Origin: Microbulbifer sediminum
GTDB taxonomy: Bacteria > Pseudomonadota > Gammaproteobacteria > Pseudomonadales > Cellvibrionaceae
Direction of reading: 5' to 3'
DNA: 64,000 nucleotides
Assembly: GCF_021729035.1 (NCBI RefSeq)
Contig: NZ_JAJSAP010000002.1
Coordinates: 310,001 to 374,000 of the forward strand
How positions within the stretch are numbered: position 1 is the stretch's first letter; every line of letters begins with the position of its first letter. Shown one piece after another: positions 1-64,000 of the stretch. A program made the position numbers and the translations under genes. The notes beneath the pieces are model-generated. The model did not search any database, had not been told where the DNA came from, and was given only the letters and a program-made list of their open reading frames with translations.

Positions 1-1034
1 TGGTCGAGGGCCTGTTTATGAAGAACTGGGATGAGGACGACGGCACCGAGTACTGCACCGCCAAGGCCGACCTCGCGGATGCCGAGGCGGTCGCTGCGCG
101 CCTGGGGATCAAGCTCCATACCGCGAACTTCGCTGCAGAGTACTGGGACCACGTGTTCGAGTACTTCCTGGCGGAGTATCGCGCCGGCCGCACGCCTAAT
201 CCGGACATCCTCTGCAACCGGGAAATCAAGTTCAAGGTCTTCCTGGAGTACGCGGAGATGCTGGGTGCTGATGCGATAGCCACTGGACACTACGTGCGAC
301 GCCGGGATATCGACGGCCGCACCTACCTGCTCAAGGGGCTGGACAGCAACAAAGACCAGAGCTATTTCCTCCATGCGGTGGGTGAAGCGGAATTCGCCCG
401 CTCCCTGTTCCCCCTCGGGGAGCTGGAAAAACCCGAGGTGCGCCGTATCGCGGAAGAGAACGGTTTCGTTACCCACGACAAGAAGGACAGCACCGGTATC
501 TGCTTTATCGGTGAGCGCCGCTTCAAGGACTTCCTGGAGCAGTACCTTCCCGCACAGCCCGGGGATATGGAAACGCCCGAAGGCGAGATCATGGGGCGCC
601 ATGCGGGGCTCATGTACCACACCATCGGCCAGCGCCAGGGGCTCGGTATCGGCGGCGTCAAAGGTGCCGGCGACGCTCCTTGGTATGTCGTCGGCAAGGA
701 CCTGCAGCGCAATGTGTTGATTGTGGCCCAGGGGGCGCACCATCCACTACTCTATGCGACCGGCCTGCACGCCTCTCAGGCTCACTGGATCAACGACAAT
801 GCGCCGGCCGGGCAATTCCGCGCCCGGGCCAAGACTCGCTATCGCCAGCCTGATCAGGACTGCACGGTACAGGTGCTGGACAATGGTGAGCTGGACGTCA
901 CTTTCGATGAGCCACAGCGGGCCATAACACCAGGCCAGTCACTGGTGCTTTACGATGGAGATATCTGCCTGGGTGGCGCCGTGATCGAGCGGGCCACAGG
1001 GGTCGGCGAACGGGTACCGGAGAAGTACCGATAG
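1..1034 (+). CDS. mnmA: tRNA-specific 2-thiouridylase MnmA (5' end missing)
   Basis: MnmA makes the 2-thiouridine at wobble position 34 of tRNA-Lys, -Glu and -Gln in the cytoplasm, using ATP and a sulfur relay. The frame is open from the first bases of the window (codons start at position 3), so the N-terminal ATP-pyrophosphatase motif lies upstream and the ATG at 18 is internal. Both catalytic cysteines are visible: one in [12 protein letters not shown] and one in [33 protein letters not shown] and the C-terminal barrel domain are also typical. The stop is at 1032-1034, and hflD follows 80 bp later, the same order as in Pseudomonas. The identification is secure; only the start is unseen. Confidence 0.96.
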
Positions 1035-1114
1035 CCCACTCTCGACCGGCAGCAAATTTCTCGCGGGCGCATGGGGCGACCGCAACCTGAAGAAAACCAG
1101 TTTAAGGAGAGAAC

Positions 1115-1750
1115 TTGAGTAAGTGGCGGGACCAGGCAATCGCTCTGGCGGGGATATTCCAGGCCTCCATGTTAGTGGAACGCCTGGCGAAAACCGGTAG
1201 TGCCCCCGATGAGCAGCTGCAGACAGCGGTCTACAGCCTGTTCCAGGTCAACCCCGAGCGGGTCGGGGACGTGTTCGACGGCACTGACAAGCTCCTGCCC
1301 GGGCTGCGCGTGTCCCGGCAGCTATTACGCACGCGCCAACACCCAGAGTACACTGACTGCCTGCGCTACGCCCTGTCCATACTGTACCTGCAGCGCCAGC
1401 TGGCCAAGAAACCGGACCTGCTGGCAATTATCGGCAGCCGCCTGGAGAAGGCCCAGGTACAGGCAGAACACTTCAGTCTGACTCACGAGAATGTATTTTC
1501 CAACCTGGCGAGCATCTACACGGATACCCTGAGCACATTCCGTTTTCGCATCCAGGTACTGGGAGATTTCAACTTCCTGCAACAGCAGCGCATCGCCAAC
1601 CAGATTCGCACCATGCTGTTTGCCGGTGTACGCGCCGCGACACTCTGGCGCCAGCTGGGTGGGAGCAGGCTGCACCTGATTTTCCAGCGCAAGAAGCTGT
1701 TGGCCGCGACCGAGCAGGTGATCGCGGAACTTGAACAAGCCAATATGTAA
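1115..1750 (+). CDS. hflD: High frequency lysogenization protein HflD homologue
   Basis: A 211-residue, mostly helical protein of the HflD family. In E. coli HflD is a membrane-associated factor that binds lambda CII; its role in an organism without lambda is unclear, but its place between mnmA and purB is widely conserved. The start is TTG at 1115, preceded by a strong ribosome site AAGGAGA at 1104-1110. There is no signal peptide and no obvious transmembrane helix. purB starts 15 bp downstream, so mnmA-hflD-purB is probably one transcript. Identification rests on length, composition and gene order as well as recognisable sequence. Confidence 0.9.
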   Translation: MSKWRDQAIALAGIFQASMLVERLAKTGSAPDEQLQTAVYSLFQVNPERVGDVFDGTDKLLPGLRVSRQLLRTRQHPEYTDCLRYALSILYLQRQLAKKPDLLAIIGSRLEKAQVQAEHFSLTHENVFSNLASIYTDTLSTFRFRIQVLGDFNFLQQQRIANQIRTMLFAGVRAATLWRQLGGSRLHLIFQRKKLLAATEQVIAELEQANM

Positions 1751-3139
<1,389 letters not shown>

Positions 3140-3149
3140 GGAGCCCGAT

Positions 3150-4316
3150 GTGACTGCTTCCCTGCCCCGGCCACTGACGCATCTCGGCGAAATGCCCGTG
3201 GCGGAATTCCTGCGGGACTACTGGCAGCAGAAGCCACTGCTGATCCGTAACGCCTTTCCGGATTTTGTGTCTCCCGTCTCCGGCGAGGAGCTGGCCGGGA
3301 TGGCGCTGGAGGAGGCGGTAGAATCGCGCCTGGTACTGGAACATGGCGAAGACGGCCCCTGGCAGCTGCGCAATGGGCCATTCACGGAAGAGGACTTTCT
3401 CACCCTTCCCCGCAGCCACTGGACCCTCCTGGTCCAGGCTGTGGACCAGTGGATGTCTGAGGTTGCCGACCTCAAGGAATATTTCCGCTTCCTGCCCGAC
3501 TGGCGGCTCGACGATGTCATGATCAGCTACGCCGCAGATCAGGGTAGCGTCGGGCCGCACTTCGACTACTACGATGTGTTCCTGCTGCAGGCAGAGGGCA
3601 AGCGCCTCTGGCACCAGGGGCCGCCTGTGGACGCCAGCAGCCCCCGTGTCGAGGGAACCCCCCTCAACATCCTCCGGGAATTTTCGCCGGATAACAGCTG
3701 GTTGCTGGAGCCCGGCGACATGCTGTACCTGCCCCCGCAGTACAGCCACTGGGGCATTGCCGAAGGGGGCTGCACCACCATATCCATCGGCTTTCGCGCC
3801 CCCTCGGCGAAGACTATCCTCGAAGACCTGGCGGCGGAGCTTGCTCACGCCCTCCCGGAACACCTCCGCTACACAGATCCCGGGCTCAAGCCGGCGACAG
3901 AGCCGGCGGAGATTGATCCGGCAGCCGTTGACCGGCTGCGGGACCAGCTGGCGGACTGGCTGTTGCAGCCACAGAATATCGCCCAGTGGTTCGGCGCTGT
4001 AATGACCGAAGCCAAGTACCCGGATACCGTAGCCCTCGATGCCGGCGAGGCCACGGACTGGCGCGCGCAGCTGCCGGACGGCGCCAGGCTGGTGCTGAAC
4101 CCGGCCTCCCGCTGCGCCTTCTGCCGCGATCCCGAGACACTGTTCGTCGACGGCGAGTCCTTCCCGGCGCCACTGGCCTTTGCCGAGCGTTTTTGCACCA
4201 GCCACCAGCTGGTCCAGGGGGATATTGATGATTTTCCCGGCATCGCCGAACCGGAGGGACTGGTTGACCTGCTGGTGGCGCAAGGGACGTTAATCTACCC
4301 ACCGGAGGACTTTTGA
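3150..4316 (+). CDS. roxA: RoxA-type ribosomal protein L16 arginine hydroxylase (JmjC cupin)
   Basis: A 388-residue 2-oxoglutarate/Fe(II) oxygenase that matches E. coli YcfD/RoxA along its length; that enzyme hydroxylates an arginine of ribosomal protein L16. The iron ligands are visible as H137-F-D139 (GPHFDYYDVF) and H200 (PPQYSHWG) on the cupin core, followed by a C-terminal helical and winged-helix part. The start is GTG at 3150; the upstream GAGGAG overlaps the purB stop codon. The reading frame ends two bases before the next gene starts. The L16 substrate is inferred from the family. Confidence 0.92.
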   Translation: MTASLPRPLTHLGEMPVAEFLRDYWQQKPLLIRNAFPDFVSPVSGEELAGMALEEAVESRLVLEHGEDGPWQLRNGPFTEEDFLTLPRSHWTLLVQAVDQWMSEVADLKEYFRFLPDWRLDDVMISYAADQGSVGPHFDYYDVFLLQAEGKRLWHQGPPVDASSPRVEGTPLNILREFSPDNSWLLEPGDMLYLPPQYSHWGIAEGGCTTISIGFRAPSAKTILEDLAAELAHALPEHLRYTDPGLKPATEPAEIDPAAVDRLRDQLADWLLQPQNIAQWFGAVMTEAKYPDTVALDAGEATDWRAQLPDGARLVLNPASRCAFCRDPETLFVDGESFPAPLAFAERFCTSHQLVQGDIDDFPGIAEPEGLVDLLVAQGTLIYPPEDF

Positions 4317-4317
4317 A

Positions 4318-4755
4318 GTGGCACCCGGGGAACCAATGCTTGAAATCCGCACCGCCGACTGGGAGGCCGACAGGGACCATCTTCGCGCCATACGCGATGC
4401 CGTGTTTATTCGCGAGCAGGGCGTGGATCCCGCGATCGAGTGGGACGACCAGGAGGAGGTTGCCCAGCATTTCCTGGTGCTCAGGGATGGGAACCCTGTG
4501 GGAACCGGCAGAATCCTGCCCGGGGGCAAGATCGGCCGTATGGCGATCCTCCCGGAGCTGCGCGGCACCGGGCTGGGCCTGCGCCTGCTGCAAAGCATAT
4601 GCACCTTTGCGCGGAGCAATGGCCTGCCGAGGGTCTACCTGCACGCGCAGCGCCACGCCGAAGCCTTTTACCGCAAGGCCGGCTTCGTCCCGGTAGGTGG
4701 CGAATTCGAGGAGGCAGGTATCGCACATATTCGCATGGAGCGCACCCTTGCCTGA
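4318..4755 (+). CDS. GNAT family N-acetyltransferase (ElaA-like)
   Basis: A 145-residue single-domain GNAT acetyltransferase that would transfer acetyl from acetyl-CoA to an unknown amine. The acetyl-CoA binding loop is seen as RMAILPELRGTGLGLRLLQ, followed by the typical HAQRHAEAFYRKAGF segment near the C terminus. The start is GTG at 4318 behind GGAGG (4306-4310); an ATG at 4336 is an alternative that gives a protein six residues shorter. It sits 1 bp after roxA and overlaps the next gene, so it is probably the fifth gene of the mnmA-hflD-purB-roxA transcript. The substrate cannot be told from sequence. Confidence 0.88.
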   Translation: MAPGEPMLEIRTADWEADRDHLRAIRDAVFIREQGVDPAIEWDDQEEVAQHFLVLRDGNPVGTGRILPGGKIGRMAILPELRGTGLGLRLLQSICTFARSNGLPRVYLHAQRHAEAFYRKAGFVPVGGEFEEAGIAHIRMERTLA

Positions 4756-5272
4756 TACCGATGCGCAGAACCCCGCTGCCGGGCCTGCAGCCGCCGGGGC
4801 AAAGAGGCAGCTGCAGAACCAGGAAGACTTTCGGGAGGCCCTGGTGGAACTGCTCCGGGGCGCCAGTCGCCAGGTATACATTTTTTCAGACCGCCTGGCA
4901 CGGGGAATCTACAGCGACCCCGAAGTGGCGGAAGCCATTTCCGGATTTGCCCGCCGGAGCCGGTACGTGGAGCTGCAAATCCTGGTGCGCGACACTGACA
5001 CACTGGCACGTGAATTCAATCGCACCCACAACCTGGCCCAGCGGCTCAGCAGCCGCATCCGCCTGCGCTGTGTGCATCCCACGGCGGAAAGCCCGGAAAC
5101 GGAATTTGTCCTCGCTGATGGCAGGGATGTATTGCTGCGGGAGGATCGCGAGCAATGGCGCGGCGTATATGTGCCAGGTGACCGGGTGCGGGCCCGAAAG
5201 CTCGGGGAGATTTTCCAGCAGCAGTGGGAGCGCGCCACGGAGGACCCCGCCCTGCGCCGGCTCTTTCTCTGA
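4748..5272 (+). CDS. Conserved protein of unknown function (DUF7931-like)
   Basis: A 174-residue soluble protein. I place it, tentatively, in the conserved family found next to this GNAT gene in pseudomonads (DUF7931). The core segment (about residues 25-170) has alternating strands and helices: REALVELLRGASRQVYIFSD, ELQILVRDTDTLAREF and a C-terminal RARKLGEIFQQQWERA, reminiscent of phospholipase D-like folds but without an HKD motif. TTG at 4748 is the best start because GGAG at 4737-4740 lies seven bases upstream and the start overlaps the preceding stop; an in-frame GTG at 4697 lies inside the acetyltransferase. No function is proposed. Confidence 0.75.
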   Translation: MPDTDAQNPAAGPAAAGAKRQLQNQEDFREALVELLRGASRQVYIFSDRLARGIYSDPEVAEAISGFARRSRYVELQILVRDTDTLAREFNRTHNLAQRLSSRIRLRCVHPTAESPETEFVLADGRDVLLREDREQWRGVYVPGDRVRARKLGEIFQQQWERATEDPALRRLFL

Positions 5273-5347
5273 AGCGGCAGCAATGCCCGCCCAGACCCAC
5301 GCTTTTCAGCGCAGGTGGCTGGGGCATGGGCAATGTTTTACACCCGC

Positions 5348-7528
5348 TTATCCGGCCTGCTGTCTCGCCTTGAACTCGCGGCGACGCCGGTGGAGAACCG
5401 GCTCGGTATAACCGTTCGGCTGCGCACAGCCCTCGAATACCAGCTCACAGGCCGCCTGGAACGCGACACTCTGGTCGAAATCCGGGGCCATGTCCCGGTA
5501 GTTCGGGTCACCGGCGTTCTGTCGGTCAACCACGGCCGCCATACGCTCCATGGTCTCCCTTACCAGGGATTCGCTGACAATGCCCTGCTTGAGCCAGTTG
5601 GCGATATGCTGGGACGAGATCCGCAGGGTAGCGCGATCCTCCATCAGCCCCACGTCGTTGATATCCGGGACCTTGGAACAGCCAACCCCCTGCTCTACCC
5701 AGCGCACGACGTAGCCGAGGATGCCCTGGGCGTTATTATCCAGTTCACGCTGGATCTCCTCTTCGGTCCAGTTGCTGTCTTCCGCCACCGGCACCGTGAG
5801 GATATCGTCCAGTCTGGCCGTCTCACGGCCGGCCAGCTGCTCCTGGCGCCTGGCCACATCCACCCGGTGGTAATGCAGAGCGTGCAGCGTGGCAGCTGTG
5901 GGAGACGGGACCCAGGCGGTATTGGCTCCGGCCATGGGGTGACCGATCTTGGCTTCCATCATGGCCGCCATTTTCTCCGGCATGGGCCACATGCCCTTGC
6001 CAATCTGCGCCCTGCCCTTGAGACCGGTGGCCAGGCCCACGTCCACATTCCAGTCCTCATAGGCATTGATCCAGGTAGACTGTTTCATATCTCCCTTGCG
6101 GATCATCGGGCCTGCCAGCATTGAGGTATGTATCTCGTCCCCGGTGCGGTCCAGGAAACCGGTATTGATAAAGACCACCCGCTCGCGGGCGGCGGCGATA
6201 CAGGCTTTGAGGTTGACCGTGGTACGACGCTCCTCATCCATGATGCCCATTTTCAGCGTATTGCGATCCAGCCCCAGTGCATCCTCGATACGGTCGAACA
6301 GCGTGTTGGAAAAATCCACCTCCTCCGGGCCATGCATCTTCGGCTTGACGATGTACACACTGCCGGTACGGGAATTCTTCAGGGCCCCGTTACCACGAAT
6401 GTCGTGCAGCGCAATCAGGCTGGTGATCATGCCATCGAGGATACCCTCAGGCACTTCGTTTCCATCGCCATCCAGGACCGCATCATTGGTCATCAGGTGG
6501 CCGACATTACGCACGAACATCAGGCTGCGTCCGGGCAGGGTAAACTTGCTGCCATCGCGGGCGATATATTCACGATCGCCGTTCAGCTTGCGGACAAATG
6601 TCTTGCCATCCTTGTCGATGGACTCTTCCAGGTTGCCCTTCATCAGGCCCAGCCAGTTGCGATAGACCACCACCTTGTCTTCAGCGTCCACCGCCGCAAC
6701 CGAATCCTCACAATCCATGATGGTGGTCAGCGCAGATTCCATCAGGATATCTTTCACCCCCGCCGCATCGGTCTTGCCGATGGGGCTTTCGCGGTCAATC
6801 TGGATCTCGAAGCGCAATCCATTTTGTTGGAGGAGAATGGCTTCGGGGCTATTGACATCGCCATTGAAGCCAAGGAACTGGCCTCTGCTTTTGAGCGTGG
6901 CGATGTCCCCGTTACGCAACTGCACTTCAACCAGGTTTCCATTGATATGGTATTCCACCGCATCGCTGTGGCTGCCCTCGGTAAGCGGTGCCGCCTGGTC
7001 GAGGAAGTCCCGGCCGAACGCGATAACCTTCTCGCCGCGCACCGGGTTGTAGCCGGTTCCCTTCCCGGCTCCCCCTTCCTCGCTGATCACGTCGGTACCG
7101 TACAGGGCATCGTACAGGCTCCCCCAGCGTGCATTGGCCGCGTTCAGTGCATAACGGGCATTCATCACCGGGACCACAAGCTGCGGTCCGGCCATAGTCG
7201 CTATTTCCTCGTCAACATTCTCAGTTGAGATCGTAAAAGGCTGCGGTTCATCCACCAGGTAGCCGATTTCCCGCAGGAACGCCTTGTAGCCATCCAGGTC
7301 CCGGAAAGCGCCGGGATTATCTCGATGCCACTGGTCGATCTGTTCCTGCAGTGCGTCGCGCCTTGCCAGGAGCTCCCGATTGCGGGGCGCCAGATCGGCA
7401 ACGATCTGGCCGAATTCCGCCCAGAAACCGTCGGCATCCACGCCGGTCCCCGGGATCACCTCTTCGTTTACCAGCTCGTAAAGTTCTGGGGCAATTTTCA
7501 GTTGGCCGACTTGGACTCGCTCCGTCAT
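5348..7528 (-). CDS. glcB: Malate synthase G
   Basis: Malate synthase G condenses glyoxylate with acetyl-CoA to give malate, the second step of the glyoxylate shunt. The predicted 726 residues match the long monomeric GlcB isoform (about 723 in E. coli). The C terminus shows [20 protein letters not shown] and the middle [17 protein letters not shown] with acidic metal-site residues. The ATG at 7528 is chosen over an ATG 69 bases upstream because AGAGG precedes it and [16 protein letters not shown] matches the family N terminus. It lies upstream of and opposite to the isocitrate lyases, with a LysR gene between, which fits joint control. Confidence 0.97.
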
Positions 7529-7679
7529 TTCCTGACCTCTTGGCTGCTCGCGTTTTGGGAAATTGTTGCACGGCATTCTAAACAGGCGCAGCGCCATACC
7601 GCTAATTTATAGCTGCAATTTCCACTATTCACTCATGTAATTTTGGTAGACCGACTGTTCACCCGGATAACTGTGCACC

Positions 7680-8615
7680 CTACAGCTGTCGGCCAATATC
7701 CAGGATCAGGCGGCGCAGCCAGCGATGCGGCGCGCTCTGCTGGAGCAACGGGCTCCAGGCCATCTTCAGTTCCAGCGGCGGGATATCCAGCGGCGGCTCT
7801 CGCCGTGCGATACGCGGGTTGTCGCTGGCCAGCTGGGCCAGGCGTGTCGGCACCGTCACGATCAGGTCGCTCTGCTCTGCCAGCAGCACGGCGACCTGGT
7901 AATGTCGGGTAAACACCGATATGTCACGCTTTTCCCCCAGGCGCCCGATGGCCTCGTCAACCCAGCCGAGTCGCTGGACATCCTCGGGGTTGACCCCTAC
8001 CCCGACACCCATGCCGGTCTTGCTCACCCAGATATGCTGGGCCCGCAGGTAGGACTGCAGGGTATAGTCCCCCAGGATCGGGTTGTCCGCACGCATCACG
8101 CAGGAAAAGCTGTCCCGCCACACCGTGGCCTGGTGAAAGCTCTGGGGCATGCTGTCAAAGCGGTTGATGACCATATCCACCTTACCCTGCTCGACATCCA
8201 CGAAACTGACGTCACTGGGGGTCATGATGTCCAGGCTGATGCCCGGGGCGTGGTCCCGCAGGCGCCGCAGTAACGGCGGGATCAGCGTGGACTCGGCATA
8301 GTCACTGGCCATGATGCGAAAGGTCCTGCGCGCTCCGGACGGGTTGAAGTCGCGATTGGGCTGGATCACCCGATCAATCGAGGCCAGGGCCTCCCTCACC
8401 ATCGGCTGCAGCTCCAGCGCCCGCTCGGTGGGCATCATTCCCTCCCGGGTGCGGACCAGCAGCGGATCATCAAACAGCTCCCGCAGGCGCTTGAGGCCAT
8501 TGCTCATCGCGGGCTGTGACAGCCCCAGGTAATTGGCGGCGCGGGTGACGTTGCGCTCCCGCAGCAGTACATCCAGGTAGACCAGCAGGTTCAGGTCAGC
8601 TCTTTCCAGGCTCAT
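7680..8615 (-). CDS. LysR-family transcriptional regulator beside the glyoxylate shunt genes
   Basis: A 311-residue LysR regulator with an N-terminal winged helix-turn-helix (residues about 4-63: DLNLLVYLDVLLRERNVTRA, then LGLSQPAMSNGLKRLRELF) of the NodD-like class, and a periplasmic-binding-like effector domain behind it. It is transcribed away from aceA and toward glcB; 114 bp separate its start from aceA. This arrangement suggests that it controls the glyoxylate shunt, probably in response to a small carboxylate or acyl signal. Regulation and ligand are inference. It is not related in sequence type to the RpiR-family RccR regulator known in Pseudomonas. Confidence 0.9.
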   Translation of the reverse strand: MSLERADLNLLVYLDVLLRERNVTRAANYLGLSQPAMSNGLKRLRELFDDPLLVRTREGMMPTERALELQPMVREALASIDRVIQPNRDFNPSGARRTFRIMASDYAESTLIPPLLRRLRDHAPGISLDIMTPSDVSFVDVEQGKVDMVINRFDSMPQSFHQATVWRDSFSCVMRADNPILGDYTLQSYLRAQHIWVSKTGMGVGVGVNPEDVQRLGWVDEAIGRLGEKRDISVFTRHYQVAVLLAEQSDLIVTVPTRLAQLASDNPRIARREPPLDIPPLELKMAWSPLLQQSAPHRWLRRLILDIGRQL

Positions 8616-8640
8616 AGTATTTATCTGACTGATAGCGAAA

Positions 8641-8667
8641 ATAATGGCAATAAATTAGCCAAATTAT
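8641..8667. promoter_or_regulatory. Dyad between the LysR gene and aceA
   Basis: Bases 8641-8667 form an AT-rich interrupted dyad: ATAATGGC, then AATAAATTA, then GCCAAATTAT. The inner arms TGGC/GCCA are perfect. It lies about 25 bp upstream of the LysR start and about 60 bp upstream of the aceA start, the usual place for a LysR site. Binding is inferred from position and symmetry only. Confidence 0.45.
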
Positions 8668-8729
8668 GCCAGCGCCCTTAGCATATGCAACAACAATTCG
8701 CAGTCATCTTTTTTCAAGGAAATACAGCC

Positions 8730-10328
8730 ATGCCTACCTACTCGCAAGAAATCGAAGCGGCAGCCAAGCTCCGCAAAGCCAATGGCAGCTCCTGGGATGC
8801 CATCAACCCGGAATCTGTGGCACGCATGCGCCTCCAGAACAAGTTCCAGAACGGCCTCGAAATCGCCAGATATACCGCCAATATCATGCGTAAAGACATG
8901 GAGGCTTACGACAAGGATTGCACCAAGTACACCCAGTCACTGGGTTGCTGGCACGGTTTTATCGGCCAGCAGAAGATGATTTCCATCAAAAAGCATTTTG
9001 AAGGCAACACCGATCGCCGTTACCTGTACCTGTCCGGCTGGATGGTGGCTGCGCTGCGCAGTGAGTTTGGCCCCCTGCCCGACCAGTCCATGCATGAAAA
9101 GACTTCAGTCGCTGCCCTGATCGAAGAGCTGTATACCTTCCTGCGCCAGGCAGATGCCCGCGAGCTGGGAGACCTGTTCCGCAAGCTGGACACAGCCCGC
9201 GAAGCCGGCGACAAAGACGCCGAGAAAGCGATCATCGACAAGATCGACAACCATGTGACTCACGTCGTGCCGATTATTGCCGACATCGATGCCGGATTCG
9301 GTAACGCGGAAGCGACTTACCTGCTGGCCAAGAAGATGATCGAAGCCGGCGCCTGCTGTATCCAGATCGAAAACCAGGTATCCGACGAGAAGCAATGTGG
9401 CCACCAGGATGGCAAGGTGACCGTACCCCACGAGGAGTTCCTGGCCAAGATCCGCGCAGTACGCTACGCGTTCCTCGAACTGGGTGTAGAAAACGGCGTG
9501 ATCGTTGCCCGAACCGATTCCCTGGGCGCCGGCCTGACCAAGCAGATCGCCGTGACCAAAGAGCCTGGCGACCTGGGTGACCAGTACAATTCCTTCCTGG
9601 ATTGCGAAGAAGTCGCTACCGGTGATCTGGCCAATGGCGACGTGATCATCAACCGTGACGGCAAGCTGCTGCGTCCTAAGCGCCTGGCTTCCAACCTGTT
9701 CCAGTTCCGCAAGGGTACCGGTGAAGCCCGTTGTGTCCTCGACAGTGTGACATCCCTGCAGAACGGCGCCGACCTGATCTGGATTGAAACCGAGAAGCCC
9801 CATGTCGGCCAGATCGGTGCCATGATGGACGAGATCCGCAAGCAGGTTCCGAATGCGAAGCTCGTGTACAACAACAGCCCGTCCTTTAACTGGACCCTGA
9901 ACTTCCGCCAGCAGGTATTCGATGCCTGGCAGGAGGAAGGCAAGGACGTGTCGGCCTACGACCGCGAAAACCTGATGAGCGCCGAATACGATGATACTGA
10001 ACTGTCCATGGCGGCCGATGACAAGATCCGTACCTTCCAGGCGGATGCTGCCCGCGAGGCCGGCATCTTCCACCACCTGATTACTCTGCCAACCTACCAC
10101 ACCGCCGCCCTGTCTACCGACAACCTGGCGAAGGAGTACTTCGGCGAAAAAGGCATGCTGGGTTACGTAGAAGGCGTGCAGCGCAAGGAAATCCGCCAGG
10201 GTATCGCCTGCGTCAAACACCAGAACATGGCCGGCTCCGACATCGGCGACGACCACAAGGAATACTTTGCCGGTGAAGCTGCGCTGAAGGCTGCCGGTAA
10301 AGACAACACCATGAACCAGTTCGGCTAA
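8730..10328 (+). CDS. aceA: Isocitrate lyase, Pseudomonas-type long form
   Basis: Isocitrate lyase splits isocitrate to succinate and glyoxylate, the entry step of the glyoxylate shunt. At 532 residues it belongs to the longer subfamily typified by Pseudomonas aeruginosa AceA. The catalytic cysteine is C223 in KQCGHQDGK, a variant of the KKCGH signature that marks this subgroup; PIIADIDAGFGNAEATY binds magnesium. The start is ATG 8730 with AAGGA (8717-8721); an in-frame ATG at 8685 would add an unlikely leader. A terminator follows at 10398, so it is probably transcribed separately from the second isocitrate lyase. Confidence 0.97.
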   Translation: MPTYSQEIEAAAKLRKANGSSWDAINPESVARMRLQNKFQNGLEIARYTANIMRKDMEAYDKDCTKYTQSLGCWHGFIGQQKMISIKKHFEGNTDRRYLYLSGWMVAALRSEFGPLPDQSMHEKTSVAALIEELYTFLRQADARELGDLFRKLDTAREAGDKDAEKAIIDKIDNHVTHVVPIIADIDAGFGNAEATYLLAKKMIEAGACCIQIENQVSDEKQCGHQDGKVTVPHEEFLAKIRAVRYAFLELGVENGVIVARTDSLGAGLTKQIAVTKEPGDLGDQYNSFLDCEEVATGDLANGDVIINRDGKLLRPKRLASNLFQFRKGTGEARCVLDSVTSLQNGADLIWIETEKPHVGQIGAMMDEIRKQVPNAKLVYNNSPSFNWTLNFRQQVFDAWQEEGKDVSAYDRENLMSAEYDDTELSMAADDKIRTFQADAAREAGIFHHLITLPTYHTAALSTDNLAKEYFGEKGMLGYVEGVQRKEIRQGIACVKHQNMAGSDIGDDHKEYFAGEAALKAAGKDNTMNQFG

Positions 10329-10397
10329 GCGCCGCTAGCGAGCAGGAGTTGAGCAGGCCTGGCTACTGCCAACTCCCGGAACTTATTCACTCACTTT

Positions 10398-10423
10398 CGG
10401 GGTCACTTTGTGACCCCTTTTTT
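10398..10423 (+). terminator. Rho-independent terminator after the first aceA
   Basis: The stem GGGGTCAC / GTGACCCC encloses a short TTT loop and is followed by a run of six T. It lies 70 bp after the aceA stop and separates the two isocitrate lyase genes. Confidence 0.85.
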
Positions 10424-10901
10424 ATGGGCGAGTTAAAAGCCGCGCTCCCCGCGCACATGAGCCCAACGGGTAGCGCCCCTGTTCCTGTCTGCCCGGAACA
10501 GGGATAACGCGCCAGTTTGGACTAGCCTTAGGGGATGATGGTGTTTATTTGGCGGATTGTATGGCCGCGCCAGGGCGTGTTCTGGTCTTTAATTCTGGCT
10601 GTTCCTCGCCCGGGTTTGCGCTGCTCAGCCTCCTCAGTGACAAACCGTCCCGGAGCGGTATCGGCGAGGCACAGTAACGCCACGTGTGGGCTACCTGCAG
10701 GCAGACACCCGCCAGGCGCGATGAAATGAATTGCAGCAGGTCACCAAGTGGTACACGGCGATAACCGGCCCGGCCGCCGGGCCTTGATCGACCAACAGGT
10801 CATCGCTGCCATCGCCGCCCGGTCTGCCGAGGCGCCCGGTCTGCCGAGGCGCCAGATACTTAACACCCAATTGCAGCCAACATTTCGAGGGGAAGCAAGA
10901 G
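10424..10901. other. Long spacer between the two isocitrate lyase genes
   Basis: About 480 bp with no convincing gene. It contains a perfect 7-bp GC-only stem (GGCCCGG, loop CCG, CCGGGCC) at 10767-10783 without a T run, and two tandem copies of a 17-base unit (GCCCGGTCTGCCGAGGC) at 10817-10833 and 10834-10850. Both lie just upstream of the second aceA and may belong to its leader. I see no clear promoter. Confidence 0.5.
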
Positions 10902-12236
10902 ATGACTACCGGCAACTATGACCGCAAGGCCGAAATCGCTGCCATCGAGAAAGACTGGGCAGAAAACCCGCGCTGGAAAGGTGTAGAGCGCACCTACAGT
11001 GCAGAAGATGTGGTGCGGCTGCGCGGCTCCATCAAGCGCGAGAACACCATTGCCCAGCGCGGCGCCGAGAAGCTGTGGCAACTGGTCAACGAGGGCGGCC
11101 GCCCGCCATTCCGCCCCGACAAGGACTTCGTCAATGCCATGGGTGCGCTCACCGGCGGCCAGGCCGTGCAACAGGTGAAAGCCGGCGTGCAGGCCATCTA
11201 CCTGTCCGGCTGGCAGGTGGCCGCCGACGCCAACAGCTCCGAGACCATGTACCCGGACCAGTCCCTGTACGCCGTTGACTCGGTCCCCACCGTGGTACGC
11301 CGCATCAACAACGCGTTCGAGCGCGCCGACCAGATTCAGTGGAAGAGCGGCAAGAATCCCGGTGACGCCGGCTATATCGACTATTTCGCCCCGATTGTCG
11401 CTGATGCCGAGGCTGGCTTTGGCGGTGTCCTGAACGCCTACGAGCTGATGAAGAACATGATCCGCGCTGGCGCCTCCGGTGTGCACTTCGAAGACCAGCT
11501 GGCGTCCGTCAAGAAATGTGGGCACATGGGCGGGAAGGTACTGGTACCGACCCAGGAAGCCATCCAGAAGCTGGTAGCCGCACGCCTTGCCACAGACGTT
11601 GAGGGTGTTCCCACCATTGTCCTGGCCCGTACCGACGCCAATGCCGCGGACCTGATGACTTCCGACCACGACGAGCGCGACGCGCCCTTCCTGACCGGTG
11701 AGCGCACTGCCGAAGGCTTCTATCGGGTCAAGGCCGGTATCGACCAGGCAATCGCCCGCGGCCTGTCCTATGCCCCGCATGCCGACCTGCTCTGGTGTGA
11801 GACCGCCACACCGGACCTGGAGGAAGCAAAGAAGTTTGCCGAGGCCATCCACAAGGAATATCCAGACCAGCTGTTGTCCTACAACTGCTCGCCCTCCTTC
11901 AACTGGAGAAAGAACCTGGATGACGCCACCATCGCCAGGTTCCAGCGGGAGCTGTCGAGCATGGGCTATAAATTCCAGTTCATCACCCTGGCCGGTATCC
12001 ACAACATGTGGAACAGCATGTTCAACCTGGCCTATGAATATGCCCGCGAGGACATGTCCGCATACGTGCGTCTGCAGGAAAAGGAGTTTGCCGATGCCGA
12101 GAAGGGCTACACCTTCGTTGCGCACCAGCAGGAAGTGGGCACGGGTTACTTCGACGACATGACCAATGTGATCCAGGGTGGCCAGTCATCAGTAACCGCT
12201 CTGACCGGTTCCACTGAGGAAGACCAGTTCAAGTAA
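10902..12236 (+). CDS. aceA: Isocitrate lyase, E. coli/mycobacterial ICL1-type short form
   Basis: A second isocitrate lyase of 444 residues, of the shorter subfamily found in E. coli and as ICL1 in mycobacteria. The active-site cysteine is C206 in the classical [10 protein letters not shown]; metal residues lie in [15 protein letters not shown] at 10902 has GGGGAAGCAAGAG upstream. It shares little more than the fold motifs with the neighbouring isocitrate lyase, so this is not a recent tandem duplication. It has its own terminator. The two enzymes may serve different carbon sources or be differently regulated; that is inference. Confidence 0.96.
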
Positions 12237-12270
12237 ACCCTGTGCCGAATGTATCCCTTCACCCAATGTG

Positions 12271-12293
12271 CGGGCCGCTTTGCGGCCCTTTTT
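12271..12293 (+). terminator. Terminator after the second aceA
   Basis: Stem GGGCCGC / GCGGCCC with a TTT loop followed by five T, 35 bp after the stop codon. The convergent acetyl-CoA hydrolase-like gene ends at 12305, just beyond it. Confidence 0.85.
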
Positions 12294-12304
12294 GTGGCTG
12301 TCGG

Positions 12305-14503
12305 TTACCCGTCAATGGTGAGTGGTCGTCTGCGGTCTACAAACTGCTGCAGGGCAGCGGCAACCAGGTAACCCTCGAGCCGATGCTCAAAAGTATCGGT
12401 GTCCTCGAAAGCCATCCGCTGCAGGCAGCGATGGATATACTCCGCCTGCGGGGAGGTGTCGGCACGGGCGCGGCGACCTGCGAGGGCTAGCTGCAAGATT
12501 TTCCACCATTTTTTACTGTGGACCTTGAGTCGGCTGAGGGCCACCGCCAGTATGGCCTCCTCCTCGGTGAAATCCGTACCCAGCGGAAAATACGGCAAGA
12601 GGGAAAGGCGGCGCTCGGTACTGTAGGCGGCGCGGATTCGCTCCGGGGTATTTTCAGTGAATTCCATCGGGATGGTGTAATCCTTTTCCACCTTGCCCGC
12701 CGACTTCGCCCTTTCCAGCAACCCCCGCTGGAAACGCGAATCGCAGATGGCCAGCATTGACACAATCACGTCGCGGTCTGATTTGCCACGCAGGTCGGCT
12801 ACACCATACTCGGTGACCACTATATCTCTCAGGTGCCGGGGAATCGTGCAGTGCGGGTACTCCCACACCAGGTTGCTACGGGTTTCGCCGTTGGTTTCGC
12901 GCGTGCTCGGCAGCGCAATTATCGAGCGACCACCCGGCAACTCATGGGCCTGTGCGACAAAGTTGTACTGCCCCCCAACCCCGCTGACCACCTGACCGTC
13001 GGCAAGGCCGTCGGAGATCACGGCCCCGTTCAGCGTCACCATCATGGCCGCATTCACAAAGCGCGCATCCTGTCGCTGGGCCATCTTGAGTTCCCAGTCG
13101 CCGGACAGATCATTAATAAAGTCGATTGCGGTCATATTGATGCCGGCCCGCTCATCCGCGGCAAGCTCCCGCAGTTCACGGTACATAGCGGATGGCCCCA
13201 GGTAAAAGCCACCGTGGAGCCAGATGCCCCCTTTGAGCGGTTGCCCGGCGCAGCGACCCAGAAGTCGCTTCCGCCCGTGCTCGCTATGCAGGTCACTCTC
13301 TTCCTCCTCGCCTTCCGGAGTCAGCAACTTGTGGCCACGCCAGCTGTAACTGGGGTCAATGGCCCCGATCGCCTGCAGGAAGTCGGTATCACCGGGGGTC
13401 AGCGGACAACTGATACGACCGCAATCCCGCAGGGCCAACAGCAGTTGTTCGTCTGCGATGGCGTCCACTTTGTCCCTATTCAGCAGTTTTTGCAGGGCGG
13501 CATCCGGATAGACCGTGCGGGCCAGTATCCCGGCGCGCCGCAGCGCCAGGAAGCCAGGCGGCACCATTTCGCTCGCACCATAGAGACCACGCTCAAATAC
13601 GCCCTCCTCAAGGGGCAGGCGCTGACGCAACTGGAGGGAATCGTCGGACGTCAGGTCTCGCAGTATGCCCCGATATTCCTGGTTATCTGTCTGGCGCAGC
13701 CTCAGGGCATGGCATATGGCATCGCCCAGTGCCCCGATGCCGACCTGCAGCGTGCCCCCATCAGGCACCAGGCTGGCCACGTGAAAGCCCAGGCTGTACT
13801 CGGTAAAGCCAACCGGGGTCGTGGGCGCGCTGAACAGCGGTACATCAAAAGCATCGCCCTCGAGCAGGAAGTCGAAATCGCCCTCGCCGAGCTCCGCATC
13901 CCCCTCCATAAACGGCAGCTGGGGGTTCACCTCACCCAGCAAGTAGAACTCGTACCCTTCGCGCGCACGGGCTTCGCGCAACAAGGGCAGGGTCAGGTCG
14001 GGGTTACTACTGAGGCTGAAGCGATCCGGGGACTCACCCGGTGCCACCATCTGGGCAATCAGGTTTACCCCGCGATCAAACAAATCCCGGGGCACGTGGG
14101 TGTAATTGGAACTTACGTAATTTTGCTGGACGGACGGGCACCCGAGAAAGGAGCCAGTCTGGAGGAAAAACTCACATACCTCGATATTGGGCGGTAACTG
14201 CCCCCGGTGTCGAGGATCGGTGTAGGCGAGGTCCTGGTAGTGGTTGTAAAGGCGGTCGAGCAGGGGCTGAATAAACCGCCGCTGTATTTCCCCCTTGCCC
14301 TTAGGGCGCTCCAGTGTCAGAGCGGTAAAAATCGTCAGCGAGATGGACGGGTCCGCCGCAGCGCGGGCGTACAGCGCGTTGGCAAAGTGATTGGCCTTGC
14401 CGATACCCAACGGCAGGCCAAGCACGATGCGTTTGCCCACTTTCTCCAGCACCGCATCGACACAGGCTTCGACACAGTCAAACCGACCGGGTTCTCTATC
14501 CAC
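12305..14503 (-). CDS. Acetyl-CoA hydrolase/transferase family protein
   Basis: A 732-residue member of the family I CoA-transferase / acetyl-CoA hydrolase superfamily. Two family blocks are clear: TLQVGIGALGDAICHAL at 251-267 followed by YGASEM with the probable catalytic glutamate E312, and the C-terminal GVGGQYNFVAQAHELPGGRS with ALPSTRETNG. It is longer than bacterial succinyl-CoA:acetate transferases (about 500 residues), with extra segments at the N and C termini. It follows fadE by 49 bp in the same direction and probably shares its transcript, which points to acyl- or acetyl-CoA turnover. Whether it hydrolyses or transfers CoA cannot be decided. Confidence 0.85.
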   Translation of the reverse strand: MDREPGRFDCVEACVDAVLEKVGKRIVLGLPLGIGKANHFANALYARAAADPSISLTIFTALTLERPKGKGEIQRRFIQPLLDRLYNHYQDLAYTDPRHRGQLPPNIEVCEFFLQTGSFLGCPSVQQNYVSSNYTHVPRDLFDRGVNLIAQMVAPGESPDRFSLSSNPDLTLPLLREARAREGYEFYLLGEVNPQLPFMEGDAELGEGDFDFLLEGDAFDVPLFSAPTTPVGFTEYSLGFHVASLVPDGGTLQVGIGALGDAICHALRLRQTDNQEYRGILRDLTSDDSLQLRQRLPLEEGVFERGLYGASEMVPPGFLALRRAGILARTVYPDAALQKLLNRDKVDAIADEQLLLALRDCGRISCPLTPGDTDFLQAIGAIDPSYSWRGHKLLTPEGEEEESDLHSEHGRKRLLGRCAGQPLKGGIWLHGGFYLGPSAMYRELRELAADERAGINMTAIDFINDLSGDWELKMAQRQDARFVNAAMMVTLNGAVISDGLADGQVVSGVGGQYNFVAQAHELPGGRSIIALPSTRETNGETRSNLVWEYPHCTIPRHLRDIVVTEYGVADLRGKSDRDVIVSMLAICDSRFQRGLLERAKSAGKVEKDYTIPMEFTENTPERIRAAYSTERRLSLLPYFPLGTDFTEEEAILAVALSRLKVHSKKWWKILQLALAGRRARADTSPQAEYIHRCLQRMAFEDTDTFEHRLEGYLVAAALQQFVDRRRPLTIDG

Positions 14504-14552
14504 TGAATAACTCCTGCCCTGCCCCGCCCGCTGCGACGGGCGGAGTGCGGAT

Positions 14553-16796
14553 TTACTGCTCGTGCAGCGCCTTGTCGCCGCAAGGGCTGAGGTGGTCGAA
14601 GTGATCTACCTGGATTGCCAGGTTGACCGCTTCCGCGGCATCCTGCAGCTGGCTGGCCTCGTCCTCGCTGATCACTTTTTTCTCCAGGGCCTCGTCGATA
14701 CAGTCCCGGTTCAACTGGCGCAACCCGGCTTTCTTCATCTTGTCCCGGGCTTCCTGAGTGGCGCAAACCTTGTTGAATGCCTGCTCCATGATATCCACGC
14801 CGTCGCCGGGATTACCGAGGAAAACGCCTTTTGTCAACCGATCCCGGGTCTCCGAGGGCTCCATCAGGAGCTCTGCGCAAACACGGGCCTGCCGATCGGA
14901 TGCGGTATACACGCTATGCCCCCAGGGCATGGTGAGAAAGTGCATCAGATGCCCCAGGAACCGCCGGGGGAAGTTCTGGTAAACCTCCAGCAGGCTCACC
15001 TCAATTTTGTGCAACCCGGCACGCATGGAAAACTCCAGCAGGGGACGGTCAGCCTCAGGGCTCCCATCATCCTTGAAACGCTTCAGGGTCGAGCTGAGCA
15101 GGTAAAGCTGACTCAGCACATCACCCAGCCGGGCAGAGATCAGTTCCTTGCGCTTAAGTTCCCCACCCAGTGACATCAGGGAAATTTCCGTAACCAGGGT
15201 GAGGATCGCGGAGTAGCGGTTCAGCTGCCGATAGTACTTGGCCGCCGCCCCGACACCGCGGGGGCTACTGGCAAACAGGCCCACGGTCCAGCCGTGGAAC
15301 ACGCCGCGCGCCAGGGTCTTGAGCTGGAACCAGGCATGTTTTGGCAGCAATTCATCCAGCTCATCGGTACCCGCTTCCGTATCCTTGTTCTCTGCCGCAA
15401 GCATTTCATCCAGCAGGTAGGGATGGCAGCGTATCGCCCCCTGGCCAAAGATCATCAGGCTGCGGGTCAGGATATTTGCGCCCTCCACCGTGATGGCCAC
15501 CGGCACGGCGCGGTATACATTACCGATATAGTTCAGTGGGCCATCCATGATCGCCTTGCCGGCATGTATATCCATGGCATCGTTGATGGCGTTGCGAAGC
15601 CCGAATGTGGCGTGGGCTTTCATGATCGCCGAAACGACAGCCGGCTTGAGGCCCTCATCCAGGGCGCGGGTCGTGGTCTTGTGGGCGGAGTCGAGCACGT
15701 AGGCAATACTGGCAATTTCCGCCAGGCGATGTTGCACTCCCTCGAATTTACCGATGGGGATACCGAACTGCTCCCTGACGCGGGCATAGGCGCCGGTGAG
15801 ACGGGCTGCCATCTTGGCGCCGCCGGTAGACAGTGAGGGCAGTGATATACCCCGCCCCGCGGCGAGGGCGCTCATCAGCATGTGCCAGCCGCGCCCCACG
15901 TTTTCCTGCCCGCCGATAATCCATTCCATGGGAATAAATACGTCCTTGCCCCAATTGGGTCCATTCTGGAATGCCTGCATGGCTGGCAGGTGGCGCTGGC
16001 CAATGGTGACGCCCTCGGTATCCGTCGGTACCAGGGCGACAGTGATTCCCAGTTCCTCCTGGTCCCCAAGGATATGGTCGGGGTCATAGAGTTTGAAGGC
16101 GAGACCGAGGATCGTCGCCACAGGTGCCAGGGTGATATAACGCTTGTGCCAGTTCACCCGCATACCCAGCGTTTTCTCACCGTTGTATTCGCCATAACAG
16201 ACAACCCCGCGGTCGGTCATCGAGGCAGCATCAGAACCGGCCTCCACGCCCGTAAGCCCGAAACAGGGCAGCTCACGACCATCCGCCAGGCGTGGCAGGT
16301 AGTAATCCTTCTGCTCTTCGGTACCGTGCGCCATCAGCAATTCACCCGGGCCAAGGGAATTCGGCACCATAACGGTGACACCAACAGTGGTGCTGCGAGT
16401 GGAAATCTTCGTCACGATCTCGGCGTGGGCAGTCGGCGAAAAGCCGAGGCCTCCATATTCCTTGGGAATGATAATGCCGAAAAAGCGCTCTTTCTTCAGG
16501 AAATCCCAGACTTCTTCGGGAATATCCCGGTCTTCAAAACTAATTTGCCAGTCGTCGACCATCTGGCACAGTTCTTCTGTAGGGCCGTCGAGGAAGGCCT
16601 GCTCCTCCTCGGTGAGCCTGGGCGGCCCCATACTCAGGAGTTCGTCCCAGTGGGGCTTACCGGACAGCAGCTCCGCATCCCACCAGACCTCGCCAGCCTC
16701 CATGGCTTCCCTCTCGGTCTCGGAGATTGGCGGGAGAACTTTTTTAATCAGGTTCAACAGTGGGGCGGTGAACCATTTCTTTCGCAGGTCGCTCAT
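14553..16796 (-). CDS. fadE: Acyl-CoA dehydrogenase, FadE-like
   Basis: A 747-residue flavoprotein of the large FadE type that performs the first oxidation step of fatty-acid beta-oxidation. The acyl-CoA dehydrogenase N-terminal and middle domains occupy about residues 75-300 (PKEYGGLGFSPTAHAEIVTK; CFGLTGVEAGSDAASMTD), the FAD-binding C domain about 310-450, and the rest corresponds to the DUF1974 extension of FadE. It is somewhat shorter than E. coli FadE (814), mainly because it lacks the N-terminal membrane segments. ATG 16796 has GGAAGGAAAC in front. It probably heads an operon with the CoA hydrolase-like gene. Confidence 0.92.
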   Translation of the reverse strand: MSDLRKKWFTAPLLNLIKKVLPPISETEREAMEAGEVWWDAELLSGKPHWDELLSMGPPRLTEEEQAFLDGPTEELCQMVDDWQISFEDRDIPEEVWDFLKKERFFGIIIPKEYGGLGFSPTAHAEIVTKISTRSTTVGVTVMVPNSLGPGELLMAHGTEEQKDYYLPRLADGRELPCFGLTGVEAGSDAASMTDRGVVCYGEYNGEKTLGMRVNWHKRYITLAPVATILGLAFKLYDPDHILGDQEELGITVALVPTDTEGVTIGQRHLPAMQAFQNGPNWGKDVFIPMEWIIGGQENVGRGWHMLMSALAAGRGISLPSLSTGGAKMAARLTGAYARVREQFGIPIGKFEGVQHRLAEIASIAYVLDSAHKTTTRALDEGLKPAVVSAIMKAHATFGLRNAINDAMDIHAGKAIMDGPLNYIGNVYRAVPVAITVEGANILTRSLMIFGQGAIRCHPYLLDEMLAAENKDTEAGTDELDELLPKHAWFQLKTLARGVFHGWTVGLFASSPRGVGAAAKYYRQLNRYSAILTLVTEISLMSLGGELKRKELISARLGDVLSQLYLLSSTLKRFKDDGSPEADRPLLEFSMRAGLHKIEVSLLEVYQNFPRRFLGHLMHFLTMPWGHSVYTASDRQARVCAELLMEPSETRDRLTKGVFLGNPGDGVDIMEQAFNKVCATQEARDKMKKAGLRQLNRDCIDEALEKKVISEDEASQLQDAAEAVNLAIQVDHFDHLSPCGDKALHEQ

Positions 16797-17109
16797 TGTT
16801 TCCTTCCGGGTGCTGGATGGGCGGGCACTGAAAGCCCCCGCAATTGCGTGACGGTGTCAGCTCACATGATAGGCGACAGGGACCGGTTAAAGCACAACCG
16901 GGCTCACCGCGCTACCACAATTGACACCTATTTCGACGACCAGGGACAGCCGGCACAATGGCCCCGTGGAATGGCCAGAGGCATGCCGGCCACTCGGCAG
17001 CTGATAAAAGGCACATCTGTCCCTGCCGCAGCTCAGGCTAGGGAATGCTACGCCAGGGGTCAAATAACAGATCAGAAGACCACTAAACCGGGAGTATTGC
17101 TGACACTGC
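16797..17109. other. Intergenic region upstream of fadE
   Basis: About 313 bp between the fadE start and the end of rraA. It must hold the fadE promoter, but I see no clear consensus promoter, terminator hairpin or small gene. Confidence 0.4.
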
Positions 17110-17589
17110 TTACAACAACGCCCGATCACTCACAACCACGCCGTTATTGTCGGCATAGACATAAGCGCCCGGTATAAATGTTACTCCGCCAAATGTCACC
17201 GAAAGATCGCGCTCCCCCACTCCCTTCTTGTCAGTTTTCATGGGGTGGCTACCCAGTGCATGCACGCCCAGATCCAGCCCGCCGATCTCATCCACATCCC
17301 TGATACAGCCGTACATTACTATCCCTTCCCAACCATTGGCGACAGCCTTTGCTGCCAGCTGGTCACCGAGACAGGCCCTCCGCATGGATCCGCCGGCATC
17401 CACCACCAGCACCCGGCCCTCACCGGGTTCAGCGACCAGCTCGCGAACCAGCGAGTTGTCCTCGAAACACTTGATGGTGACGATGCGTCCGCCGAAGCGC
17501 TCGCGCCCACCGTAGCTCACCATCATGGGCTCGAGCACCTGAATTTCGCCTGCATGTTCGTCACAAAGATCCGGGGTGGAAATTTCCAC
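17110..17589 (-). CDS. rraA: Regulator of ribonuclease activity A
   Basis: RraA binds the C-terminal scaffold of RNase E and lowers its activity. The 159-residue protein shows the family features: [17 protein letters not shown] at the N terminus, the central [19 protein letters not shown] and [21 protein letters not shown]. The start is GTG at 17589 behind an AGGAGG site. RNase E itself is encoded at 59761-62946 in this window. The fold is shared with methyltransferase-like aldolases, but length and signature favour RraA. Confidence 0.94.
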
Positions 17590-17659
17590 AGTCAGTCCCT
17601 CCTGAAATCATTATCTGCGAATCCCAGTATGCCGGTGGCCCAGGCACTTGCAAGCGAAT

Positions 17660-17684
17660 CAAAAAATAACGGGCATTACCCGTG
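17660..17684 (-). terminator. Terminator after the L,D-transpeptidase gene
   Basis: On the minus strand, the stem ACGGG / CCCGT is followed by TATTTTTTG. It lies about 50 bp after the transpeptidase stop and before rraA. The stem is short, so confidence is moderate. Confidence 0.6.
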
Positions 17685-17730
17685 AGGATAATACCCGACG
17701 CCCTGCATTCTTTGATCAGCACTCCCCGGG

Positions 17731-18300
17731 TCAGTAGGTCACCCGCACTGGCGTGCCCACCCGGGCATACCGGTAAAACACCTGCGCCATGTGCGGCGGC
17801 ATACGGACACAGCCATGTGATGCCGGATAATTGGGCACATGACCCGACGCGTGCAGCCCGATTCCACCGTTAAAGCGAATGTAATAATGCATCTTGGCGC
17901 CGCGGTAATAGGTTCCAGGAGGACGGCGATGGATTCGGGTATTTACGTCAGCCTTCACCACACGCCCGGTGCGCTTGTCCACATAGCTGCCGTAAATCGT
18001 GGAGCGGTGGCGTGGATGCTTGGAAAGCACACGGAAGTGCCCGGGGCTGGTCCTGAATCCCTGCTTACCCGAAGACACCTTGGAGACGCCGATCAACCGT
18101 CCACCCTTGTAAAAATAGGCACGCTGTTCAGAGAGGTTGATGCGAATGGAGGGTGCGCCGGAACTCGACGCTGCGGCCTGCTCGTCGAACCAGTTGACGC
18201 CACGCTGGTTGGCAACCGCGGGCACGGACAGGAATGCCAACAGCAACAACATTATTCCCGCCTGAGCGATTGGGGTCCAGTCTCGTCTGATCGTGTGCAT
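17731..18300 (-). CDS. Periplasmic L,D-transpeptidase (YkuD domain)
   Basis: A 189-residue exported enzyme with a signal peptide (residues 1-30, core IMLLLLAFLSVPAVA). The YkuD catalytic domain spans about 50-189 and carries the signature H150-ASGHVPNYPA-S161-H-G-C164-V-R, with C164 as nucleophile. Such enzymes make 3-3 peptidoglycan cross-links or attach outer-membrane lipoprotein to the wall. There is no LysM or peptidoglycan-binding domain, so it is a minimal ErfK/YbiS-like form. The exact reaction is not decided by the sequence. Confidence 0.92.
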   Translation of the reverse strand: MHTIRRDWTPIAQAGIMLLLLAFLSVPAVANQRGVNWFDEQAAASSSGAPSIRINLSEQRAYFYKGGRLIGVSKVSSGKQGFRTSPGHFRVLSKHPRHRSTIYGSYVDKRTGRVVKADVNTRIHRRPPGTYYRGAKMHYYIRFNGGIGLHASGHVPNYPASHGCVRMPPHMAQVFYRYARVGTPVRVTY

Positions 18301-18783
18301 ACATCACCTCACTTGACTCGGCACGGACACTGATCGCCCCTGGCGGACGCGATCCCCTGTTTTTTCCCCGTTTCCTCTACTTGTGACCGTCGATTGAACT
18401 TCGACCTGCACCACTTTCCAAAAAGTAAAGCTTCGGCACAGTTTTCACTATTCGATTCTATTGCCGGCCGGCATGCCTTTTAGACGGATTCCTTCTGTCA
18501 CGGATATTGGTTATTGAGCTACCGGGGACCTCAGGTACGAAGTCCTGAGTGGTGGTGTACAGGGAGAACAGGTTGCGCAGCGTGCGGCTCAGGGAAAGGA
18601 AAATGGGTTAATTATCAAGCAACTTGAATAAGAGCGGCGGCCATGTGCGGAGATATTTCAACCAAAGGAAAAATAAAAGACCAGGGAACCAGGAAAAACC
18701 AGTCAAGCAGGACTTTGGACCATGTGACCGGGCCAGTTGCATTGGCCGGCAGCCTGACATTGCACTAGTGAGCCCTGCCCCCA
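18301..18783. other. Gene-free region between ppsA and the L,D-transpeptidase gene
   Basis: About 480 bp without a credible gene. A small hairpin, CTCAGG / CCTGAG with an 8-base loop, sits at 18530-18549, and an imperfect GGCCAG...TGGCC dyad near 18730-18750. Nothing else is recognised; a small RNA cannot be excluded. Confidence 0.4.
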
Positions 18784-18814
18784 TAAAAAAAGCGGCCCTG
18801 AGGGGCCGCTTTTG
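18784..18814 (-). terminator. Terminator after ppsA
   Basis: A perfect stem AGCGGCCC / GGGCCGCT with loop TGAG (18791-18810) is followed on the minus strand by seven T. The plus side also carries TTTT, so it could act in both directions. Confidence 0.9.
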
Positions 18815-18816
18815 GA

Positions 18817-21186
18817 TTATTGTGCTTCTGGGTCACTGGCCAGAAATAACCAGGTGTCCACCGCCGTATCCGGGTTGAGGGAAACGCTGTCGATCCCCTC
18901 ATCCATCAACCAGCGGGCAAAGTCCTTGTGGTCCGATGGGCCCTGTCCACAGATGCCGACATATTTGCCGGCTTTCTTGCAAGCCCGAATGGCTTTGGAC
19001 AACAACAGTTTAACCGCTGGATCACGCTCGTCGAACAGCTCTGCAACCAGTCCGGAATCGCGGTCCAGCCCCAAGGTTAACTGGGTGAGGTCATTCGAGC
19101 CGATGGAGAAGCCGTCAAAGTGCTGCAGGAACTCCTCCGCCAACAGTGCGTTCGAGGGCAGCTCACACATCATGATCACCTTCAGCCCGTTCTCACCGCG
19201 CTTGAGACCATTTTCCGCCATCAGGGCAACCACCTCGCCCGCCTCGGCCGGCGTGCGCACAAACGGCACCATGATTTCAACATTGTCGAGGCCCATCTCC
19301 TCGCGCACCTTTTTCAGCGCGCGGCATTCCAGGGCAAAGCACTGGCGGAAATCCTCCGAACGATAACGGGCAGCCCCGCGAAAGCCCAGCATCGGGTTTT
19401 CTTCACTGGGCTCGTACAGCTGACCGCCGACAAGATGCGCATACTCATTGGACTTGAAGTCGGACAAACGGACGATCACCCGGTTTGGGGCAAAGGCGGC
19501 AGCCAGCGTGGAAATTCCCTCCACCAGCTTTTCAACAATAAAGTCCTCCGGGGAATCGTAGCCACCAATGCGCTCGCTGATGGTTTTCTGCAGGTCTTCC
19601 GGCAGTTTATCCAGTTCCAGCAGGGCTTTTGGGTGAATGCCAATCATCCGGTTGAGGATGAACTCCAGCCGGGCCAGCCCCACCCCTTCATTGGGCAGGT
19701 GACTGAAGGCAAAGGCGCGATCCGGGTTACCAACGTTCAGCATAATCTTGAACGGCAGATCCGGCATATCCTGGACCTCGGTCTGCTCTCGCTCAAATTC
19801 CAGCTCTCCCGCCATCACGAAACCGGTATCCCCCTCGGCACAGGACACGGTTACTGCGGTGCCTGTGTGCAACAGGTCGGTAGCGTCGCCACAGCCCACT
19901 ACCGCCGGAATACCCAGCTCACGGGCAATGATCGCCGCGTGACAGGTGCGCCCACCGCGATTGGTAACAATCGCACTGGCCTTCTTCAGGACCGGCTCCC
20001 AGTCCGGATCCGTCATATCGGTAACCAGGACCTCACCGTCCTGCATCGCCGCCATATCCGCGACTGACTCCAGCACACGAACCCGCCCAGCACCGATACG
20101 CTGGCCGATAGCCCGACCTTCACACAGCACGTCGCCGCGCTCGCGCAGGTGGTAGCGCTCGATGCTGGTGCCCTCGTCACGGGAACGGACTGTCTCCGGT
20201 CGCGCCTGGACAATAAACAGCTTGCCCGTTTCCCCGTCTTTGGCCCACTCGATATCCATAGGACGACCGTAGTGTTCCTCGATCTTGCAGGCCTGCAGGG
20301 CCAGGCTGGTCAATTCCTCATCGGTCAGAGAGAAAGTGAGACGGTCCTCATCAGCCACCGGCTCGGTTTTGACAGTACGGCCACCCTCGCCACCCTGGTC
20401 GTAGACCATCTTGATCGCTTTGCTGCCGCGGTTACGGCGCAGGATGGCCGGGCGCCCGGCCTGTAACGCCGGCTTGTACAGGTAGAACTCATCCGGGTTC
20501 ACAGCACCCTGAACCACAGTCTCCCCCAGGCCGTAAGCCGAGGTGATAAAGACTGCATCACGGAATCCACTTTCGGTGTCCAGCGTGAACATCACCCCCG
20601 CCGCACCGATATCGCTGCGGACCATGTGCTGGATCCCGGCTGACAGCGCCACACCGGCATGGGCGTAACCGGTATGCACCCGGTAGGCGATGGCCCGGTC
20701 GTTGTAGAGGGAGGCAAAGACCTCCTTCACCGCTATCAGTACCGCGTCAATACCGCGGACATTGAGAAAGGTCTCCTGCTGGCCGGCAAACGAGGCATCC
20801 GGCAGGTCCTCAGCGGTGGCAGAGGAACGCACTGCGACAGCGGTCTCGCCTCCCCCAAGCTTTTCGTAGCCGTCGCGAATCTGCTGTTCCAGCTCCGCAG
20901 GGAACGGAGTGGCGAGTATCCATCCCCGGATCTCCTCGCCAGCTTCCGCCAGCGCCTTCACGTCCTCGATGTTGAGAGTCTGCAGGCGAGCTGCAATCCG
21001 TTCCTCGAGCTCTTCGTGGACAAGGAAGGCACGGAAAGCGTCGGCCGTGGTGGCGAAGCCGCCCGGCACACTAACCCCGGCACCGGCGAGTGAGGAGATC
21101 ATTTCCCCCAGAGAGGCGTTCTTGCCGCCGACCTTGTCGACATCGCCCATCCCCAGTTGCTCGAAGCTGATGGTAAAACTCGTCAC
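18817..21186 (-). CDS. ppsA: Phosphoenolpyruvate synthase
   Basis: PpsA converts pyruvate and ATP to phosphoenolpyruvate, AMP and phosphate, the entry to gluconeogenesis from C2 and C3 compounds. The 789 residues contain the N-terminal ATP-grasp domain ([31 protein letters not shown]), the phosphohistidine swivel domain with the catalytic histidine in [18 protein letters not shown], and the C-terminal TIM barrel ending in [15 protein letters not shown]. It is divergent from ppsR, which regulates it by phosphorylation, and it links functionally to the glyoxylate shunt genes in the window. Confidence 0.98.
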
Positions 21187-21249
21187 TTGTGCGCCCTCTG
21201 CAGCAGGATTTGAGGCGCCGATTATAAGGAAGGGTTTTGTAAAAAATAC

Positions 21250-21297
21250 CCCGTAATTTGTCGCGAAAATGTTGTAATTTTTCTACAAAAATACGGG
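21250..21297. promoter_or_regulatory. Nested dyad in the ppsA/ppsR divergent promoter region
   Basis: An outer inverted pair CCCGTA (21250-21255) / TACGGG (21292-21297) encloses an inner pair TTGTA (21272-21276) / TACAA (21284-21288). The block is AT-rich and about 60 bp from both start codons. It may be an operator or overlapping divergent promoters; no regulator is identified. Confidence 0.4.
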
Positions 21298-21356
21298 CAA
21301 GACTACAAACCCCAAAAGCCTTAGCATAGCCACCCAAACAGCCTGCAAGGATCCCC

Positions 21357-22184
21357 ATGGCAAAGGATAAACGCACCGCATTCTTCGTTTCGGACGGCAC
21401 CGGGCTCACTGTTGAGGCCATCGGCCACAGCCTGCTGGCTCAGTTCCGCAGCGAGCACGTGGAGCAGGTTACCCTGCCCTACATCGATTCCTCAGAAAAG
21501 GTAGGGCGCGTTATGCAGCGAATCGAGCGCGCCGCCGAAGAGTCCGGCCTTCAGCCGATCGTCATCAGCAGTATCGTCGCCGACAAGTTCCGTGCGCAGC
21601 TGCACCGCAGCCCGGCCCTGATGCTGGATGTATTCGAGAGTTACCTGACCCCCCTGGCCAACCTGTTCGGCACCGGCCCCGCACAGACCGTCAATGTCTC
21701 CCACGGTATCGCCAACGACAGCCGCTATACGGAGCGTATCGAGGCCGTGCACTACGCCATGGATAACGACGATGGCCGCCGGGTGCGGGAATTCGACCGG
21801 GCAGACATCATTCTGGTGGGCGTGTCCCGCTCCGGCAAGACTCCGACCTGCCTGTACCTGGCGTTGCAATTCGGTCTCAGGGCCGCGAACTATCCCATTA
21901 CCGAGGAGGATATGGACTCCACGGCCCTGCCCAAGATTCTTCGCCCATACCGCCACAAGCTGTTCGGCCTGACCATCGATCCCGAACGCCTGATGTCGAT
22001 CCGGCAGGAGCGACGGGCCAATAGCCGCTACGCTTCTCGGGAACAATGCGAATTCGAGGTCCGGCAGGTGGAGCAGATGTTGCGACGTGCGCAGATTCCC
22101 TACCTGGACGCCACACAGTTGTCGGTGGAGGAACTGGCCACCCAGCTGATGTCCCAGGCCGGCATAGAGCGGCGCGTCGGCTGA
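21357..22184 (+). CDS. ppsR: PEP synthase regulatory protein (kinase/pyrophosphorylase)
   Basis: A 275-residue bifunctional DUF299 protein. It inactivates PEP synthase by ADP-dependent phosphorylation of a threonine and reactivates it by phosphate-dependent dephosphorylation. The P-loop G155-VSRSGKT-162 with following PTCLYLALQFGLRAANYP is intact, and VSDGTGLTVEAIGHSLLAQF at the N terminus is characteristic. It is transcribed divergently from ppsA with 170 bp between them, the usual arrangement in gammaproteobacteria. Confidence 0.96.
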   Translation: MAKDKRTAFFVSDGTGLTVEAIGHSLLAQFRSEHVEQVTLPYIDSSEKVGRVMQRIERAAEESGLQPIVISSIVADKFRAQLHRSPALMLDVFESYLTPLANLFGTGPAQTVNVSHGIANDSRYTERIEAVHYAMDNDDGRRVREFDRADIILVGVSRSGKTPTCLYLALQFGLRAANYPITEEDMDSTALPKILRPYRHKLFGLTIDPERLMSIRQERRANSRYASREQCEFEVRQVEQMLRRAQIPYLDATQLSVEELATQLMSQAGIERRVG

Positions 22185-22268
22185 ATTTACGGTAAAGTAG
22201 CCGCCTTTTTTCTGTCCGGGTGACCTCAGGGCAAACCCGGGCCCGGCGTGGTGCGTATAGAAGCCTGA

Positions 22269-23606
22269 ATGAAATCACTGCAGATCGTCGCAATTCCCTA
22301 CTCAATCAATACGCCGATGGCCTTCCAGGCCATTGCGGACCTGCCCGCACCGGTGTGGCTGGACAGTGGCCGCCCTGTGGCACCCGGGGGTCGCTTTGAC
22401 ATTATGAGTGCAGACCCACTTGCGACACTGGAGCTCGATGCAAGCGCCCGCGAGCCATTTTCAGAGCTGGACGACCTGTTGTGCGAACTGGCGCCACAGG
22501 ACAGCGATGCGCAGTTGCCCTTCTGTGGCGGGGCGATTGGTTATGCCGGTTACGAACTCGGCATGGCGGAGAACTTCCTTGAACCGGATCTGCGCACCAC
22601 CCCACTTCCCGCAGGTTTTTTTGGGCTGTACAGCTGGGCCCTGGTCGTCGATCACCAGCTATGTGCCAGCCACCTGGTATTCCATCCCGCCTGCTCAGAG
22701 ATCCAGGTCCGGGACGTAATCGCACGCTTCAACGCTGTCGCCTGGCAGGGCGAGTGCAAGGCAGGGAAATTTGCCCTGGGCGCCGCCTTTACCCATGAGT
22801 TTACACGGGAGGAGTATTGCGAACGCATTGAGCGAATCCTCGACTACATCCAGGCGGGCGATATCTACCAGGCCAATTTCACCCAGCGATTCCAGGCGCC
22901 TTTTGACGGTGACCCATTGGCGGCCTACCTGGCACTTCGAAGTCGGGTGGCCGGCCCCTTCTCCGCCTATCTCGACCTGCCCCGCGGGCAGGTGTTGAGC
23001 CTGTCGCCGGAGCGCTTCATCCATGCTGACGGCAGCAGCGTACAGACCGAGCCCATCAAGGGCACGGCGCCCCGGCACCCGGAGCCGGTAGAGGATACCC
23101 GGGTGGCAGAAGCCCTCCAGCACAGCATCAAGGACCGCGCTGAAAACCTGATGATCGTCGACCTGCTGCGCAATGATTTCAGTAAGCGGTGCCGGCGCGG
23201 CAGTGTACGGGTGCCGGAGCTGTTCGAGCTTGCCACCTTTGCCAACGTGCATCACCTGGTCAGCCGTATCACCGGTGAGATGCCGCCAGGCTGCTACTTC
23301 ACCGACCTTTTAGGCGCCTGTTTTCCCGGCGGCTCCATCACCGGTGCACCCAAGCGCCGGGCCATGGAAATCATCCGCGAACTGGAAAAGAGCCCCCGCG
23401 GGGTCTATTGCGGCAGCATCGGCTATCTCAGCAGCTGTGGCCGGGCCGACACCAGCATCGCCATCCGTACTTTCACCGCCGCCAACGGACAAATCAGTGG
23501 CGCCGCCGGCGGGGGTATCGTGGCGGATTCGAGCCCCACTGCGGAACACGACGAGTGCCTGAACAAAATCGGCATGTTGCTGGCCACACTCGAGTCGATG
23601 GCCTGA
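22269..23606 (+). CDS. pabB: Aminodeoxychorismate synthase component I
   Basis: PabB joins ammonia to chorismate to form 4-amino-4-deoxychorismate for folate synthesis. The 445 residues end in the chorismate-binding domain, with PIKGTAPRHPEPVEDTRVAE, ENLMIVDLLRNDFSK, GSITGAPKRRAMEII and AAGGGIVADSSPTAEHDE. The lysine in PIKGT is the PabB nucleophile and distinguishes it from anthranilate synthase TrpE. pabC, for the next step, lies at 50275 in a different operon. The start is ATG 22269, 84 bp after ppsR; shared transcription is possible. Confidence 0.95.
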   Translation: MKSLQIVAIPYSINTPMAFQAIADLPAPVWLDSGRPVAPGGRFDIMSADPLATLELDASAREPFSELDDLLCELAPQDSDAQLPFCGGAIGYAGYELGMAENFLEPDLRTTPLPAGFFGLYSWALVVDHQLCASHLVFHPACSEIQVRDVIARFNAVAWQGECKAGKFALGAAFTHEFTREEYCERIERILDYIQAGDIYQANFTQRFQAPFDGDPLAAYLALRSRVAGPFSAYLDLPRGQVLSLSPERFIHADGSSVQTEPIKGTAPRHPEPVEDTRVAEALQHSIKDRAENLMIVDLLRNDFSKRCRRGSVRVPELFELATFANVHHLVSRITGEMPPGCYFTDLLGACFPGGSITGAPKRRAMEIIRELEKSPRGVYCGSIGYLSSCGRADTSIAIRTFTAANGQISGAAGGGIVADSSPTAEHDECLNKIGMLLATLESMA

Positions 23607-23771
23607 CAAGCGCTTTCAGCCCTGTCTAAAACCATTTGTTATTACCGTATCTCACTTTGATATTTCCAGGTTATTAAAGCGTCTGCTAGATTCTGCGCCA
23701 GACTATGGATAGATACGCCCTTCCCCAGCGGGACGGCGGTTAATCTCGAGGATGAAAGCAGGAGCCTGTTC

Positions 23772-24074
23772 ATGCGCATTACCCTGGTAAAGAAGATACT
23801 CAGCGACGGCTCCCCCTGCGCCAAGTGCCGCGATGTGGAGCAAAAACTGCGCGACAACGACCAGCTGAGACTGATCGACGAGACCCTGGTTGCCGACGAG
23901 CGGGACCAGGCCAGCCCCGGCATGGTCTTGGCGCGCCAATACGGTGTTTCCCGCGCTCCCTTCTTTGTTGTCGAGGACAGCGCAGCTTCCGGGGAACCCC
24001 AGGTCTACACTGTCTATTTCAAGTTCGCCAAGGAAGTCCTGCAACCTCTGCAGCGTGCCGCCGAAGCTTCCTGA
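23772..24074 (+). CDS. Small glutaredoxin/thioredoxin-fold protein with CxxC
   Basis: A 100-residue cytoplasmic protein with an N-terminal C16-A-K-C19 redox motif after a beta-strand (RITLVKKILSDGSPCAKC) and a cis-proline-like segment VSRAPFFVVED at about 70-80. This is the layout of a glutaredoxin-like thiol-disulfide protein. ATG 23772 follows an AGGAG. It is monocistronic, 165 bp after pabB. Partner and substrate are not recognisable. Confidence 0.8.
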   Translation: MRITLVKKILSDGSPCAKCRDVEQKLRDNDQLRLIDETLVADERDQASPGMVLARQYGVSRAPFFVVEDSAASGEPQVYTVYFKFAKEVLQPLQRAAEAS

Positions 24075-24164
24075 CCGGAGCGGATTTCCCCTAACTCCCT
24101 GACTCTCCCCTGCCCCAGGGCTTCCCCCTTTTCTCTCCAGGCGGGAAGTCCAGGGCCTGTGACA

Positions 24165-24193
24165 TTGACTATAATTAAATCTAAATTTAATAT
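24165..24193 (+). promoter_or_regulatory. Promoter with embedded palindromic operator before the TetR/exporter operon
   Basis: TTGACT (24165-24170) and TAATAT (24188-24193) are 17 bp apart, a near-consensus sigma-70 promoter. A perfect palindrome, ATTAAAT-CTAA-ATTTAAT (24174-24191), occupies the spacer and overlaps the -10 box. The TetR gene starts 58 bp downstream. The simplest reading is autorepression of the regulator-exporter operon; binding is inference. Confidence 0.65.
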
Positions 24194-24251
24194 TGACCCG
24201 TCAGCTCCGGGTAGTACCGCTTAATTTCCATGCCGGGCTGGGGAGGCGCTG

Positions 24252-24902
24252 ATGGCCGGGAAGCGAACACCAGGTAGACCGATAAACCGTACCAGTACGG
24301 ACCTACGCCCGGCGATCATAGATGCCGCAGTGCGCTGCTATTCCCAGCGCGGGGTAGCCGCGACCGCACTGAAACATATCGCCGAGGAAGCCGGTGTCAC
24401 TCCCGCCCTACTCCATTATTACTTTGGCTCTCGCGAACATCTGCAGCAGGCGGTGCTGGACGAACGTGTACTCCCCCTCCTTAACGAAGTCCAACAGCAG
24501 TTGGGCCCGGGCGGCCTCAGCGGCTCTCCCGAGGCCCTTGTGCGCCGGTTTATCTCAGCGGTCTCAACAACCGTCGAGCGGCATCCCTGGTGGCCACCAC
24601 TTTGGACCAGGGAAGTACTTCTTGAAGGCGGCGTATTCCGTGCCCCCTTGATCGAACGAACCGGTAAACAATTCTTCCAGCAGATCGTCGCGGCATTTTC
24701 GGCTGCAAAAGATCGGGGCGAACTCCCCCCAGACATCGATCCACGCCTACTCCTGGTATCACTGGTTGGCCTGACCCTGTTTCCGGCCGCGGCCGCCCCT
24801 GTCTGGCGAAGCCTGATGGACACCAGGGATATAGATTCAGAGGCCATGGAGCGGCACACACTGGCACTGGTTTTACAGGGCATCGGGGGCCACCATGCCT
24901 GA
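24252..24902 (+). CDS. TetR-family regulator of the adjacent exporter (CecR-like)
   Basis: A 216-residue TetR-type repressor. The DNA-binding domain spans about residues 18-65 (RPAIIDAAVRCYSQRGVAAT, then ALKHIAEEAGVTPALLHYYF), followed by a ligand-binding helical domain resembling that of CecR (YbiH). It overlaps the next gene, a membrane-fusion protein, by 8 bp, as regulator and transporter are grouped in the E. coli cecR-ybhGFSR operon. A palindrome inside its promoter is a likely operator. The ligand is unknown. Confidence 0.9.
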   Translation: MAGKRTPGRPINRTSTDLRPAIIDAAVRCYSQRGVAATALKHIAEEAGVTPALLHYYFGSREHLQQAVLDERVLPLLNEVQQQLGPGGLSGSPEALVRRFISAVSTTVERHPWWPPLWTREVLLEGGVFRAPLIERTGKQFFQQIVAAFSAAKDRGELPPDIDPRLLLVSLVGLTLFPAAAAPVWRSLMDTRDIDSEAMERHTLALVLQGIGGHHA

Positions 24903-25950
24903 GGGCTTTTTCAGCAAACCTAAAAGAACACTATGTGTAGCATTGGCCATGGCCGTGCTGGCCATTGCAGCCTGTGATAACAAACAACCGGGTGCCCTTG
25001 GCACACTGGAATGGGACCGTATCTCTTTACCGGCTCCCGCCGCAGAAAAAATCGAGGAGACTTTTGTAGTTGAAGGACAGGATGTGGCTGCAGGACAGCC
25101 CCTGATACGCCTCGACGAGCGCGCCACCCGCGCCCGGTTACAGGTTGCCAGGGCGGAAGCAACCCGGCTCCGTGCCCAGCTGGACGAACTCGAGGAGGGT
25201 CCCCGAGTCGAGGAAATCGAACGGGCCGGCGCGGCGCTGGAGGCTGCCAGGGCGACGCGCCAGGAAGCTTTCGACAACCACCGGCGTCTGCTCGCGCTAA
25301 AGGAAGAGGACTTTATCTCCCAGGCAGATATCGACCGTGCCCGTACTGACCTGGACACTGCAATTGCCGAAGTGGAATCCCGCACCGCGGCCCTGCAGGA
25401 ATTGCAGCGAGGGACCCGTGCAGAGCAACTGGCGCAGGGGCGCGCGGCCCTGGCGCGAGCCGAGGCAGAGGCCCGCCTGCAGGCAGTGCTGCTCGACAAA
25501 CTCCTGCTCCAGGCACCCCGTAGCGGCCGCATCGACGACCTGCCTTTCCGGACCGGCGATGAAGCCCCCGTGGGGGCACCGCTGGTCAACATGCTGGTGG
25601 GTGAGGCGCCCTACGCCAGGGTATATATCCCCCAGTCACTCAGGCCCGGGATTCATACCGGCGACCGCGCAGTGGTTTACATCGTCGATGTCGCCGGAAG
25701 TTTCGAGGGGCGGGTGCGCACGATTCGCAGCGAGCCAAGCTTTACGCCCTACTATGCACTTACCGGCAAGGATGTCTCCCGCCTCAGTTACCTGGCGGAG
25801 ATCCAGCTCGGTGCTGACGCAGCGCAGCTGCCCTCCGGGCTGCCGCTGCGCGCCGAATTCACCGGCGATGTGGCAACGACTGGCAGCGCAGGGAAAGTGC
25901 CGACGAAACCGATGCCAACCGATGGGGGACCACAGCCCGATGGCAAGTGA
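24895..25950 (+). CDS. HlyD-family membrane-fusion lipoprotein of an ABC exporter (YbhG-like)
   Basis: A 351-residue periplasmic adaptor. Residues 1-27 form a lipoprotein signal with lipobox LAIAAC, so it is probably anchored by a lipidated cysteine (C27). Then come a biotinyl-lipoyl half-motif (VVEGQDVAAGQPLIRLDERA), a long alpha-helical coiled-coil hairpin (about 75-200) and a beta-barrel part. It joins the inner-membrane ABC transporter to an outer-membrane channel. Its start overlaps the TetR gene and its end overlaps the ATPase gene. No outer-membrane factor gene is nearby, so a TolC-like protein elsewhere would be needed. Confidence 0.9.
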   Translation: MPEGFFSKPKRTLCVALAMAVLAIAACDNKQPGALGTLEWDRISLPAPAAEKIEETFVVEGQDVAAGQPLIRLDERATRARLQVARAEATRLRAQLDELEEGPRVEEIERAGAALEAARATRQEAFDNHRRLLALKEEDFISQADIDRARTDLDTAIAEVESRTAALQELQRGTRAEQLAQGRAALARAEAEARLQAVLLDKLLLQAPRSGRIDDLPFRTGDEAPVGAPLVNMLVGEAPYARVYIPQSLRPGIHTGDRAVVYIVDVAGSFEGRVRTIRSEPSFTPYYALTGKDVSRLSYLAEIQLGADAAQLPSGLPLRAEFTGDVATTGSAGKVPTKPMPTDGGPQPDGK

Positions 25951-26893
25951 GGAGGCGGCCGTGATCGCCCGCGGGCTGACCAAGGTTTTCGGCGACCTGG
26001 TGGCAGTGAATGCAGTGGACCTGCGCATCGAAAAACGGCAGGTATACGGCTTCCTCGGTCCCAACGGCTCGGGCAAATCCACCACTATCCGGATGCTCTG
26101 CGGCTTGCTCACCCCGACCGGGGGAAATATTGATGTACTGGGCATGGAGATCCCCAGGCAGGCAGAAGCGCTGCGTCGCCGTATCGGCTATATGACCCAG
26201 CACTTCTCCCTGTTCGGCGACCTGACGGTGCGGGAAAACCTGGAGTTCCTCGCAGCGGTCCAGGGCCTCGCGGCCGCCCCGGCGCGACGACGGGTGGCGG
26301 AACTGCTGGAGGAGTTCCACTTCACCGGCATGGAGCGACAACTGGCAGCCACGCTGAGTGGTGGGCAGAAGCAGCGCCTGGCACTGGCCGGCAGTATTGT
26401 CCACGGCCCGGAATTACTGTTCCTGGATGAACCCACCAGTGCGGTGGACCCGGAGTCCCGGCGAGATTTCTGGGAGAAACTGTTCGAGCTTGCCGACGCC
26501 GGCACAACCCTACTGGTGTCGTCCCACTACATGGACGAGGCTGAACGCTGTCATCGCCTTGCCATCCTGGACCACGGCGCGCTGGTGGCCGACGGCACGC
26601 CCGCGGAACTTACCGGCTCACTGGAAGGCCGCACATTTGCGGTTGAGGCATGGCAACCACGCCGGGCCAAGGCGACCGTGCTGGGCGTGCCCGGCGTCAT
26701 CAGCGCGGCACAGATCGGCAACAGCCTGCGGATATTGTGCGATTCAGGGGACGGCATCGAGGAACGCCTGTCGCGGGCGCTCGACAAGGCCGGCCTGCAG
26801 GCGCGACTCTCGGCAGCGCGGCCCACCCTCGAGGATGTCTTTGTCGCCGTCACCATTCACCAGGCACCGGGAGAGACCGCGGAAACACCATGA
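25940..26893 (+). CDS. ABC exporter ATP-binding protein (YbhF-like)
   Basis: A 317-residue ATPase with Walker A GPNGSGKS (40-47), the signature LSGGQKQRLALA (about 139-150), Walker B LLFLDEPTSAVDP and the switch histidine in SSHYMDEAERC. It carries a single ATPase domain, whereas E. coli YbhF fuses two, so it should act as a homodimer. ATG 25940 overlaps the adaptor stop; GTG 25961 with TGAGGAGG five bases upstream is a strong alternative start. The gene overlaps the permease gene by 4 bp (ATGA), showing translational coupling. Confidence 0.93.
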   Translation: MASEEAAVIARGLTKVFGDLVAVNAVDLRIEKRQVYGFLGPNGSGKSTTIRMLCGLLTPTGGNIDVLGMEIPRQAEALRRRIGYMTQHFSLFGDLTVRENLEFLAAVQGLAAAPARRRVAELLEEFHFTGMERQLAATLSGGQKQRLALAGSIVHGPELLFLDEPTSAVDPESRRDFWEKLFELADAGTTLLVSSHYMDEAERCHRLAILDHGALVADGTPAELTGSLEGRTFAVEAWQPRRAKATVLGVPGVISAAQIGNSLRILCDSGDGIEERLSRALDKAGLQARLSAARPTLEDVFVAVTIHQAPGETAETP

Positions 26894-27996
26894 ACCTGCG
26901 ACGCCTCTGGGCGATTGTGATCAAGGAATTGCGACAGCTGCGCCGCGACCGGGTAACCCTGGCAATGATAGCGGGCATTCCCGTGATGCAGCTGATCCTT
27001 TTCGGTTATGCCATCAACCTCAACCTGCGCCACCTGCCCACAGCAATCGTCGACGAGGCACAAACTACCGCCTCCCGGCAGCTTGCAATGGATATGCTGG
27101 CCACGGATATCATCCGGCCGGTCGCACAGGCCACTACTGCCGAAGGTGTCATGGCCCTGATCCATCGCGGCGAGATCAGTGTCGGCATTGTCATACCGCG
27201 GGACTTCGAGCGTCGGCTCGCGCGGGGAGAGCCGGTAGCACAGGTACTCGTGGACGGCAGTGATACGGTCGTCCAGAGTGCTGCATCCCAGCTGGCTCAG
27301 CTTCCGGTAACAACGCCGGCCACAGAGCGGGACCGGGCCTCGGTCCCCCTGCCCCGGGCACCCATCAGCGTGGTCAGTTTCTATAACCCCCAGCGCGTGT
27401 CTGCCATCAATATCGTACCCGGCCTGATCGGCATCATCCTGACCATGACCATGGTGATGTTTACCTCGGTTGCGATTGTGCGGGAGCGGGAGCGCGGAAA
27501 TATGGAACTGCTGATCGCCACCCCGGTAAGCCGCAGCGAACTGATGCTGGGCAAGGTGCTGCCCTACGGCATTATCGGCCTGGTGCAGACCACGCTTATC
27601 CTGTTGCTGGGAATGTGGCTGTTCGGGGTGCCGGTGCGAGGGAGCGCCATGGACGTCTACTGGGCAGCACTACTGCTGATCCTCGCCAATCTGTCCCTGG
27701 GGCTGCTGATCTCGACCCGGGCCCAGTCACAGTTCCAGGCCATGCAGATGACATTTTTTGTCTTCCTGCCCTCGATACTCCTGTCGGGATTTATGTTTCC
27801 CTTCGAGGGCATGCCGCTGCCGGCGAAATGGATTGCCGAGATCCTGCCATTGACACACTTCCTGCGCCTGATCCGCGGCATCATGCTGCGGGGTGCCGAC
27901 CTGATGGAGCTGTGGCCAGAGGTACTGGCGCTGCTGGCATTCATCGCCCTGATGATGACCCTGGCAATCAACCGCTTCAGCAAGCGACTGGACTGA
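26890..27996 (+). CDS. ABC-2 type exporter permease (YbhR/YbhS-like)
   Basis: A 368-residue ABC-2 permease. One transmembrane helix lies near the N terminus (VTLAMIAGIPVMQLILFGYA), then a large periplasmic domain (about 45-170), then five hydrophobic helices to the C terminus. The motif AIVRERERGNMELLIATPVSRSE is typical. E. coli has two permeases in this operon, but here one is encoded, so the transporter probably has a permease homodimer. It ends 10 bp before the convergent cysB. Related systems export drugs or cations; the substrate is unknown. Confidence 0.92.
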   Translation: MNLRRLWAIVIKELRQLRRDRVTLAMIAGIPVMQLILFGYAINLNLRHLPTAIVDEAQTTASRQLAMDMLATDIIRPVAQATTAEGVMALIHRGEISVGIVIPRDFERRLARGEPVAQVLVDGSDTVVQSAASQLAQLPVTTPATERDRASVPLPRAPISVVSFYNPQRVSAINIVPGLIGIILTMTMVMFTSVAIVRERERGNMELLIATPVSRSELMLGKVLPYGIIGLVQTTLILLLGMWLFGVPVRGSAMDVYWAALLLILANLSLGLLISTRAQSQFQAMQMTFFVFLPSILLSGFMFPFEGMPLPAKWIAEILPLTHFLRLIRGIMLRGADLMELWPEVLALLAFIALMMTLAINRFSKRLD

Positions 27997-28006
27997 TCGC
28001 CCCGGC

Positions 28007-29068
<1,062 letters not shown>

Positions 29069-29219
29069 TTATGCGAGAAAAGAATAGCAGCCAATTCCGC
29101 AGACGGGCAAAGTGAAAACACGGCGGATCCATCGAGGTGTGACGGCAAACACGGGAGATGTGCTCCCAGGCGCCACTGACCGGCCGGGTAATGCCGGAAT
29201 ATGCCCCAGGGCGCCAGAT

Positions 29220-30125
29220 TCAGGACTGGCCCTCGAGGTTGGCGATACCATGGGGAACATGGCCGGTCGCCACGTGCTCCGCGGCGGAGGCACAATGCGC
29301 AGGCTGGTCGTCAAAGAAGACATCAGCGCCGAATGCACGCAGGAACTCCCCCTTGGGCAACCCACCGAGGAATACCGACTCATCAATACGCACATTCCAC
29401 GCGCGCAGGGTGCGAATGACGCGCTCGTGCGCCGGCGCCGAGCGCGCGGTCACCAGCGCCGTGCGGATCGGGCAACTCTCGGGGGTAAACTCGGCCTGCA
29501 GCTGCTGCAATGCCTCGAGGAACCCCTTGAAAGGCCCACCACCCAGGGGCTGCTGGGCAGAGGCCCGCTCCGAGGCAGCAAAGGCAGCGAGCCCGTCCCG
29601 CTTGAAAATCTGCTCAGCCTCATCGGAGAAAATGACTGCATCACCATCAAAAGCGAAGCGCAGGGTGTCATCCTCCCGCCAGCGATCCCCCCCGGCCACC
29701 AGCGTTGCCGCGGCCACACCCTGCTCCAGTGCCCGGCGCACATCCTGGCCATCGGTTGACAGGAACAGGTGGCAGCCAAACGGCGCTATATAACGATAGG
29801 GACTGTCGCCGTTACAGAATGCCGCCCGGGTAATATCGAGGCCGTAATGCTCGATGGAATTGAAAACACGCAGGCCAGTGTCCGCACTGTTGCGCGACAG
29901 CAGGATCACCTCGACCCTCGGGTTGCCCTCCAGCCGCTGGTTAATCTGCAGGAATTTCTCCACCAGCGGAAAGGCATCGCCCTTCTCCAGCACGTCGTTT
30001 TCATGCTCAACCTGGTAGGCTGAAAACGCCTCCAGCCCCTGCTCCTCAAACACCCGGTGACTGTCGCTCAGGTTGAACAACGCCCGGGAGGAAATGGCAA
30101 TCACCAGTTTATCGGTGCGCGGCAT
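29220..30125 (-). CDS. Cytosolic 5'-nucleotidase family protein
   Basis: A 301-residue protein of the 5'-nucleotidase family (PF06189) related to vertebrate cytosolic 5'-nucleotidase I. The N-terminal KLVIAISSRALFNLSDSHRV, the RVEVILLSRNSADTGLRVF block and DAVIFSDEAEQIF are recognised. It would hydrolyse nucleoside monophosphates to nucleosides. Its ATG at 30125 overlaps the stop of the upstream TetR gene in a TGATG arrangement, so the two are translationally coupled. A GTG one codon earlier is possible. Confidence 0.88.
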   Translation of the reverse strand: MPRTDKLVIAISSRALFNLSDSHRVFEEQGLEAFSAYQVEHENDVLEKGDAFPLVEKFLQINQRLEGNPRVEVILLSRNSADTGLRVFNSIEHYGLDITRAAFCNGDSPYRYIAPFGCHLFLSTDGQDVRRALEQGVAAATLVAGGDRWREDDTLRFAFDGDAVIFSDEAEQIFKRDGLAAFAASERASAQQPLGGGPFKGFLEALQQLQAEFTPESCPIRTALVTARSAPAHERVIRTLRAWNVRIDESVFLGGLPKGEFLRAFGADVFFDDQPAHCASAAEHVATGHVPHGIANLEGQS

Positions 30126-30811
30126 CACGGGGCCTCTACGTCGCCAAGCCCACTGGGACGACTGTCTTTGCGTCGCGAATCGAGCATGCTAAACAACATA
30201 CCTTCAAGATCCTCGCGCGTGCGCTCGGAGCGCACTCCCTGCTGGTTGACGATAACCAGGAACACCGCATGGCAGGTCTCCAGAGTGGCGCGCGCCAGCC
30301 GGTTCATCTCATTCGGTGGGCAGGTAAAGCCCATGCGCCGGAACATATCGCAGAGGTGGCTTATGATCAGCTCGTCGTGGCGCTCATCAAGTTCGTGGAG
30401 CTCAGGAATACCCCACATGGCCTGCACCAGCGGCAACAGGCCCCGCTGCTCGCGATAGACGATCAACAACCGTCGCACCAACTCGGAGATAAACTCCTGC
30501 AGTGACATCTGCTCGACCCCGGATTGCCCCAGCTCGTCCAGGGCCTCCGTCATGCTTACCAGCCATTGCTCCCCCATCGCGTAGAGGATCGCGTGCTTGT
30601 TGGGGAAATAGTGGTAAAGCGAGCCCACCGACACACCCAGCTCCTTGGCAATCAGGATAGTGGTGAGATCATTCAGGCCCACCTCTTCAAGCAGGCGCCC
30701 GGTGATATCGAGGATCTTGCGGGTACGCTCGCGTGCACGCGCCTGCACCGGCTCGCGCCTCGGTGCAAGCTGGCTCTTGCGCTTGCGTTGTTCGGAGTTA
30801 GACAAATCCAT
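30125..30811 (-). CDS. TetR-family regulator coupled to the 5'-nucleotidase gene
   Basis: A TetR-type regulator of about 228 residues. The helix-turn-helix lies in ARERTRKILDITGRLLEEVG and ILIAKELGVSVGSLYHYFPN (about residues 22-70), followed by a helical ligand domain with C-terminal TetR features. ATG 30811 is chosen because the sequence becomes family-like there; ATG 30820 and 30826 are alternatives. It is the first gene of a two-gene unit with the nucleotidase and lies just beyond the terminator of the TonB receptor gene. Whether it controls the nucleotidase, the receptor or both is open. Confidence 0.87.
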   Translation of the reverse strand: MDLSNSEQRKRKSQLAPRREPVQARARERTRKILDITGRLLEEVGLNDLTTILIAKELGVSVGSLYHYFPNKHAILYAMGEQWLVSMTEALDELGQSGVEQMSLQEFISELVRRLLIVYREQRGLLPLVQAMWGIPELHELDERHDELIISHLCDMFRRMGFTCPPNEMNRLARATLETCHAVFLVIVNQQGVRSERTREDLEGMLFSMLDSRRKDSRPSGLGDVEAP

Positions 30812-30886
30812 GCCCCCCATTCTCATGTAAGCGCAGTTTATCATCAATAGCAGCCCGCGGAGGGGCATGAGCGCACTCCACAAGCA

Positions 30887-30915
30887 TAAAAAAACCGGCG
30901 CAATGCGCCGGTTTT
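30887..30915 (-). terminator. Terminator after the TonB-dependent receptor gene
   Basis: Stem AACCGGCGCA / TGCGCCGGTT followed on the minus strand by seven T; it lies 31 bp after the receptor stop and separates it from the TetR-nucleotidase pair. Confidence 0.9.
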
Positions 30916-30945
30916 CGGGTCCGCATCCTGCGGGAAGCGGGGGGA

Positions 30946-33306
30946 TCAGAAACGGTAGTCGAGGTTGACACCCAGCACTCGGCCACGGGACGGATCCGTC
31001 TTGGTGGCCGGCAGGTTGTACAACGCCTCAGCGTAACCCCAGTGGTAATACTCCTCACCGGTCAGGTTCTCGGCGTACAGCCCGGCCGTCCAGCTGTCAT
31101 CCGGCGAGGTCAGGGCCAGGCGCAGGTTGAACACATTGCGGGCTTCCAGGCGTACGGCCTCAGTGTTTTCCAGGTCGGACCACTGCTCCCCGGTATAAGT
31201 GTACTCACCGGATACAGACATCTCGCCCAGTCCTGTCATGCGGCTGTAGGTCAGCACTGTGGCGGAGGAAAAAGCCGGTGAGAAAGCCATTTCGTTACCA
31301 TCACAGGTTTCACACAGCTCGGCGGGAGCCCCGGTGAACTCTGTATCCAGCCACGCGAGCCCCATATACAGGTCGAGATTGTCCGTGAGCAGCCACTGGG
31401 CATCCACCTCCAGGCCCTGCCCCCGGGATTCCCCCACGTTGCGGGTAATGGCCGCCGCGCCGACAAAGAATGCCTGCTGCAGGTCGTCATAGGTGTACTG
31501 GAAGGCTGCGGCATTCAGGGCCAGGCGGTTATCCAGCAGGCGCGCCTTCAGGCCCAACTCATATGAGAGGACATTCTCCTCATCGAACTTGCTGGGTTCC
31601 GCGTTGCCGGAATCCACCTCGTAGCCCTGTTCATCCAGCCACTCGTACTGGCTGTCGGCGTCGGTGCCATAGGCAGGGTCCGTCACGTTGTAGCTCAGGT
31701 AATCAAAGCCTCCGGATTTATAACCGGTGGCCACACTGGCATAAGCCGTCAGCTCGTCACTCAGTACCTGGGTCAGGGTTGCACGGCCGGAAACATTGCT
31801 CCAGGTATTGTCCCCGGTAATGGCACCGTTGGTGTACATGGCCTGGTAGTTCCAGCCACCCGTCCAGGTATCGGGCCACGGGGAATCCACACTGTACATC
31901 TTGTCATCTTCGGTATAGCGGACACCCAGGCCAAGGGTGGTGGACTCGCCCAGGTCGTAGGTAGTGTTGGCGAAGACACCCCAGCCGGAATATTCGCCAA
32001 CAGTGTAGGCCTCTTCACTGGACAGCATGCCTGGCGCATACTCCCAGGGCTCGCCCTCGAAACCGAACGCCTCGTCCAGCACATCCTGGGGCAGCGCGTC
32101 ACAGGTGACGAAGCTATCGAGGCCCTCTTCCCACTCGTCGGCATAGATGCCGTCACAGATGAAGTCCTCATTGTCGACGCCGGCAAAATAGGTGTCCAGC
32201 TCCTCCTGGTAGTAGGAGGCACCCAGTACATAATTTAACGGGCCGCTGTTATTGGAGGTCAGGCGGAATTCCTGGCTGAAGAAATCCCCGGTTTGGTCGC
32301 GGTAGTAGGTATCGATCGGGAATGGGGTACCGTCAAAATCCTCTACGTAACTGTAGTCATGGGTCTTGTAGCCGGTAATGGAAGACAGCGTGGAGCCACT
32401 GGCCAGGTCATGCTCGATGGTCAGGATAACGTCGCCGATCTGCGACTCATCCTTGCCGCGCTCGTCGTTGTAGACCTGGTCGTAATCCCCCTCCGGGATC
32501 GGGTAGTTGTAACCCGCATCGGTATCGAAAGCCCGGTAGATGGTGCCATCGCTGGCACGGTCCTCGTACTGGGCCAACAGGGTCACCGTGGTGTCCTGGA
32601 TACCATCGTAAACAGTGGTGATGCGCATGGCATTCAATTCACTGGCACCCAGGTCGGGCCCGCCGGCCAGGTTTTCAACATGGCCATCTTCCGCGAAGTG
32701 CTTGCCGGAAAACCGAACCGCAAGGTCTTCGCCCAGCGGCATGTCCAGCCCACCCTCGATTTCGGTGCGACCATACTGCCCCGCACCCACGGAGATCTCG
32801 CCGGCAACGGTGTCACCGGGCTTGCGGGAAACCATCGAGATGGCACCGGAGGCGGTATTGCGTCCGAACAGGGTACCCTGCGGGCCCTTCACCACCTCAA
32901 CGCGCTCCAGGTCATACATGCTGGGGGTCGCACCGGTGCGGCTCTGGTACACGCCGTCCAGGAAGATGCCCAGTGCCGGGTCACTGCCGCTACCGAAGCT
33001 GTTGTTGTTCACCCCTCGCACGGACACGGAATCAAAGTAGGAATCCGTGGTCTCGCCGGATATGCCAGGCGTCAGGGAGAACAGGTCCTTGAAATCGCTC
33101 AGGTTACTGTTCTTGACCGTTTCACCGGTGAAGGCGCTCACCGCCATTGGCACGTCCTTGAGGGACTCTGCACGCATCTGGGCGGTGACAGTCACCTCCT
33201 CGATCTGCGCAGCGCTGGCACCGGTGCCGACGGCAATAACAACTGCACCCACTGCCGAGGCCAGCAGGTGTTTCCGGGTAAGTAGTGTCTTCTCTGTAAC
33301 AGGCAT
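30946..33306 (-). CDS. TonB-dependent outer-membrane receptor
   Basis: A 786-residue outer-membrane transporter with a signal peptide (about 1-33), a TonB box-like IEEVTVTAQ, a plug domain (about 45-160: DVPMAVSAFTGETV; GIFLDGVYQSRTG; VVKGPQGTLFGRNTASGAIS) and a 22-stranded barrel ending in aromatic YRF. Acidic extracellular loops are frequent and contain several paired cysteines (ICDG, VTCDA, ELCETCDG). It lies directly downstream of the puuB-like gene on the same strand and shares a 19-bp promoter element with the puuB/puuA region, so uptake of a polyamine-like or amine-containing compound is a reasonable guess. The substrate is not shown by sequence. Confidence 0.93.
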   Translation of the reverse strand: MPVTEKTLLTRKHLLASAVGAVVIAVGTGASAAQIEEVTVTAQMRAESLKDVPMAVSAFTGETVKNSNLSDFKDLFSLTPGISGETTDSYFDSVSVRGVNNNSFGSGSDPALGIFLDGVYQSRTGATPSMYDLERVEVVKGPQGTLFGRNTASGAISMVSRKPGDTVAGEISVGAGQYGRTEIEGGLDMPLGEDLAVRFSGKHFAEDGHVENLAGGPDLGASELNAMRITTVYDGIQDTTVTLLAQYEDRASDGTIYRAFDTDAGYNYPIPEGDYDQVYNDERGKDESQIGDVILTIEHDLASGSTLSSITGYKTHDYSYVEDFDGTPFPIDTYYRDQTGDFFSQEFRLTSNNSGPLNYVLGASYYQEELDTYFAGVDNEDFICDGIYADEWEEGLDSFVTCDALPQDVLDEAFGFEGEPWEYAPGMLSSEEAYTVGEYSGWGVFANTTYDLGESTTLGLGVRYTEDDKMYSVDSPWPDTWTGGWNYQAMYTNGAITGDNTWSNVSGRATLTQVLSDELTAYASVATGYKSGGFDYLSYNVTDPAYGTDADSQYEWLDEQGYEVDSGNAEPSKFDEENVLSYELGLKARLLDNRLALNAAAFQYTYDDLQQAFFVGAAAITRNVGESRGQGLEVDAQWLLTDNLDLYMGLAWLDTEFTGAPAELCETCDGNEMAFSPAFSSATVLTYSRMTGLGEMSVSGEYTYTGEQWSDLENTEAVRLEARNVFNLRLALTSPDDSWTAGLYAENLTGEEYYHWGYAEALYNLPATKTDPSRGRVLGVNLDYRF

Positions 33307-33401
33307 GGTAGTCCCCGTCTTTGTTTTTATTCAGGGTTGCTCATCCAATACCGCCGATGGCAGTACCCCATCGAAAATAGCTCGAGGTATTGTTATCCCA
33401 T

Positions 33402-33420
33402 AAACCGAATTATTATTCAA
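33402..33420 (-). promoter_or_regulatory. Putative operator/promoter box of the TonB receptor gene
   Basis: On the minus strand this reads TTGAATAATAATTCGGTTT, identical over 19 bases to 34850-34868 in the puuB/puuA intergenic region. Its core GAAT-N4-ATTC is palindromic. TTGAAT could also act as a -35 element, with a GATAAC-like -10 about 17-18 bp on. The receptor starts about 95 bp downstream. Confidence 0.6.
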
Positions 33421-33477
33421 ATTACTTTTTCAACGCCCCGGGAGCCATCGCCGGCCCGGACCTGTACATACAGTGCG

Positions 33478-34785
33478 TCAGGCCCCCAGCTTGTCCTTGA
33501 GGCTGTAGTAGAGCATCCCCGTGACCAGGCCCGGCCAGCGCAGCAAAGTGCCACCCGGGAAGGTAGGCGTTGGAATTTGCGCCAGCACATCAAAGCGCTC
33601 TTCCGTTCCGGCGATCACTTCGGCAATCAGCTTGCCCGCGAAAGTCGCGGTGGGAACACCGTGGCCAGAGTAGCCCTGGCTGTAATAGACGTTGGGCTCC
33701 AGCCGACCCAGGTGCGGCATCCGGTTCATGGTGATGGCCAGCGTGCCCCCCCAGCCGAAATCGATCCGGGTATCCGCCAGTTGCGGGTAGACCGCCAGCA
33801 TATACTTGCGCACGAAGCTCCGGATATCCTGGGGGAAGCGGGAGGTATAATTTTCCCCGCCACCGAAAATCAGGCGGTTGTCCCCGGAGAGCTTCCAGTA
33901 ATCGATAACAAAGAGGGTATCCTGGAGCGCGTAATCGTTCGCGATCAGCTCCTGTGCCAGCGTTTCCGGGAGCGGCTCGGTGGCCAGGACAAAATTGTTG
34001 ATGGGCATGATCTTGCCGGCCATCCGCGGCTCCAGGTTGCCCAGGTAACCATTGCAGGCAAGCACCACGTTCTTTGCCCGCACCTGTCCCCTTTCCGTCT
34101 CGACAATGCAGGGAGAGCCGCCCTGGTAGCGGGTCACCCGACTGTTCTCGTAAAACGTGACACCGGCAGCGGCAGCCGCACCGGCCAGGCCCAGGGCAAA
34201 ATTCAGCGGGTGCAGGTGCAGTGATCCATCATCCACCTGGGCGCCGAAATAGCGCTCGGAGCCAACCATGGTCCGGGCTTCCTCCTCATCGGCATAACGG
34301 ATCTGCTCATAGCCGTAACGTTCCCGCAGCAGGTCGGCCTCCATCTTCAGGTGCTCATTATGGCTGCGCTTGGCGGCCAGGTGCAGGATGCCCCGCTTCA
34401 GGTCACAGGAAATAGCATGCTTGTGGATCAACTGCTCCACCAGGTGGACCGCCTCTACACCCATGTCCCAGAGCTGGCGGGCAGTGTCCATACCCAACAT
34501 CTTTTCCAGATCCTCCTGGCCACGGCGCTGCCCCACCCCGACATGCCCGCCGTTGCGACCCGAGGCGCCCCACCCGACCCGTTCGGCCTCGAGCACAACC
34601 ACCTTGTAGCCGCGCTCTGCGAGGTGTAGCGCCGAGGAGAGCCCCGTGTACCCGGCACCGATCACGCAGACATCGGCCTCCACGCTCTCCTCCAGAGCCG
34701 GATACACCGGTGCCGCATTGGCACTGGCCGCATAATAGGAATCGGTGTGCCCTATCAACTTGTTCACTGTCCCCCTGGTACTCAT
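33478..34785 (-). CDS. puuB: FAD-dependent oxidase, gamma-glutamylputrescine oxidoreductase-like
   Basis: A 435-residue DAO-type flavoprotein. The dinucleotide-binding fold is seen as DVCVIGAGYTGLSSALHLAE with RVGWGASGRNGGHVGVGQRR directly after, and a C-terminal YYSQGYSGHGVPTATFAGKL that is typical of PuuB and its paralogues. Such enzymes oxidise gamma-glutamylputrescine or related polyamine conjugates. ATG 34785 has GGAG in front. It is divergent from a glutamylpolyamine synthetase-like gene, which supports a polyamine catabolic role. Several PuuB paralogues exist in pseudomonads, so the precise amine is uncertain. Confidence 0.85.
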   Translation of the reverse strand: MSTRGTVNKLIGHTDSYYAASANAAPVYPALEESVEADVCVIGAGYTGLSSALHLAERGYKVVVLEAERVGWGASGRNGGHVGVGQRRGQEDLEKMLGMDTARQLWDMGVEAVHLVEQLIHKHAISCDLKRGILHLAAKRSHNEHLKMEADLLRERYGYEQIRYADEEEARTMVGSERYFGAQVDDGSLHLHPLNFALGLAGAAAAAGVTFYENSRVTRYQGGSPCIVETERGQVRAKNVVLACNGYLGNLEPRMAGKIMPINNFVLATEPLPETLAQELIANDYALQDTLFVIDYWKLSGDNRLIFGGGENYTSRFPQDIRSFVRKYMLAVYPQLADTRIDFGWGGTLAITMNRMPHLGRLEPNVYYSQGYSGHGVPTATFAGKLIAEVIAGTEERFDVLAQIPTPTFPGGTLLRWPGLVTGMLYYSLKDKLGA

Positions 34786-34805
34786 CGCATCATCTCCGCC
34801 AGTGG

Positions 34806-34825
34806 TTTGCGGGCGCACCCGCAAA
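34806..34825. promoter_or_regulatory. Perfect GC inverted repeat upstream of puuB
   Basis: TTTGCGGG, loop CGCA, CCCGCAAA: an 8-bp perfect inverted repeat about 20 bp upstream of the puuB-like start. It may be an operator or an mRNA leader hairpin. Confidence 0.4.
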
Positions 34826-34829
34826 ACCC

Positions 34830-34879
34830 GAATAATAATTCACTTTATATTGAATAATAATTCGGTTTCTTGTCATAAT
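34830..34879 (+). promoter_or_regulatory. Divergent puuB/puuA control region with two GAATAATAATTC boxes
   Basis: Two copies of GAATAATAATTC lie at 34830-34841 and 34852-34863, 22 bp apart, about two helical turns. The second is part of the 19-base element shared with the TonB receptor promoter. For puuA, TTGAAT (34850-34855) and CATAAT (34874-34879) with an 18-bp spacer form a plausible promoter, so a bound regulator would cover the -35 element. Binding is inferred. Confidence 0.6.
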
Positions 34880-35007
34880 CAAAGCCTGTGGATCGGCCCA
34901 TGTCGCCGACCACTTACTCGCTCGTCTGTGCCATCCTACCGGAGACGCAGGCGGCGTATACTAATGCAACCCTCCAAAGGGGCAGATCATTTCGATCAAG
35001 GTGCAAA

Positions 35008-36342
35008 ATGGACAAGATTAAGCAGTGGCTCGCAGAACACAATATCTCTGAAGTGGAGTGTCTGGTGCCCGACATGTCCGGAAATGCGCGGGGCAAATTT
35101 ACCCCCACGGACAAATTCCTGACCCAGGACAGCCGGCTGCCGGAAAGTATCCTGGTACAGACAGTGACCGGAGACTACGTCGACGAGCACAACGAGCTGG
35201 TTGACCCGGCGGACACCGACATGCTGCTGGTGCCGGACCCGGACTCCATCCGGCTGAACCCCTGGGCCAATGAGCCCACGGCACAGATCATTCACGACTG
35301 TTATACCCGTGACGGCGCCCCCCACCCCATCAGCACACGCAATATCCTCAAGTTTGTGCTGGCGAAATATGCAGAGAAAGGCTGGAAACCGATAGTGGCT
35401 CCGGAGGTGGAGTTCTACCTGGTGAAACGCAACCTGGACCCGGACGAGAAGCTGTCCGCCCCCGTGGGCCGTTCCGGCCGCACCGAGAAAACCCGGCAGT
35501 CCTACAGTATCGATGCGGCCAACGAGTACGAGCCGATTATCGAGGATATGTATGACTTCTCAGAGGCCCAGGGGCTGGATGTGGATACACTGATCCACGA
35601 GTCCGGGACCGCCCAGATGGAAATCAACTTCCTGCATGGCGACCCGCTCAAGCTCGCCGACCAGGTCTTTACCTTCAAGCGTACGGTACGAGAGACCGCG
35701 CTACGCCACGGCATTTATGCCACCTTTATGGCGAAGCCCATGGAGCACGAGCCCGGCAGCGCACTGCATATTCACCAGAGCGTCGTGAACTCGGAGACCG
35801 GCCGGAATATCTTTGTCGACGAAAACGGCAAGGAAAACGAGACCTTCATGCATTTTATCGGTGGTATGCAGAAATACACTCCCGGGTTCATCAGCTTCTT
35901 CGCTCCCAACGTAAACTCCTATCGCCGCTTTACGCCGGAGATAGCGGCACCCACCAGCCTCCACTGGGGATACGACAACCGTACAACCGGCTTGCGTGTA
36001 CCCGACAGCTCGCCCCAGGGAAAACGCCTGGAGAACCGGTTTCCCGGTGCGGACTGCAACCCGTACCTGGCCATCGCCACCTCCCTCGCCTGTGGCTACC
36101 TGGGCATCATCAACCGCATCGAGCCCAGCGAGCCCTATGCCGGTGACTGCTCTTCGGAGCCGATCTCCCTGCCCCGCACACAGGAGCACGCCCTCAGCCT
36201 GCTGGCAGAGTGCAGTGAGGCACAGCAGATGTTTGGCGAAAAATTCGTGCGCGCCTGGAGCGCCATCAAGCGCGACGAATACGAGGAGTTCAATCGGGTA
36301 ATCAGCTCCTGGGAGCGTGAATACCTGCTGCTGAACGTCTGA
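35008..36342 (+). CDS. puuA: Glutamine synthetase family, gamma-glutamylpolyamine synthetase-like
   Basis: A 444-residue member of the glutamine synthetase family that adds glutamate to a polyamine in the PuuA/PauA pathway. Metal- and ATP-binding segments are VAPEVEFYLVKR, ESGTAQMEINFLHGD and GSALHIHQSVV; NRFPGADCNPYLAIA lies near the C terminus. The start is ATG 35008 with AAGG upstream; in-frame sequence from 34888 is not family-like. Its divergence from the puuB-like oxidase gives the polyamine assignment; by sequence alone another glutamyl-amine ligase is possible. puuC and puuD homologues are not in this window. Confidence 0.88.
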   Translation: MDKIKQWLAEHNISEVECLVPDMSGNARGKFTPTDKFLTQDSRLPESILVQTVTGDYVDEHNELVDPADTDMLLVPDPDSIRLNPWANEPTAQIIHDCYTRDGAPHPISTRNILKFVLAKYAEKGWKPIVAPEVEFYLVKRNLDPDEKLSAPVGRSGRTEKTRQSYSIDAANEYEPIIEDMYDFSEAQGLDVDTLIHESGTAQMEINFLHGDPLKLADQVFTFKRTVRETALRHGIYATFMAKPMEHEPGSALHIHQSVVNSETGRNIFVDENGKENETFMHFIGGMQKYTPGFISFFAPNVNSYRRFTPEIAAPTSLHWGYDNRTTGLRVPDSSPQGKRLENRFPGADCNPYLAIATSLACGYLGIINRIEPSEPYAGDCSSEPISLPRTQEHALSLLAECSEAQQMFGEKFVRAWSAIKRDEYEEFNRVISSWEREYLLLNV

Positions 36343-36384
36343 TTGACACGATATCAGGCACCTCCCGAGGAGGCGCCTCTGCCG

Positions 36385-36413
36385 GAAAGGCCCCAATAAA
36401 GGGGCCTTTTTTT
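36385..36413 (+). terminator. Terminator after puuA
   Basis: Stem AAGGCCCC / GGGGCCTT with loop AATAAA followed by seven T, about 45 bp after the stop. Confidence 0.92.
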
Positions 36414-38920
<2,507 letters not shown>

Positions 38921-38965
38921 TGCGGGGAACCACCGCCGGGTCGCACAAGGCACAGGCCTGAACGA

Positions 38966-38995
38966 GAAAGGGGCAGCCTATGGCTGCCCCTTTTC
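38966..38995. terminator. Bidirectional terminator between protease and symporter genes
   Basis: AAAGGGGCAGCC, loop TAT, GGCTGCCCCTTTT: a perfect stem with T runs in both directions, placed 45 bp after the protease stop and 17 bp from the end of the convergent symporter gene. Confidence 0.9.
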
Positions 38996-39012
38996 TGCAC
39001 CGTCTTCAGTGA

Positions 39013-40683
39013 TTACTTGTGACTGGGATCCTTCCAGTAATCCTTTACGGTATCTTTCATTTCTTTCGCAAGAATGCTGATACCAAACAGGTTGGGCAGT
39101 GTCATGATCACGATCGCTACCGCTGACAGGTTCCAGATCACCGTAGTGTCCTCGATCGCCGCCCAGAAAAAGGCGATGACGTAAACCAGGCGGTAAGGCA
39201 TCACCGCCCGCGGACCAAAGAGGTAAATCATCGAGCGGTCGCCATAGTAGGACCAGGCAATAGCCGTGGAAAAGGCGAACAGCAGGATGCCAAGCGTAAC
39301 AATCAGGCTACCGTAATCCCCGAAGAAACCGCGCTGGAAGGCGATATTGGTCAGCGCCACGGAATGCACCAGAGAGTTACCCCAGACTTCCACATTCTCG
39401 TTGACGAAGCGACCATCGGTCACTGTGAGCACCCCGCTGAAGGTATCATCGCCAACGCGGAACTCGACATCCTCGGCAACCGAGCGCGCATTGATCAGGG
39501 TAAACTCACCCTCGTTCAGGGCGCGGCCATCGGCGACCACAACGGACCCATTAAACGGTTCCACCTCGCTCTCGCCATTGCTGAGGAACTTGAACAGCTT
39601 TTGTACATCCTCACTGTTTTCATCAGTGTACTGGCCTGCCAGTGCCACCATGTCCGCACGCTCGAAGCGATTGAAGTGTTTTTCCGTCCACACGCCGGAG
39701 GAGAGGATCACCAGTCCGGTGAGGGTGCAGATGATCAGCGTATCGATAAACGGTTCGAGCAGGGAAACCATGCCCTCAGACACGGGTTCGTCAGCCCGCG
39801 CCGCGGCGTGCGCAATCGGCGCCGAGCCCTGCCCCGCCTCGTTTGAGAAGAGCCCACGGTTAACGCCGCGGTTGAAGGCGTAAGCGAAGCTGGCGCCGAG
39901 GAAGCCGCCGGCAGCAGCCGAGCCATTGAAGGCATCCCGGAACACCGCCACAAATGACGGGATGATGTTGTCGTAGTTGTAAAGGATCACGGCAAGGGCG
40001 CCAATCACATACAACAGGGCCATTACCGGGACGATAGTGGAAGTCACCTTCGCAATTCGGGTGATGCCACCGATAATCACCATACCCAGCAAAATTGCCA
40101 GCACACCTCCTGTCAGGGCCTTGTTGAGCCCGAAGGTGTCATACATTGCCTGGGCGATATTGTTTACCTGCGGCAGGCTGCCGGTACCAAAAGAACAGAT
40201 CACCGTGGCGATCGCGAACAGGACCGCCAGCCACTTCATATTGAGGCGGCGCTCCATATAGAACATGGGGCCACCTGCGTAGTAGCCGTCAGCAGCCTTG
40301 ATACGGTATTTGTGTGACAGGGTCACCTCGACAAACTTGGTTGTCATACCGAGGAACGCCGTGACCCACATCCAGAACAGGGCCGCCGGCCCGCCGAGGA
40401 AGATGGCCAGCCCCACACCGCCGATGTTACCGGTACCCACAGTACCGGAAAGCGCGGTGGAGAGCGCCTGGAAGTGGGAGGTGTCACCGGGGTCACCCGG
40501 CTTGTCATACTTGCCCCGGACAATCTTGATCGCATGGCCGAAATACCGCACCTGGGGAAAGCCCAGGAAAATGGTAAAAAACACGCCGACGCCAAGCAGG
40601 ACGTACGGGAACCACCACGCTGAGCCGAGAAAGCCGTCCAGCGACAACAGCAGTTGATTGAAGGATTCCAAGTTGACCCCCAC
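39013..40683 (-). CDS. Sodium:alanine symporter family protein with a large extra loop
   Basis: A 556-residue inner-membrane AGCS (DAACS) symporter that imports alanine or glycine with sodium. Family motifs include [20 protein letters not shown] (80-99) and [20 protein letters not shown] (271-290). AGCS proteins usually have about 440-480 residues; here about 110 hydrophilic residues (332-445) are inserted between two late transmembrane segments, rich in acidic residues and strands. The start is uncertain: GTG 40683 or TTG 40671 behind GGGGGTC. No operon partner is evident. Confidence 0.9.
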
Positions 40684-40780
40684 TACTCTGTATTATTTAT
40701 TTCCGATTATTTTTACAGCTTTGGCTGCAGATAGCTGCGCAGATTAGCAGTTTCCGGGATGCTAGAACAGTAAAGCCGTA

Positions 40781-41794
40781 TCACCCCAGGAATGCGAAGT
40801 GCTCCCGATGCGGGAACAGGCCGTAGTGCCCTCCGGTATGCACAAATACCAGGTTGTCGCAATCACGGTACTTTCCGTGGCCGAGGTCCTGCAGCAGGCC
40901 GTGGAAGGCCTTGCCGGTGTAAACTGGATCCAGCAACAGTCCCTCAAGGGCAGCCGCCTCGGCAATTGTCTGGTACACCGGTACCTCAGCCACCCCGTAC
41001 CCGGGCCCGATATAATCCGCGCTCACCGCAATATTGAGTGAATTCTCATCAAACTGCTGATTATTCCGGCTGGCCCATTGAACAACATCTTCACGCACCT
41101 TGCGAACGAAGAACGCTTCGTCATCGCATACCGCATAGCCGGTAACCTGTGTCTGCATGCCTGCGAGGTGAAAACCGAGGGTCAGGCCGGCCTGGGTGCC
41201 GCCACTGCCGGTGGCACAGACGACATGGCCCGGCTCGAAGCCCTCCCGGCGACAGTCGTCGATAAGCTCCCTGGAGCCAGCGAGGTAGCCCCAGATACCG
41301 AGGCCGTCGCTGGCTCCTGTCGGAATCAGCAACGCCCGGTGACCATGGTCCGCGTAGACCTTCTCCCAGTGCGCGAAGATGTCCTGCTGCTCACGGAAAT
41401 ACTGGCGCGGCGGATAGAACGAAACCTTTGCACCCGCGAGCCGGTCCACCAGCAGGTTGCCGTCCATATCACCGCTGTGCTCGCCGCGCAGGATGAGGTG
41501 TACATTGAGTCCCAGGCGGGCACCCACCAGGGCTGTGGTGCGGCAGTGATTGGACTGCAGCCCCCCACAGGTAATCAGGGTGTCATATCCCTGCTCCAGT
41601 GCGGCTCCGGCGATAAACTCGAGTTTGCGCAATTTGTTGCCGGACATGGCGGCCTCCGTCAGGTCATCGCGCTTGACCCAGATACGCGGACCATCGGAGG
41701 GTGTGGAGTACTTCTCGGTGATACGGTCGAGTGGCTGCAGGGGCGTTGGCAGGCGGGCAAGTTCCACCCGGGCAGGAAAAGTCAGCTGATCCAT
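40781..41794 (-). CDS. PLP-dependent D-cysteine desulfhydrase / ACC deaminase family
   Basis: A 337-residue fold-type II PLP enzyme. The Schiff-base lysine is K54 in SGNKLRKLEF, preceded by WVKRDDL; TGSGGTQAGL binds the cofactor phosphate. Length and these motifs fit D-cysteine desulfhydrase (DcyD), which makes pyruvate, sulfide and ammonia; 1-aminocyclopropane-1-carboxylate deaminase has the same fold and cannot be excluded. ATG 41794 has GGGAG five bases upstream. It lies downstream of yajC but a terminator separates them. Confidence 0.85.
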   Translation of the reverse strand: MDQLTFPARVELARLPTPLQPLDRITEKYSTPSDGPRIWVKRDDLTEAAMSGNKLRKLEFIAGAALEQGYDTLITCGGLQSNHCRTTALVGARLGLNVHLILRGEHSGDMDGNLLVDRLAGAKVSFYPPRQYFREQQDIFAHWEKVYADHGHRALLIPTGASDGLGIWGYLAGSRELIDDCRREGFEPGHVVCATGSGGTQAGLTLGFHLAGMQTQVTGYAVCDDEAFFVRKVREDVVQWASRNNQQFDENSLNIAVSADYIGPGYGVAEVPVYQTIAEAAALEGLLLDPVYTGKAFHGLLQDLGHGKYRDCDNLVFVHTGGHYGLFPHREHFAFLG

Positions 41795-41832
41795 GGACAC
41801 TCCCATCGTTTGCAAATCAGGCACCAAACGAA

Positions 41833-41861
41833 CAAAAAAACCCGGCATATTGCCGGGTTTG
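41833..41861 (-). terminator. Terminator after yajC
   Basis: AAACCCGGCA / TGCCGGGTTT with loop ATAT-like and seven T on the minus strand, 34 bp after the yajC stop. It makes yajC a single-gene unit. Confidence 0.88.
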
Positions 41862-41894
41862 TACGGAACCTTGAAGACAGTGCACCTGTGCGCA

Positions 41895-42227
41895 CTAGAT
41901 CTTCTTGATAGTACCTTTGGGCAGGATGGCATGTACTGCCACCTTCTGGAACTTCAGCTGCATATTCTCAGCCACTTCCAGAACGATATAGTCCTCGTCG
42001 ACCTTCTCGACACGACCGAGCATGCCACTGGTCATCACCACTTCGTCGCCTTTTTTCAGGGCGTTGACCAGCTCCTGGTGCTCTTTCTGGCGCTTGCGCT
42101 GCGGCCGGATAATAAAGAACCACATAAACGCGAACAGGCCAGCGAACATCAGCAGGGTTACCATCGGGTTACCCTGGGGCGCGGGAGCGGCCTCCTGAGC
42201 GACTGCGGCAGGAATGAAAAAGCTCAT
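41895..42227 (-). CDS. yajC: Preprotein translocase accessory subunit YajC
   Basis: A 110-residue inner-membrane protein with one N-terminal helix (MVTLLMFAGLFAFMWFFIIRPQ) and a cytoplasmic domain with the family segment KKGDEVVMTSGMLGRVEKVDEDYIVLEVAEN. YajC associates with SecDF in protein export. It is normally second in a tgt-yajC-secD-secF operon; here no such neighbours exist, the upstream gene is an AraC-type protein with its own spacer of 106 bp, and a terminator follows. It may be a relocated or second copy. Confidence 0.93.
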   Translation of the reverse strand: MSFFIPAAVAQEAAPAPQGNPMVTLLMFAGLFAFMWFFIIRPQRKRQKEHQELVNALKKGDEVVMTSGMLGRVEKVDEDYIVLEVAENMQLKFQKVAVHAILPKGTIKKI

Positions 42228-42333
42228 TAATCAACCTCGAAAAGTCAGCCAATAATTTGTGGCCAACTCTAACGGGTTTATCCTGCCGAGGCAATCTGCG
42301 ACCCCGCGGCTTGGGCGCGGGGCCGTAGAGGCA

Positions 42334-42780
42334 TCAGAAACGCTGTCGGACCTGGCGGCGATAGCCTGTGGGCGACATGCCCGTCCAGCGTTTGAATGCA
42401 CTGGTAAAGCTGGTCCGGTCGGAGAAGTCCAGGATCCGGGAGATACCGTCAACGCTCAGGGCGGTGTCCTTGAGGAAATGCACGGCGTGGCGGAAACGGA
42501 CGTGGTCGCGCAAGGCGGCGAAGCTGAGATTGTGCTCCTGCAACCGGCGCTGCAGTGTCCGCGTGGACATGCTCAGGTCGGAGGCTACCGGGCGGATGGC
42601 CAGGGAGGCCTTGCCAATCCGCTGCTCCAGCACGTCGATCACACGTGCGGCAATCCCAAAGCTGGTGGCCTCCGGCGGTGCAAGCAACTGGTCCAGGATA
42701 TTGGGATCACCCGAAAGTCGGGCCTGCTGCAGGGGCTTGTCCTCGGAGAGAGAAGACTGATCTGGCTGAATATGGTTCAT
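42334..42780 (-). CDS. Short AraC-type DNA-binding protein
   Basis: A 148-residue protein that consists almost only of an AraC HTH domain (about 55-145): LSMSTRTLQRRLQEHNLSFA and ISRILDFSDRTSFTSAFKRW with the ending TGMSPTGYRR. No N-terminal effector domain of usual size is present; the first 50 residues are short and hydrophilic. It may be a complete small regulator or the remnant of a longer OruR/ArgR-like protein. A GC-only inverted repeat CCCCGCG / CGCGGGG lies 12 bp downstream (42302-42322) without a T run. Confidence 0.82.
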   Translation of the reverse strand: MNHIQPDQSSLSEDKPLQQARLSGDPNILDQLLAPPEATSFGIAARVIDVLEQRIGKASLAIRPVASDLSMSTRTLQRRLQEHNLSFAALRDHVRFRHAVHFLKDTALSVDGISRILDFSDRTSFTSAFKRWTGMSPTGYRRQVRQRF

Positions 42781-43202
42781 GAGCTGCTCCTTAATAAGTT
42801 CCGTGAGCCGCGGTTATTTTTCTACGTCCGCTTCCTGCGAATCCCTGAACTTTTCTAGCCCCTACCACTCACCTCAAGAGCCAACTACCACCCGTTGGGG
42901 ATGCACCTGAAACAGACCTCGAATCCATCGCAGAACTGTACAAAAATTAACCTTATCTCCGGCAACTTCCTTCCAGGGAGGAGACCCTGTGCCGGCGCAT
43001 CTTTACACAAGCCAGTATAGACCAATCACAGAGAATGCAAGGCGCGACAGGCAATTTTTTTTAAAAATTGTATAAATGACACCTTACCGGACCAGAATTG
43101 ACGTTAACTGAGGCGTCACTCGCGTGGCGGCAGCAGGACAAAGCATACAACGAGGGCGCGGTGCTGCACGCATTCGTGCGGCACCGGCCGGGAGCCGAGG
43201 GC
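42781..43202. other. Gene-free region upstream of the AraC-type gene
   Basis: About 420 bp. It carries an AT-rich stretch (about 43050-43080, TTTTTTTTAAAAATTG) next to TATAAAT-like sequence. I recognise no gene, RNA or repeat. Confidence 0.4.
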
Positions 43203-43679
43203 TCAATCCAGGTTCTCATCTATCCAGTTCAGGACATCATCGTGATGGGTCTTGGTTTTGACCTTGTCGATGATATGCCGCAGCCGGCCACTCTTGTCGA
43301 TAATGAAAGTGGTACGCAGGAGCCCCATGTACTCCTTGCCCATAAACTTCTTCAGGCCCCAGCAACCGTACTTGTCAGCAACCTTGTGTTCCTCATCCGC
43401 CAGCAGGTCGAAATTCAGCTCGTGCTTGTCGATAAACTTCTGCAACCTGGCCTCGGGGTCGGGACTTACACCCAGTACCACCGTATCCCGCTTGGCAAAC
43501 TCCCGGGCACTGTCGCGAATGCCACAGGCCTGGGTAGTGCAACCTGGTGTCAGCGCCTTGGGATAGAAATACAGCACGACATTCTTCTTGTCGCGAAAAT
43601 CCTTGAGTGCAACTTTCTCGCCATCCTGGTTTTTCAACGTAAAGGCTGGAGCGAGGTTACCGATCTTGGGAAATGCCAC
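43203..43679 (-). CDS. bcp: Thiol peroxidase Bcp (peroxiredoxin Q)
   Basis: A 158-residue cytoplasmic peroxiredoxin that reduces hydrogen and organic peroxides with thioredoxin. The peroxidatic cysteine is C47 in PKALTPGCTTQACG and the resolving cysteine C52 is five residues on, as in E. coli Bcp. Length and FPKIGNLAPAFTLKNQDG at the start are typical. The gene is monocistronic, with GGGGGTATC upstream of ATG 43679. Confidence 0.96.
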   Translation of the reverse strand: MAFPKIGNLAPAFTLKNQDGEKVALKDFRDKKNVVLYFYPKALTPGCTTQACGIRDSAREFAKRDTVVLGVSPDPEARLQKFIDKHELNFDLLADEEHKVADKYGCWGLKKFMGKEYMGLLRTTFIIDKSGRLRHIIDKVKTKTHHDDVLNWIDENLD

Positions 43680-43849
43680 AGATACCCCCTAAATGTAAGC
43701 ATGATGGTTTGAGAGGGGCAGGATTATAACGGAGCCTGGTTAGCAGCTCACTTTATGCCGCCAGAACCCTCTCTCACTCTTGCCCACTATACCCGTCTCT
43801 CCGCCAGCATGCCTGATGCCTATCGGGGCCGTGCACTGGCGCAAGCCAC

Positions 43850-44368
43850 TCACAGCTCAACAAAGCCGTATCCACGCTCGCGCCGGGCAAATATTCCGCA
43901 CTGGCTGAGCTTTTCCACCAGTGCAGCGCGCTCCGCATCGGTCAGGAAGTCACCAACCTCCAGGCAGCCCTCGGGTCCCGTAAAGCTGATTGACGCAGGT
44001 TCCGTATCGCCCTCGATGCGCACCAGCACAATCAGGCTATCGCGCTCAAACTCCCGATGGTAAACAGTCTGCTCCCGATGCCCACGGGAACAGTCAAGCA
44101 CTACGCGCTCGCCATTAATACGGATCACTTCGCGCCTGGCCCCCTCCGCATAGACGTAAAACAAGACGATGCCAAGTAACAACATTTCGAGGCCGGCAAA
44201 GGGCAGTATCATCCACGCCCCCGCAAGCGCGAACGCGAGGCTGATACCCAGGGAGACAGCGATCAGGGACACGAAAACCCACAGGTTTCCGGACAGGGAG
44301 AGTGACTGGTTGGGCTGCAGGAGGATACAGGCACTGGCGCGGGAAGCGCGGCCGACTTCAGTAACCAT
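43850..44368 (-). CDS. DUF2244 membrane protein
   Basis: A 172-residue protein of the DUF2244 family (function unknown). Two transmembrane helices lie at about 30-50 (LWVFVSLIAVSLGISLAFAL) and 53-73 (WMILPFAGLEMLLLGIVLFY), followed by a soluble C-terminal part with GERVVLDCSRGHREQTV. The N-terminal block ILLQPNQSLS is typical. In other bacteria the family is often next to cytochrome oxidase genes; that is not so here. Confidence 0.85.
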   Translation of the reverse strand: MVTEVGRASRASACILLQPNQSLSLSGNLWVFVSLIAVSLGISLAFALAGAWMILPFAGLEMLLLGIVLFYVYAEGARREVIRINGERVVLDCSRGHREQTVYHREFERDSLIVLVRIEGDTEPASISFTGPEGCLEVGDFLTDAERAALVEKLSQCGIFARRERGYGFVEL

Positions 44369-44464
44369 GATCTCGGCTTCCAGGGACTACTTGCCTTAAG
44401 TGTAGTCAGGCCGGCCCGGGAGCCAAAAACCCCTCCCTGGGGCCAGGTCACTTACGCCGGGACA

Positions 44465-44497
44465 TAAAAAAAGCCCGCAACCGGCGGTGCGGGCTTC
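44465..44497 (-). terminator. Terminator after mdh
   Basis: Stem AAGCCCGCA / TGCGGGCTT around an eight-base loop, with seven T on the minus strand, 36 bp after the mdh stop. Confidence 0.88.
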
Positions 44498-44532
44498 TCT
44501 CAATCCGGAACCGTCAGCTGACGGTGGATCGA

Positions 44533-45513
44533 TTACGGCAGCAGGTGCGCCACGGCGTCGCGCTCTTCCGCCAGCTCCTGCTCGGTGGCAGTCATCTTCT
44601 CGCGGGAGAAATCATTGATGTCGACGCCCTGAACAATTTCCCAGTCACCGTTCTTGCAGGTGCAGGGGAAAGAGTAGATCAGGCCTTCCTGGATACCGTA
44701 GGAGCCGTCGCTGTAGACGCCCATGCTGGTCCAGTCACCCTCGGCAGTGCCCAGCGCCCAGTCGCGCATATGGTCGATTGCCGCATTGGCTGCGGAAGCG
44801 GCTGAGGAGGCACCACGGGCCTTGATGATCGCCGCACCGCGCTGTTGCACGGTGGGGATAAAGTCACTCTCGTACCAGTCCTGCTCCACTTTATCCATGG
44901 CATTGGCACCGCCCACCTTGACCTGGTGCAGGTCCGGGTACTGGGTGGAAGAGTGGTTACCCCAGATGGTCATATGGGTAATGTCATTGACACTGGAGTC
45001 GGTCTTGTTCGCCAGTTGCGACAGGGCACGGTTGTGGTCCAGGCGGGTCATGGCGGTGAAGTTACGCGGATCCAGGTCCGGCGCGTTGCGCTGGGCAATC
45101 AGGGCATTGGTGTTGGCCGGGTTACCCACAACCAGCACTTTCACGTCGCGGGCCGCCACATCATTCAGCGCCCTGCCCTGTGCAGAGAAGATTGCCGCAT
45201 TGGCTTCCAGCAGGTCCTTGCGCTCCATGCCAGGTCCGCGCGGACGGGCCCCGACCAGCAGGGCGTACTGAGCGTCTTTAAATGCAACATTGGCATCGTC
45301 GGACTGGACAATACCCGCCAGCAGCGGGAACGCGCAGTCTTCCAGCTCCATGGCCACGCCCTTGAGCGCTTCCAGGGCCGGGGTGATTTCCAGCAGTTGC
45401 AGGATCACCGGTTGGTCTTTGCCCAGCATCTCGCCGGAGGCGATGCGGAACAGCAGCGAATAGCTGATCTGGCCGGCGGCGCCGGTCACAGCAACACGTA
45501 CAGGTGCTTTCAC
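44533..45513 (-). CDS. mdh: Malate dehydrogenase
   Basis: A 326-residue NAD-dependent malate dehydrogenase of the cytosolic-like group (as in Burkholderia and many marine gammaproteobacteria, not the E. coli 312-residue type). The NAD fold [15 protein letters not shown], the substrate-binding arginines in [11 protein letters not shown] and TRLDHNRA, and the catalytic pair D159 and H187 (WGNHSST) are intact. The start is GTG 45513 behind GAGGGAGAA; upstream in-frame codons add a non-family tail. It joins malate from the glyoxylate shunt to oxaloacetate. Confidence 0.97.
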
Positions 45514-45599
45514 GATAGTTCTCCCTCGTCTGTAAGCGGCCCGCATTATAGAGACTTGCGGATAAATTTCACCTGCGGTCCGCGGGCTTTAGCCCCGGT

Positions 45600-46232
45600 T
45601 CATGCCAATGTCGTAGTCGATTCCTCGTACCGGCTGGCCAGCGCCCGGTAAAGCTGGTCGCTATAGTCGCCGCTCGAGGCATCCAGGCCCGCACTGAGCT
45701 CCGCAAGGTGCTCGTTGTCCTCTCGCCCCGCCCAGTTCTTCACGTAACTCCCGTCCTGGTAGCCATTGTCCTGCCGGAAACGATTGAGGACATTTTTACC
45801 CACGTAGCGCCGGTAAAGCTCATCGAAGCTCATGCCGGTATCCACCAGCAGCTGCGCAAACCCCACCAGGTCAAACTGCCTGCTGGCCAGGGTATTCAAC
45901 GTAAAAGCCTCCAGGTGCTCGCGAAAATCGCCGGGCTGGGTGTCCGCCGCGCCAAGCTCCGCTGCCATCTCGGCGGCTACTTGATCCGGGGCGCCCTGCT
46001 GCAGCTCGAGACTCAGGCCAAAATGCCAGATATCCACCAGCTCCAGCTTGACCTGGTCCATATCGGGTTGCTGTTTTTTCCACCACTTCCAGCCAAAATG
46101 GTCCAGCAGCTCAGCACTCTCCACCCAGATTGCGCGGTACCACGCAAAGCCCTGCTCACGCCAGTTCTCGTTGACCAGTGTATTGATCTCGTCTTGCAGG
46201 GCCAGCATGGCCTGCAGCTGTTGTTGCATCAT
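45600..46232 (-). CDS. All-alpha dUTP diphosphatase (dUTPase_2 family)
   Basis: A 210-residue protein of the dimeric all-alpha NTP pyrophosphatase family, which hydrolyses dUTP to dUMP. Magnesium-binding residues are in WVESAELLDHFGWKWWKK (ExxE-type) and KLELVDIWHFGLSLEL (ExxD). A later helix carries KNVLNRFRQDNGYQDGSYVK, characteristic of the Campylobacter/Leishmania-like dUTPases. The start is ATG 46232 or the following ATG 46229. It ends the tmk-holB-pilZ-tatD gene series, 22 bp after tatD, so dUMP formation and dTMP phosphorylation are encoded together. Confidence 0.87.
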   Translation of the reverse strand: MMQQQLQAMLALQDEINTLVNENWREQGFAWYRAIWVESAELLDHFGWKWWKKQQPDMDQVKLELVDIWHFGLSLELQQGAPDQVAAEMAAELGAADTQPGDFREHLEAFTLNTLASRQFDLVGFAQLLVDTGMSFDELYRRYVGKNVLNRFRQDNGYQDGSYVKNWAGREDNEHLAELSAGLDASSGDYSDQLYRALASRYEESTTTLA

Positions 46233-46254
46233 CGGGATTTTCCAGCGAATGGGC

Positions 46255-47031
46255 TCAGGCGGCCCGGGGGAACAGTCGGTTAAAGTTTTCCGTGGTGATT
46301 TCGGCAAGCTCTTCCAGAGCCAGCCCACGCAGTTCGGCAATGAACTCCGCCACCTCACGGACATAGGCGGGGATATTCGGCTTACCGCGGTATGGCACCG
46401 GTGCCAGGTACGGGGAATCAGTCTCTACCAGTAACCGGTCCAACGGCAGCTTGCGTGCCACATCCCGCAGCTCCCCGGCATTCTTGAAGGTAACGATACC
46501 GGACAGAGAGATGTAGTAATTCAGGTCCAGGGCAGCCCGCGCCATTTCCCAACTCTCGGTAAAGCAGTGCAACACGCCGGCGTGCTCCGGATCTCCGTGG
46601 GCGCGAATCAGCTCCAGGGTATCCTCACGGGCATCGCGGGTATGCACGATTACCGGCAGGCCGGCGCGGCCGGCTGCACGGAGGTGCGCGGCGAAACTCT
46701 CGCGCTGGGTCTCTTTCGTATCCGTGCTGTAGTAGTAATCCAGGCCGGTTTCACCCAGGGCCACCACTTTGGGTTTCGCCGAGAGCTCTATCAGGCGATC
46801 CTCGGTGGCCAGGCCCGAATCCACGTCCAGCGGGTGGATTCCCACGGAACACACGACATCGGGGTACTGGCCGGCGATTTCCACCACGCGGTCGACGTTA
46901 TCGAGACTGACCCCCACACACAGGAACTTGTGCACCCCGCGCTCACGTGCCAGGTCCAGTACGGCATCCAGGTCACCGTCGAACTTGTCCAGGTTCAGTC
47001 GATCGAGATGGCAATGGGAATCTACAATCAT
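46255..47031 (-). CDS. TatD-family metal-dependent DNase (YcfH-like)
   Basis: A 258-residue TIM-barrel hydrolase. Metal ligands are H6 and H8 in VDSHCHLDRL, the glutamate of ALGETGLDYYY, PVIVHTRDA and LHCFTES, and the aspartate of VETDSPYLAP. It is the YcfH member usually found after holB/pilZ. TatD-like enzymes act as 3'-5' exonucleases; YcfH itself is less well defined. Spacing to pilZ is 7 bp. Confidence 0.94.
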   Translation of the reverse strand: MIVDSHCHLDRLNLDKFDGDLDAVLDLARERGVHKFLCVGVSLDNVDRVVEIAGQYPDVVCSVGIHPLDVDSGLATEDRLIELSAKPKVVALGETGLDYYYSTDTKETQRESFAAHLRAAGRAGLPVIVHTRDAREDTLELIRAHGDPEHAGVLHCFTESWEMARAALDLNYYISLSGIVTFKNAGELRDVARKLPLDRLLVETDSPYLAPVPYRGKPNIPAYVREVAEFIAELRGLALEELAEITTENFNRLFPRAA

Positions 47032-47038
47032 CTATCTG

Positions 47039-47389
47039 TTACAACGTGTGGGTAGGCCGACTGGATTCCAGTGAACCGGCCAGGTAAGTTTCGATCTTGC
47101 TCTGCGCCTGATTGTCCTTGTCCGTGAACTGAAGCCCCACACCCGGTGACCGGTTGCCCTGGGCACCAGCCGGTGTGATCCAGACCACTTTGCAGGCCAC
47201 CGGGACCTTATCGGGCTCGTCCATCAGGTTCAACAGCAGAAAGACCTCGTCGCCCAGGTTGTAGGGCTTGTCCGTTTTCAGGAACAGGCCACCGTTTTTC
47301 ACGAAGGGCATGTAAGCAGCATAGAGCACCGACTTATCCTGGATCTTCAGCGTCAGGATACCCCGGGCACCCCCTCCCATGGCGGTCAT
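47039..47389 (-). CDS. pilZ: Type IV pilus assembly protein PilZ
   Basis: A 116-residue PilZ-domain protein. It matches the founding PilZ of Pseudomonas, needed for type IV pilus assembly through the FimX/PilB interaction: ILTLKIQDKSVLYAAYMPFV, NGGLFLKTDKPYNLGDEVFL and PGVGLQFTDKD. As in that PilZ, the RxxxR and DxSxxG motifs for cyclic di-GMP are not evident, so it probably does not bind c-di-GMP itself. It lies between holB and tatD, the conserved position. Confidence 0.94.
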   Translation of the reverse strand: MTAMGGGARGILTLKIQDKSVLYAAYMPFVKNGGLFLKTDKPYNLGDEVFLLLNLMDEPDKVPVACKVVWITPAGAQGNRSPGVGLQFTDKDNQAQSKIETYLAGSLESSRPTHTL

Positions 47390-47501
47390 AGTCCGTCCTC
47401 GGTTGTTGTCGTTGTATTTGGCGCTACGTTAGCCGAGCGCGCCAGACCTGTCCAGAAGCGGCCACCTGGTCAGGCAGCGAGTTCGCCGTGACAATCCCGG
47501 G

Positions 47502-48533
47502 TTAACCGGAAAAGAGCCTCGTCCAGCGAATCATCAACTCCTCCAGTAATAGGCGCTTGTTCGGGTTGCTCCCCCCTATCAACCCCTGCCGGGCCTGCTG
47601 CAACTGGTCGCTGAAAGCAAACAGCGGCTGCAGGCTCCCGGTCCCAGAGCCCGGCAGGCGCTGCAACAGGGCCACGACCTGCTCATCGGCAGTGAGGTCA
47701 CAACTCCGCGCGCGCATCATGAGAGCCACCCAGTGCTGCCAGAATTTCAATAGCTGGGGCAGTGACACCCCCTCGGGGGGATTCTCCCACCGCCCCGCCA
47801 GGGCGACCGGGCTGGAGGCCCCCTGGGTGAGTTCGGTCAGGTCGCCGAGAAACTGCTCCCGCGCCTCACTGGCCTCGGGTTCAGCCAGTTCCAGGGCCAG
47901 CAGGGGGGCACCGCCCGCCAGGTCCAGCGCGCGCCGCGCGCCCTGTCCGTCAAGCCCCCCCTCGCCCAGCCAGCGCAGTGCAACGTCTCTGGACGGGGCC
48001 GGGAAAGGCACCGTCTGGCAACGACTGCGAATGGTGGGCAGCAAGCCCGATGGGGCATCCGAAATCAGCAGGAACAACACTGCCGGCGCGGGCTCCTCCA
48101 GGTTCTTCAACAGGGCATTGGCGGCATTGACGTTCATCGCCTCGGCCGGGGCCAGCCACACGACCCGGGCCCCTTCCCTGCCGCTGGTGCGGCCGACGAA
48201 GCCACCCAGTTGCCGAATCTGCTCCACCTTTAGTGGCCCCCCCGGTTTTTCCGGCTCCACCCGCAGGAAATCGGGGTGTGAGCCGGCCTGCCACAGTCGA
48301 CAGCCGCGGCAATCACCACAGGCGAGGCCCTCGCGAGGCTGCTCGCAGAGCACCAGGGCGGCAAACGCCTCCGCAAAGCGGCGCTTGCCAAGGCCACCCG
48401 CCCCGCTCAGCAGCAGCGCATGGGGGCAGCGCCCGGCACGCCACTGTGCGCCCAGCCTCTGCCAGGCCTCGGCCTGCCACGGCAGGGGTGAGGGAATACG
48501 GGTATTGGCTTCGTTGATATCAGGCACGCGCAC
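47502..48533 (-). CDS. holB: DNA polymerase III subunit delta'
   Basis: The delta' subunit of the clamp loader, 343 residues. It has an AAA+ domain with GAGGLGKRRFAEAF (a P-loop without conserved catalytic function), a four-cysteine zinc site C-x-n-CGDCRGC, and EPAPAVLFLLISDAPSGLLPTIRSRC with the SRC motif. The start is GTG 48533, four bases after AGGAG; GTG 48527 is an alternative. It follows tmk by 27 bp, as in most gammaproteobacteria, and is followed by a 112-bp gap before pilZ. Confidence 0.96.
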   Translation of the reverse strand: MRVPDINEANTRIPSPLPWQAEAWQRLGAQWRAGRCPHALLLSGAGGLGKRRFAEAFAALVLCEQPREGLACGDCRGCRLWQAGSHPDFLRVEPEKPGGPLKVEQIRQLGGFVGRTSGREGARVVWLAPAEAMNVNAANALLKNLEEPAPAVLFLLISDAPSGLLPTIRSRCQTVPFPAPSRDVALRWLGEGGLDGQGARRALDLAGGAPLLALELAEPEASEAREQFLGDLTELTQGASSPVALAGRWENPPEGVSLPQLLKFWQHWVALMMRARSCDLTADEQVVALLQRLPGSGTGSLQPLFAFSDQLQQARQGLIGGSNPNKRLLLEELMIRWTRLFSG

Positions 48534-48560
48534 TATGCTCCTGCAAATACTCCCACCCCC

Positions 48561-49187
48561 TCAGGGGATGAGGCTCTCCAGCTGCCGCTGCAGGTCCGCC
48601 TGCACCCGTTCCAGGGACTGGCCGGCATCAATCACGGCGTAGCGATCGGGATCCGCCTCGGCGCGCGACCGATACGCCTCCCGGACGCGGCGAAAAAATT
48701 CCAACTGCTCACTCTCAAAGCGGTCTGCGGCCCCGGTCCTGGCTGCACGCTCCAGGCCAAGCTCCGGATCCAGGTCCAGCAGCAGAATACGATCAGGGCG
48801 CAAGTCACCCTGCACCGTCTGCTCCAGCAGGGCAATCAGGTCCCAGTCCAGCTGCCGGCCCCCGCCCTGGTAGGCATAAGTGGCATCGGTAAACCGATCA
48901 CAGATTACCCACTCTCCCCGCGCAAGCGCGGGTAATATGACCTCCGCCAGGTGCTGTGCACGGGCGGCAAAGACCATCAGCAGCTCTGCCGTAGGGTCGA
49001 CAGGTTCCTCGCGGCGGCTTAGCAGCAACTCCCGGAGCTGTTCCGCCAGTGGCGTGCCGCCGGGCTCCCTGGTCTGCACGAAAGGAATCCCCTGCTCCTG
49101 CAGCCACCCGGTTACAAAGCGCAGGTTGGTGGACTTACCGACACCTTCTCCGCCCTCCAGGGTGATGAACTTTCCGCGCACCGTCAT
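48561..49187 (-). CDS. tmk: Thymidylate kinase
   Basis: Tmk phosphorylates dTMP to dTDP. The 208 residues contain P-loop GGEGVGKST (12-20), [16 protein letters not shown] (DR/E-P-G-type), [17 protein letters not shown] for dTMP, and a lid region after [15 protein letters not shown]. Its start overlaps the mltG stop by 4 bp (ATGA), which implies translational coupling. Confidence 0.97.
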
Positions 49188-50281
49188 TCTCCCTGGTCCG
49201 GACTCGAGCGATAGTCCGCGCGGCGCTTGAGCTGGTACTCGCGGACCGCACGGTTATGTTCTGCCAGGGTCGAGGAGAAGTGATGGTAGCCATTGCCCTT
49301 GGCGACAAAATAGAGGCTGTCGCCCTCCTTCGGGTTCAGGGCCGCACGGATGGCCTCACGGCCCGGCAGCGCAATCGGCGTGGGCGGGAGTCCTTTAATC
49401 ACGTAAGTGTTGTACGGGGTCGCCTGGCGCAAGTGTACGCGTCGCAGGTTACCGTCGTATTCGTCACCGAGGCCATAGATCACTGTGGGGTCAGTCTGCA
49501 GGCGCATACCCTTGTTAAGGCGCCGGACAAATACACCGGCAATCTCGTCGCGTTCCGAGGGTTGGCCGGTTTCTTTCTCCACCAATGAGGCCATGATCAG
49601 GGCCTCATAGGGCTCGCTGTAAGGCAGGTCCTCTCCGCGAGCCTGCCACTCCTCATCCAGCACTTTCTGCATGCGCTGGTAGGCTTGCCGTAACAGATCG
49701 ATATCGGTGGTGCCAGAGCGATAGATGTAGGTGTCGGGGAAAATCCATCCTTCCGGGCTCTGCTCCTCGAACCCGAGCGCCGTGGCAGCACTGCCGGGAT
49801 CAGCCGCGGCTTCAGTCTGGACGATATTACGACCGGCCCGTACCTGCGCCAGGGCCTGGGCAAAAGTCCAGCCCTCCACCAGGGTGACGCGGTAGCGGGT
49901 GACATCCCCGGTGTGCAGCCGCTCTACCAGGTCCATGGCATTGCTGCCATGCGGCACCAGGTACTCTCCGGCATGGATACCGGTCTTGTCCTGCCAGTAG
50001 GCATACAACAGCACAACTTTCGGTAGGGATACTGCCCCTTCACTGTGTAACTGGTCCAGCACCTTCGAGAGGCTGCCACCACTGGGCACCTCGAAGCGCA
50101 GGCCTTCCTCATTGACGGCCAGCGGCTCCACCAGGCTCTTCTGGTATGCCCACAGGGCGGCGGCCCCAGCCACGAGAGCGAGAACGCCCCCGAGAAGCAG
50201 GTAACGCAGAACTTTTGCCCCACGTTTCCGGGTAGGGGTGGCCGCCTTGTCCTGCTTTGTTCGCTTGTTTTTCTTTACCAC
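49184..50281 (-). CDS. mltG: Endolytic peptidoglycan transglycosylase MltG
   Basis: A 365-residue membrane-anchored enzyme that cuts nascent glycan strands and so ends their elongation. An N-terminal basic stretch precedes one transmembrane helix (about 26-46: [20 protein letters not shown]), then a LysM-like segment and the YceG domain with catalytic E235 in [21 protein letters not shown]. The start is GTG 50281, overlapping the pabC stop by 7 bp. The pabC-mltG-tmk-holB order is well conserved. Confidence 0.96.
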
Positions 50282-51072
50282 AATTCTTCCGTCACTAACT
50301 GCTGTAACTTGCGGGTCTCAGGCCCTGGCGGCCCGAGCTGGCGTCCATCGAGCGCGACCACCGGCAAGACGCCACGCACGCTGTTGCACAGTGCCAGCTC
50401 ACCGGCTCGCCAGAGAGTGCCCTCTTCAATATCAACCTCATGCAGGGCTATCCGCTCTGCCAGCCAGTCTCGCATCACGCCTCGCACCCCGCAACGACTC
50501 AAGTCGGGAGTCAGCCATCCCTCATCCGTATATAGCAACAGGTTGCAACGGATACTCTCGATGACCCGGCCGGCACTGTCCCGCAGCAGGCCATCTACTG
50601 CAAGTCCGGATCCGGGCAACTCGGCTGCAGCACGATTATACCGCGCGCGCTGCAGTAATTTGCAGCCACGGTTGGCAGTTTCACCCGCTTCCAGGCGGGT
50701 TTCGCAGAGGTAAAGGCGTACTCCCCGGGCCTGGCCCTCACGCGGGTCCAGGGGATGCAGGGCCAGATCCCAGTAGCCCTTCCCCCCTGCCAGTCGCAAG
50801 CGAACCCGGGCTGCATCGGGAACCGCGGCGAGCTCCGGGAGAAACGCCTCTATGTCATTGAGCTGGCTATCTGGCACGGCACCACTGCGCACCAAGCGCT
50901 GCCGGTGCAGGTGCCAAAGCGGAATACGCCCCTGTTCCAGCCGCATGGTCTCCAGCAGGCCATCCCCAAGCGCAGCATCAGGCGGGAGATCGCCGGCAGG
51001 AGCACCATTGCGGAAATACGCGGGCAGGATCACGGGGGCGGCACCAGGCCGAGGGAAATACTGCCCCGCCAC
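50275..51072 (-). CDS. pabC: Aminodeoxychorismate lyase
   Basis: A 265-residue fold-type IV PLP enzyme that turns 4-amino-4-deoxychorismate into p-aminobenzoate and pyruvate. The PLP lysine is probably K138 in NRGCKLLQRARYNRAAAE; GDGLLETMRL and SIRCNLLLYTDEGWLTPDLSRCGVRGV are typical of PabC. The start is GTG 51072, 24 bp after fabF, without a strong ribosome site, so it may be coupled to fabF; GTG 51033 is a weaker alternative. It pairs with pabB at 22269. Confidence 0.93.
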   Translation of the reverse strand: MAGQYFPRPGAAPVILPAYFRNGAPAGDLPPDAALGDGLLETMRLEQGRIPLWHLHRQRLVRSGAVPDSQLNDIEAFLPELAAVPDAARVRLRLAGGKGYWDLALHPLDPREGQARGVRLYLCETRLEAGETANRGCKLLQRARYNRAAAELPGSGLAVDGLLRDSAGRVIESIRCNLLLYTDEGWLTPDLSRCGVRGVMRDWLAERIALHEVDIEEGTLWRAGELALCNSVRGVLPVVALDGRQLGPPGPETRKLQQLVTEELW

Positions 51073-51096
51073 CTGTCGGCGGCGGGGGCGAGGGAA

Positions 51097-52338
51097 TCAG
51101 GCACGCCTGAAGACAAGCGAGCCGTTAGTGCCACCGAAACCAAAGGAGTTCGACAGCGCGGCATCAATGTCCATCTTCTGGGCTTCCCAGGGTACCAGGT
51201 TGATGCCTCTGCAGGCCTCGTCGACATTGTCGAGGTTGATGGTCGGCGGAGCCACCTGATCACGCAGGGCCAGGACGGAGAAAATCGCCTCGATGGCGCC
51301 GGCAGCGCCCAGCAGATGACCGGTCATGGACTTGGTGGAGCTTACCGCGAGCTGTTCCGCTACATCACCGAATACCGCACGCACCGCCGCCACCTCGGCT
51401 TTATCGCCGAGCGGCGTGGAGGTACCGTGCGCATTGATGTACTGAAGCTGATCCGCTGAAAGCGCGGCATCATGCAGCGCATTGCGCATGGACAGCGCGG
51501 CTCCCGCACCATCCTCGGGCGGTGAGGTCATATGGTGGGCATCGCCACTCATGCCGAAACCGGTGAGCTCCGCGTAAATCCTGGCACCACGGGACTTGGC
51601 ACGCTCGTACTCTTCGAGTACCAGCACACCGGCGCCCTCGCCCAGGACAAAACCATCGCGGTCGCTGTCCCACGGGCGGCTGGCAGACTTGGGATCGTCA
51701 TTACGGGTGGAAAGTGCACGCGCCGCACAGAAACCACCGAGCCCCACCGGGGTGGTTACCATCTCCGCGCCACCACAGACCATCACGTCTGCGTCGCCAT
51801 ACTGGATCGTGCGCAGGCCCAGACCGATCGCATGGGTACCAGTAGTACAGGCGGTGGTGGTCGAGAGGTTGGGCCCCTTGAGGCCGTATTTAATCGAAAG
51901 GTTACCGGCCACCATATTGATAATGGCTCCCGGCACAAAGAACGGGGAGACGCGGCGCGGGCCCTTTTCCGCAATCAGGAAGGCGTTATCCTCGATCGCA
52001 CCAATCCCGCCCATACCGGAGCCGATGCAGGCCCCCATTCGTGGCGCATCCTCTTCGTTCACTTCAAGGCCGCTGTCCTGCATGGCCTGGATACCCGCCA
52101 CCATGCCGTACTGGAGGAAGACGTCCATCTTGCGCGCTTCCTTCGCCGCCATATACGGGGTCGGGTCAAAGTTCTTTACGGTCGCCGCGAAACGCGTGGA
52201 AAACGCGGAAACATCGAAAGACTCGATCGGCCCGGCACCGCTAGTGCCAGCGAGGACCCCGGCCCAGGTCTCATCCACGGTATTGCCCAGCGGGCTCACC
52301 ATGCCCATGCCGGTTACGACTACTCTTCTGCGCGACAC
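51097..52338 (-). CDS. fabF: Beta-ketoacyl-ACP synthase II
   Basis: FabF elongates acyl-ACP with malonyl-ACP, especially for unsaturated chains. The 413 residues hold the Cys-His-His active site: C164 in [13 protein letters not shown]304 in [11 protein letters not shown] and H341 in [11 protein letters not shown]. The start is GTG 52338 behind [25 protein letters not shown] matches the family N terminus. It follows acpP and is followed by pabC, as in Pseudomonas. Confidence 0.97.
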
Positions 52339-52435
52339 TGTTGCTCCCCCGAAAATCATTATTGCACTGACGGATTATCTACGCGCGGCCTATCGACGGA
52401 GATCAATCCGGCAGTCACATTTTCCTAGTGGCAAT

Positions 52436-52473
52436 AAAAGGAGAGCCGAACTATGGGACATAGAACGGCTCTC
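52436..52473 (-). terminator. Long symmetric hairpin/terminator after acpP
   Basis: On the minus strand GAGAGCCG, TT, CTATG, loop TCC, CATAG, TT, CGGCTCTC, then CTTTTATT. Two perfect stems of 8 and 5 bp are joined by a symmetric 2x2 internal loop. It lies 60 bp after acpP and about 98 bp before fabF, so it may partly terminate and lower fabF relative to acpP, or protect the acpP message. Confidence 0.85.
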
Positions 52474-52532
52474 GCGATATTCAGCGACCGGGAAGGTCAT
52501 GCACTCCCCGGGCTTATTCCTTCCAGCTCGGA

Positions 52533-52769
52533 TTAACCAAGGTTTTCCTTGATGTAATCGATGGCGAGCTGGACGGTAGTGATCTTTTCGGCTTCCTCGT
52601 CCGGAATCTCGGTCTCGAATTCCTCTTCCAGGGCCATTACCAGCTCAACTGTGTCGAGGGAGTCAGCGCCCAGATCTTCAACAAATGAGGCTTCAGGCTT
52701 TACATCTTCTTCCTTAACGCCCAGTTGTTCAGCAACAATCTTTTTGACGCGCTCTTCAATGCTGCTCAT
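52533..52769 (-). CDS. acpP: Acyl carrier protein
   Basis: The 78-residue acidic acyl carrier protein of fatty-acid synthesis. The phosphopantetheine serine is S37 in [19 protein letters not shown]. It sits between fabG and fabF, with longer spacers (223 bp before, 194 bp after) than its neighbours, which agrees with its own promoter and the strong expression expected. ATG 52769 follows AGGAGT. Confidence 0.98.
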
Positions 52770-52992
52770 GATTCAATTTAACTCCTAGTGGATGAAAATC
52801 TGTTTTAGTCGTTATTTTTTCAGGCCGCCGTTTGATGCGGGTATAACGACCGGCTCACACAGCTTATGGTTAATGCGAGGCGGCATTGTACCCTGAATTC
52901 CTCAGGTTGTAATGCACCGCCAGCCCCAACCATAAACTACTCTACAAACTCTTTATATTTCAATAAGTTACGGCTGTTTTTTGAGTGCCAGC

Positions 52993-53748
52993 TCAAGCCA
53001 TGTACATGCCGCCATTCACATGAATGGTCTCACCGGTCACATAGCCCCCGGCATCACTGGCCAAAAATGCAACAACGGCAGCGATCTCTTCCGGCTCACC
53101 CAGGCGACCGAGCGGGATCTTGGCCATCAGCGCTTCGCGCTGCTCCTCCGGCAGAACGCGAGTCATATCGGTATCGATAAACCCGGGGGCCACCGTATTC
53201 ACCGTAATCCCGCGAGAGCCGACCTCAGCGGCCAGAGACCGCCCAAAGCCCGCCACTCCGGCTTTTGTGGCAGCATAGTTACTCTGTCCGGCGTTACCCA
53301 TACTGCCGACCACGGAGCTGATATTGACGATACGCCCCCAGCGCGCCTTGGTCATGTCACGCAGGCAGCCCTTGGTGACACGGTAGACGGCGCTCAGGTT
53401 GGTGTCGATGACCGACGCCCACTCTTCATCCTTCATTCGCATCAGCAGGTTGTCTTTGGTGATGCCGGCATTGTTGACGAGAATAGTCGGGGCACCGAAC
53501 TCCTCTTTCACCGCCGCCAGCAGGGCCGCCAGGCTGTCTGCACTGGTTACGTCCAGCACCTTACCTGCTCCCTTCAAGCCTTTCTCGGCCAGGCGCGCAC
53601 TGATTTTTTCGGCACCGGCCTCGGAGGTTGCAGTGCCAATCACCGTGGCACCGAGGTCACCCAGGGTATCGGCAATCGCGGCACCGATGCCGCGACTGGC
53701 TCCGGTAACCAGGGCAACCTTGTCGTTCAGGGACGTTGTTATTGTCAT
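52993..53748 (-). CDS. fabG: 3-oxoacyl-ACP reductase
   Basis: FabG reduces 3-oxoacyl-ACP with NADPH. The 251-residue short-chain dehydrogenase has the cofactor motif TGASRGIG (15-22), NNAG (92-95), and catalytic S145, Y158 and K162 (SNYAATKAG). The C-terminal GETIHVNGGMYMA is characteristic of FabG. It lies 17 bp after fabD. Confidence 0.97.
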   Translation of the reverse strand: MTITTSLNDKVALVTGASRGIGAAIADTLGDLGATVIGTATSEAGAEKISARLAEKGLKGAGKVLDVTSADSLAALLAAVKEEFGAPTILVNNAGITKDNLLMRMKDEEWASVIDTNLSAVYRVTKGCLRDMTKARWGRIVNISSVVGSMGNAGQSNYAATKAGVAGFGRSLAAEVGSRGITVNTVAPGFIDTDMTRVLPEEQREALMAKIPLGRLGEPEEIAAVVAFLASDAGGYVTGETIHVNGGMYMA

Positions 53749-53765
53749 TACTGCTCCAGGATCGC

Positions 53766-54710
53766 TTATTCAGCGGTTGCCAGCGCCGCCTCTGAAAGCT
53801 GCACTGGGGTTTCAATATTCATTGCAGTGAGGCTGCGATCGATTCGCTTCGCCAATCCGGCCAGGACCTTGCCGGGGCCGCATTCAACCAGCTGTTCCAC
53901 ACCATCTGTCGCCATCGCCTGCACACAGGCGGTCCAGCGGACCGGGCTGTATATTTGCTCAACCATCAGCGCCTTGATGGCGGCAGGGTCCATCTCCCTG
54001 CGCGCATGCACATTGTGTACCACGGGGATTTCGGGCACGTGAAATTCTGTCTGCTCGATCTTCGGCGCCAATTTTTCCGCCGCCGGACGCATCAGTTCGG
54101 TGTGGAAAGGGGCACTGACCGGCAACGGCATGGCACGCTTGGCTCCCGCCGCCTTGCAGCTGTCAATCGCCCGCTCGACCGCGGCCTTGCTACCGGCAAT
54201 TACGACCTGCCCCGGTGAGTTGTAGTTCACTGCCGCAACAACTTCGCCCTGGGCGGCGTCACTGCAGGCCGCCTCCACCGCCGCATCATCCAGTCCGATC
54301 ACCGCGGCCATAGCGCCCTCGCCCGCAGGAACGGCTTCCTGCATCAGGCGGCCGCGCTCGCGCACCAGACTGACTGCTTCAGTAAATGACAGGACACCGG
54401 CACAAACCAGCGCGGACCATTCGCCCAGGCTGTGGCCGGCCATGACGGCCGGGCGGGCACCACCGCGGGCACGCCAGGCCCGGTAAAGGGCGACACTGGC
54501 CGTGAGCAACAGTGGCTGGGTACGCTCCGTGAGGTTGATATCAGCCTGCTCGCCGTTCTGGCAAAGATCCCAGAGGTCGTAACCGAGCACCCCGGAGGCC
54601 TCCGAAAAAGTGGACCGGACTTCCGGGAATTCACCCGCCGCATCGGCGAGCATGCCGATCTGCTGGGAACCCTGGCCGGGAAAGACGAATGCGAGCCTTG
54701 CATTGGTCAT
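53766..54710 (-). CDS. fabD: Malonyl-CoA:ACP transacylase
   Basis: FabD moves malonyl groups from CoA to ACP. The 314 residues show the N-terminal FPGQGSQQIGM, the nucleophile elbow AGHSLGEWSAL with S94, and the histidine region LPVSAPFHTELMRPA. It lies 24 bp after plsX; fabH, which sits between these in E. coli, is absent as in Pseudomonas aeruginosa. Confidence 0.97.
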   Translation of the reverse strand: MTNARLAFVFPGQGSQQIGMLADAAGEFPEVRSTFSEASGVLGYDLWDLCQNGEQADINLTERTQPLLLTASVALYRAWRARGGARPAVMAGHSLGEWSALVCAGVLSFTEAVSLVRERGRLMQEAVPAGEGAMAAVIGLDDAAVEAACSDAAQGEVVAAVNYNSPGQVVIAGSKAAVERAIDSCKAAGAKRAMPLPVSAPFHTELMRPAAEKLAPKIEQTEFHVPEIPVVHNVHARREMDPAAIKALMVEQIYSPVRWTACVQAMATDGVEQLVECGPGKVLAGLAKRIDRSLTAMNIETPVQLSEAALATAE

Positions 54711-54734
54711 GGGACATCCTTACACCTGTTTGCA

Positions 54735-55769
54735 TTATTGGTGAGGGACCGGCCCGTGCATCTCTGACATGGCGCGGCCTACCCGGCCGGCGAGATCCGC
54801 ATCAGCGCACTCTTTGGCGGTGATCATCGCCCGGTAAAATGCCTCACTACTGGCACCACCGTGGCTCTTGATCACGTTGCCCTTCACCCCTAAAAAGCTG
54901 GCGCCATTATAGCGGGCGGGTTCCACCTGTGTACGCCATTTTCGCAACAGCTTTATGGCTAACTGGCCAAAAAAACGCTTGAAAGGCGTCTTCTTTTCGA
55001 TCGTAAAGGCTTTTTGACCCATAAGTCTAATGACGCCCTCGGCGGACTTCATTGCCACATTCCCCAGCAGCCCGTCACAGACCACCACATCCACACACCC
55101 GGTGAATATATCGTGCCCCTCAACAAACCCCGCGTAATGGATCCCCGGATCAGCCTCAAACAGCTCAGCGGCGCGACGAATCTCCTCGGTCCCCTTATGC
55201 GCCTCCGCACCGATATTCAAAAGTGCGACCTGTAATTCGCACTTATTGGCGTGCACACGCTGGGCCTCGATGCCCATGCGCGCAAACTGCAACAGGTCCT
55301 CAGCACTACAATCAATATTGGCGCCCAGGTCGAGCAGGAAACAGGAGCCCCGCTCAGTTGGCAGCGACTTGCCCAGCGCCGGCCGGCGAACGCCATCGAT
55401 TGTGCCCAGGATACTGCGGGACAGCGCCAGCAGCGCACCGGTGTTACCGGAGCTGACCACTGCCTGCACCTCGCCGTCTGCCAGAGCCTGCAATGCACGC
55501 CCCATCGACGAATCACGCTTGCGGCGGACGGCCTGGATCGGATTGCACTGCTGGGTAATGACCTGATCGCAGCCCACCACCTGCAGGCGTCGGCTCAGGG
55601 AAGGTTTATGCTGCTCCTCGAGGAGCCGGGTAAGGAGGTCGCGGGGGCCGAAGAGCTTCAGCTCCGCTTCGGGAAATCGCTGGAGAAACCGGACACAGGC
55701 CGGAACGACAGAGCGGGGACCTAAGTCCCCGCCCATCGCATCCACGGCCAATCGTAATTGGCTGGACAA
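54735..55769 (-). CDS. plsX: Phosphate acyltransferase PlsX
   Basis: PlsX converts acyl-ACP to acyl-phosphate for phospholipid synthesis. The 344-residue product begins RLAVDAMGGDLGPRSVVPA and contains SSGNTGALLALSRSILG and GFVEGHDIFTGCVDVVVCDG, all PlsX signatures. It starts 3 bp after the rpmF stop and is thus in tight linkage with the ribosomal protein gene. Confidence 0.97.
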   Translation of the reverse strand: MSSQLRLAVDAMGGDLGPRSVVPACVRFLQRFPEAELKLFGPRDLLTRLLEEQHKPSLSRRLQVVGCDQVITQQCNPIQAVRRKRDSSMGRALQALADGEVQAVVSSGNTGALLALSRSILGTIDGVRRPALGKSLPTERGSCFLLDLGANIDCSAEDLLQFARMGIEAQRVHANKCELQVALLNIGAEAHKGTEEIRRAAELFEADPGIHYAGFVEGHDIFTGCVDVVVCDGLLGNVAMKSAEGVIRLMGQKAFTIEKKTPFKRFFGQLAIKLLRKWRTQVEPARYNGASFLGVKGNVIKSHGGASSEAFYRAMITAKECADADLAGRVGRAMSEMHGPVPHQ

Positions 55770-55772
55770 GAC

Positions 55773-55964
55773 TTACTCTTCTTCAGAGCCGCCGACATCG
55801 ATCACTTTGCGACCGCGGTAGAAGCCGTCTTTGGTCACGTGATGACGACGGTGCTTCTCACCGGTAGTCGGATCGACGGAAAGAGCCGCACCTGTGTCCA
55901 GCGCGTCGTGGGAACGACGCATGCCGCGACGGGAACGGGTCTTTTTGTTTTGTTGAACAGCCAT
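55773..55964 (-). CDS. rpmF: Ribosomal protein L32
   Basis: The 63-residue basic L32 protein of the large ribosomal subunit: [20 protein letters not shown] followed by [19 protein letters not shown]. The zinc cysteines found in some L32 proteins are absent, as normal for gammaproteobacteria. TAGGAGC precedes the ATG. It lies between yceD and plsX in the conserved order. Confidence 0.98.
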
Positions 55965-56039
55965 GGCTTGCTCCTAAAATCAACAAGTTACACTGGAACC
56001 GGGGCGCCTACCGGCGAGCCCAAACTCGGCGGGAGTCAC

Positions 56040-56582
56040 TCAGGACTTACCCGACGAACCCTTCAACTGTTCCAGCACTTTAAAGGGGTTTTCCCGCTGC
56101 TCATCCTCCCCTGCTGACTCATCACCGGCGCGGAAATGCTCGCTGGCGACGCATTCCTCATCGTGGTAAGCCACCATAGGCAGGTTGAGCAAAATCTCAT
56201 CTTCCAGTACTTCGTACAGGTCCAGTTCATCACTGTCCTGAATGACCGGATCCAGCTCCTTGGGCAGCGCCTTGCCCTGCTCCTCGGACCAGACGACACC
56301 CCAATGGAACTCTCCCTCTACCGGAACCGGCATGGGCTGCAGGCAGCGCTGACAAAGCAGCGTGACCGCCCCGTGCACCTGCCCGGTTACGGTAAAGTGG
56401 CCCTGCAGGTCCCTGGCAAATTCCAGGTCCGCCCGCACATCCTCCTCTACAGAGTCTACTGCTGCAGCCAGTCGCTCAAGCCCGGCCACCGGAACCTTGC
56501 CCGAAAGCTGTTGTTCTCGCTGTACCAGCTTGCGCGCATCAATGCGCCGCGGCAGCTCTGATTTAGAGGGGGGTATCGACAT
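56040..56582 (-). CDS. yceD: YceD family protein (DUF177), 23S rRNA accumulation factor
   Basis: A 180-residue DUF177 protein. The family core is LQGHFTVTGQVHGAVTLLCQ with RCLQPMPVPVEGEFHWGVVW, followed by acidic EELDP-type residues and LNLPMVAYHDEEC. YceD homologues are needed for 23S rRNA accumulation and always precede rpmF, as here (75 bp). It starts the - strand fab block and is divergent from maf. Confidence 0.92.
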   Translation of the reverse strand: MSIPPSKSELPRRIDARKLVQREQQLSGKVPVAGLERLAAAVDSVEEDVRADLEFARDLQGHFTVTGQVHGAVTLLCQRCLQPMPVPVEGEFHWGVVWSEEQGKALPKELDPVIQDSDELDLYEVLEDEILLNLPMVAYHDEECVASEHFRAGDESAGEDEQRENPFKVLEQLKGSSGKS

Positions 56583-56690
56583 AAGCGCGCAATTCTATGG
56601 ACTCGCCTCACCCTTGTCAAAACAATTCAGCCCGCTCAATATCCGGGCTGCAAACCAATCCCGGCCATGATGCGAGGATCACCCAAAGCC

Positions 56691-57299
56691 ATGACCTACC
56701 CCCTGATTCTAGCCTCAAGCTCCCCGTACCGGCGCGCACTGCTCGAACAGCTCGAGCTCCCTTTCGAGTGTGCATCACCCCATATAAATGAAGAAGCATT
56801 AACCGGGGAGAGCGGGCCGGAACTGGCCGCCCGACTGGCAAGCGAGAAGGCCCGCGCACTCGCCGCGCGCTACCCCCACGGACTGATCATCGGCTCCGAC
56901 CAGGTGGCCGAATGCGACGGAAGACTTCTGGGCAAGCCAGGCACGCCGGAAAAAGCCGAGGAACAGCTCTCAGCCTGCAGCGGGCGCCGCGTATGCTTCC
57001 ACACCGGCCTGAGCCTCCTGCAAGCGGCGTCCGGCCGCCAGCTGACCCAAGTCGAGCCCTTCAGCGTTATTTTCCGTGAGCTCACTCCGGGGCAGATCCG
57101 CCGCTATGTAGAGCGAGAGCAGCCACTGGATTGCGCTGGTTCGTTTAAAGTTGAAGGATTGGGGATAGCACTTTTCGAAAAAATGGAAGGATCTGACTAT
57201 AACAGCCTGATCGGCCTCCCATTAATTCGACTGGTCAACATGCTGAGGCAGTTTGACATCGATCCGCTAACCCCGGCAAAAGCCCCTACCGGGAAGTAG
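56691..57299 (+). CDS. Maf-like nucleoside triphosphate pyrophosphatase (YceF type)
   Basis: A 202-residue Maf protein. It begins LILASSSPYRRALLEQL and carries the catalytic aspartate in IIGSDQVAECDG and the GSFKVEGLGIALFEKMEGSD block. Its position next to yceD-rpmF, as in E. coli yceF, favours the 7-methyl-GTP pyrophosphatase subgroup over the dTTP/UTP one. ATG 56691 fits the family N terminus; ATG 56667 and 56670 would add 7-8 residues. It converges with the HAD gene at only 9 bp. Confidence 0.92.
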   Translation: MTYPLILASSSPYRRALLEQLELPFECASPHINEEALTGESGPELAARLASEKARALAARYPHGLIIGSDQVAECDGRLLGKPGTPEKAEEQLSACSGRRVCFHTGLSLLQAASGRQLTQVEPFSVIFRELTPGQIRRYVEREQPLDCAGSFKVEGLGIALFEKMEGSDYNSLIGLPLIRLVNMLRQFDIDPLTPAKAPTGK

Positions 57300-57308
57300 T
57301 AGCATCCC

Positions 57309-57953
57309 TCAGGGGACAAGCGGCGGCCAGCACAGCAACTCTGAAAAGTGGTCGATAATCACCCTCGGCTTCCACGCCTGGAGACGATCGGGCTCGTGCA
57401 CCCCGTAACTGACCCCTATGGAGGGCATATCGAGGGCGGCCGCCATTTCCAGGTCGTAGACAGTGTCCCCCACCATCACCGCATCCTCGGGGCGACAGCC
57501 CGTCTCCCGCAGGATCTCCTGCAGCATTCGCGGGTGAGGCTTGGAGGCGGTCTCGTCGGCGCAACGGCTGGAACGGAACAGGTCATGCAGCCCGCGCTCA
57601 CCCAGTTCGCGATCGAGCCCGCGCCGGCTCTTGCCGGTGGCCACAGCCAGCTGGTGCCCCGCCCCCAGCAGCCGATCCAGGGTAGGCAGGACGCCATCAA
57701 AAAGGGGGAGCGGCTCCCCGCGGGCAGCCAGCCACTCCTCGGAATAGTATGCGCGCATCCGCTCGCGCTGGTCGCTGCCGGCCTCCGGAAACAGCGCCAC
57801 CAGCGCCTCCGGCAGACCGAGCCCGATAATATTGCCAATCGCCGCCGGCTCCAGCACCGGCAGCCCCGCCCGCTCGGAGGCCCTCTGCATGCACTGAACT
57901 ATGCGCTCGGCGGAGTTACAGACAGTGCCATCCCAATCAAGAATCACCAGCAT
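57309..57953 (-). CDS. HAD-family hydrolase (phosphoglycolate phosphatase-like)
   Basis: A 214-residue HAD phosphatase. Motif I is LVILDWDGTVCNSAER with nucleophile D7 and D9, motif II the threonine of VATGKSRRG, motif III the lysine of ASKPHPRMLQ and motif IV AVMVGDTVYDLEMA. The cap domain lies at about 18-85. It follows rluC by 43 bp, the same pairing as in Pseudomonas. The start is ATG 57953. The substrate is unknown. Confidence 0.92.
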   Translation of the reverse strand: MLVILDWDGTVCNSAERIVQCMQRASERAGLPVLEPAAIGNIIGLGLPEALVALFPEAGSDQRERMRAYYSEEWLAARGEPLPLFDGVLPTLDRLLGAGHQLAVATGKSRRGLDRELGERGLHDLFRSSRCADETASKPHPRMLQEILRETGCRPEDAVMVGDTVYDLEMAAALDMPSIGVSYGVHEPDRLQAWKPRVIIDHFSELLCWPPLVP

Positions 57954-57996
57954 CCCGGTCACCTGCTCAACTACAAAATCATCGACTGCCGGAGCA

Positions 57997-58986
57997 TTAT
58001 CGCCGCAGCGTTGCCAGCACCGACTCGAGCTCCGGGGACAGAGGCGCCTCCACCCGAACCTTCTCGCCACCGGGAAGGGAACAACTAACACTGGCGGAAT
58101 GGAGGAACAACCGCTTGAGGCCCAGCCCCCTGAACCGGCGATTGTCATCATCCGGCGTGTACTTCGCATCCCCGGCCAGCGGGCAACCGACAAACTGCGC
58201 ATGGACACGTATCTGGTGCGTGCGGCCGGTTACCGGCTCTGCCGCCAGCAGGGTCGCACCATCAAAGCGCTCCAGAACCTGGAACCGGGTCTGCGACGGC
58301 TTGCCGTCCGCCGCCACCGACACCATGCGCTCCCCGCTCTTGAGGGTATTCTTGCGCAGCGGGGCCTCCACCAGCTTGCGCCCCCGGGGCCACTTGCCAC
58401 ACGCCAGCGCCAGGTAGGACTTACCCACCCTGCCCGCGCGCAGCTCGGCCTGCACGTGCTGGAGCACCGAACGCTTGCGGGCCACCATGATGGCACCGCT
58501 GGTATCCCGGTCCAGGCGATGCACCAGCTCGATAAAGGGACTCTGCGGGTACATCTGCCGCAAAACCTCGATGAGCCCGAGGCGAACACCGCTACCACCA
58601 TGAACCGCGAGCCCGGATGGCTTGTTGACCACCAGCAATCCCCCCTCATCATAAAGTATGGATTGCTCCACCAGGGTTCGCAGTGACTCACCGGCAACCG
58701 CCGGCGGAGCCTGCTCCGCGGTGCGGATCGGCGGCACCCGCACCCGGTCACCGGCCTGAAGCCGGTATTCGGCCTTTACCCGCCCTTTGTTCACCCGCAC
58801 TTCACCCTTGCGCAGGATGCGGTAGATACGCGAGCGGGGCACCCCCTTGAGGCGCGCCTGAAGGAAGTTGTCGATACGCTGGCCTGCCAGGTCGGGCGGA
58901 ACTGTCAGGAACCGTACGCCGGGAGAGCCAGCACTGGGGGATTCGGCGGCCGGGCTGGCCTTACCGGAGGGGTCATTACTTCGCAT
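57997..58986 (-). CDS. rluC: 23S rRNA pseudouridine synthase RluC
   Basis: RluC makes pseudouridines at positions 955, 2504 and 2580 of 23S rRNA (E. coli numbering). The 329 residues comprise an S4 domain (about 35-90: GQRIDNFLQARLKGVPRSRI) and the catalytic domain with D159 in HRLDRDTSGAI and RTHQIRVHAQFVGCPLAGD. ATG 58986 is chosen; upstream in-frame sequence is not family-like. It is divergent from rne, the arrangement in most gammaproteobacteria. Confidence 0.96.
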   Translation of the reverse strand: MRSNDPSGKASPAAESPSAGSPGVRFLTVPPDLAGQRIDNFLQARLKGVPRSRIYRILRKGEVRVNKGRVKAEYRLQAGDRVRVPPIRTAEQAPPAVAGESLRTLVEQSILYDEGGLLVVNKPSGLAVHGGSGVRLGLIEVLRQMYPQSPFIELVHRLDRDTSGAIMVARKRSVLQHVQAELRAGRVGKSYLALACGKWPRGRKLVEAPLRKNTLKSGERMVSVAADGKPSQTRFQVLERFDGATLLAAEPVTGRTHQIRVHAQFVGCPLAGDAKYTPDDDNRRFRGLGLKRLFLHSASVSCSLPGGEKVRVEAPLSPELESVLATLRR

Positions 58987-59673
58987 GGGCGCATGATAGC
59001 GGCAGCGCGACTGCAATTGAAGCAACTTCCGGGCCATGCTATATTCGAGCAGGCTGAATTGGGCTGGTTTTCGGCGATGCGCGGCTTCCGAAGTTGTTGG
59101 CTCAGGCATCGCTCAAGAGAAAATACCGCCAATCGGCCGGTGCGCGGACAACCGCGACATCAACAAAACTCTGTCGATGAGGCAGGCCCCGACCAGAATG
59201 TACCGGGCGCCTCGTCGGCTACTGACTCCCGCCTGACCGGCGGGTATTTATCGCGAAGGTAAGACGGGCTGAGACCCGCAGCGCTTGAAGAAAGACTCAG
59301 GACACTTTACGTCCCGCTCTGTTTCAGCTGGCCAGCGATCGAACTGGCCCACCGGGCAGCACACGAAGACCAAGCGAGCCCGGTCGACACAAATACAGAA
59401 ACGAAGGGGCCCGGCCACAAGCCGGAAACGACAGAGCCGGACGACAAAAGTATTTCCCCGCCGCCGGGGTTTGCGCGTGACGCACACCTTTTCATATGGC
59501 GGCCCTGCAGGTAGCGGTATTTCCCGCTGACCCGCAGGTGGTGCCCGGAAGCGGCACCGGAGACCCAAAGGCTGCACTGCCAACTGCGTGCAGCCCGAGG
59601 TACGGCAGCGAGACCGCCGGGTCAACACCGCCCTGCCCCAGGGGCGGCGGAGCGACCCCTGTTCCCTGCAAGA

Positions 59674-59694
59674 CTGTGCGGAAATTCCGCACAG
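59674..59694 (+). promoter_or_regulatory. Perfect hairpin in the rne leader
   Basis: CTGTGCGG, loop AAATT, CCGCACAG: an 8-bp perfect stem with an AU-rich loop, ending 66 nt before the rne start. Single-stranded AU-rich loops of this kind are typical RNase E targets. There is no T run, so it is not a terminator. Confidence 0.55.
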
Positions 59695-59732
59695 CACCTG
59701 AACAACAAGCCTGCGACCTCAGTGTCTGGCCT

Positions 59733-59748
59733 TTGCGCAACGCAAGGA
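59733..59748 (+). promoter_or_regulatory. Hairpin abutting the rne ribosome binding site
   Basis: TTGCG, loop CAA, CGCAA, immediately followed by GGA. The 3' arm overlaps the AA of the AAGGA ribosome site (59744-59748), 12 nt before ATG 59761. Folding would partly hide the ribosome site. Confidence 0.45.
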
Positions 59749-59760
59749 TATAAGACACGC

Positions 59761-62700
59761 ATGAAGAGAATGCTGATTAACGCAACTCAACCTGAAGAGT
59801 TGCGTGTAGCTCTGGTAGACGGCCAGTGGCTCTACGACCTGGATATCGAAAACCGCACCCGCCAGCAGAAAAAAGCCAACATTTACAAGGGCAAGATCAC
59901 TCGCGTCGAGCCTTCCCTGGAAGCTGCCTTCGTCGACTACGGCGAGGAACGACACGGTTTCCTTCCACTGAAAGAAATCTCCAGGGAATATTTCGTTAAA
60001 CAGCCCAAGGACATCGAAGGCCGCATCAAGATCAAGGATGTGGTCAAGGAAGGTATGGAAGTTATTGTCCAGGTGGACAAAGAGGAGCGCGGCAACAAGG
60101 GTGCCGCCCTCACCACTTTCATCAGCCTCGCGGGTCGCTACCTCGTCCTGATGCCTAACAACCCCCGCGCCGGCGGTATCTCCCGTCGTATTGAGGGCGA
60201 TGATCGCTCCGAGCTGCGCGATGCCCTTTCCAGCGTGGAAATCCCCTCCGGCATGGGCATTATTGTCCGTACCGCCGGCGTTGGCCGTAGCGGTGAGGAG
60301 CTCCAGTGGGACCTGAATTACCTGCTGCAGCTCTGGGATGCCATCAAGAAAGAGGCCGACGACTCCAAGGCGCCGCACTTCCTGTTCCAGGAAAGTAACG
60401 TCATCATCCGCGCAATCCGTGACTACATGCGCGACGACATCGGTGAAGTCATTGTCGATGACAAGGGCGCCTACCAGCTGGCCGCCGAGTTCGCACGCCA
60501 GGTGATGCCCCACTACGCCAACAAGGTGAAGTACTACGAAGACGCGATTCCGCTCTTCAACCGCTACCAGATCGAAAGCCAGATCGAGACGGCCTTCGAG
60601 CGCGAGGTCAAGTTACCCTCCGGCGGTTCCATCGTCATCGACGTCACAGAGGCCCTGATCTCCATCGACATCAACTCCTCCCGTGCCACCAAGGGTGGGG
60701 ATATCGAGGAGACAGCGCGCTCCATCAACCTGGAGGCCGCGGACGAAATCGCCCGCCAGCTGCGCCTGCGCGATATGGGCGGCCTGGTGGTCATCGACTT
60801 TATCGATATGCAGAACAAGTCGAACCAGCGCGAAGTGGAAAAGCGCATGGAAAAGGCCCTCGGCATGGACCGGGCCCGAGTACAGATCGGCCGCATTTCC
60901 CGCTTCGGCCTGCTGGAGATGTCCCGGCAGCGCCTGCGCCCATCCCTCGGGGAAACCACCTTCCGGGTCTGCCCCCGCTGTAGCGGCCAGGGCACCATTC
61001 GCGGCACCAAGTCGCTGGCACTGTCCATCCTGCGCCTGGTAGAGGAAGAGGCGAAGAAAGAGCGCAGTGCGGAAATCCGGGCCATCTGCCCGGTCAATGT
61101 CGCCACCTACCTGCTCAACGAGAAGCGCAAGGCGATTTCCCAGATCGAGTCGCGCAACAATACCCGTGTAGTGGTGGTGCCGAGCGCCGATCTGGAAACC
61201 CCGCATTTCGAGGTTCAACGGCTGCGGGATGACGACACAGCGACCCTCGAAACCTCCTACAAGATTGCAGGCACCCTCGAGGAGGCCCCGGACCAGGAAG
61301 AGGAGCCGATGCGGGCACCCGCCCAGCCCGCAGTGCAGCAGATCGCCCACACAGCACCTGCACCTACTCCCACTGAAAAGCCGGCGGCACCCGCTGCGGC
61401 GAAGGCCAAGCCCGGCCTGATCTCACGCCTGATCAGCGCCATCTCTGCCCTATTCTCCGGTGAGGAAGAAGAGGCCAAGACCAAGAAACACAAGAAAACC
61501 AAAGGCCGTGGCAAGAACTACCAGAAGCGCGGTCGCGGGGGCAGCCAGCGCGGCAGCCGCGGTGGCCGCACCAATCGGGGCGGTCGACGTCGTGAGGAAT
61601 CCCGTCGCGAGGAGAAACCAGCCGAAAAACAGGCGGACAAGCGAGAGGAGAAGCGCCAGGAAAAACGCGAGGAAAAGCGTGAAGACAAGGCCACTACCGC
61701 CAAGCGCGATGAAGGCCAGGGCGGCGAGCGCCCACAGCGTCGCCGCCGCCGTCGTCGCGGTGGTGAGGGACGTCGCCGTCGCGAGGAAGGCCAGCAGCCA
61801 ACTGCGGAAAAGGTAGCTTCCGGGGAAGTTGCCGAAACCTCCGGTGATGCCGCTGAGACCGAGGGCCAGGAGCGCCCGGCGCGTCGCCCAGGCAACGTCC
61901 GCGGCCGTCCGCAGCCCCGTCGTCGCGGTCGCCGCGGTGAGAATAAAGCGGCGGCTGCCGTAGCCCAGAACCAGGAAGAGCTGGATCGTGAGGTCAATGA
62001 GGCCATCGACGAAGCCGAGGGTGAGGCCAAGAAATCTGCCGACAAGCAACAGCAGGCCCCTGTAGAGGCTGCTGCCGGCCAGAAGCCGGAGGCCGCTACA
62101 GAAGGCAAGCGTGAGCCGAAGGCAGAGCGCCAGCCCCGCAAGCCGAAGGAAGCCAAGGCGGAAGAGACCACCAAGCCCGTGAGCGACAAGGGCAAAGGTA
62201 AAGCCGAGGGCGAGGGCGAGGCCGCGGACGAAAAGGCTAAGCGGAAACCCCGTCGCCAGCGGGAAGCACGCAAGGATTCCGGCGAGGAGGCGGAGCGCTC
62301 CGCGAAAGCCGCTGAGCGCAGTGGCGACCGGGACCAGCAGCGCCCGGAGGAGGCCCCGGCGCCGAGCCCGGCAGCACCGGAGCCGGAAACTGCAGGTGCA
62401 CCCGGCAAGGCTCCGGACGCCGAGAGCCAGGTCACCACTGCCGCTGTCTCTACTGATGAGGAAGCCGGCGAAGCGCCACGTACCGATACTGTGAAAGCCG
62501 AAGCGCCTGAAGCAGTCGCAACGGCACCTGCGCAGCCCGAGCCTGAGGAAGCTGCCGAATCGGCGGCAGAAGCCCAGCAACCGGAACCGGAAGCAGTAGC
62601 TGAAGCTGCTGAAGCACCGGCACCCGCAGCTGCAGAGCAGCCAGAGGAGCCGGCTGCTGAAGCACCCGCGGCAGCCCCGGTTGCAGCTGAGCCGAAGCAG

Positions 62701-62946
62701 GCAGCCCCGACCGGTGCTACGCCCGCTCGAGCCAGCAACGATCCGCGAGTGAACCCGAAACCGCTGGGTGCACTGGCGATCGTCACCGAGCAGCGCGATA
62801 TGGGACTCAACCAGCCGCTGGACACGTCCACCCCGGCTGCGATTGAGCATAAGCCCCGCGCCATCACGCGTCCGGCCAACGATCCACGCGTCGCGCGTGA
62901 GGCGAACCAGGCCAACGACGAGGACGGCTCCGCCCAGGCGAGCTGA
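59761..62946 (+). CDS. rne: Ribonuclease E
   Basis: RNase E is the main endonuclease of mRNA decay and rRNA/tRNA processing and the scaffold of the degradosome. The 1061 residues start [20 protein letters not shown]. The catalytic half (1-510) keeps E. coli numbering: S1 domain about 35-125, D303 and D346 as magnesium ligands, and the zinc link C404-PR-C407. The C-terminal half is disordered: a lysine/arginine- and glycine-rich RNA-binding stretch (about 580-640) with repeated REEKR units, long acidic/alanine-proline repeats, and two NDPR motifs at 993-996 and 1040-1043 like those in Pseudomonas RNase E. An upstream in-frame ATG (59722) is not used. Confidence 0.98.
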
Positions 62947-62953
62947 CCAGACA

Positions 62954-62980
62954 GGAGGCCCGTGCCCGCCACGGGCCTCC
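62954..62980 (+). terminator. Strong hairpin after rne
   Basis: GGAGGCCCGTG, loop CCCGC, CACGGGCCTCC: an 11-bp perfect stem 8 bp after the rne stop. It lacks a T run, so it may be a stabilising 3' hairpin or Rho-associated rather than an intrinsic terminator. Confidence 0.55.
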
Positions 62981-63059
62981 CACGTCACTCGCACAGGCAC
63001 CGAAATTGTTTAAAAATACAGCTAACCTATTGAACTGCCTAAAAAAATTATCCACGCCC

Positions 63060-63087
63060 TTGTACCCGACAACCACGTCGGTATAAT
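63060..63087 (+). promoter_or_regulatory. Promoter of tRNA-Ser
   Basis: TTGTAC (63060-63065) and consensus TATAAT (63082-63087) with a 16-bp spacer, ending 14 bp before the tRNA. A GCGCC stretch follows the -10 box, like the GC discriminator of stringently controlled stable-RNA promoters. Confidence 0.8.
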
Positions 63088-63101
63088 GCGCCGGACAATC
63101 T

Positions 63102-63189
63102 GGTGGGGTGGCTGAGTGGTCGAAAGCGGCGGTCTTGAAAACCGTTGACTGTAACAGGTCCCAGGGTTCGAATCCCTGCCCCACCGCCA
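63102..63189 (+). tRNA. tRNA-Ser(UGA)
   Basis: An 88-nt class II tRNA. The acceptor stem GGTGGGG pairs with CCCCACC (63179-63185), followed by discriminator G and encoded CCA (63187-63189). The anticodon loop CTTGAAA gives anticodon TGA at 63136-63138, reading UCA and other UCN serine codons. The long variable arm, expected for serine, and GGTTCGAAT in the T arm are present. A terminator follows directly. Confidence 0.97.
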
Positions 63190-63196
63190 TACAATA

Positions 63197-63224
63197 CAGC
63201 CCGGCTTTATGCCGGGCTTTTTTG
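63197..63224 (+). terminator. Terminator after tRNA-Ser
   Basis: AGCCCGGC / GCCGGGCT with loop TTTAT and six T, 8 bp after the tRNA. A second version of this hairpin occurs 131 bp downstream within the repeated unit. Confidence 0.9.
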
Positions 63225-63330
63225 TATGGTGCTACGGTGGATTTGGATAAGAACCCCGTTCGACCCGGAGGGCGACGCCCGGAGAGCCGCGAGCATAGCG
63301 AAGCGCATCCCCCACCGCCATATAAGGAAA

Positions 63331-63356
63331 CCCGGCTCCACGCCGGCTTTTTTTAT
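63331..63356 (+). terminator. Second terminator-like hairpin inside the tRNA-tail repeat
   Basis: CCGGC, loop TCCAC, GCCGG, then C and seven T. It is the diverged copy of the tRNA-Ser terminator. Confidence 0.75.
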
Positions 63357-63520
63357 ATGGGGTTGGGACAGATTTGGATAAGAACCCCGTTCGAGCCGGA
63401 GCTGGCACAGCCAGCGGAGACCAGCGAGCGCAGCGGAGCTACCCGGAGGGCGTCAGCCCGGAGAGCCGCGAGCGCAGCGAAGCGCATCCCTGCCCCTTGC
63501 CCCACTATCCGACGATCTGG

Positions 63521-63721
63521 AAATGAGGTCGGTGTGCCTAAAGGCTTCCCCGGGACCCCATCCCTGTCCAGTGTGGGCGTAAATAAATCCTGCGACGTTC
63601 TTTGCCTTGTATCAGGCTGCCCTGGCCGAGGACCGGCACGAAGGGCAATTCCCTCCACTACACTAGGCCTCAAGCCGGGATTAGCCGCCGACACCGAAAA
63701 AGTGCCCAGGGAGCGCCTTTA
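63521..63721. other. Spacer before the ycaC-like gene
   Basis: About 200 bp after the tRNA-tail repeat. It should hold the promoter of the ycaC-like gene; I see no strong consensus, no gene and no further repeat copy. Confidence 0.4.
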
Positions 63722-64000
63722 ATGAGCACCAAACCTTATATTCGCCTCGAGAAAGACAACGCCGCGGTACTATTGGTCGACCACCAGACCGGTCTGTGCT
63801 CATTGGTCCGGGATATAGAACCTGACAAGTTCAAGAATAATGTCCTGGCGCTGACAGACCTCGCCAAGTACTTCCAGCTGCCCACTATCCTCACCACCAG
63901 CTTTGAAGACGGGCCCAATGGCCCCCTGATGCCTGAAATCAAAGACAGCTTTCCCGATGCCCCCTATATTGCCCGGCCAGGGCAGATCAATGCCTGGGAC
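63722..64000 (+). CDS. ycaC: YcaC-like isochorismatase-family hydrolase (3' end missing)
   Basis: The first 93 residues of a cysteine hydrolase of the isochorismatase superfamily. The sequence KPYIRLEKDNAAVLLVDHQT followed by SLVRDIEPDKFKNNVLAL and LPTILTTSFEDGPNGPLMPE follows E. coli YcaC almost residue for residue, with the catalytic aspartate in VDHQTG. The catalytic cysteine lies beyond the window. AGGGAG precedes the ATG at a good distance. YcaC forms octameric rings; its substrate is not known. Confidence 0.93.
   Translation, partial: MSTKPYIRLEKDNAAVLLVDHQTGLCSLVRDIEPDKFKNNVLALTDLAKYFQLPTILTTSFEDGPNGPLMPEIKDSFPDAPYIARPGQINAWD

Follow-up and report, generated by a model that had tools for sequence, protein, structure and literature searches.

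The window, a stretch of 64,000 nucleotides from Microbulbifer sediminum, contains close to its end a tRNA-Ser(UGA) gene that is followed by worn copies of its own 3' tail, by terminator-like hairpins and by a repeated core. The features of this locus are as follows.

63102..63189, + strand: tRNA-Ser(UGA) gene (ARAGORN; Rfam tRNA, 62 bits)
63172-63189, + strand: last 18 bases of tRNA-Ser(UGA), the tail repeated downstream, ATCCCTGCCCCACCGCCA (sequence reading)
63198..63224, + strand: T1, first terminator-like hairpin (63198-63218) with T-run (terminator scan)
63224..63257, + strand: left arm of module 1, read as a decayed inverted copy of the tRNA tail, with the end GGATAAGAACCCC (sequence; relatives compared)
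63258..63310, + strand: core of module 1 (GTTCGA...ATCC), two hairpins between linkers (core model R1, 63.8 bits, E = 1.8e-11, this core being itself among the 24 elements from which R1 was built)
63307..63320, + strand: second tail copy with CCA end, four bases shorter than the tRNA tail (sequence and repeat comparison)
63332..63357, + strand: T2, second terminator-like hairpin (63332-63346) with T-run (terminator scan)
63353..63388, + strand: left arm of module 2, read as a decayed inverted tail copy (sequence; arm-tail fit)
63389..63444, + strand: core of module 2 (R1, 59.1 bits)
63436..63489, + strand: third core, fused onto module 2, its left arm lost (R1, 50.8 bits)
63486..63496, + strand: third tail copy, decayed (sequence and repeat comparison)

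The R1 matches were obtained at C8:373258, 373389 and 373436, which correspond to window positions 63258, 63389 and 63436. The first-pass annotation had described a 131-bp unit repeating the tail of the tRNA and its terminator, with a decayed third tail. Downstream repeats of this kind are real: the 92-nt copies at 63179-63270 and 63310-63401 are 79% identical and spaced 131 bp apart, the GATTTGGATAAGAACCCCG block occurs at 63240 and 63371, and the decayed third tail is present. The second unit is not a single copy, however, since it is made of two fused cores, which corrects the simple repeat picture; the third core is 92% identical to core 1 over ~50 bp. The tails in the window are worn, with 14 and then 11 bases remaining, and exact tail copies are present at orthologous loci (e.g. 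L006, L007, L008, L009 and L013). Terminator-like sites on both strands of 62900-63750 numbered 5, versus a shuffle mean of 1.1.

When the 142-bp unit 63179-63320 was compared with its own genome, long matches were confined to the window locus, and seven other matches covered at most 47 of its bases. A search for the exact window block among the genome contigs gave no match. Just upstream of the tRNA lies a long ORF (59722-62946), which we take to resemble ribonuclease E. An ORF with a similar end, as judged by eye, also precedes the tRNA in genome G037.

Anatomy and covariation of the module

The usual order of parts is the parent tail, a terminator in some cases, a left arm, a GAAC-loop-GTTC hairpin, GTTCGA, the core, and (T/C)AATCC joined to the 3' tail of the parent. 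By tRNA numbering, GTTCGA and ATCC are the T-loop of the parent cut in two. Comparison of the elements showed a copied piece that begins in the T-loop, with the break between GTTCGA and ATCC. One core type (GAGCCGGAG-hairpin-CGGAGACCAGCGAGC-hairpin-GCGAAGC) was shown in the same way to stand behind different tRNAs in Microbulbifer, with tail copies that vary with the parent; this core is a type of its own and differs from the E. coli tRNA-linked repeats (TLRs). Behind tRNA-Ser(GGA) at L029, L073 and L094, a second core type (GACCA...GAGTTGGGACCGAGGC...GTTTGAGTCC) was observed in tandem with the Microbulbifer core.

In many elements, though not in all, the left arm repeats the T-arm and acceptor strand in inverted orientation, clearly so in L077 (Arg-CCG) and L014 (Ser-GGA). 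Of 89 distinct arm-tail readings, 24 were dropped (tandem tRNAs, nested longer readings, L179 and one false start), leaving 65, from which 49 elements, one per locus and tRNA, were taken for a permutation test. The fit of left arms to their own tails was 394.5, versus a mean of 346.0 and a maximum of 366.0 with permuted tails (0 of 2000), a result that is inflated by related sequences in the set. Counted by parent, the left arm fitted its own tail strictly best in 13/22 Ser-TGA, 6/10 Ser-GGA, 5/6 Gln-CTG, 2/5 Arg-CCG and 1/2 Ser-GCT elements. For Gln-TTG the figure was 1/12, with none among the seven from Microbulbifer, and there was no such case among the five Tyr elements (four of them E. 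coli rtT), the two Arg-ACG elements or the one Glu element. For the left arm of window module 2, two of the 15 other tails fit equally well or better.

Two alignments were used for covariation, and in both the counts are inflated by the relatedness of the sequences. Alignment A1, the source of model R1, holds 24 Microbulbifer elements chosen by a pattern that fixes the linkers; because the linkers were the selection pattern, their conservation in A1 is not independent evidence. The hairpin arms were free of that pattern, and the helices were drawn by hand. In the A1 core helices 88.6% of cells were paired versus 63.3% in shuffles, and 39 cells were changed on both sides versus 11.4, values reached by 0 of 500 shuffles in each case. 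With the partner shifted by 1-3 columns as a control, 24-42% of cells were paired. Helix 1 had 95.0% of cells paired and changes on both sides in four of its five pairs, and helix 2 had 79.3% of cells paired. The number of A1 pairs with double changes (6, reached by 112 of 500 shuffles) and that of further pair types (11, reached by 94 of 500) were unexceptional.

Alignment A2, from which model R2 was made, holds 18 gamma-wide elements from 22 readings, near-identical copies and one short reading having been dropped and L130 extended by three bases. Its members were mostly selected by GGATGAGAA...GTTCGA, so those columns are conserved by construction. The drawn A2 structure had 90.5% of cells paired versus 82.7% in shuffles, and 34 double changes versus 13.3 (0/500); pairs with double changes (90 of 500 shuffles) and further pair types (331 of 500) were unexceptional. 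RNAalifold, unaided, predicted 12 pairs in A2. The core hairpins covary, as the first-pass annotation had proposed to check.

Closure of the tail onto the left arm was predicted in the minimum-energy folds of modules 1 and 2 and of rtT, in the centroid only for L123, and in neither for L077. Fold energies compared with shuffles gave z values of -1.28 for module 1, -2.42 for module 2, -2.02 for rtT, -3.28 for L123 and -1.23 for L077.

Distribution behind stable-RNA genes

With 63225-63310 as the DNA query, matches were obtained in 17 of 48 Microbulbifer genomes, and the matching loci held tRNA-Ser(TGA) or tRNA-Ser(GGA) in all cases except L012 and L026. The exact core pattern was found in 24 sequence stretches, all Microbulbifer, in a search that may omit records of the window's own genome. 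With R1, 44 of the 48 genomes were matched at E ≤0.001. Among the 30 R1 loci fetched, some of which also belong to the 24 elements that built the model, 29 lay ~75-781 bp behind a same-strand tRNA (nine Ser-GGA, seven Gln-TTG, six Arg-CCG, four Ser-TGA, two Ser-GCT and one Pro-CGG); in the thirtieth (L199) the match starts 69 bases from the contig end. The association with tRNA genes is not due to chance. The E-values of R1, and those of R2 given below, are rough because the calibration was short.

The survey behind tRNA genes in the window's own and related genomes found modules behind many kinds of tRNA. In its own genome R1 matched in nine places (three Ser-TGA, two Arg-CCG, two Gln and one each of Ser-GGA and Ser-GCT); the eight listed and a further one, presumably the L058 match, all lie behind a tRNA. 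At E ≤0.01, R2 added Asp twice, Arg-ACG and Phe, and the two models together placed a module behind 10 of 45 tRNA genes, the scan having been supplied with 31 of 42 loci, which the other 11 overlap. A strict tail-copy test on 39 regions of this genome, from which the window's own locus was omitted through de-duplication, gave four regions at a shuffle p ≤0.01 (Gln twice, Arg-CCG and Ser-GCT). Positives were few, since a short tail is all that many modules retain, and the weakness of this test is the reason for relying on R1 and R2.

Two further repeats were observed in the same genome. Behind tRNA-Asn(GTT), L050 carries a different repeat pair with GCCCAGTTGGGTGAGGCAAG and terminator-like hairpins of its own, which went unmatched by R1 (up to E 0.1) and by R2 (up to E 1). 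L224 (C2:109954-110230) holds two gamma-type modules near a contig end, the remaining upstream sequence being without a tRNA; its sequence resembles the modules behind tRNA-Asp.

At 43 orthologous tRNA-Ser(TGA) loci, one of which (L154) has 192 bases downstream only, a module was found in 20 (18 with R1 and two more with R2 at E ≤0.01). The other 23 gave no model match, and more worn remnants were visible by eye in some. These model calls superseded rule-based ones, in which 10 loci had a tail copy with TTCGA and 17 had that or GGATRAG. Because presence is patchy, a function of the modules stays a proposal. Relatives carried intact copies with covarying hairpins at the orthologous locus, whereas the first-pass annotation had named, as an outcome that would speak against it, relatives with nothing but random degenerate copies. 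In the Microbulbifer strain YPW16, which has intact copies, several modules stand behind tRNA-Ser(UGA). At L161 and L162 (genomes G024 and G035), a gamma-wide core stands in place of the Microbulbifer core at the orthologous locus, and this arrangement would fit an exchange of the core with the ends staying local. Five matches at a spacing of 154 bp were found in G015.

At one orthologous locus, L175 (G037:C5:7000-16500), ~7.5 kb separate the tRNA-Ser from a second copy of its tail. The stretch holds Phage_integrase, Resolvase and GIY-YIG genes, and the modules stand beyond it; G037 was counted among the 23 loci without a model match at the tRNA. In G020, modules lie close to the tRNA and one lies ~8.8 kb away; the stretch between holds ORFs, and no island is claimed.

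Beyond the genus, the pattern GGATGAGAAN{3,16}GTTCGA was found in 52 of 369 gammaproteobacterial genomes, versus 10 for the reversed control. Thirty of these loci were fetched: in 16 a module follows a tRNA gene (Gln, Arg, Tyr, Ser or Glu), L110 held a module at the contig edge, and 13 were without a tRNA and chance-like by eye. Across the phylum, R2 matched 80 of 398 genomes at E ≤1e-4, 48 of them outside the class and 40 of these in one family. Among 30 fetched R2 loci, 23 lie 34-264 bp behind a same-strand tRNA (seven Ser-GGA, four Gln-CTG, three Lys, two Ser-GCT, two Tyr, and single cases of Arg, Glu, Ser-TGA, Asp and Asn). Five R2 loci outside the class (L226, L228, L229, L234 and L235) have modules of the same architecture behind tmRNA genes, in L226 as three tandem copies, and two (L224 and L227) have little upstream sequence before the contig end.

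Relation to known repeats of E. coli

The name tRNA-linked repeats is used for a class that includes rtT, was first described in 1978 and is said to have no known function (PMC8144298); the name recurs in PMC9245011. E. coli K-12 has 22 TLRs at ten loci, one to five at each, which share 18-19 bp with the 3' end of their parent (PMC8144298). A role in the stringent response, once ascribed to rtT, was retracted (PMC8144298). The first-pass annotation knew of no such description for tRNA-Ser(UGA); the arrangement is not specific to that tRNA, and the E. coli class already had its name. Its comparison with rtT was borne out, the E. coli rtT repeats having, by inspection, the same order of parts and the same T-loop break.

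Three copies stand behind tyrV and one in the spacer at K-12 tyrT/tyrV. In every copy a GGATGAGAA or GGGTGAGAA arm is followed by GGTTCG, hairpins and TAATCC, and then by the 18-base tail. The corresponding parts of rtT are thus a GGATGAGAA-type left arm, GGTTCG, hairpins and AATCC. The window modules share with the E. coli TLRs, rtT included, the position behind the gene, the one to few copies, a 3' end from the parent tail (worn in the window) and the T-loop break; they stand in a tRNA operon directly behind the gene, as TLRs do, and two copies with a fused third lie within the TLR range of one to five. Unlike the E. coli TLRs, the window has a terminator before each module. The later parts of the module are also present in the elements downstream of argQ, argZ, argV and the rrnB 5S gene; no such element was seen in the 330 bases behind proM or leuV.

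RrA, RrB and RrF of the E. coli rRNA operons provide a second comparison. The rrA, rrB and rrF elements lie between T1 and T2; their products arise by read-through, exist in forms of ~173 and 115 nt, and have Hfq and CsrA as interaction partners. At rrnB, RNase E cutting at the tail copy was proposed, and rrB homologues were reported from at least 31 species, all Enterobacteriales (PMC8144298). Like the window modules, they stand between two terminators and end in a copy of the parent tail; they differ in having 5S rRNA as parent and in their reported binding of CsrA and Hfq (PMC8144298), the window loops being without predicted GGA. The word "inverted" does not occur in the main text of PMC8144298. 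In Actinobacillus, two RNAs of the RtT family gave Northern signals and are described as lying upstream of tRNA genes (PMC4986893).

R2, built without rrB and the arg elements, gave E 1.9e-8 for rrB; for the arg elements its E-values were 1.9e-4, 0.0068 and 0.044. On the window core it gave E 0.25 only, and on the orthologues L132 and L143 E 0.0016 and 0.0022. Since R2 barely sees the window core, the tie between the Microbulbifer type and the others rests mainly on shared architecture. The Rfam RtT family (RF00391), which has the same order of parts as the window modules, scored 132.9-137.5 bits on four E. coli copies and reached its cut-off of 45 in L112, L110, L102 and L119 (4 of 16 other sources) and, at 58.7, in L227. 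A search of the window at Rfam gathering thresholds returned the tRNA only, and at the window locus (L001) RtT found nothing up to E 1. In 14 Microbulbifer sources RtT gave none at the cut-off, the best being 27.8 bits behind tRNA-Ser(GCT); with all 14 below the cut-off, such elements may go unannotated. What is new here is the occurrence of the TLR architecture across Gammaproteobacteria and in at least one further class, with tmRNA genes among the parents. A literature search of titles and abstract openings gave no pointer to such repeats in Microbulbifer or behind tmRNA.

Possible roles of the modules

The reading that we put forward, and to which we give an even chance, is that the modules are tRNA-linked repeats in the sense of RNA-forming units behind stable-RNA genes, released through read-through and trimming of the tail. 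RNA polymerase would pass T1 at times, and in the extra transcript the copied tail would pair with the left arm to form an end that resembles the acceptor and T-stem. The enzymes of tRNA 3' maturation might then also cut at the copied tail and release a small RNA, while T2 would stop the remaining transcript. Tandem copies would be gained and lost by recombination between identical tails. The T1-module-T2 layout of the window matches that of rrnB, and the intact orthologous copies, the position behind tRNA genes, the paired core helices, the fit of left arms to their own tails and the likeness to the E. coli elements also speak for this reading. Against such a mechanism stand the terminator-like hairpin before the first module and, in the window, the worn tails, decayed arms, fused cores and the small fold-energy advantage of module 1. 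The 23 of 43 orthologous loci without a model match, the exceptions to the inverted arm and the unexceptional covariation measures count against it as well.

In a quite possible, if not probable, alternative, the modules are passive DNA repeats kept by recombination between tails and by template-switch hairpin repair, and no RNA product matters. Patchy presence at a single locus (20/43) and worn copies in the window keep this explanation strong, and the regularly spaced matches of G015 and the position of T1 ahead of the module also agree with it. Among the fetched loci, however, the association with the 3' ends of stable RNAs is near-exclusive, which a free DNA repeat would not need, and the architecture is common to distant groups.

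It is improbable that the modules act as Csr/Rsm decoys, whose GGA loops would titrate CsrA in parallel with stable-RNA transcription, a role proposed for E. coli RrB. RrB binds CsrA (PMC8144298), across the 18 gamma-type elements GGA occurs in 21 of the 77 loops predicted (0.273; mean 0.144 and maximum 0.255 in 100 shuffle sets), and 11 of these elements have a GGA loop (shuffle mean 5.8, maximum 10). By contrast, the window modules have 0 predicted GGA loops, such loops are also absent from 7 of those 18 elements, E. coli rtT included, and the other 19 E. coli TLRs scored below 0.01 as CsrA binders (PMC8144298). A very unlikely explanation is attachment-site debris, that is, tail copies remaining from elements that integrate by way of the T-arm, or spare decoy sites: the ~7.5-kb Phage_integrase stretch of G037, between the tRNA tail and its other copy, accords with it, but there the tRNA was used and not a module, and integration leaves the inverted arm, the shared core and the covariation unexplained. 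Inspection by eye showed no integrase-like ORF in the final 4 kb of the window, and, also by eye, a similar ORF comes after the modules in L017.

The reading of the modules as RNA units released by read-through can be extended, although we consider the extension rather unlikely. All modules would then be one old family of RNA elements of the Proteobacteria, standing behind tRNA, tmRNA and 5S genes, spreading by exchange of the core while the local direct and inverted tails are rebuilt, trimmed by the maturation of the host RNA, and giving small RNAs whose output follows stable-RNA synthesis. Judging from the tmRNA cases, the common factor may be a 3' end with T-arm and acceptor, the E. coli 5S element being an exception, and such a factor would point to 3'-end maturation. 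If the class is as wide as suggested, comparative data can separate function from drift, and the traits open to such testing are the break in the T-loop, the tail specific to the parent, the inversion of the arm and the covariation of the hairpins.
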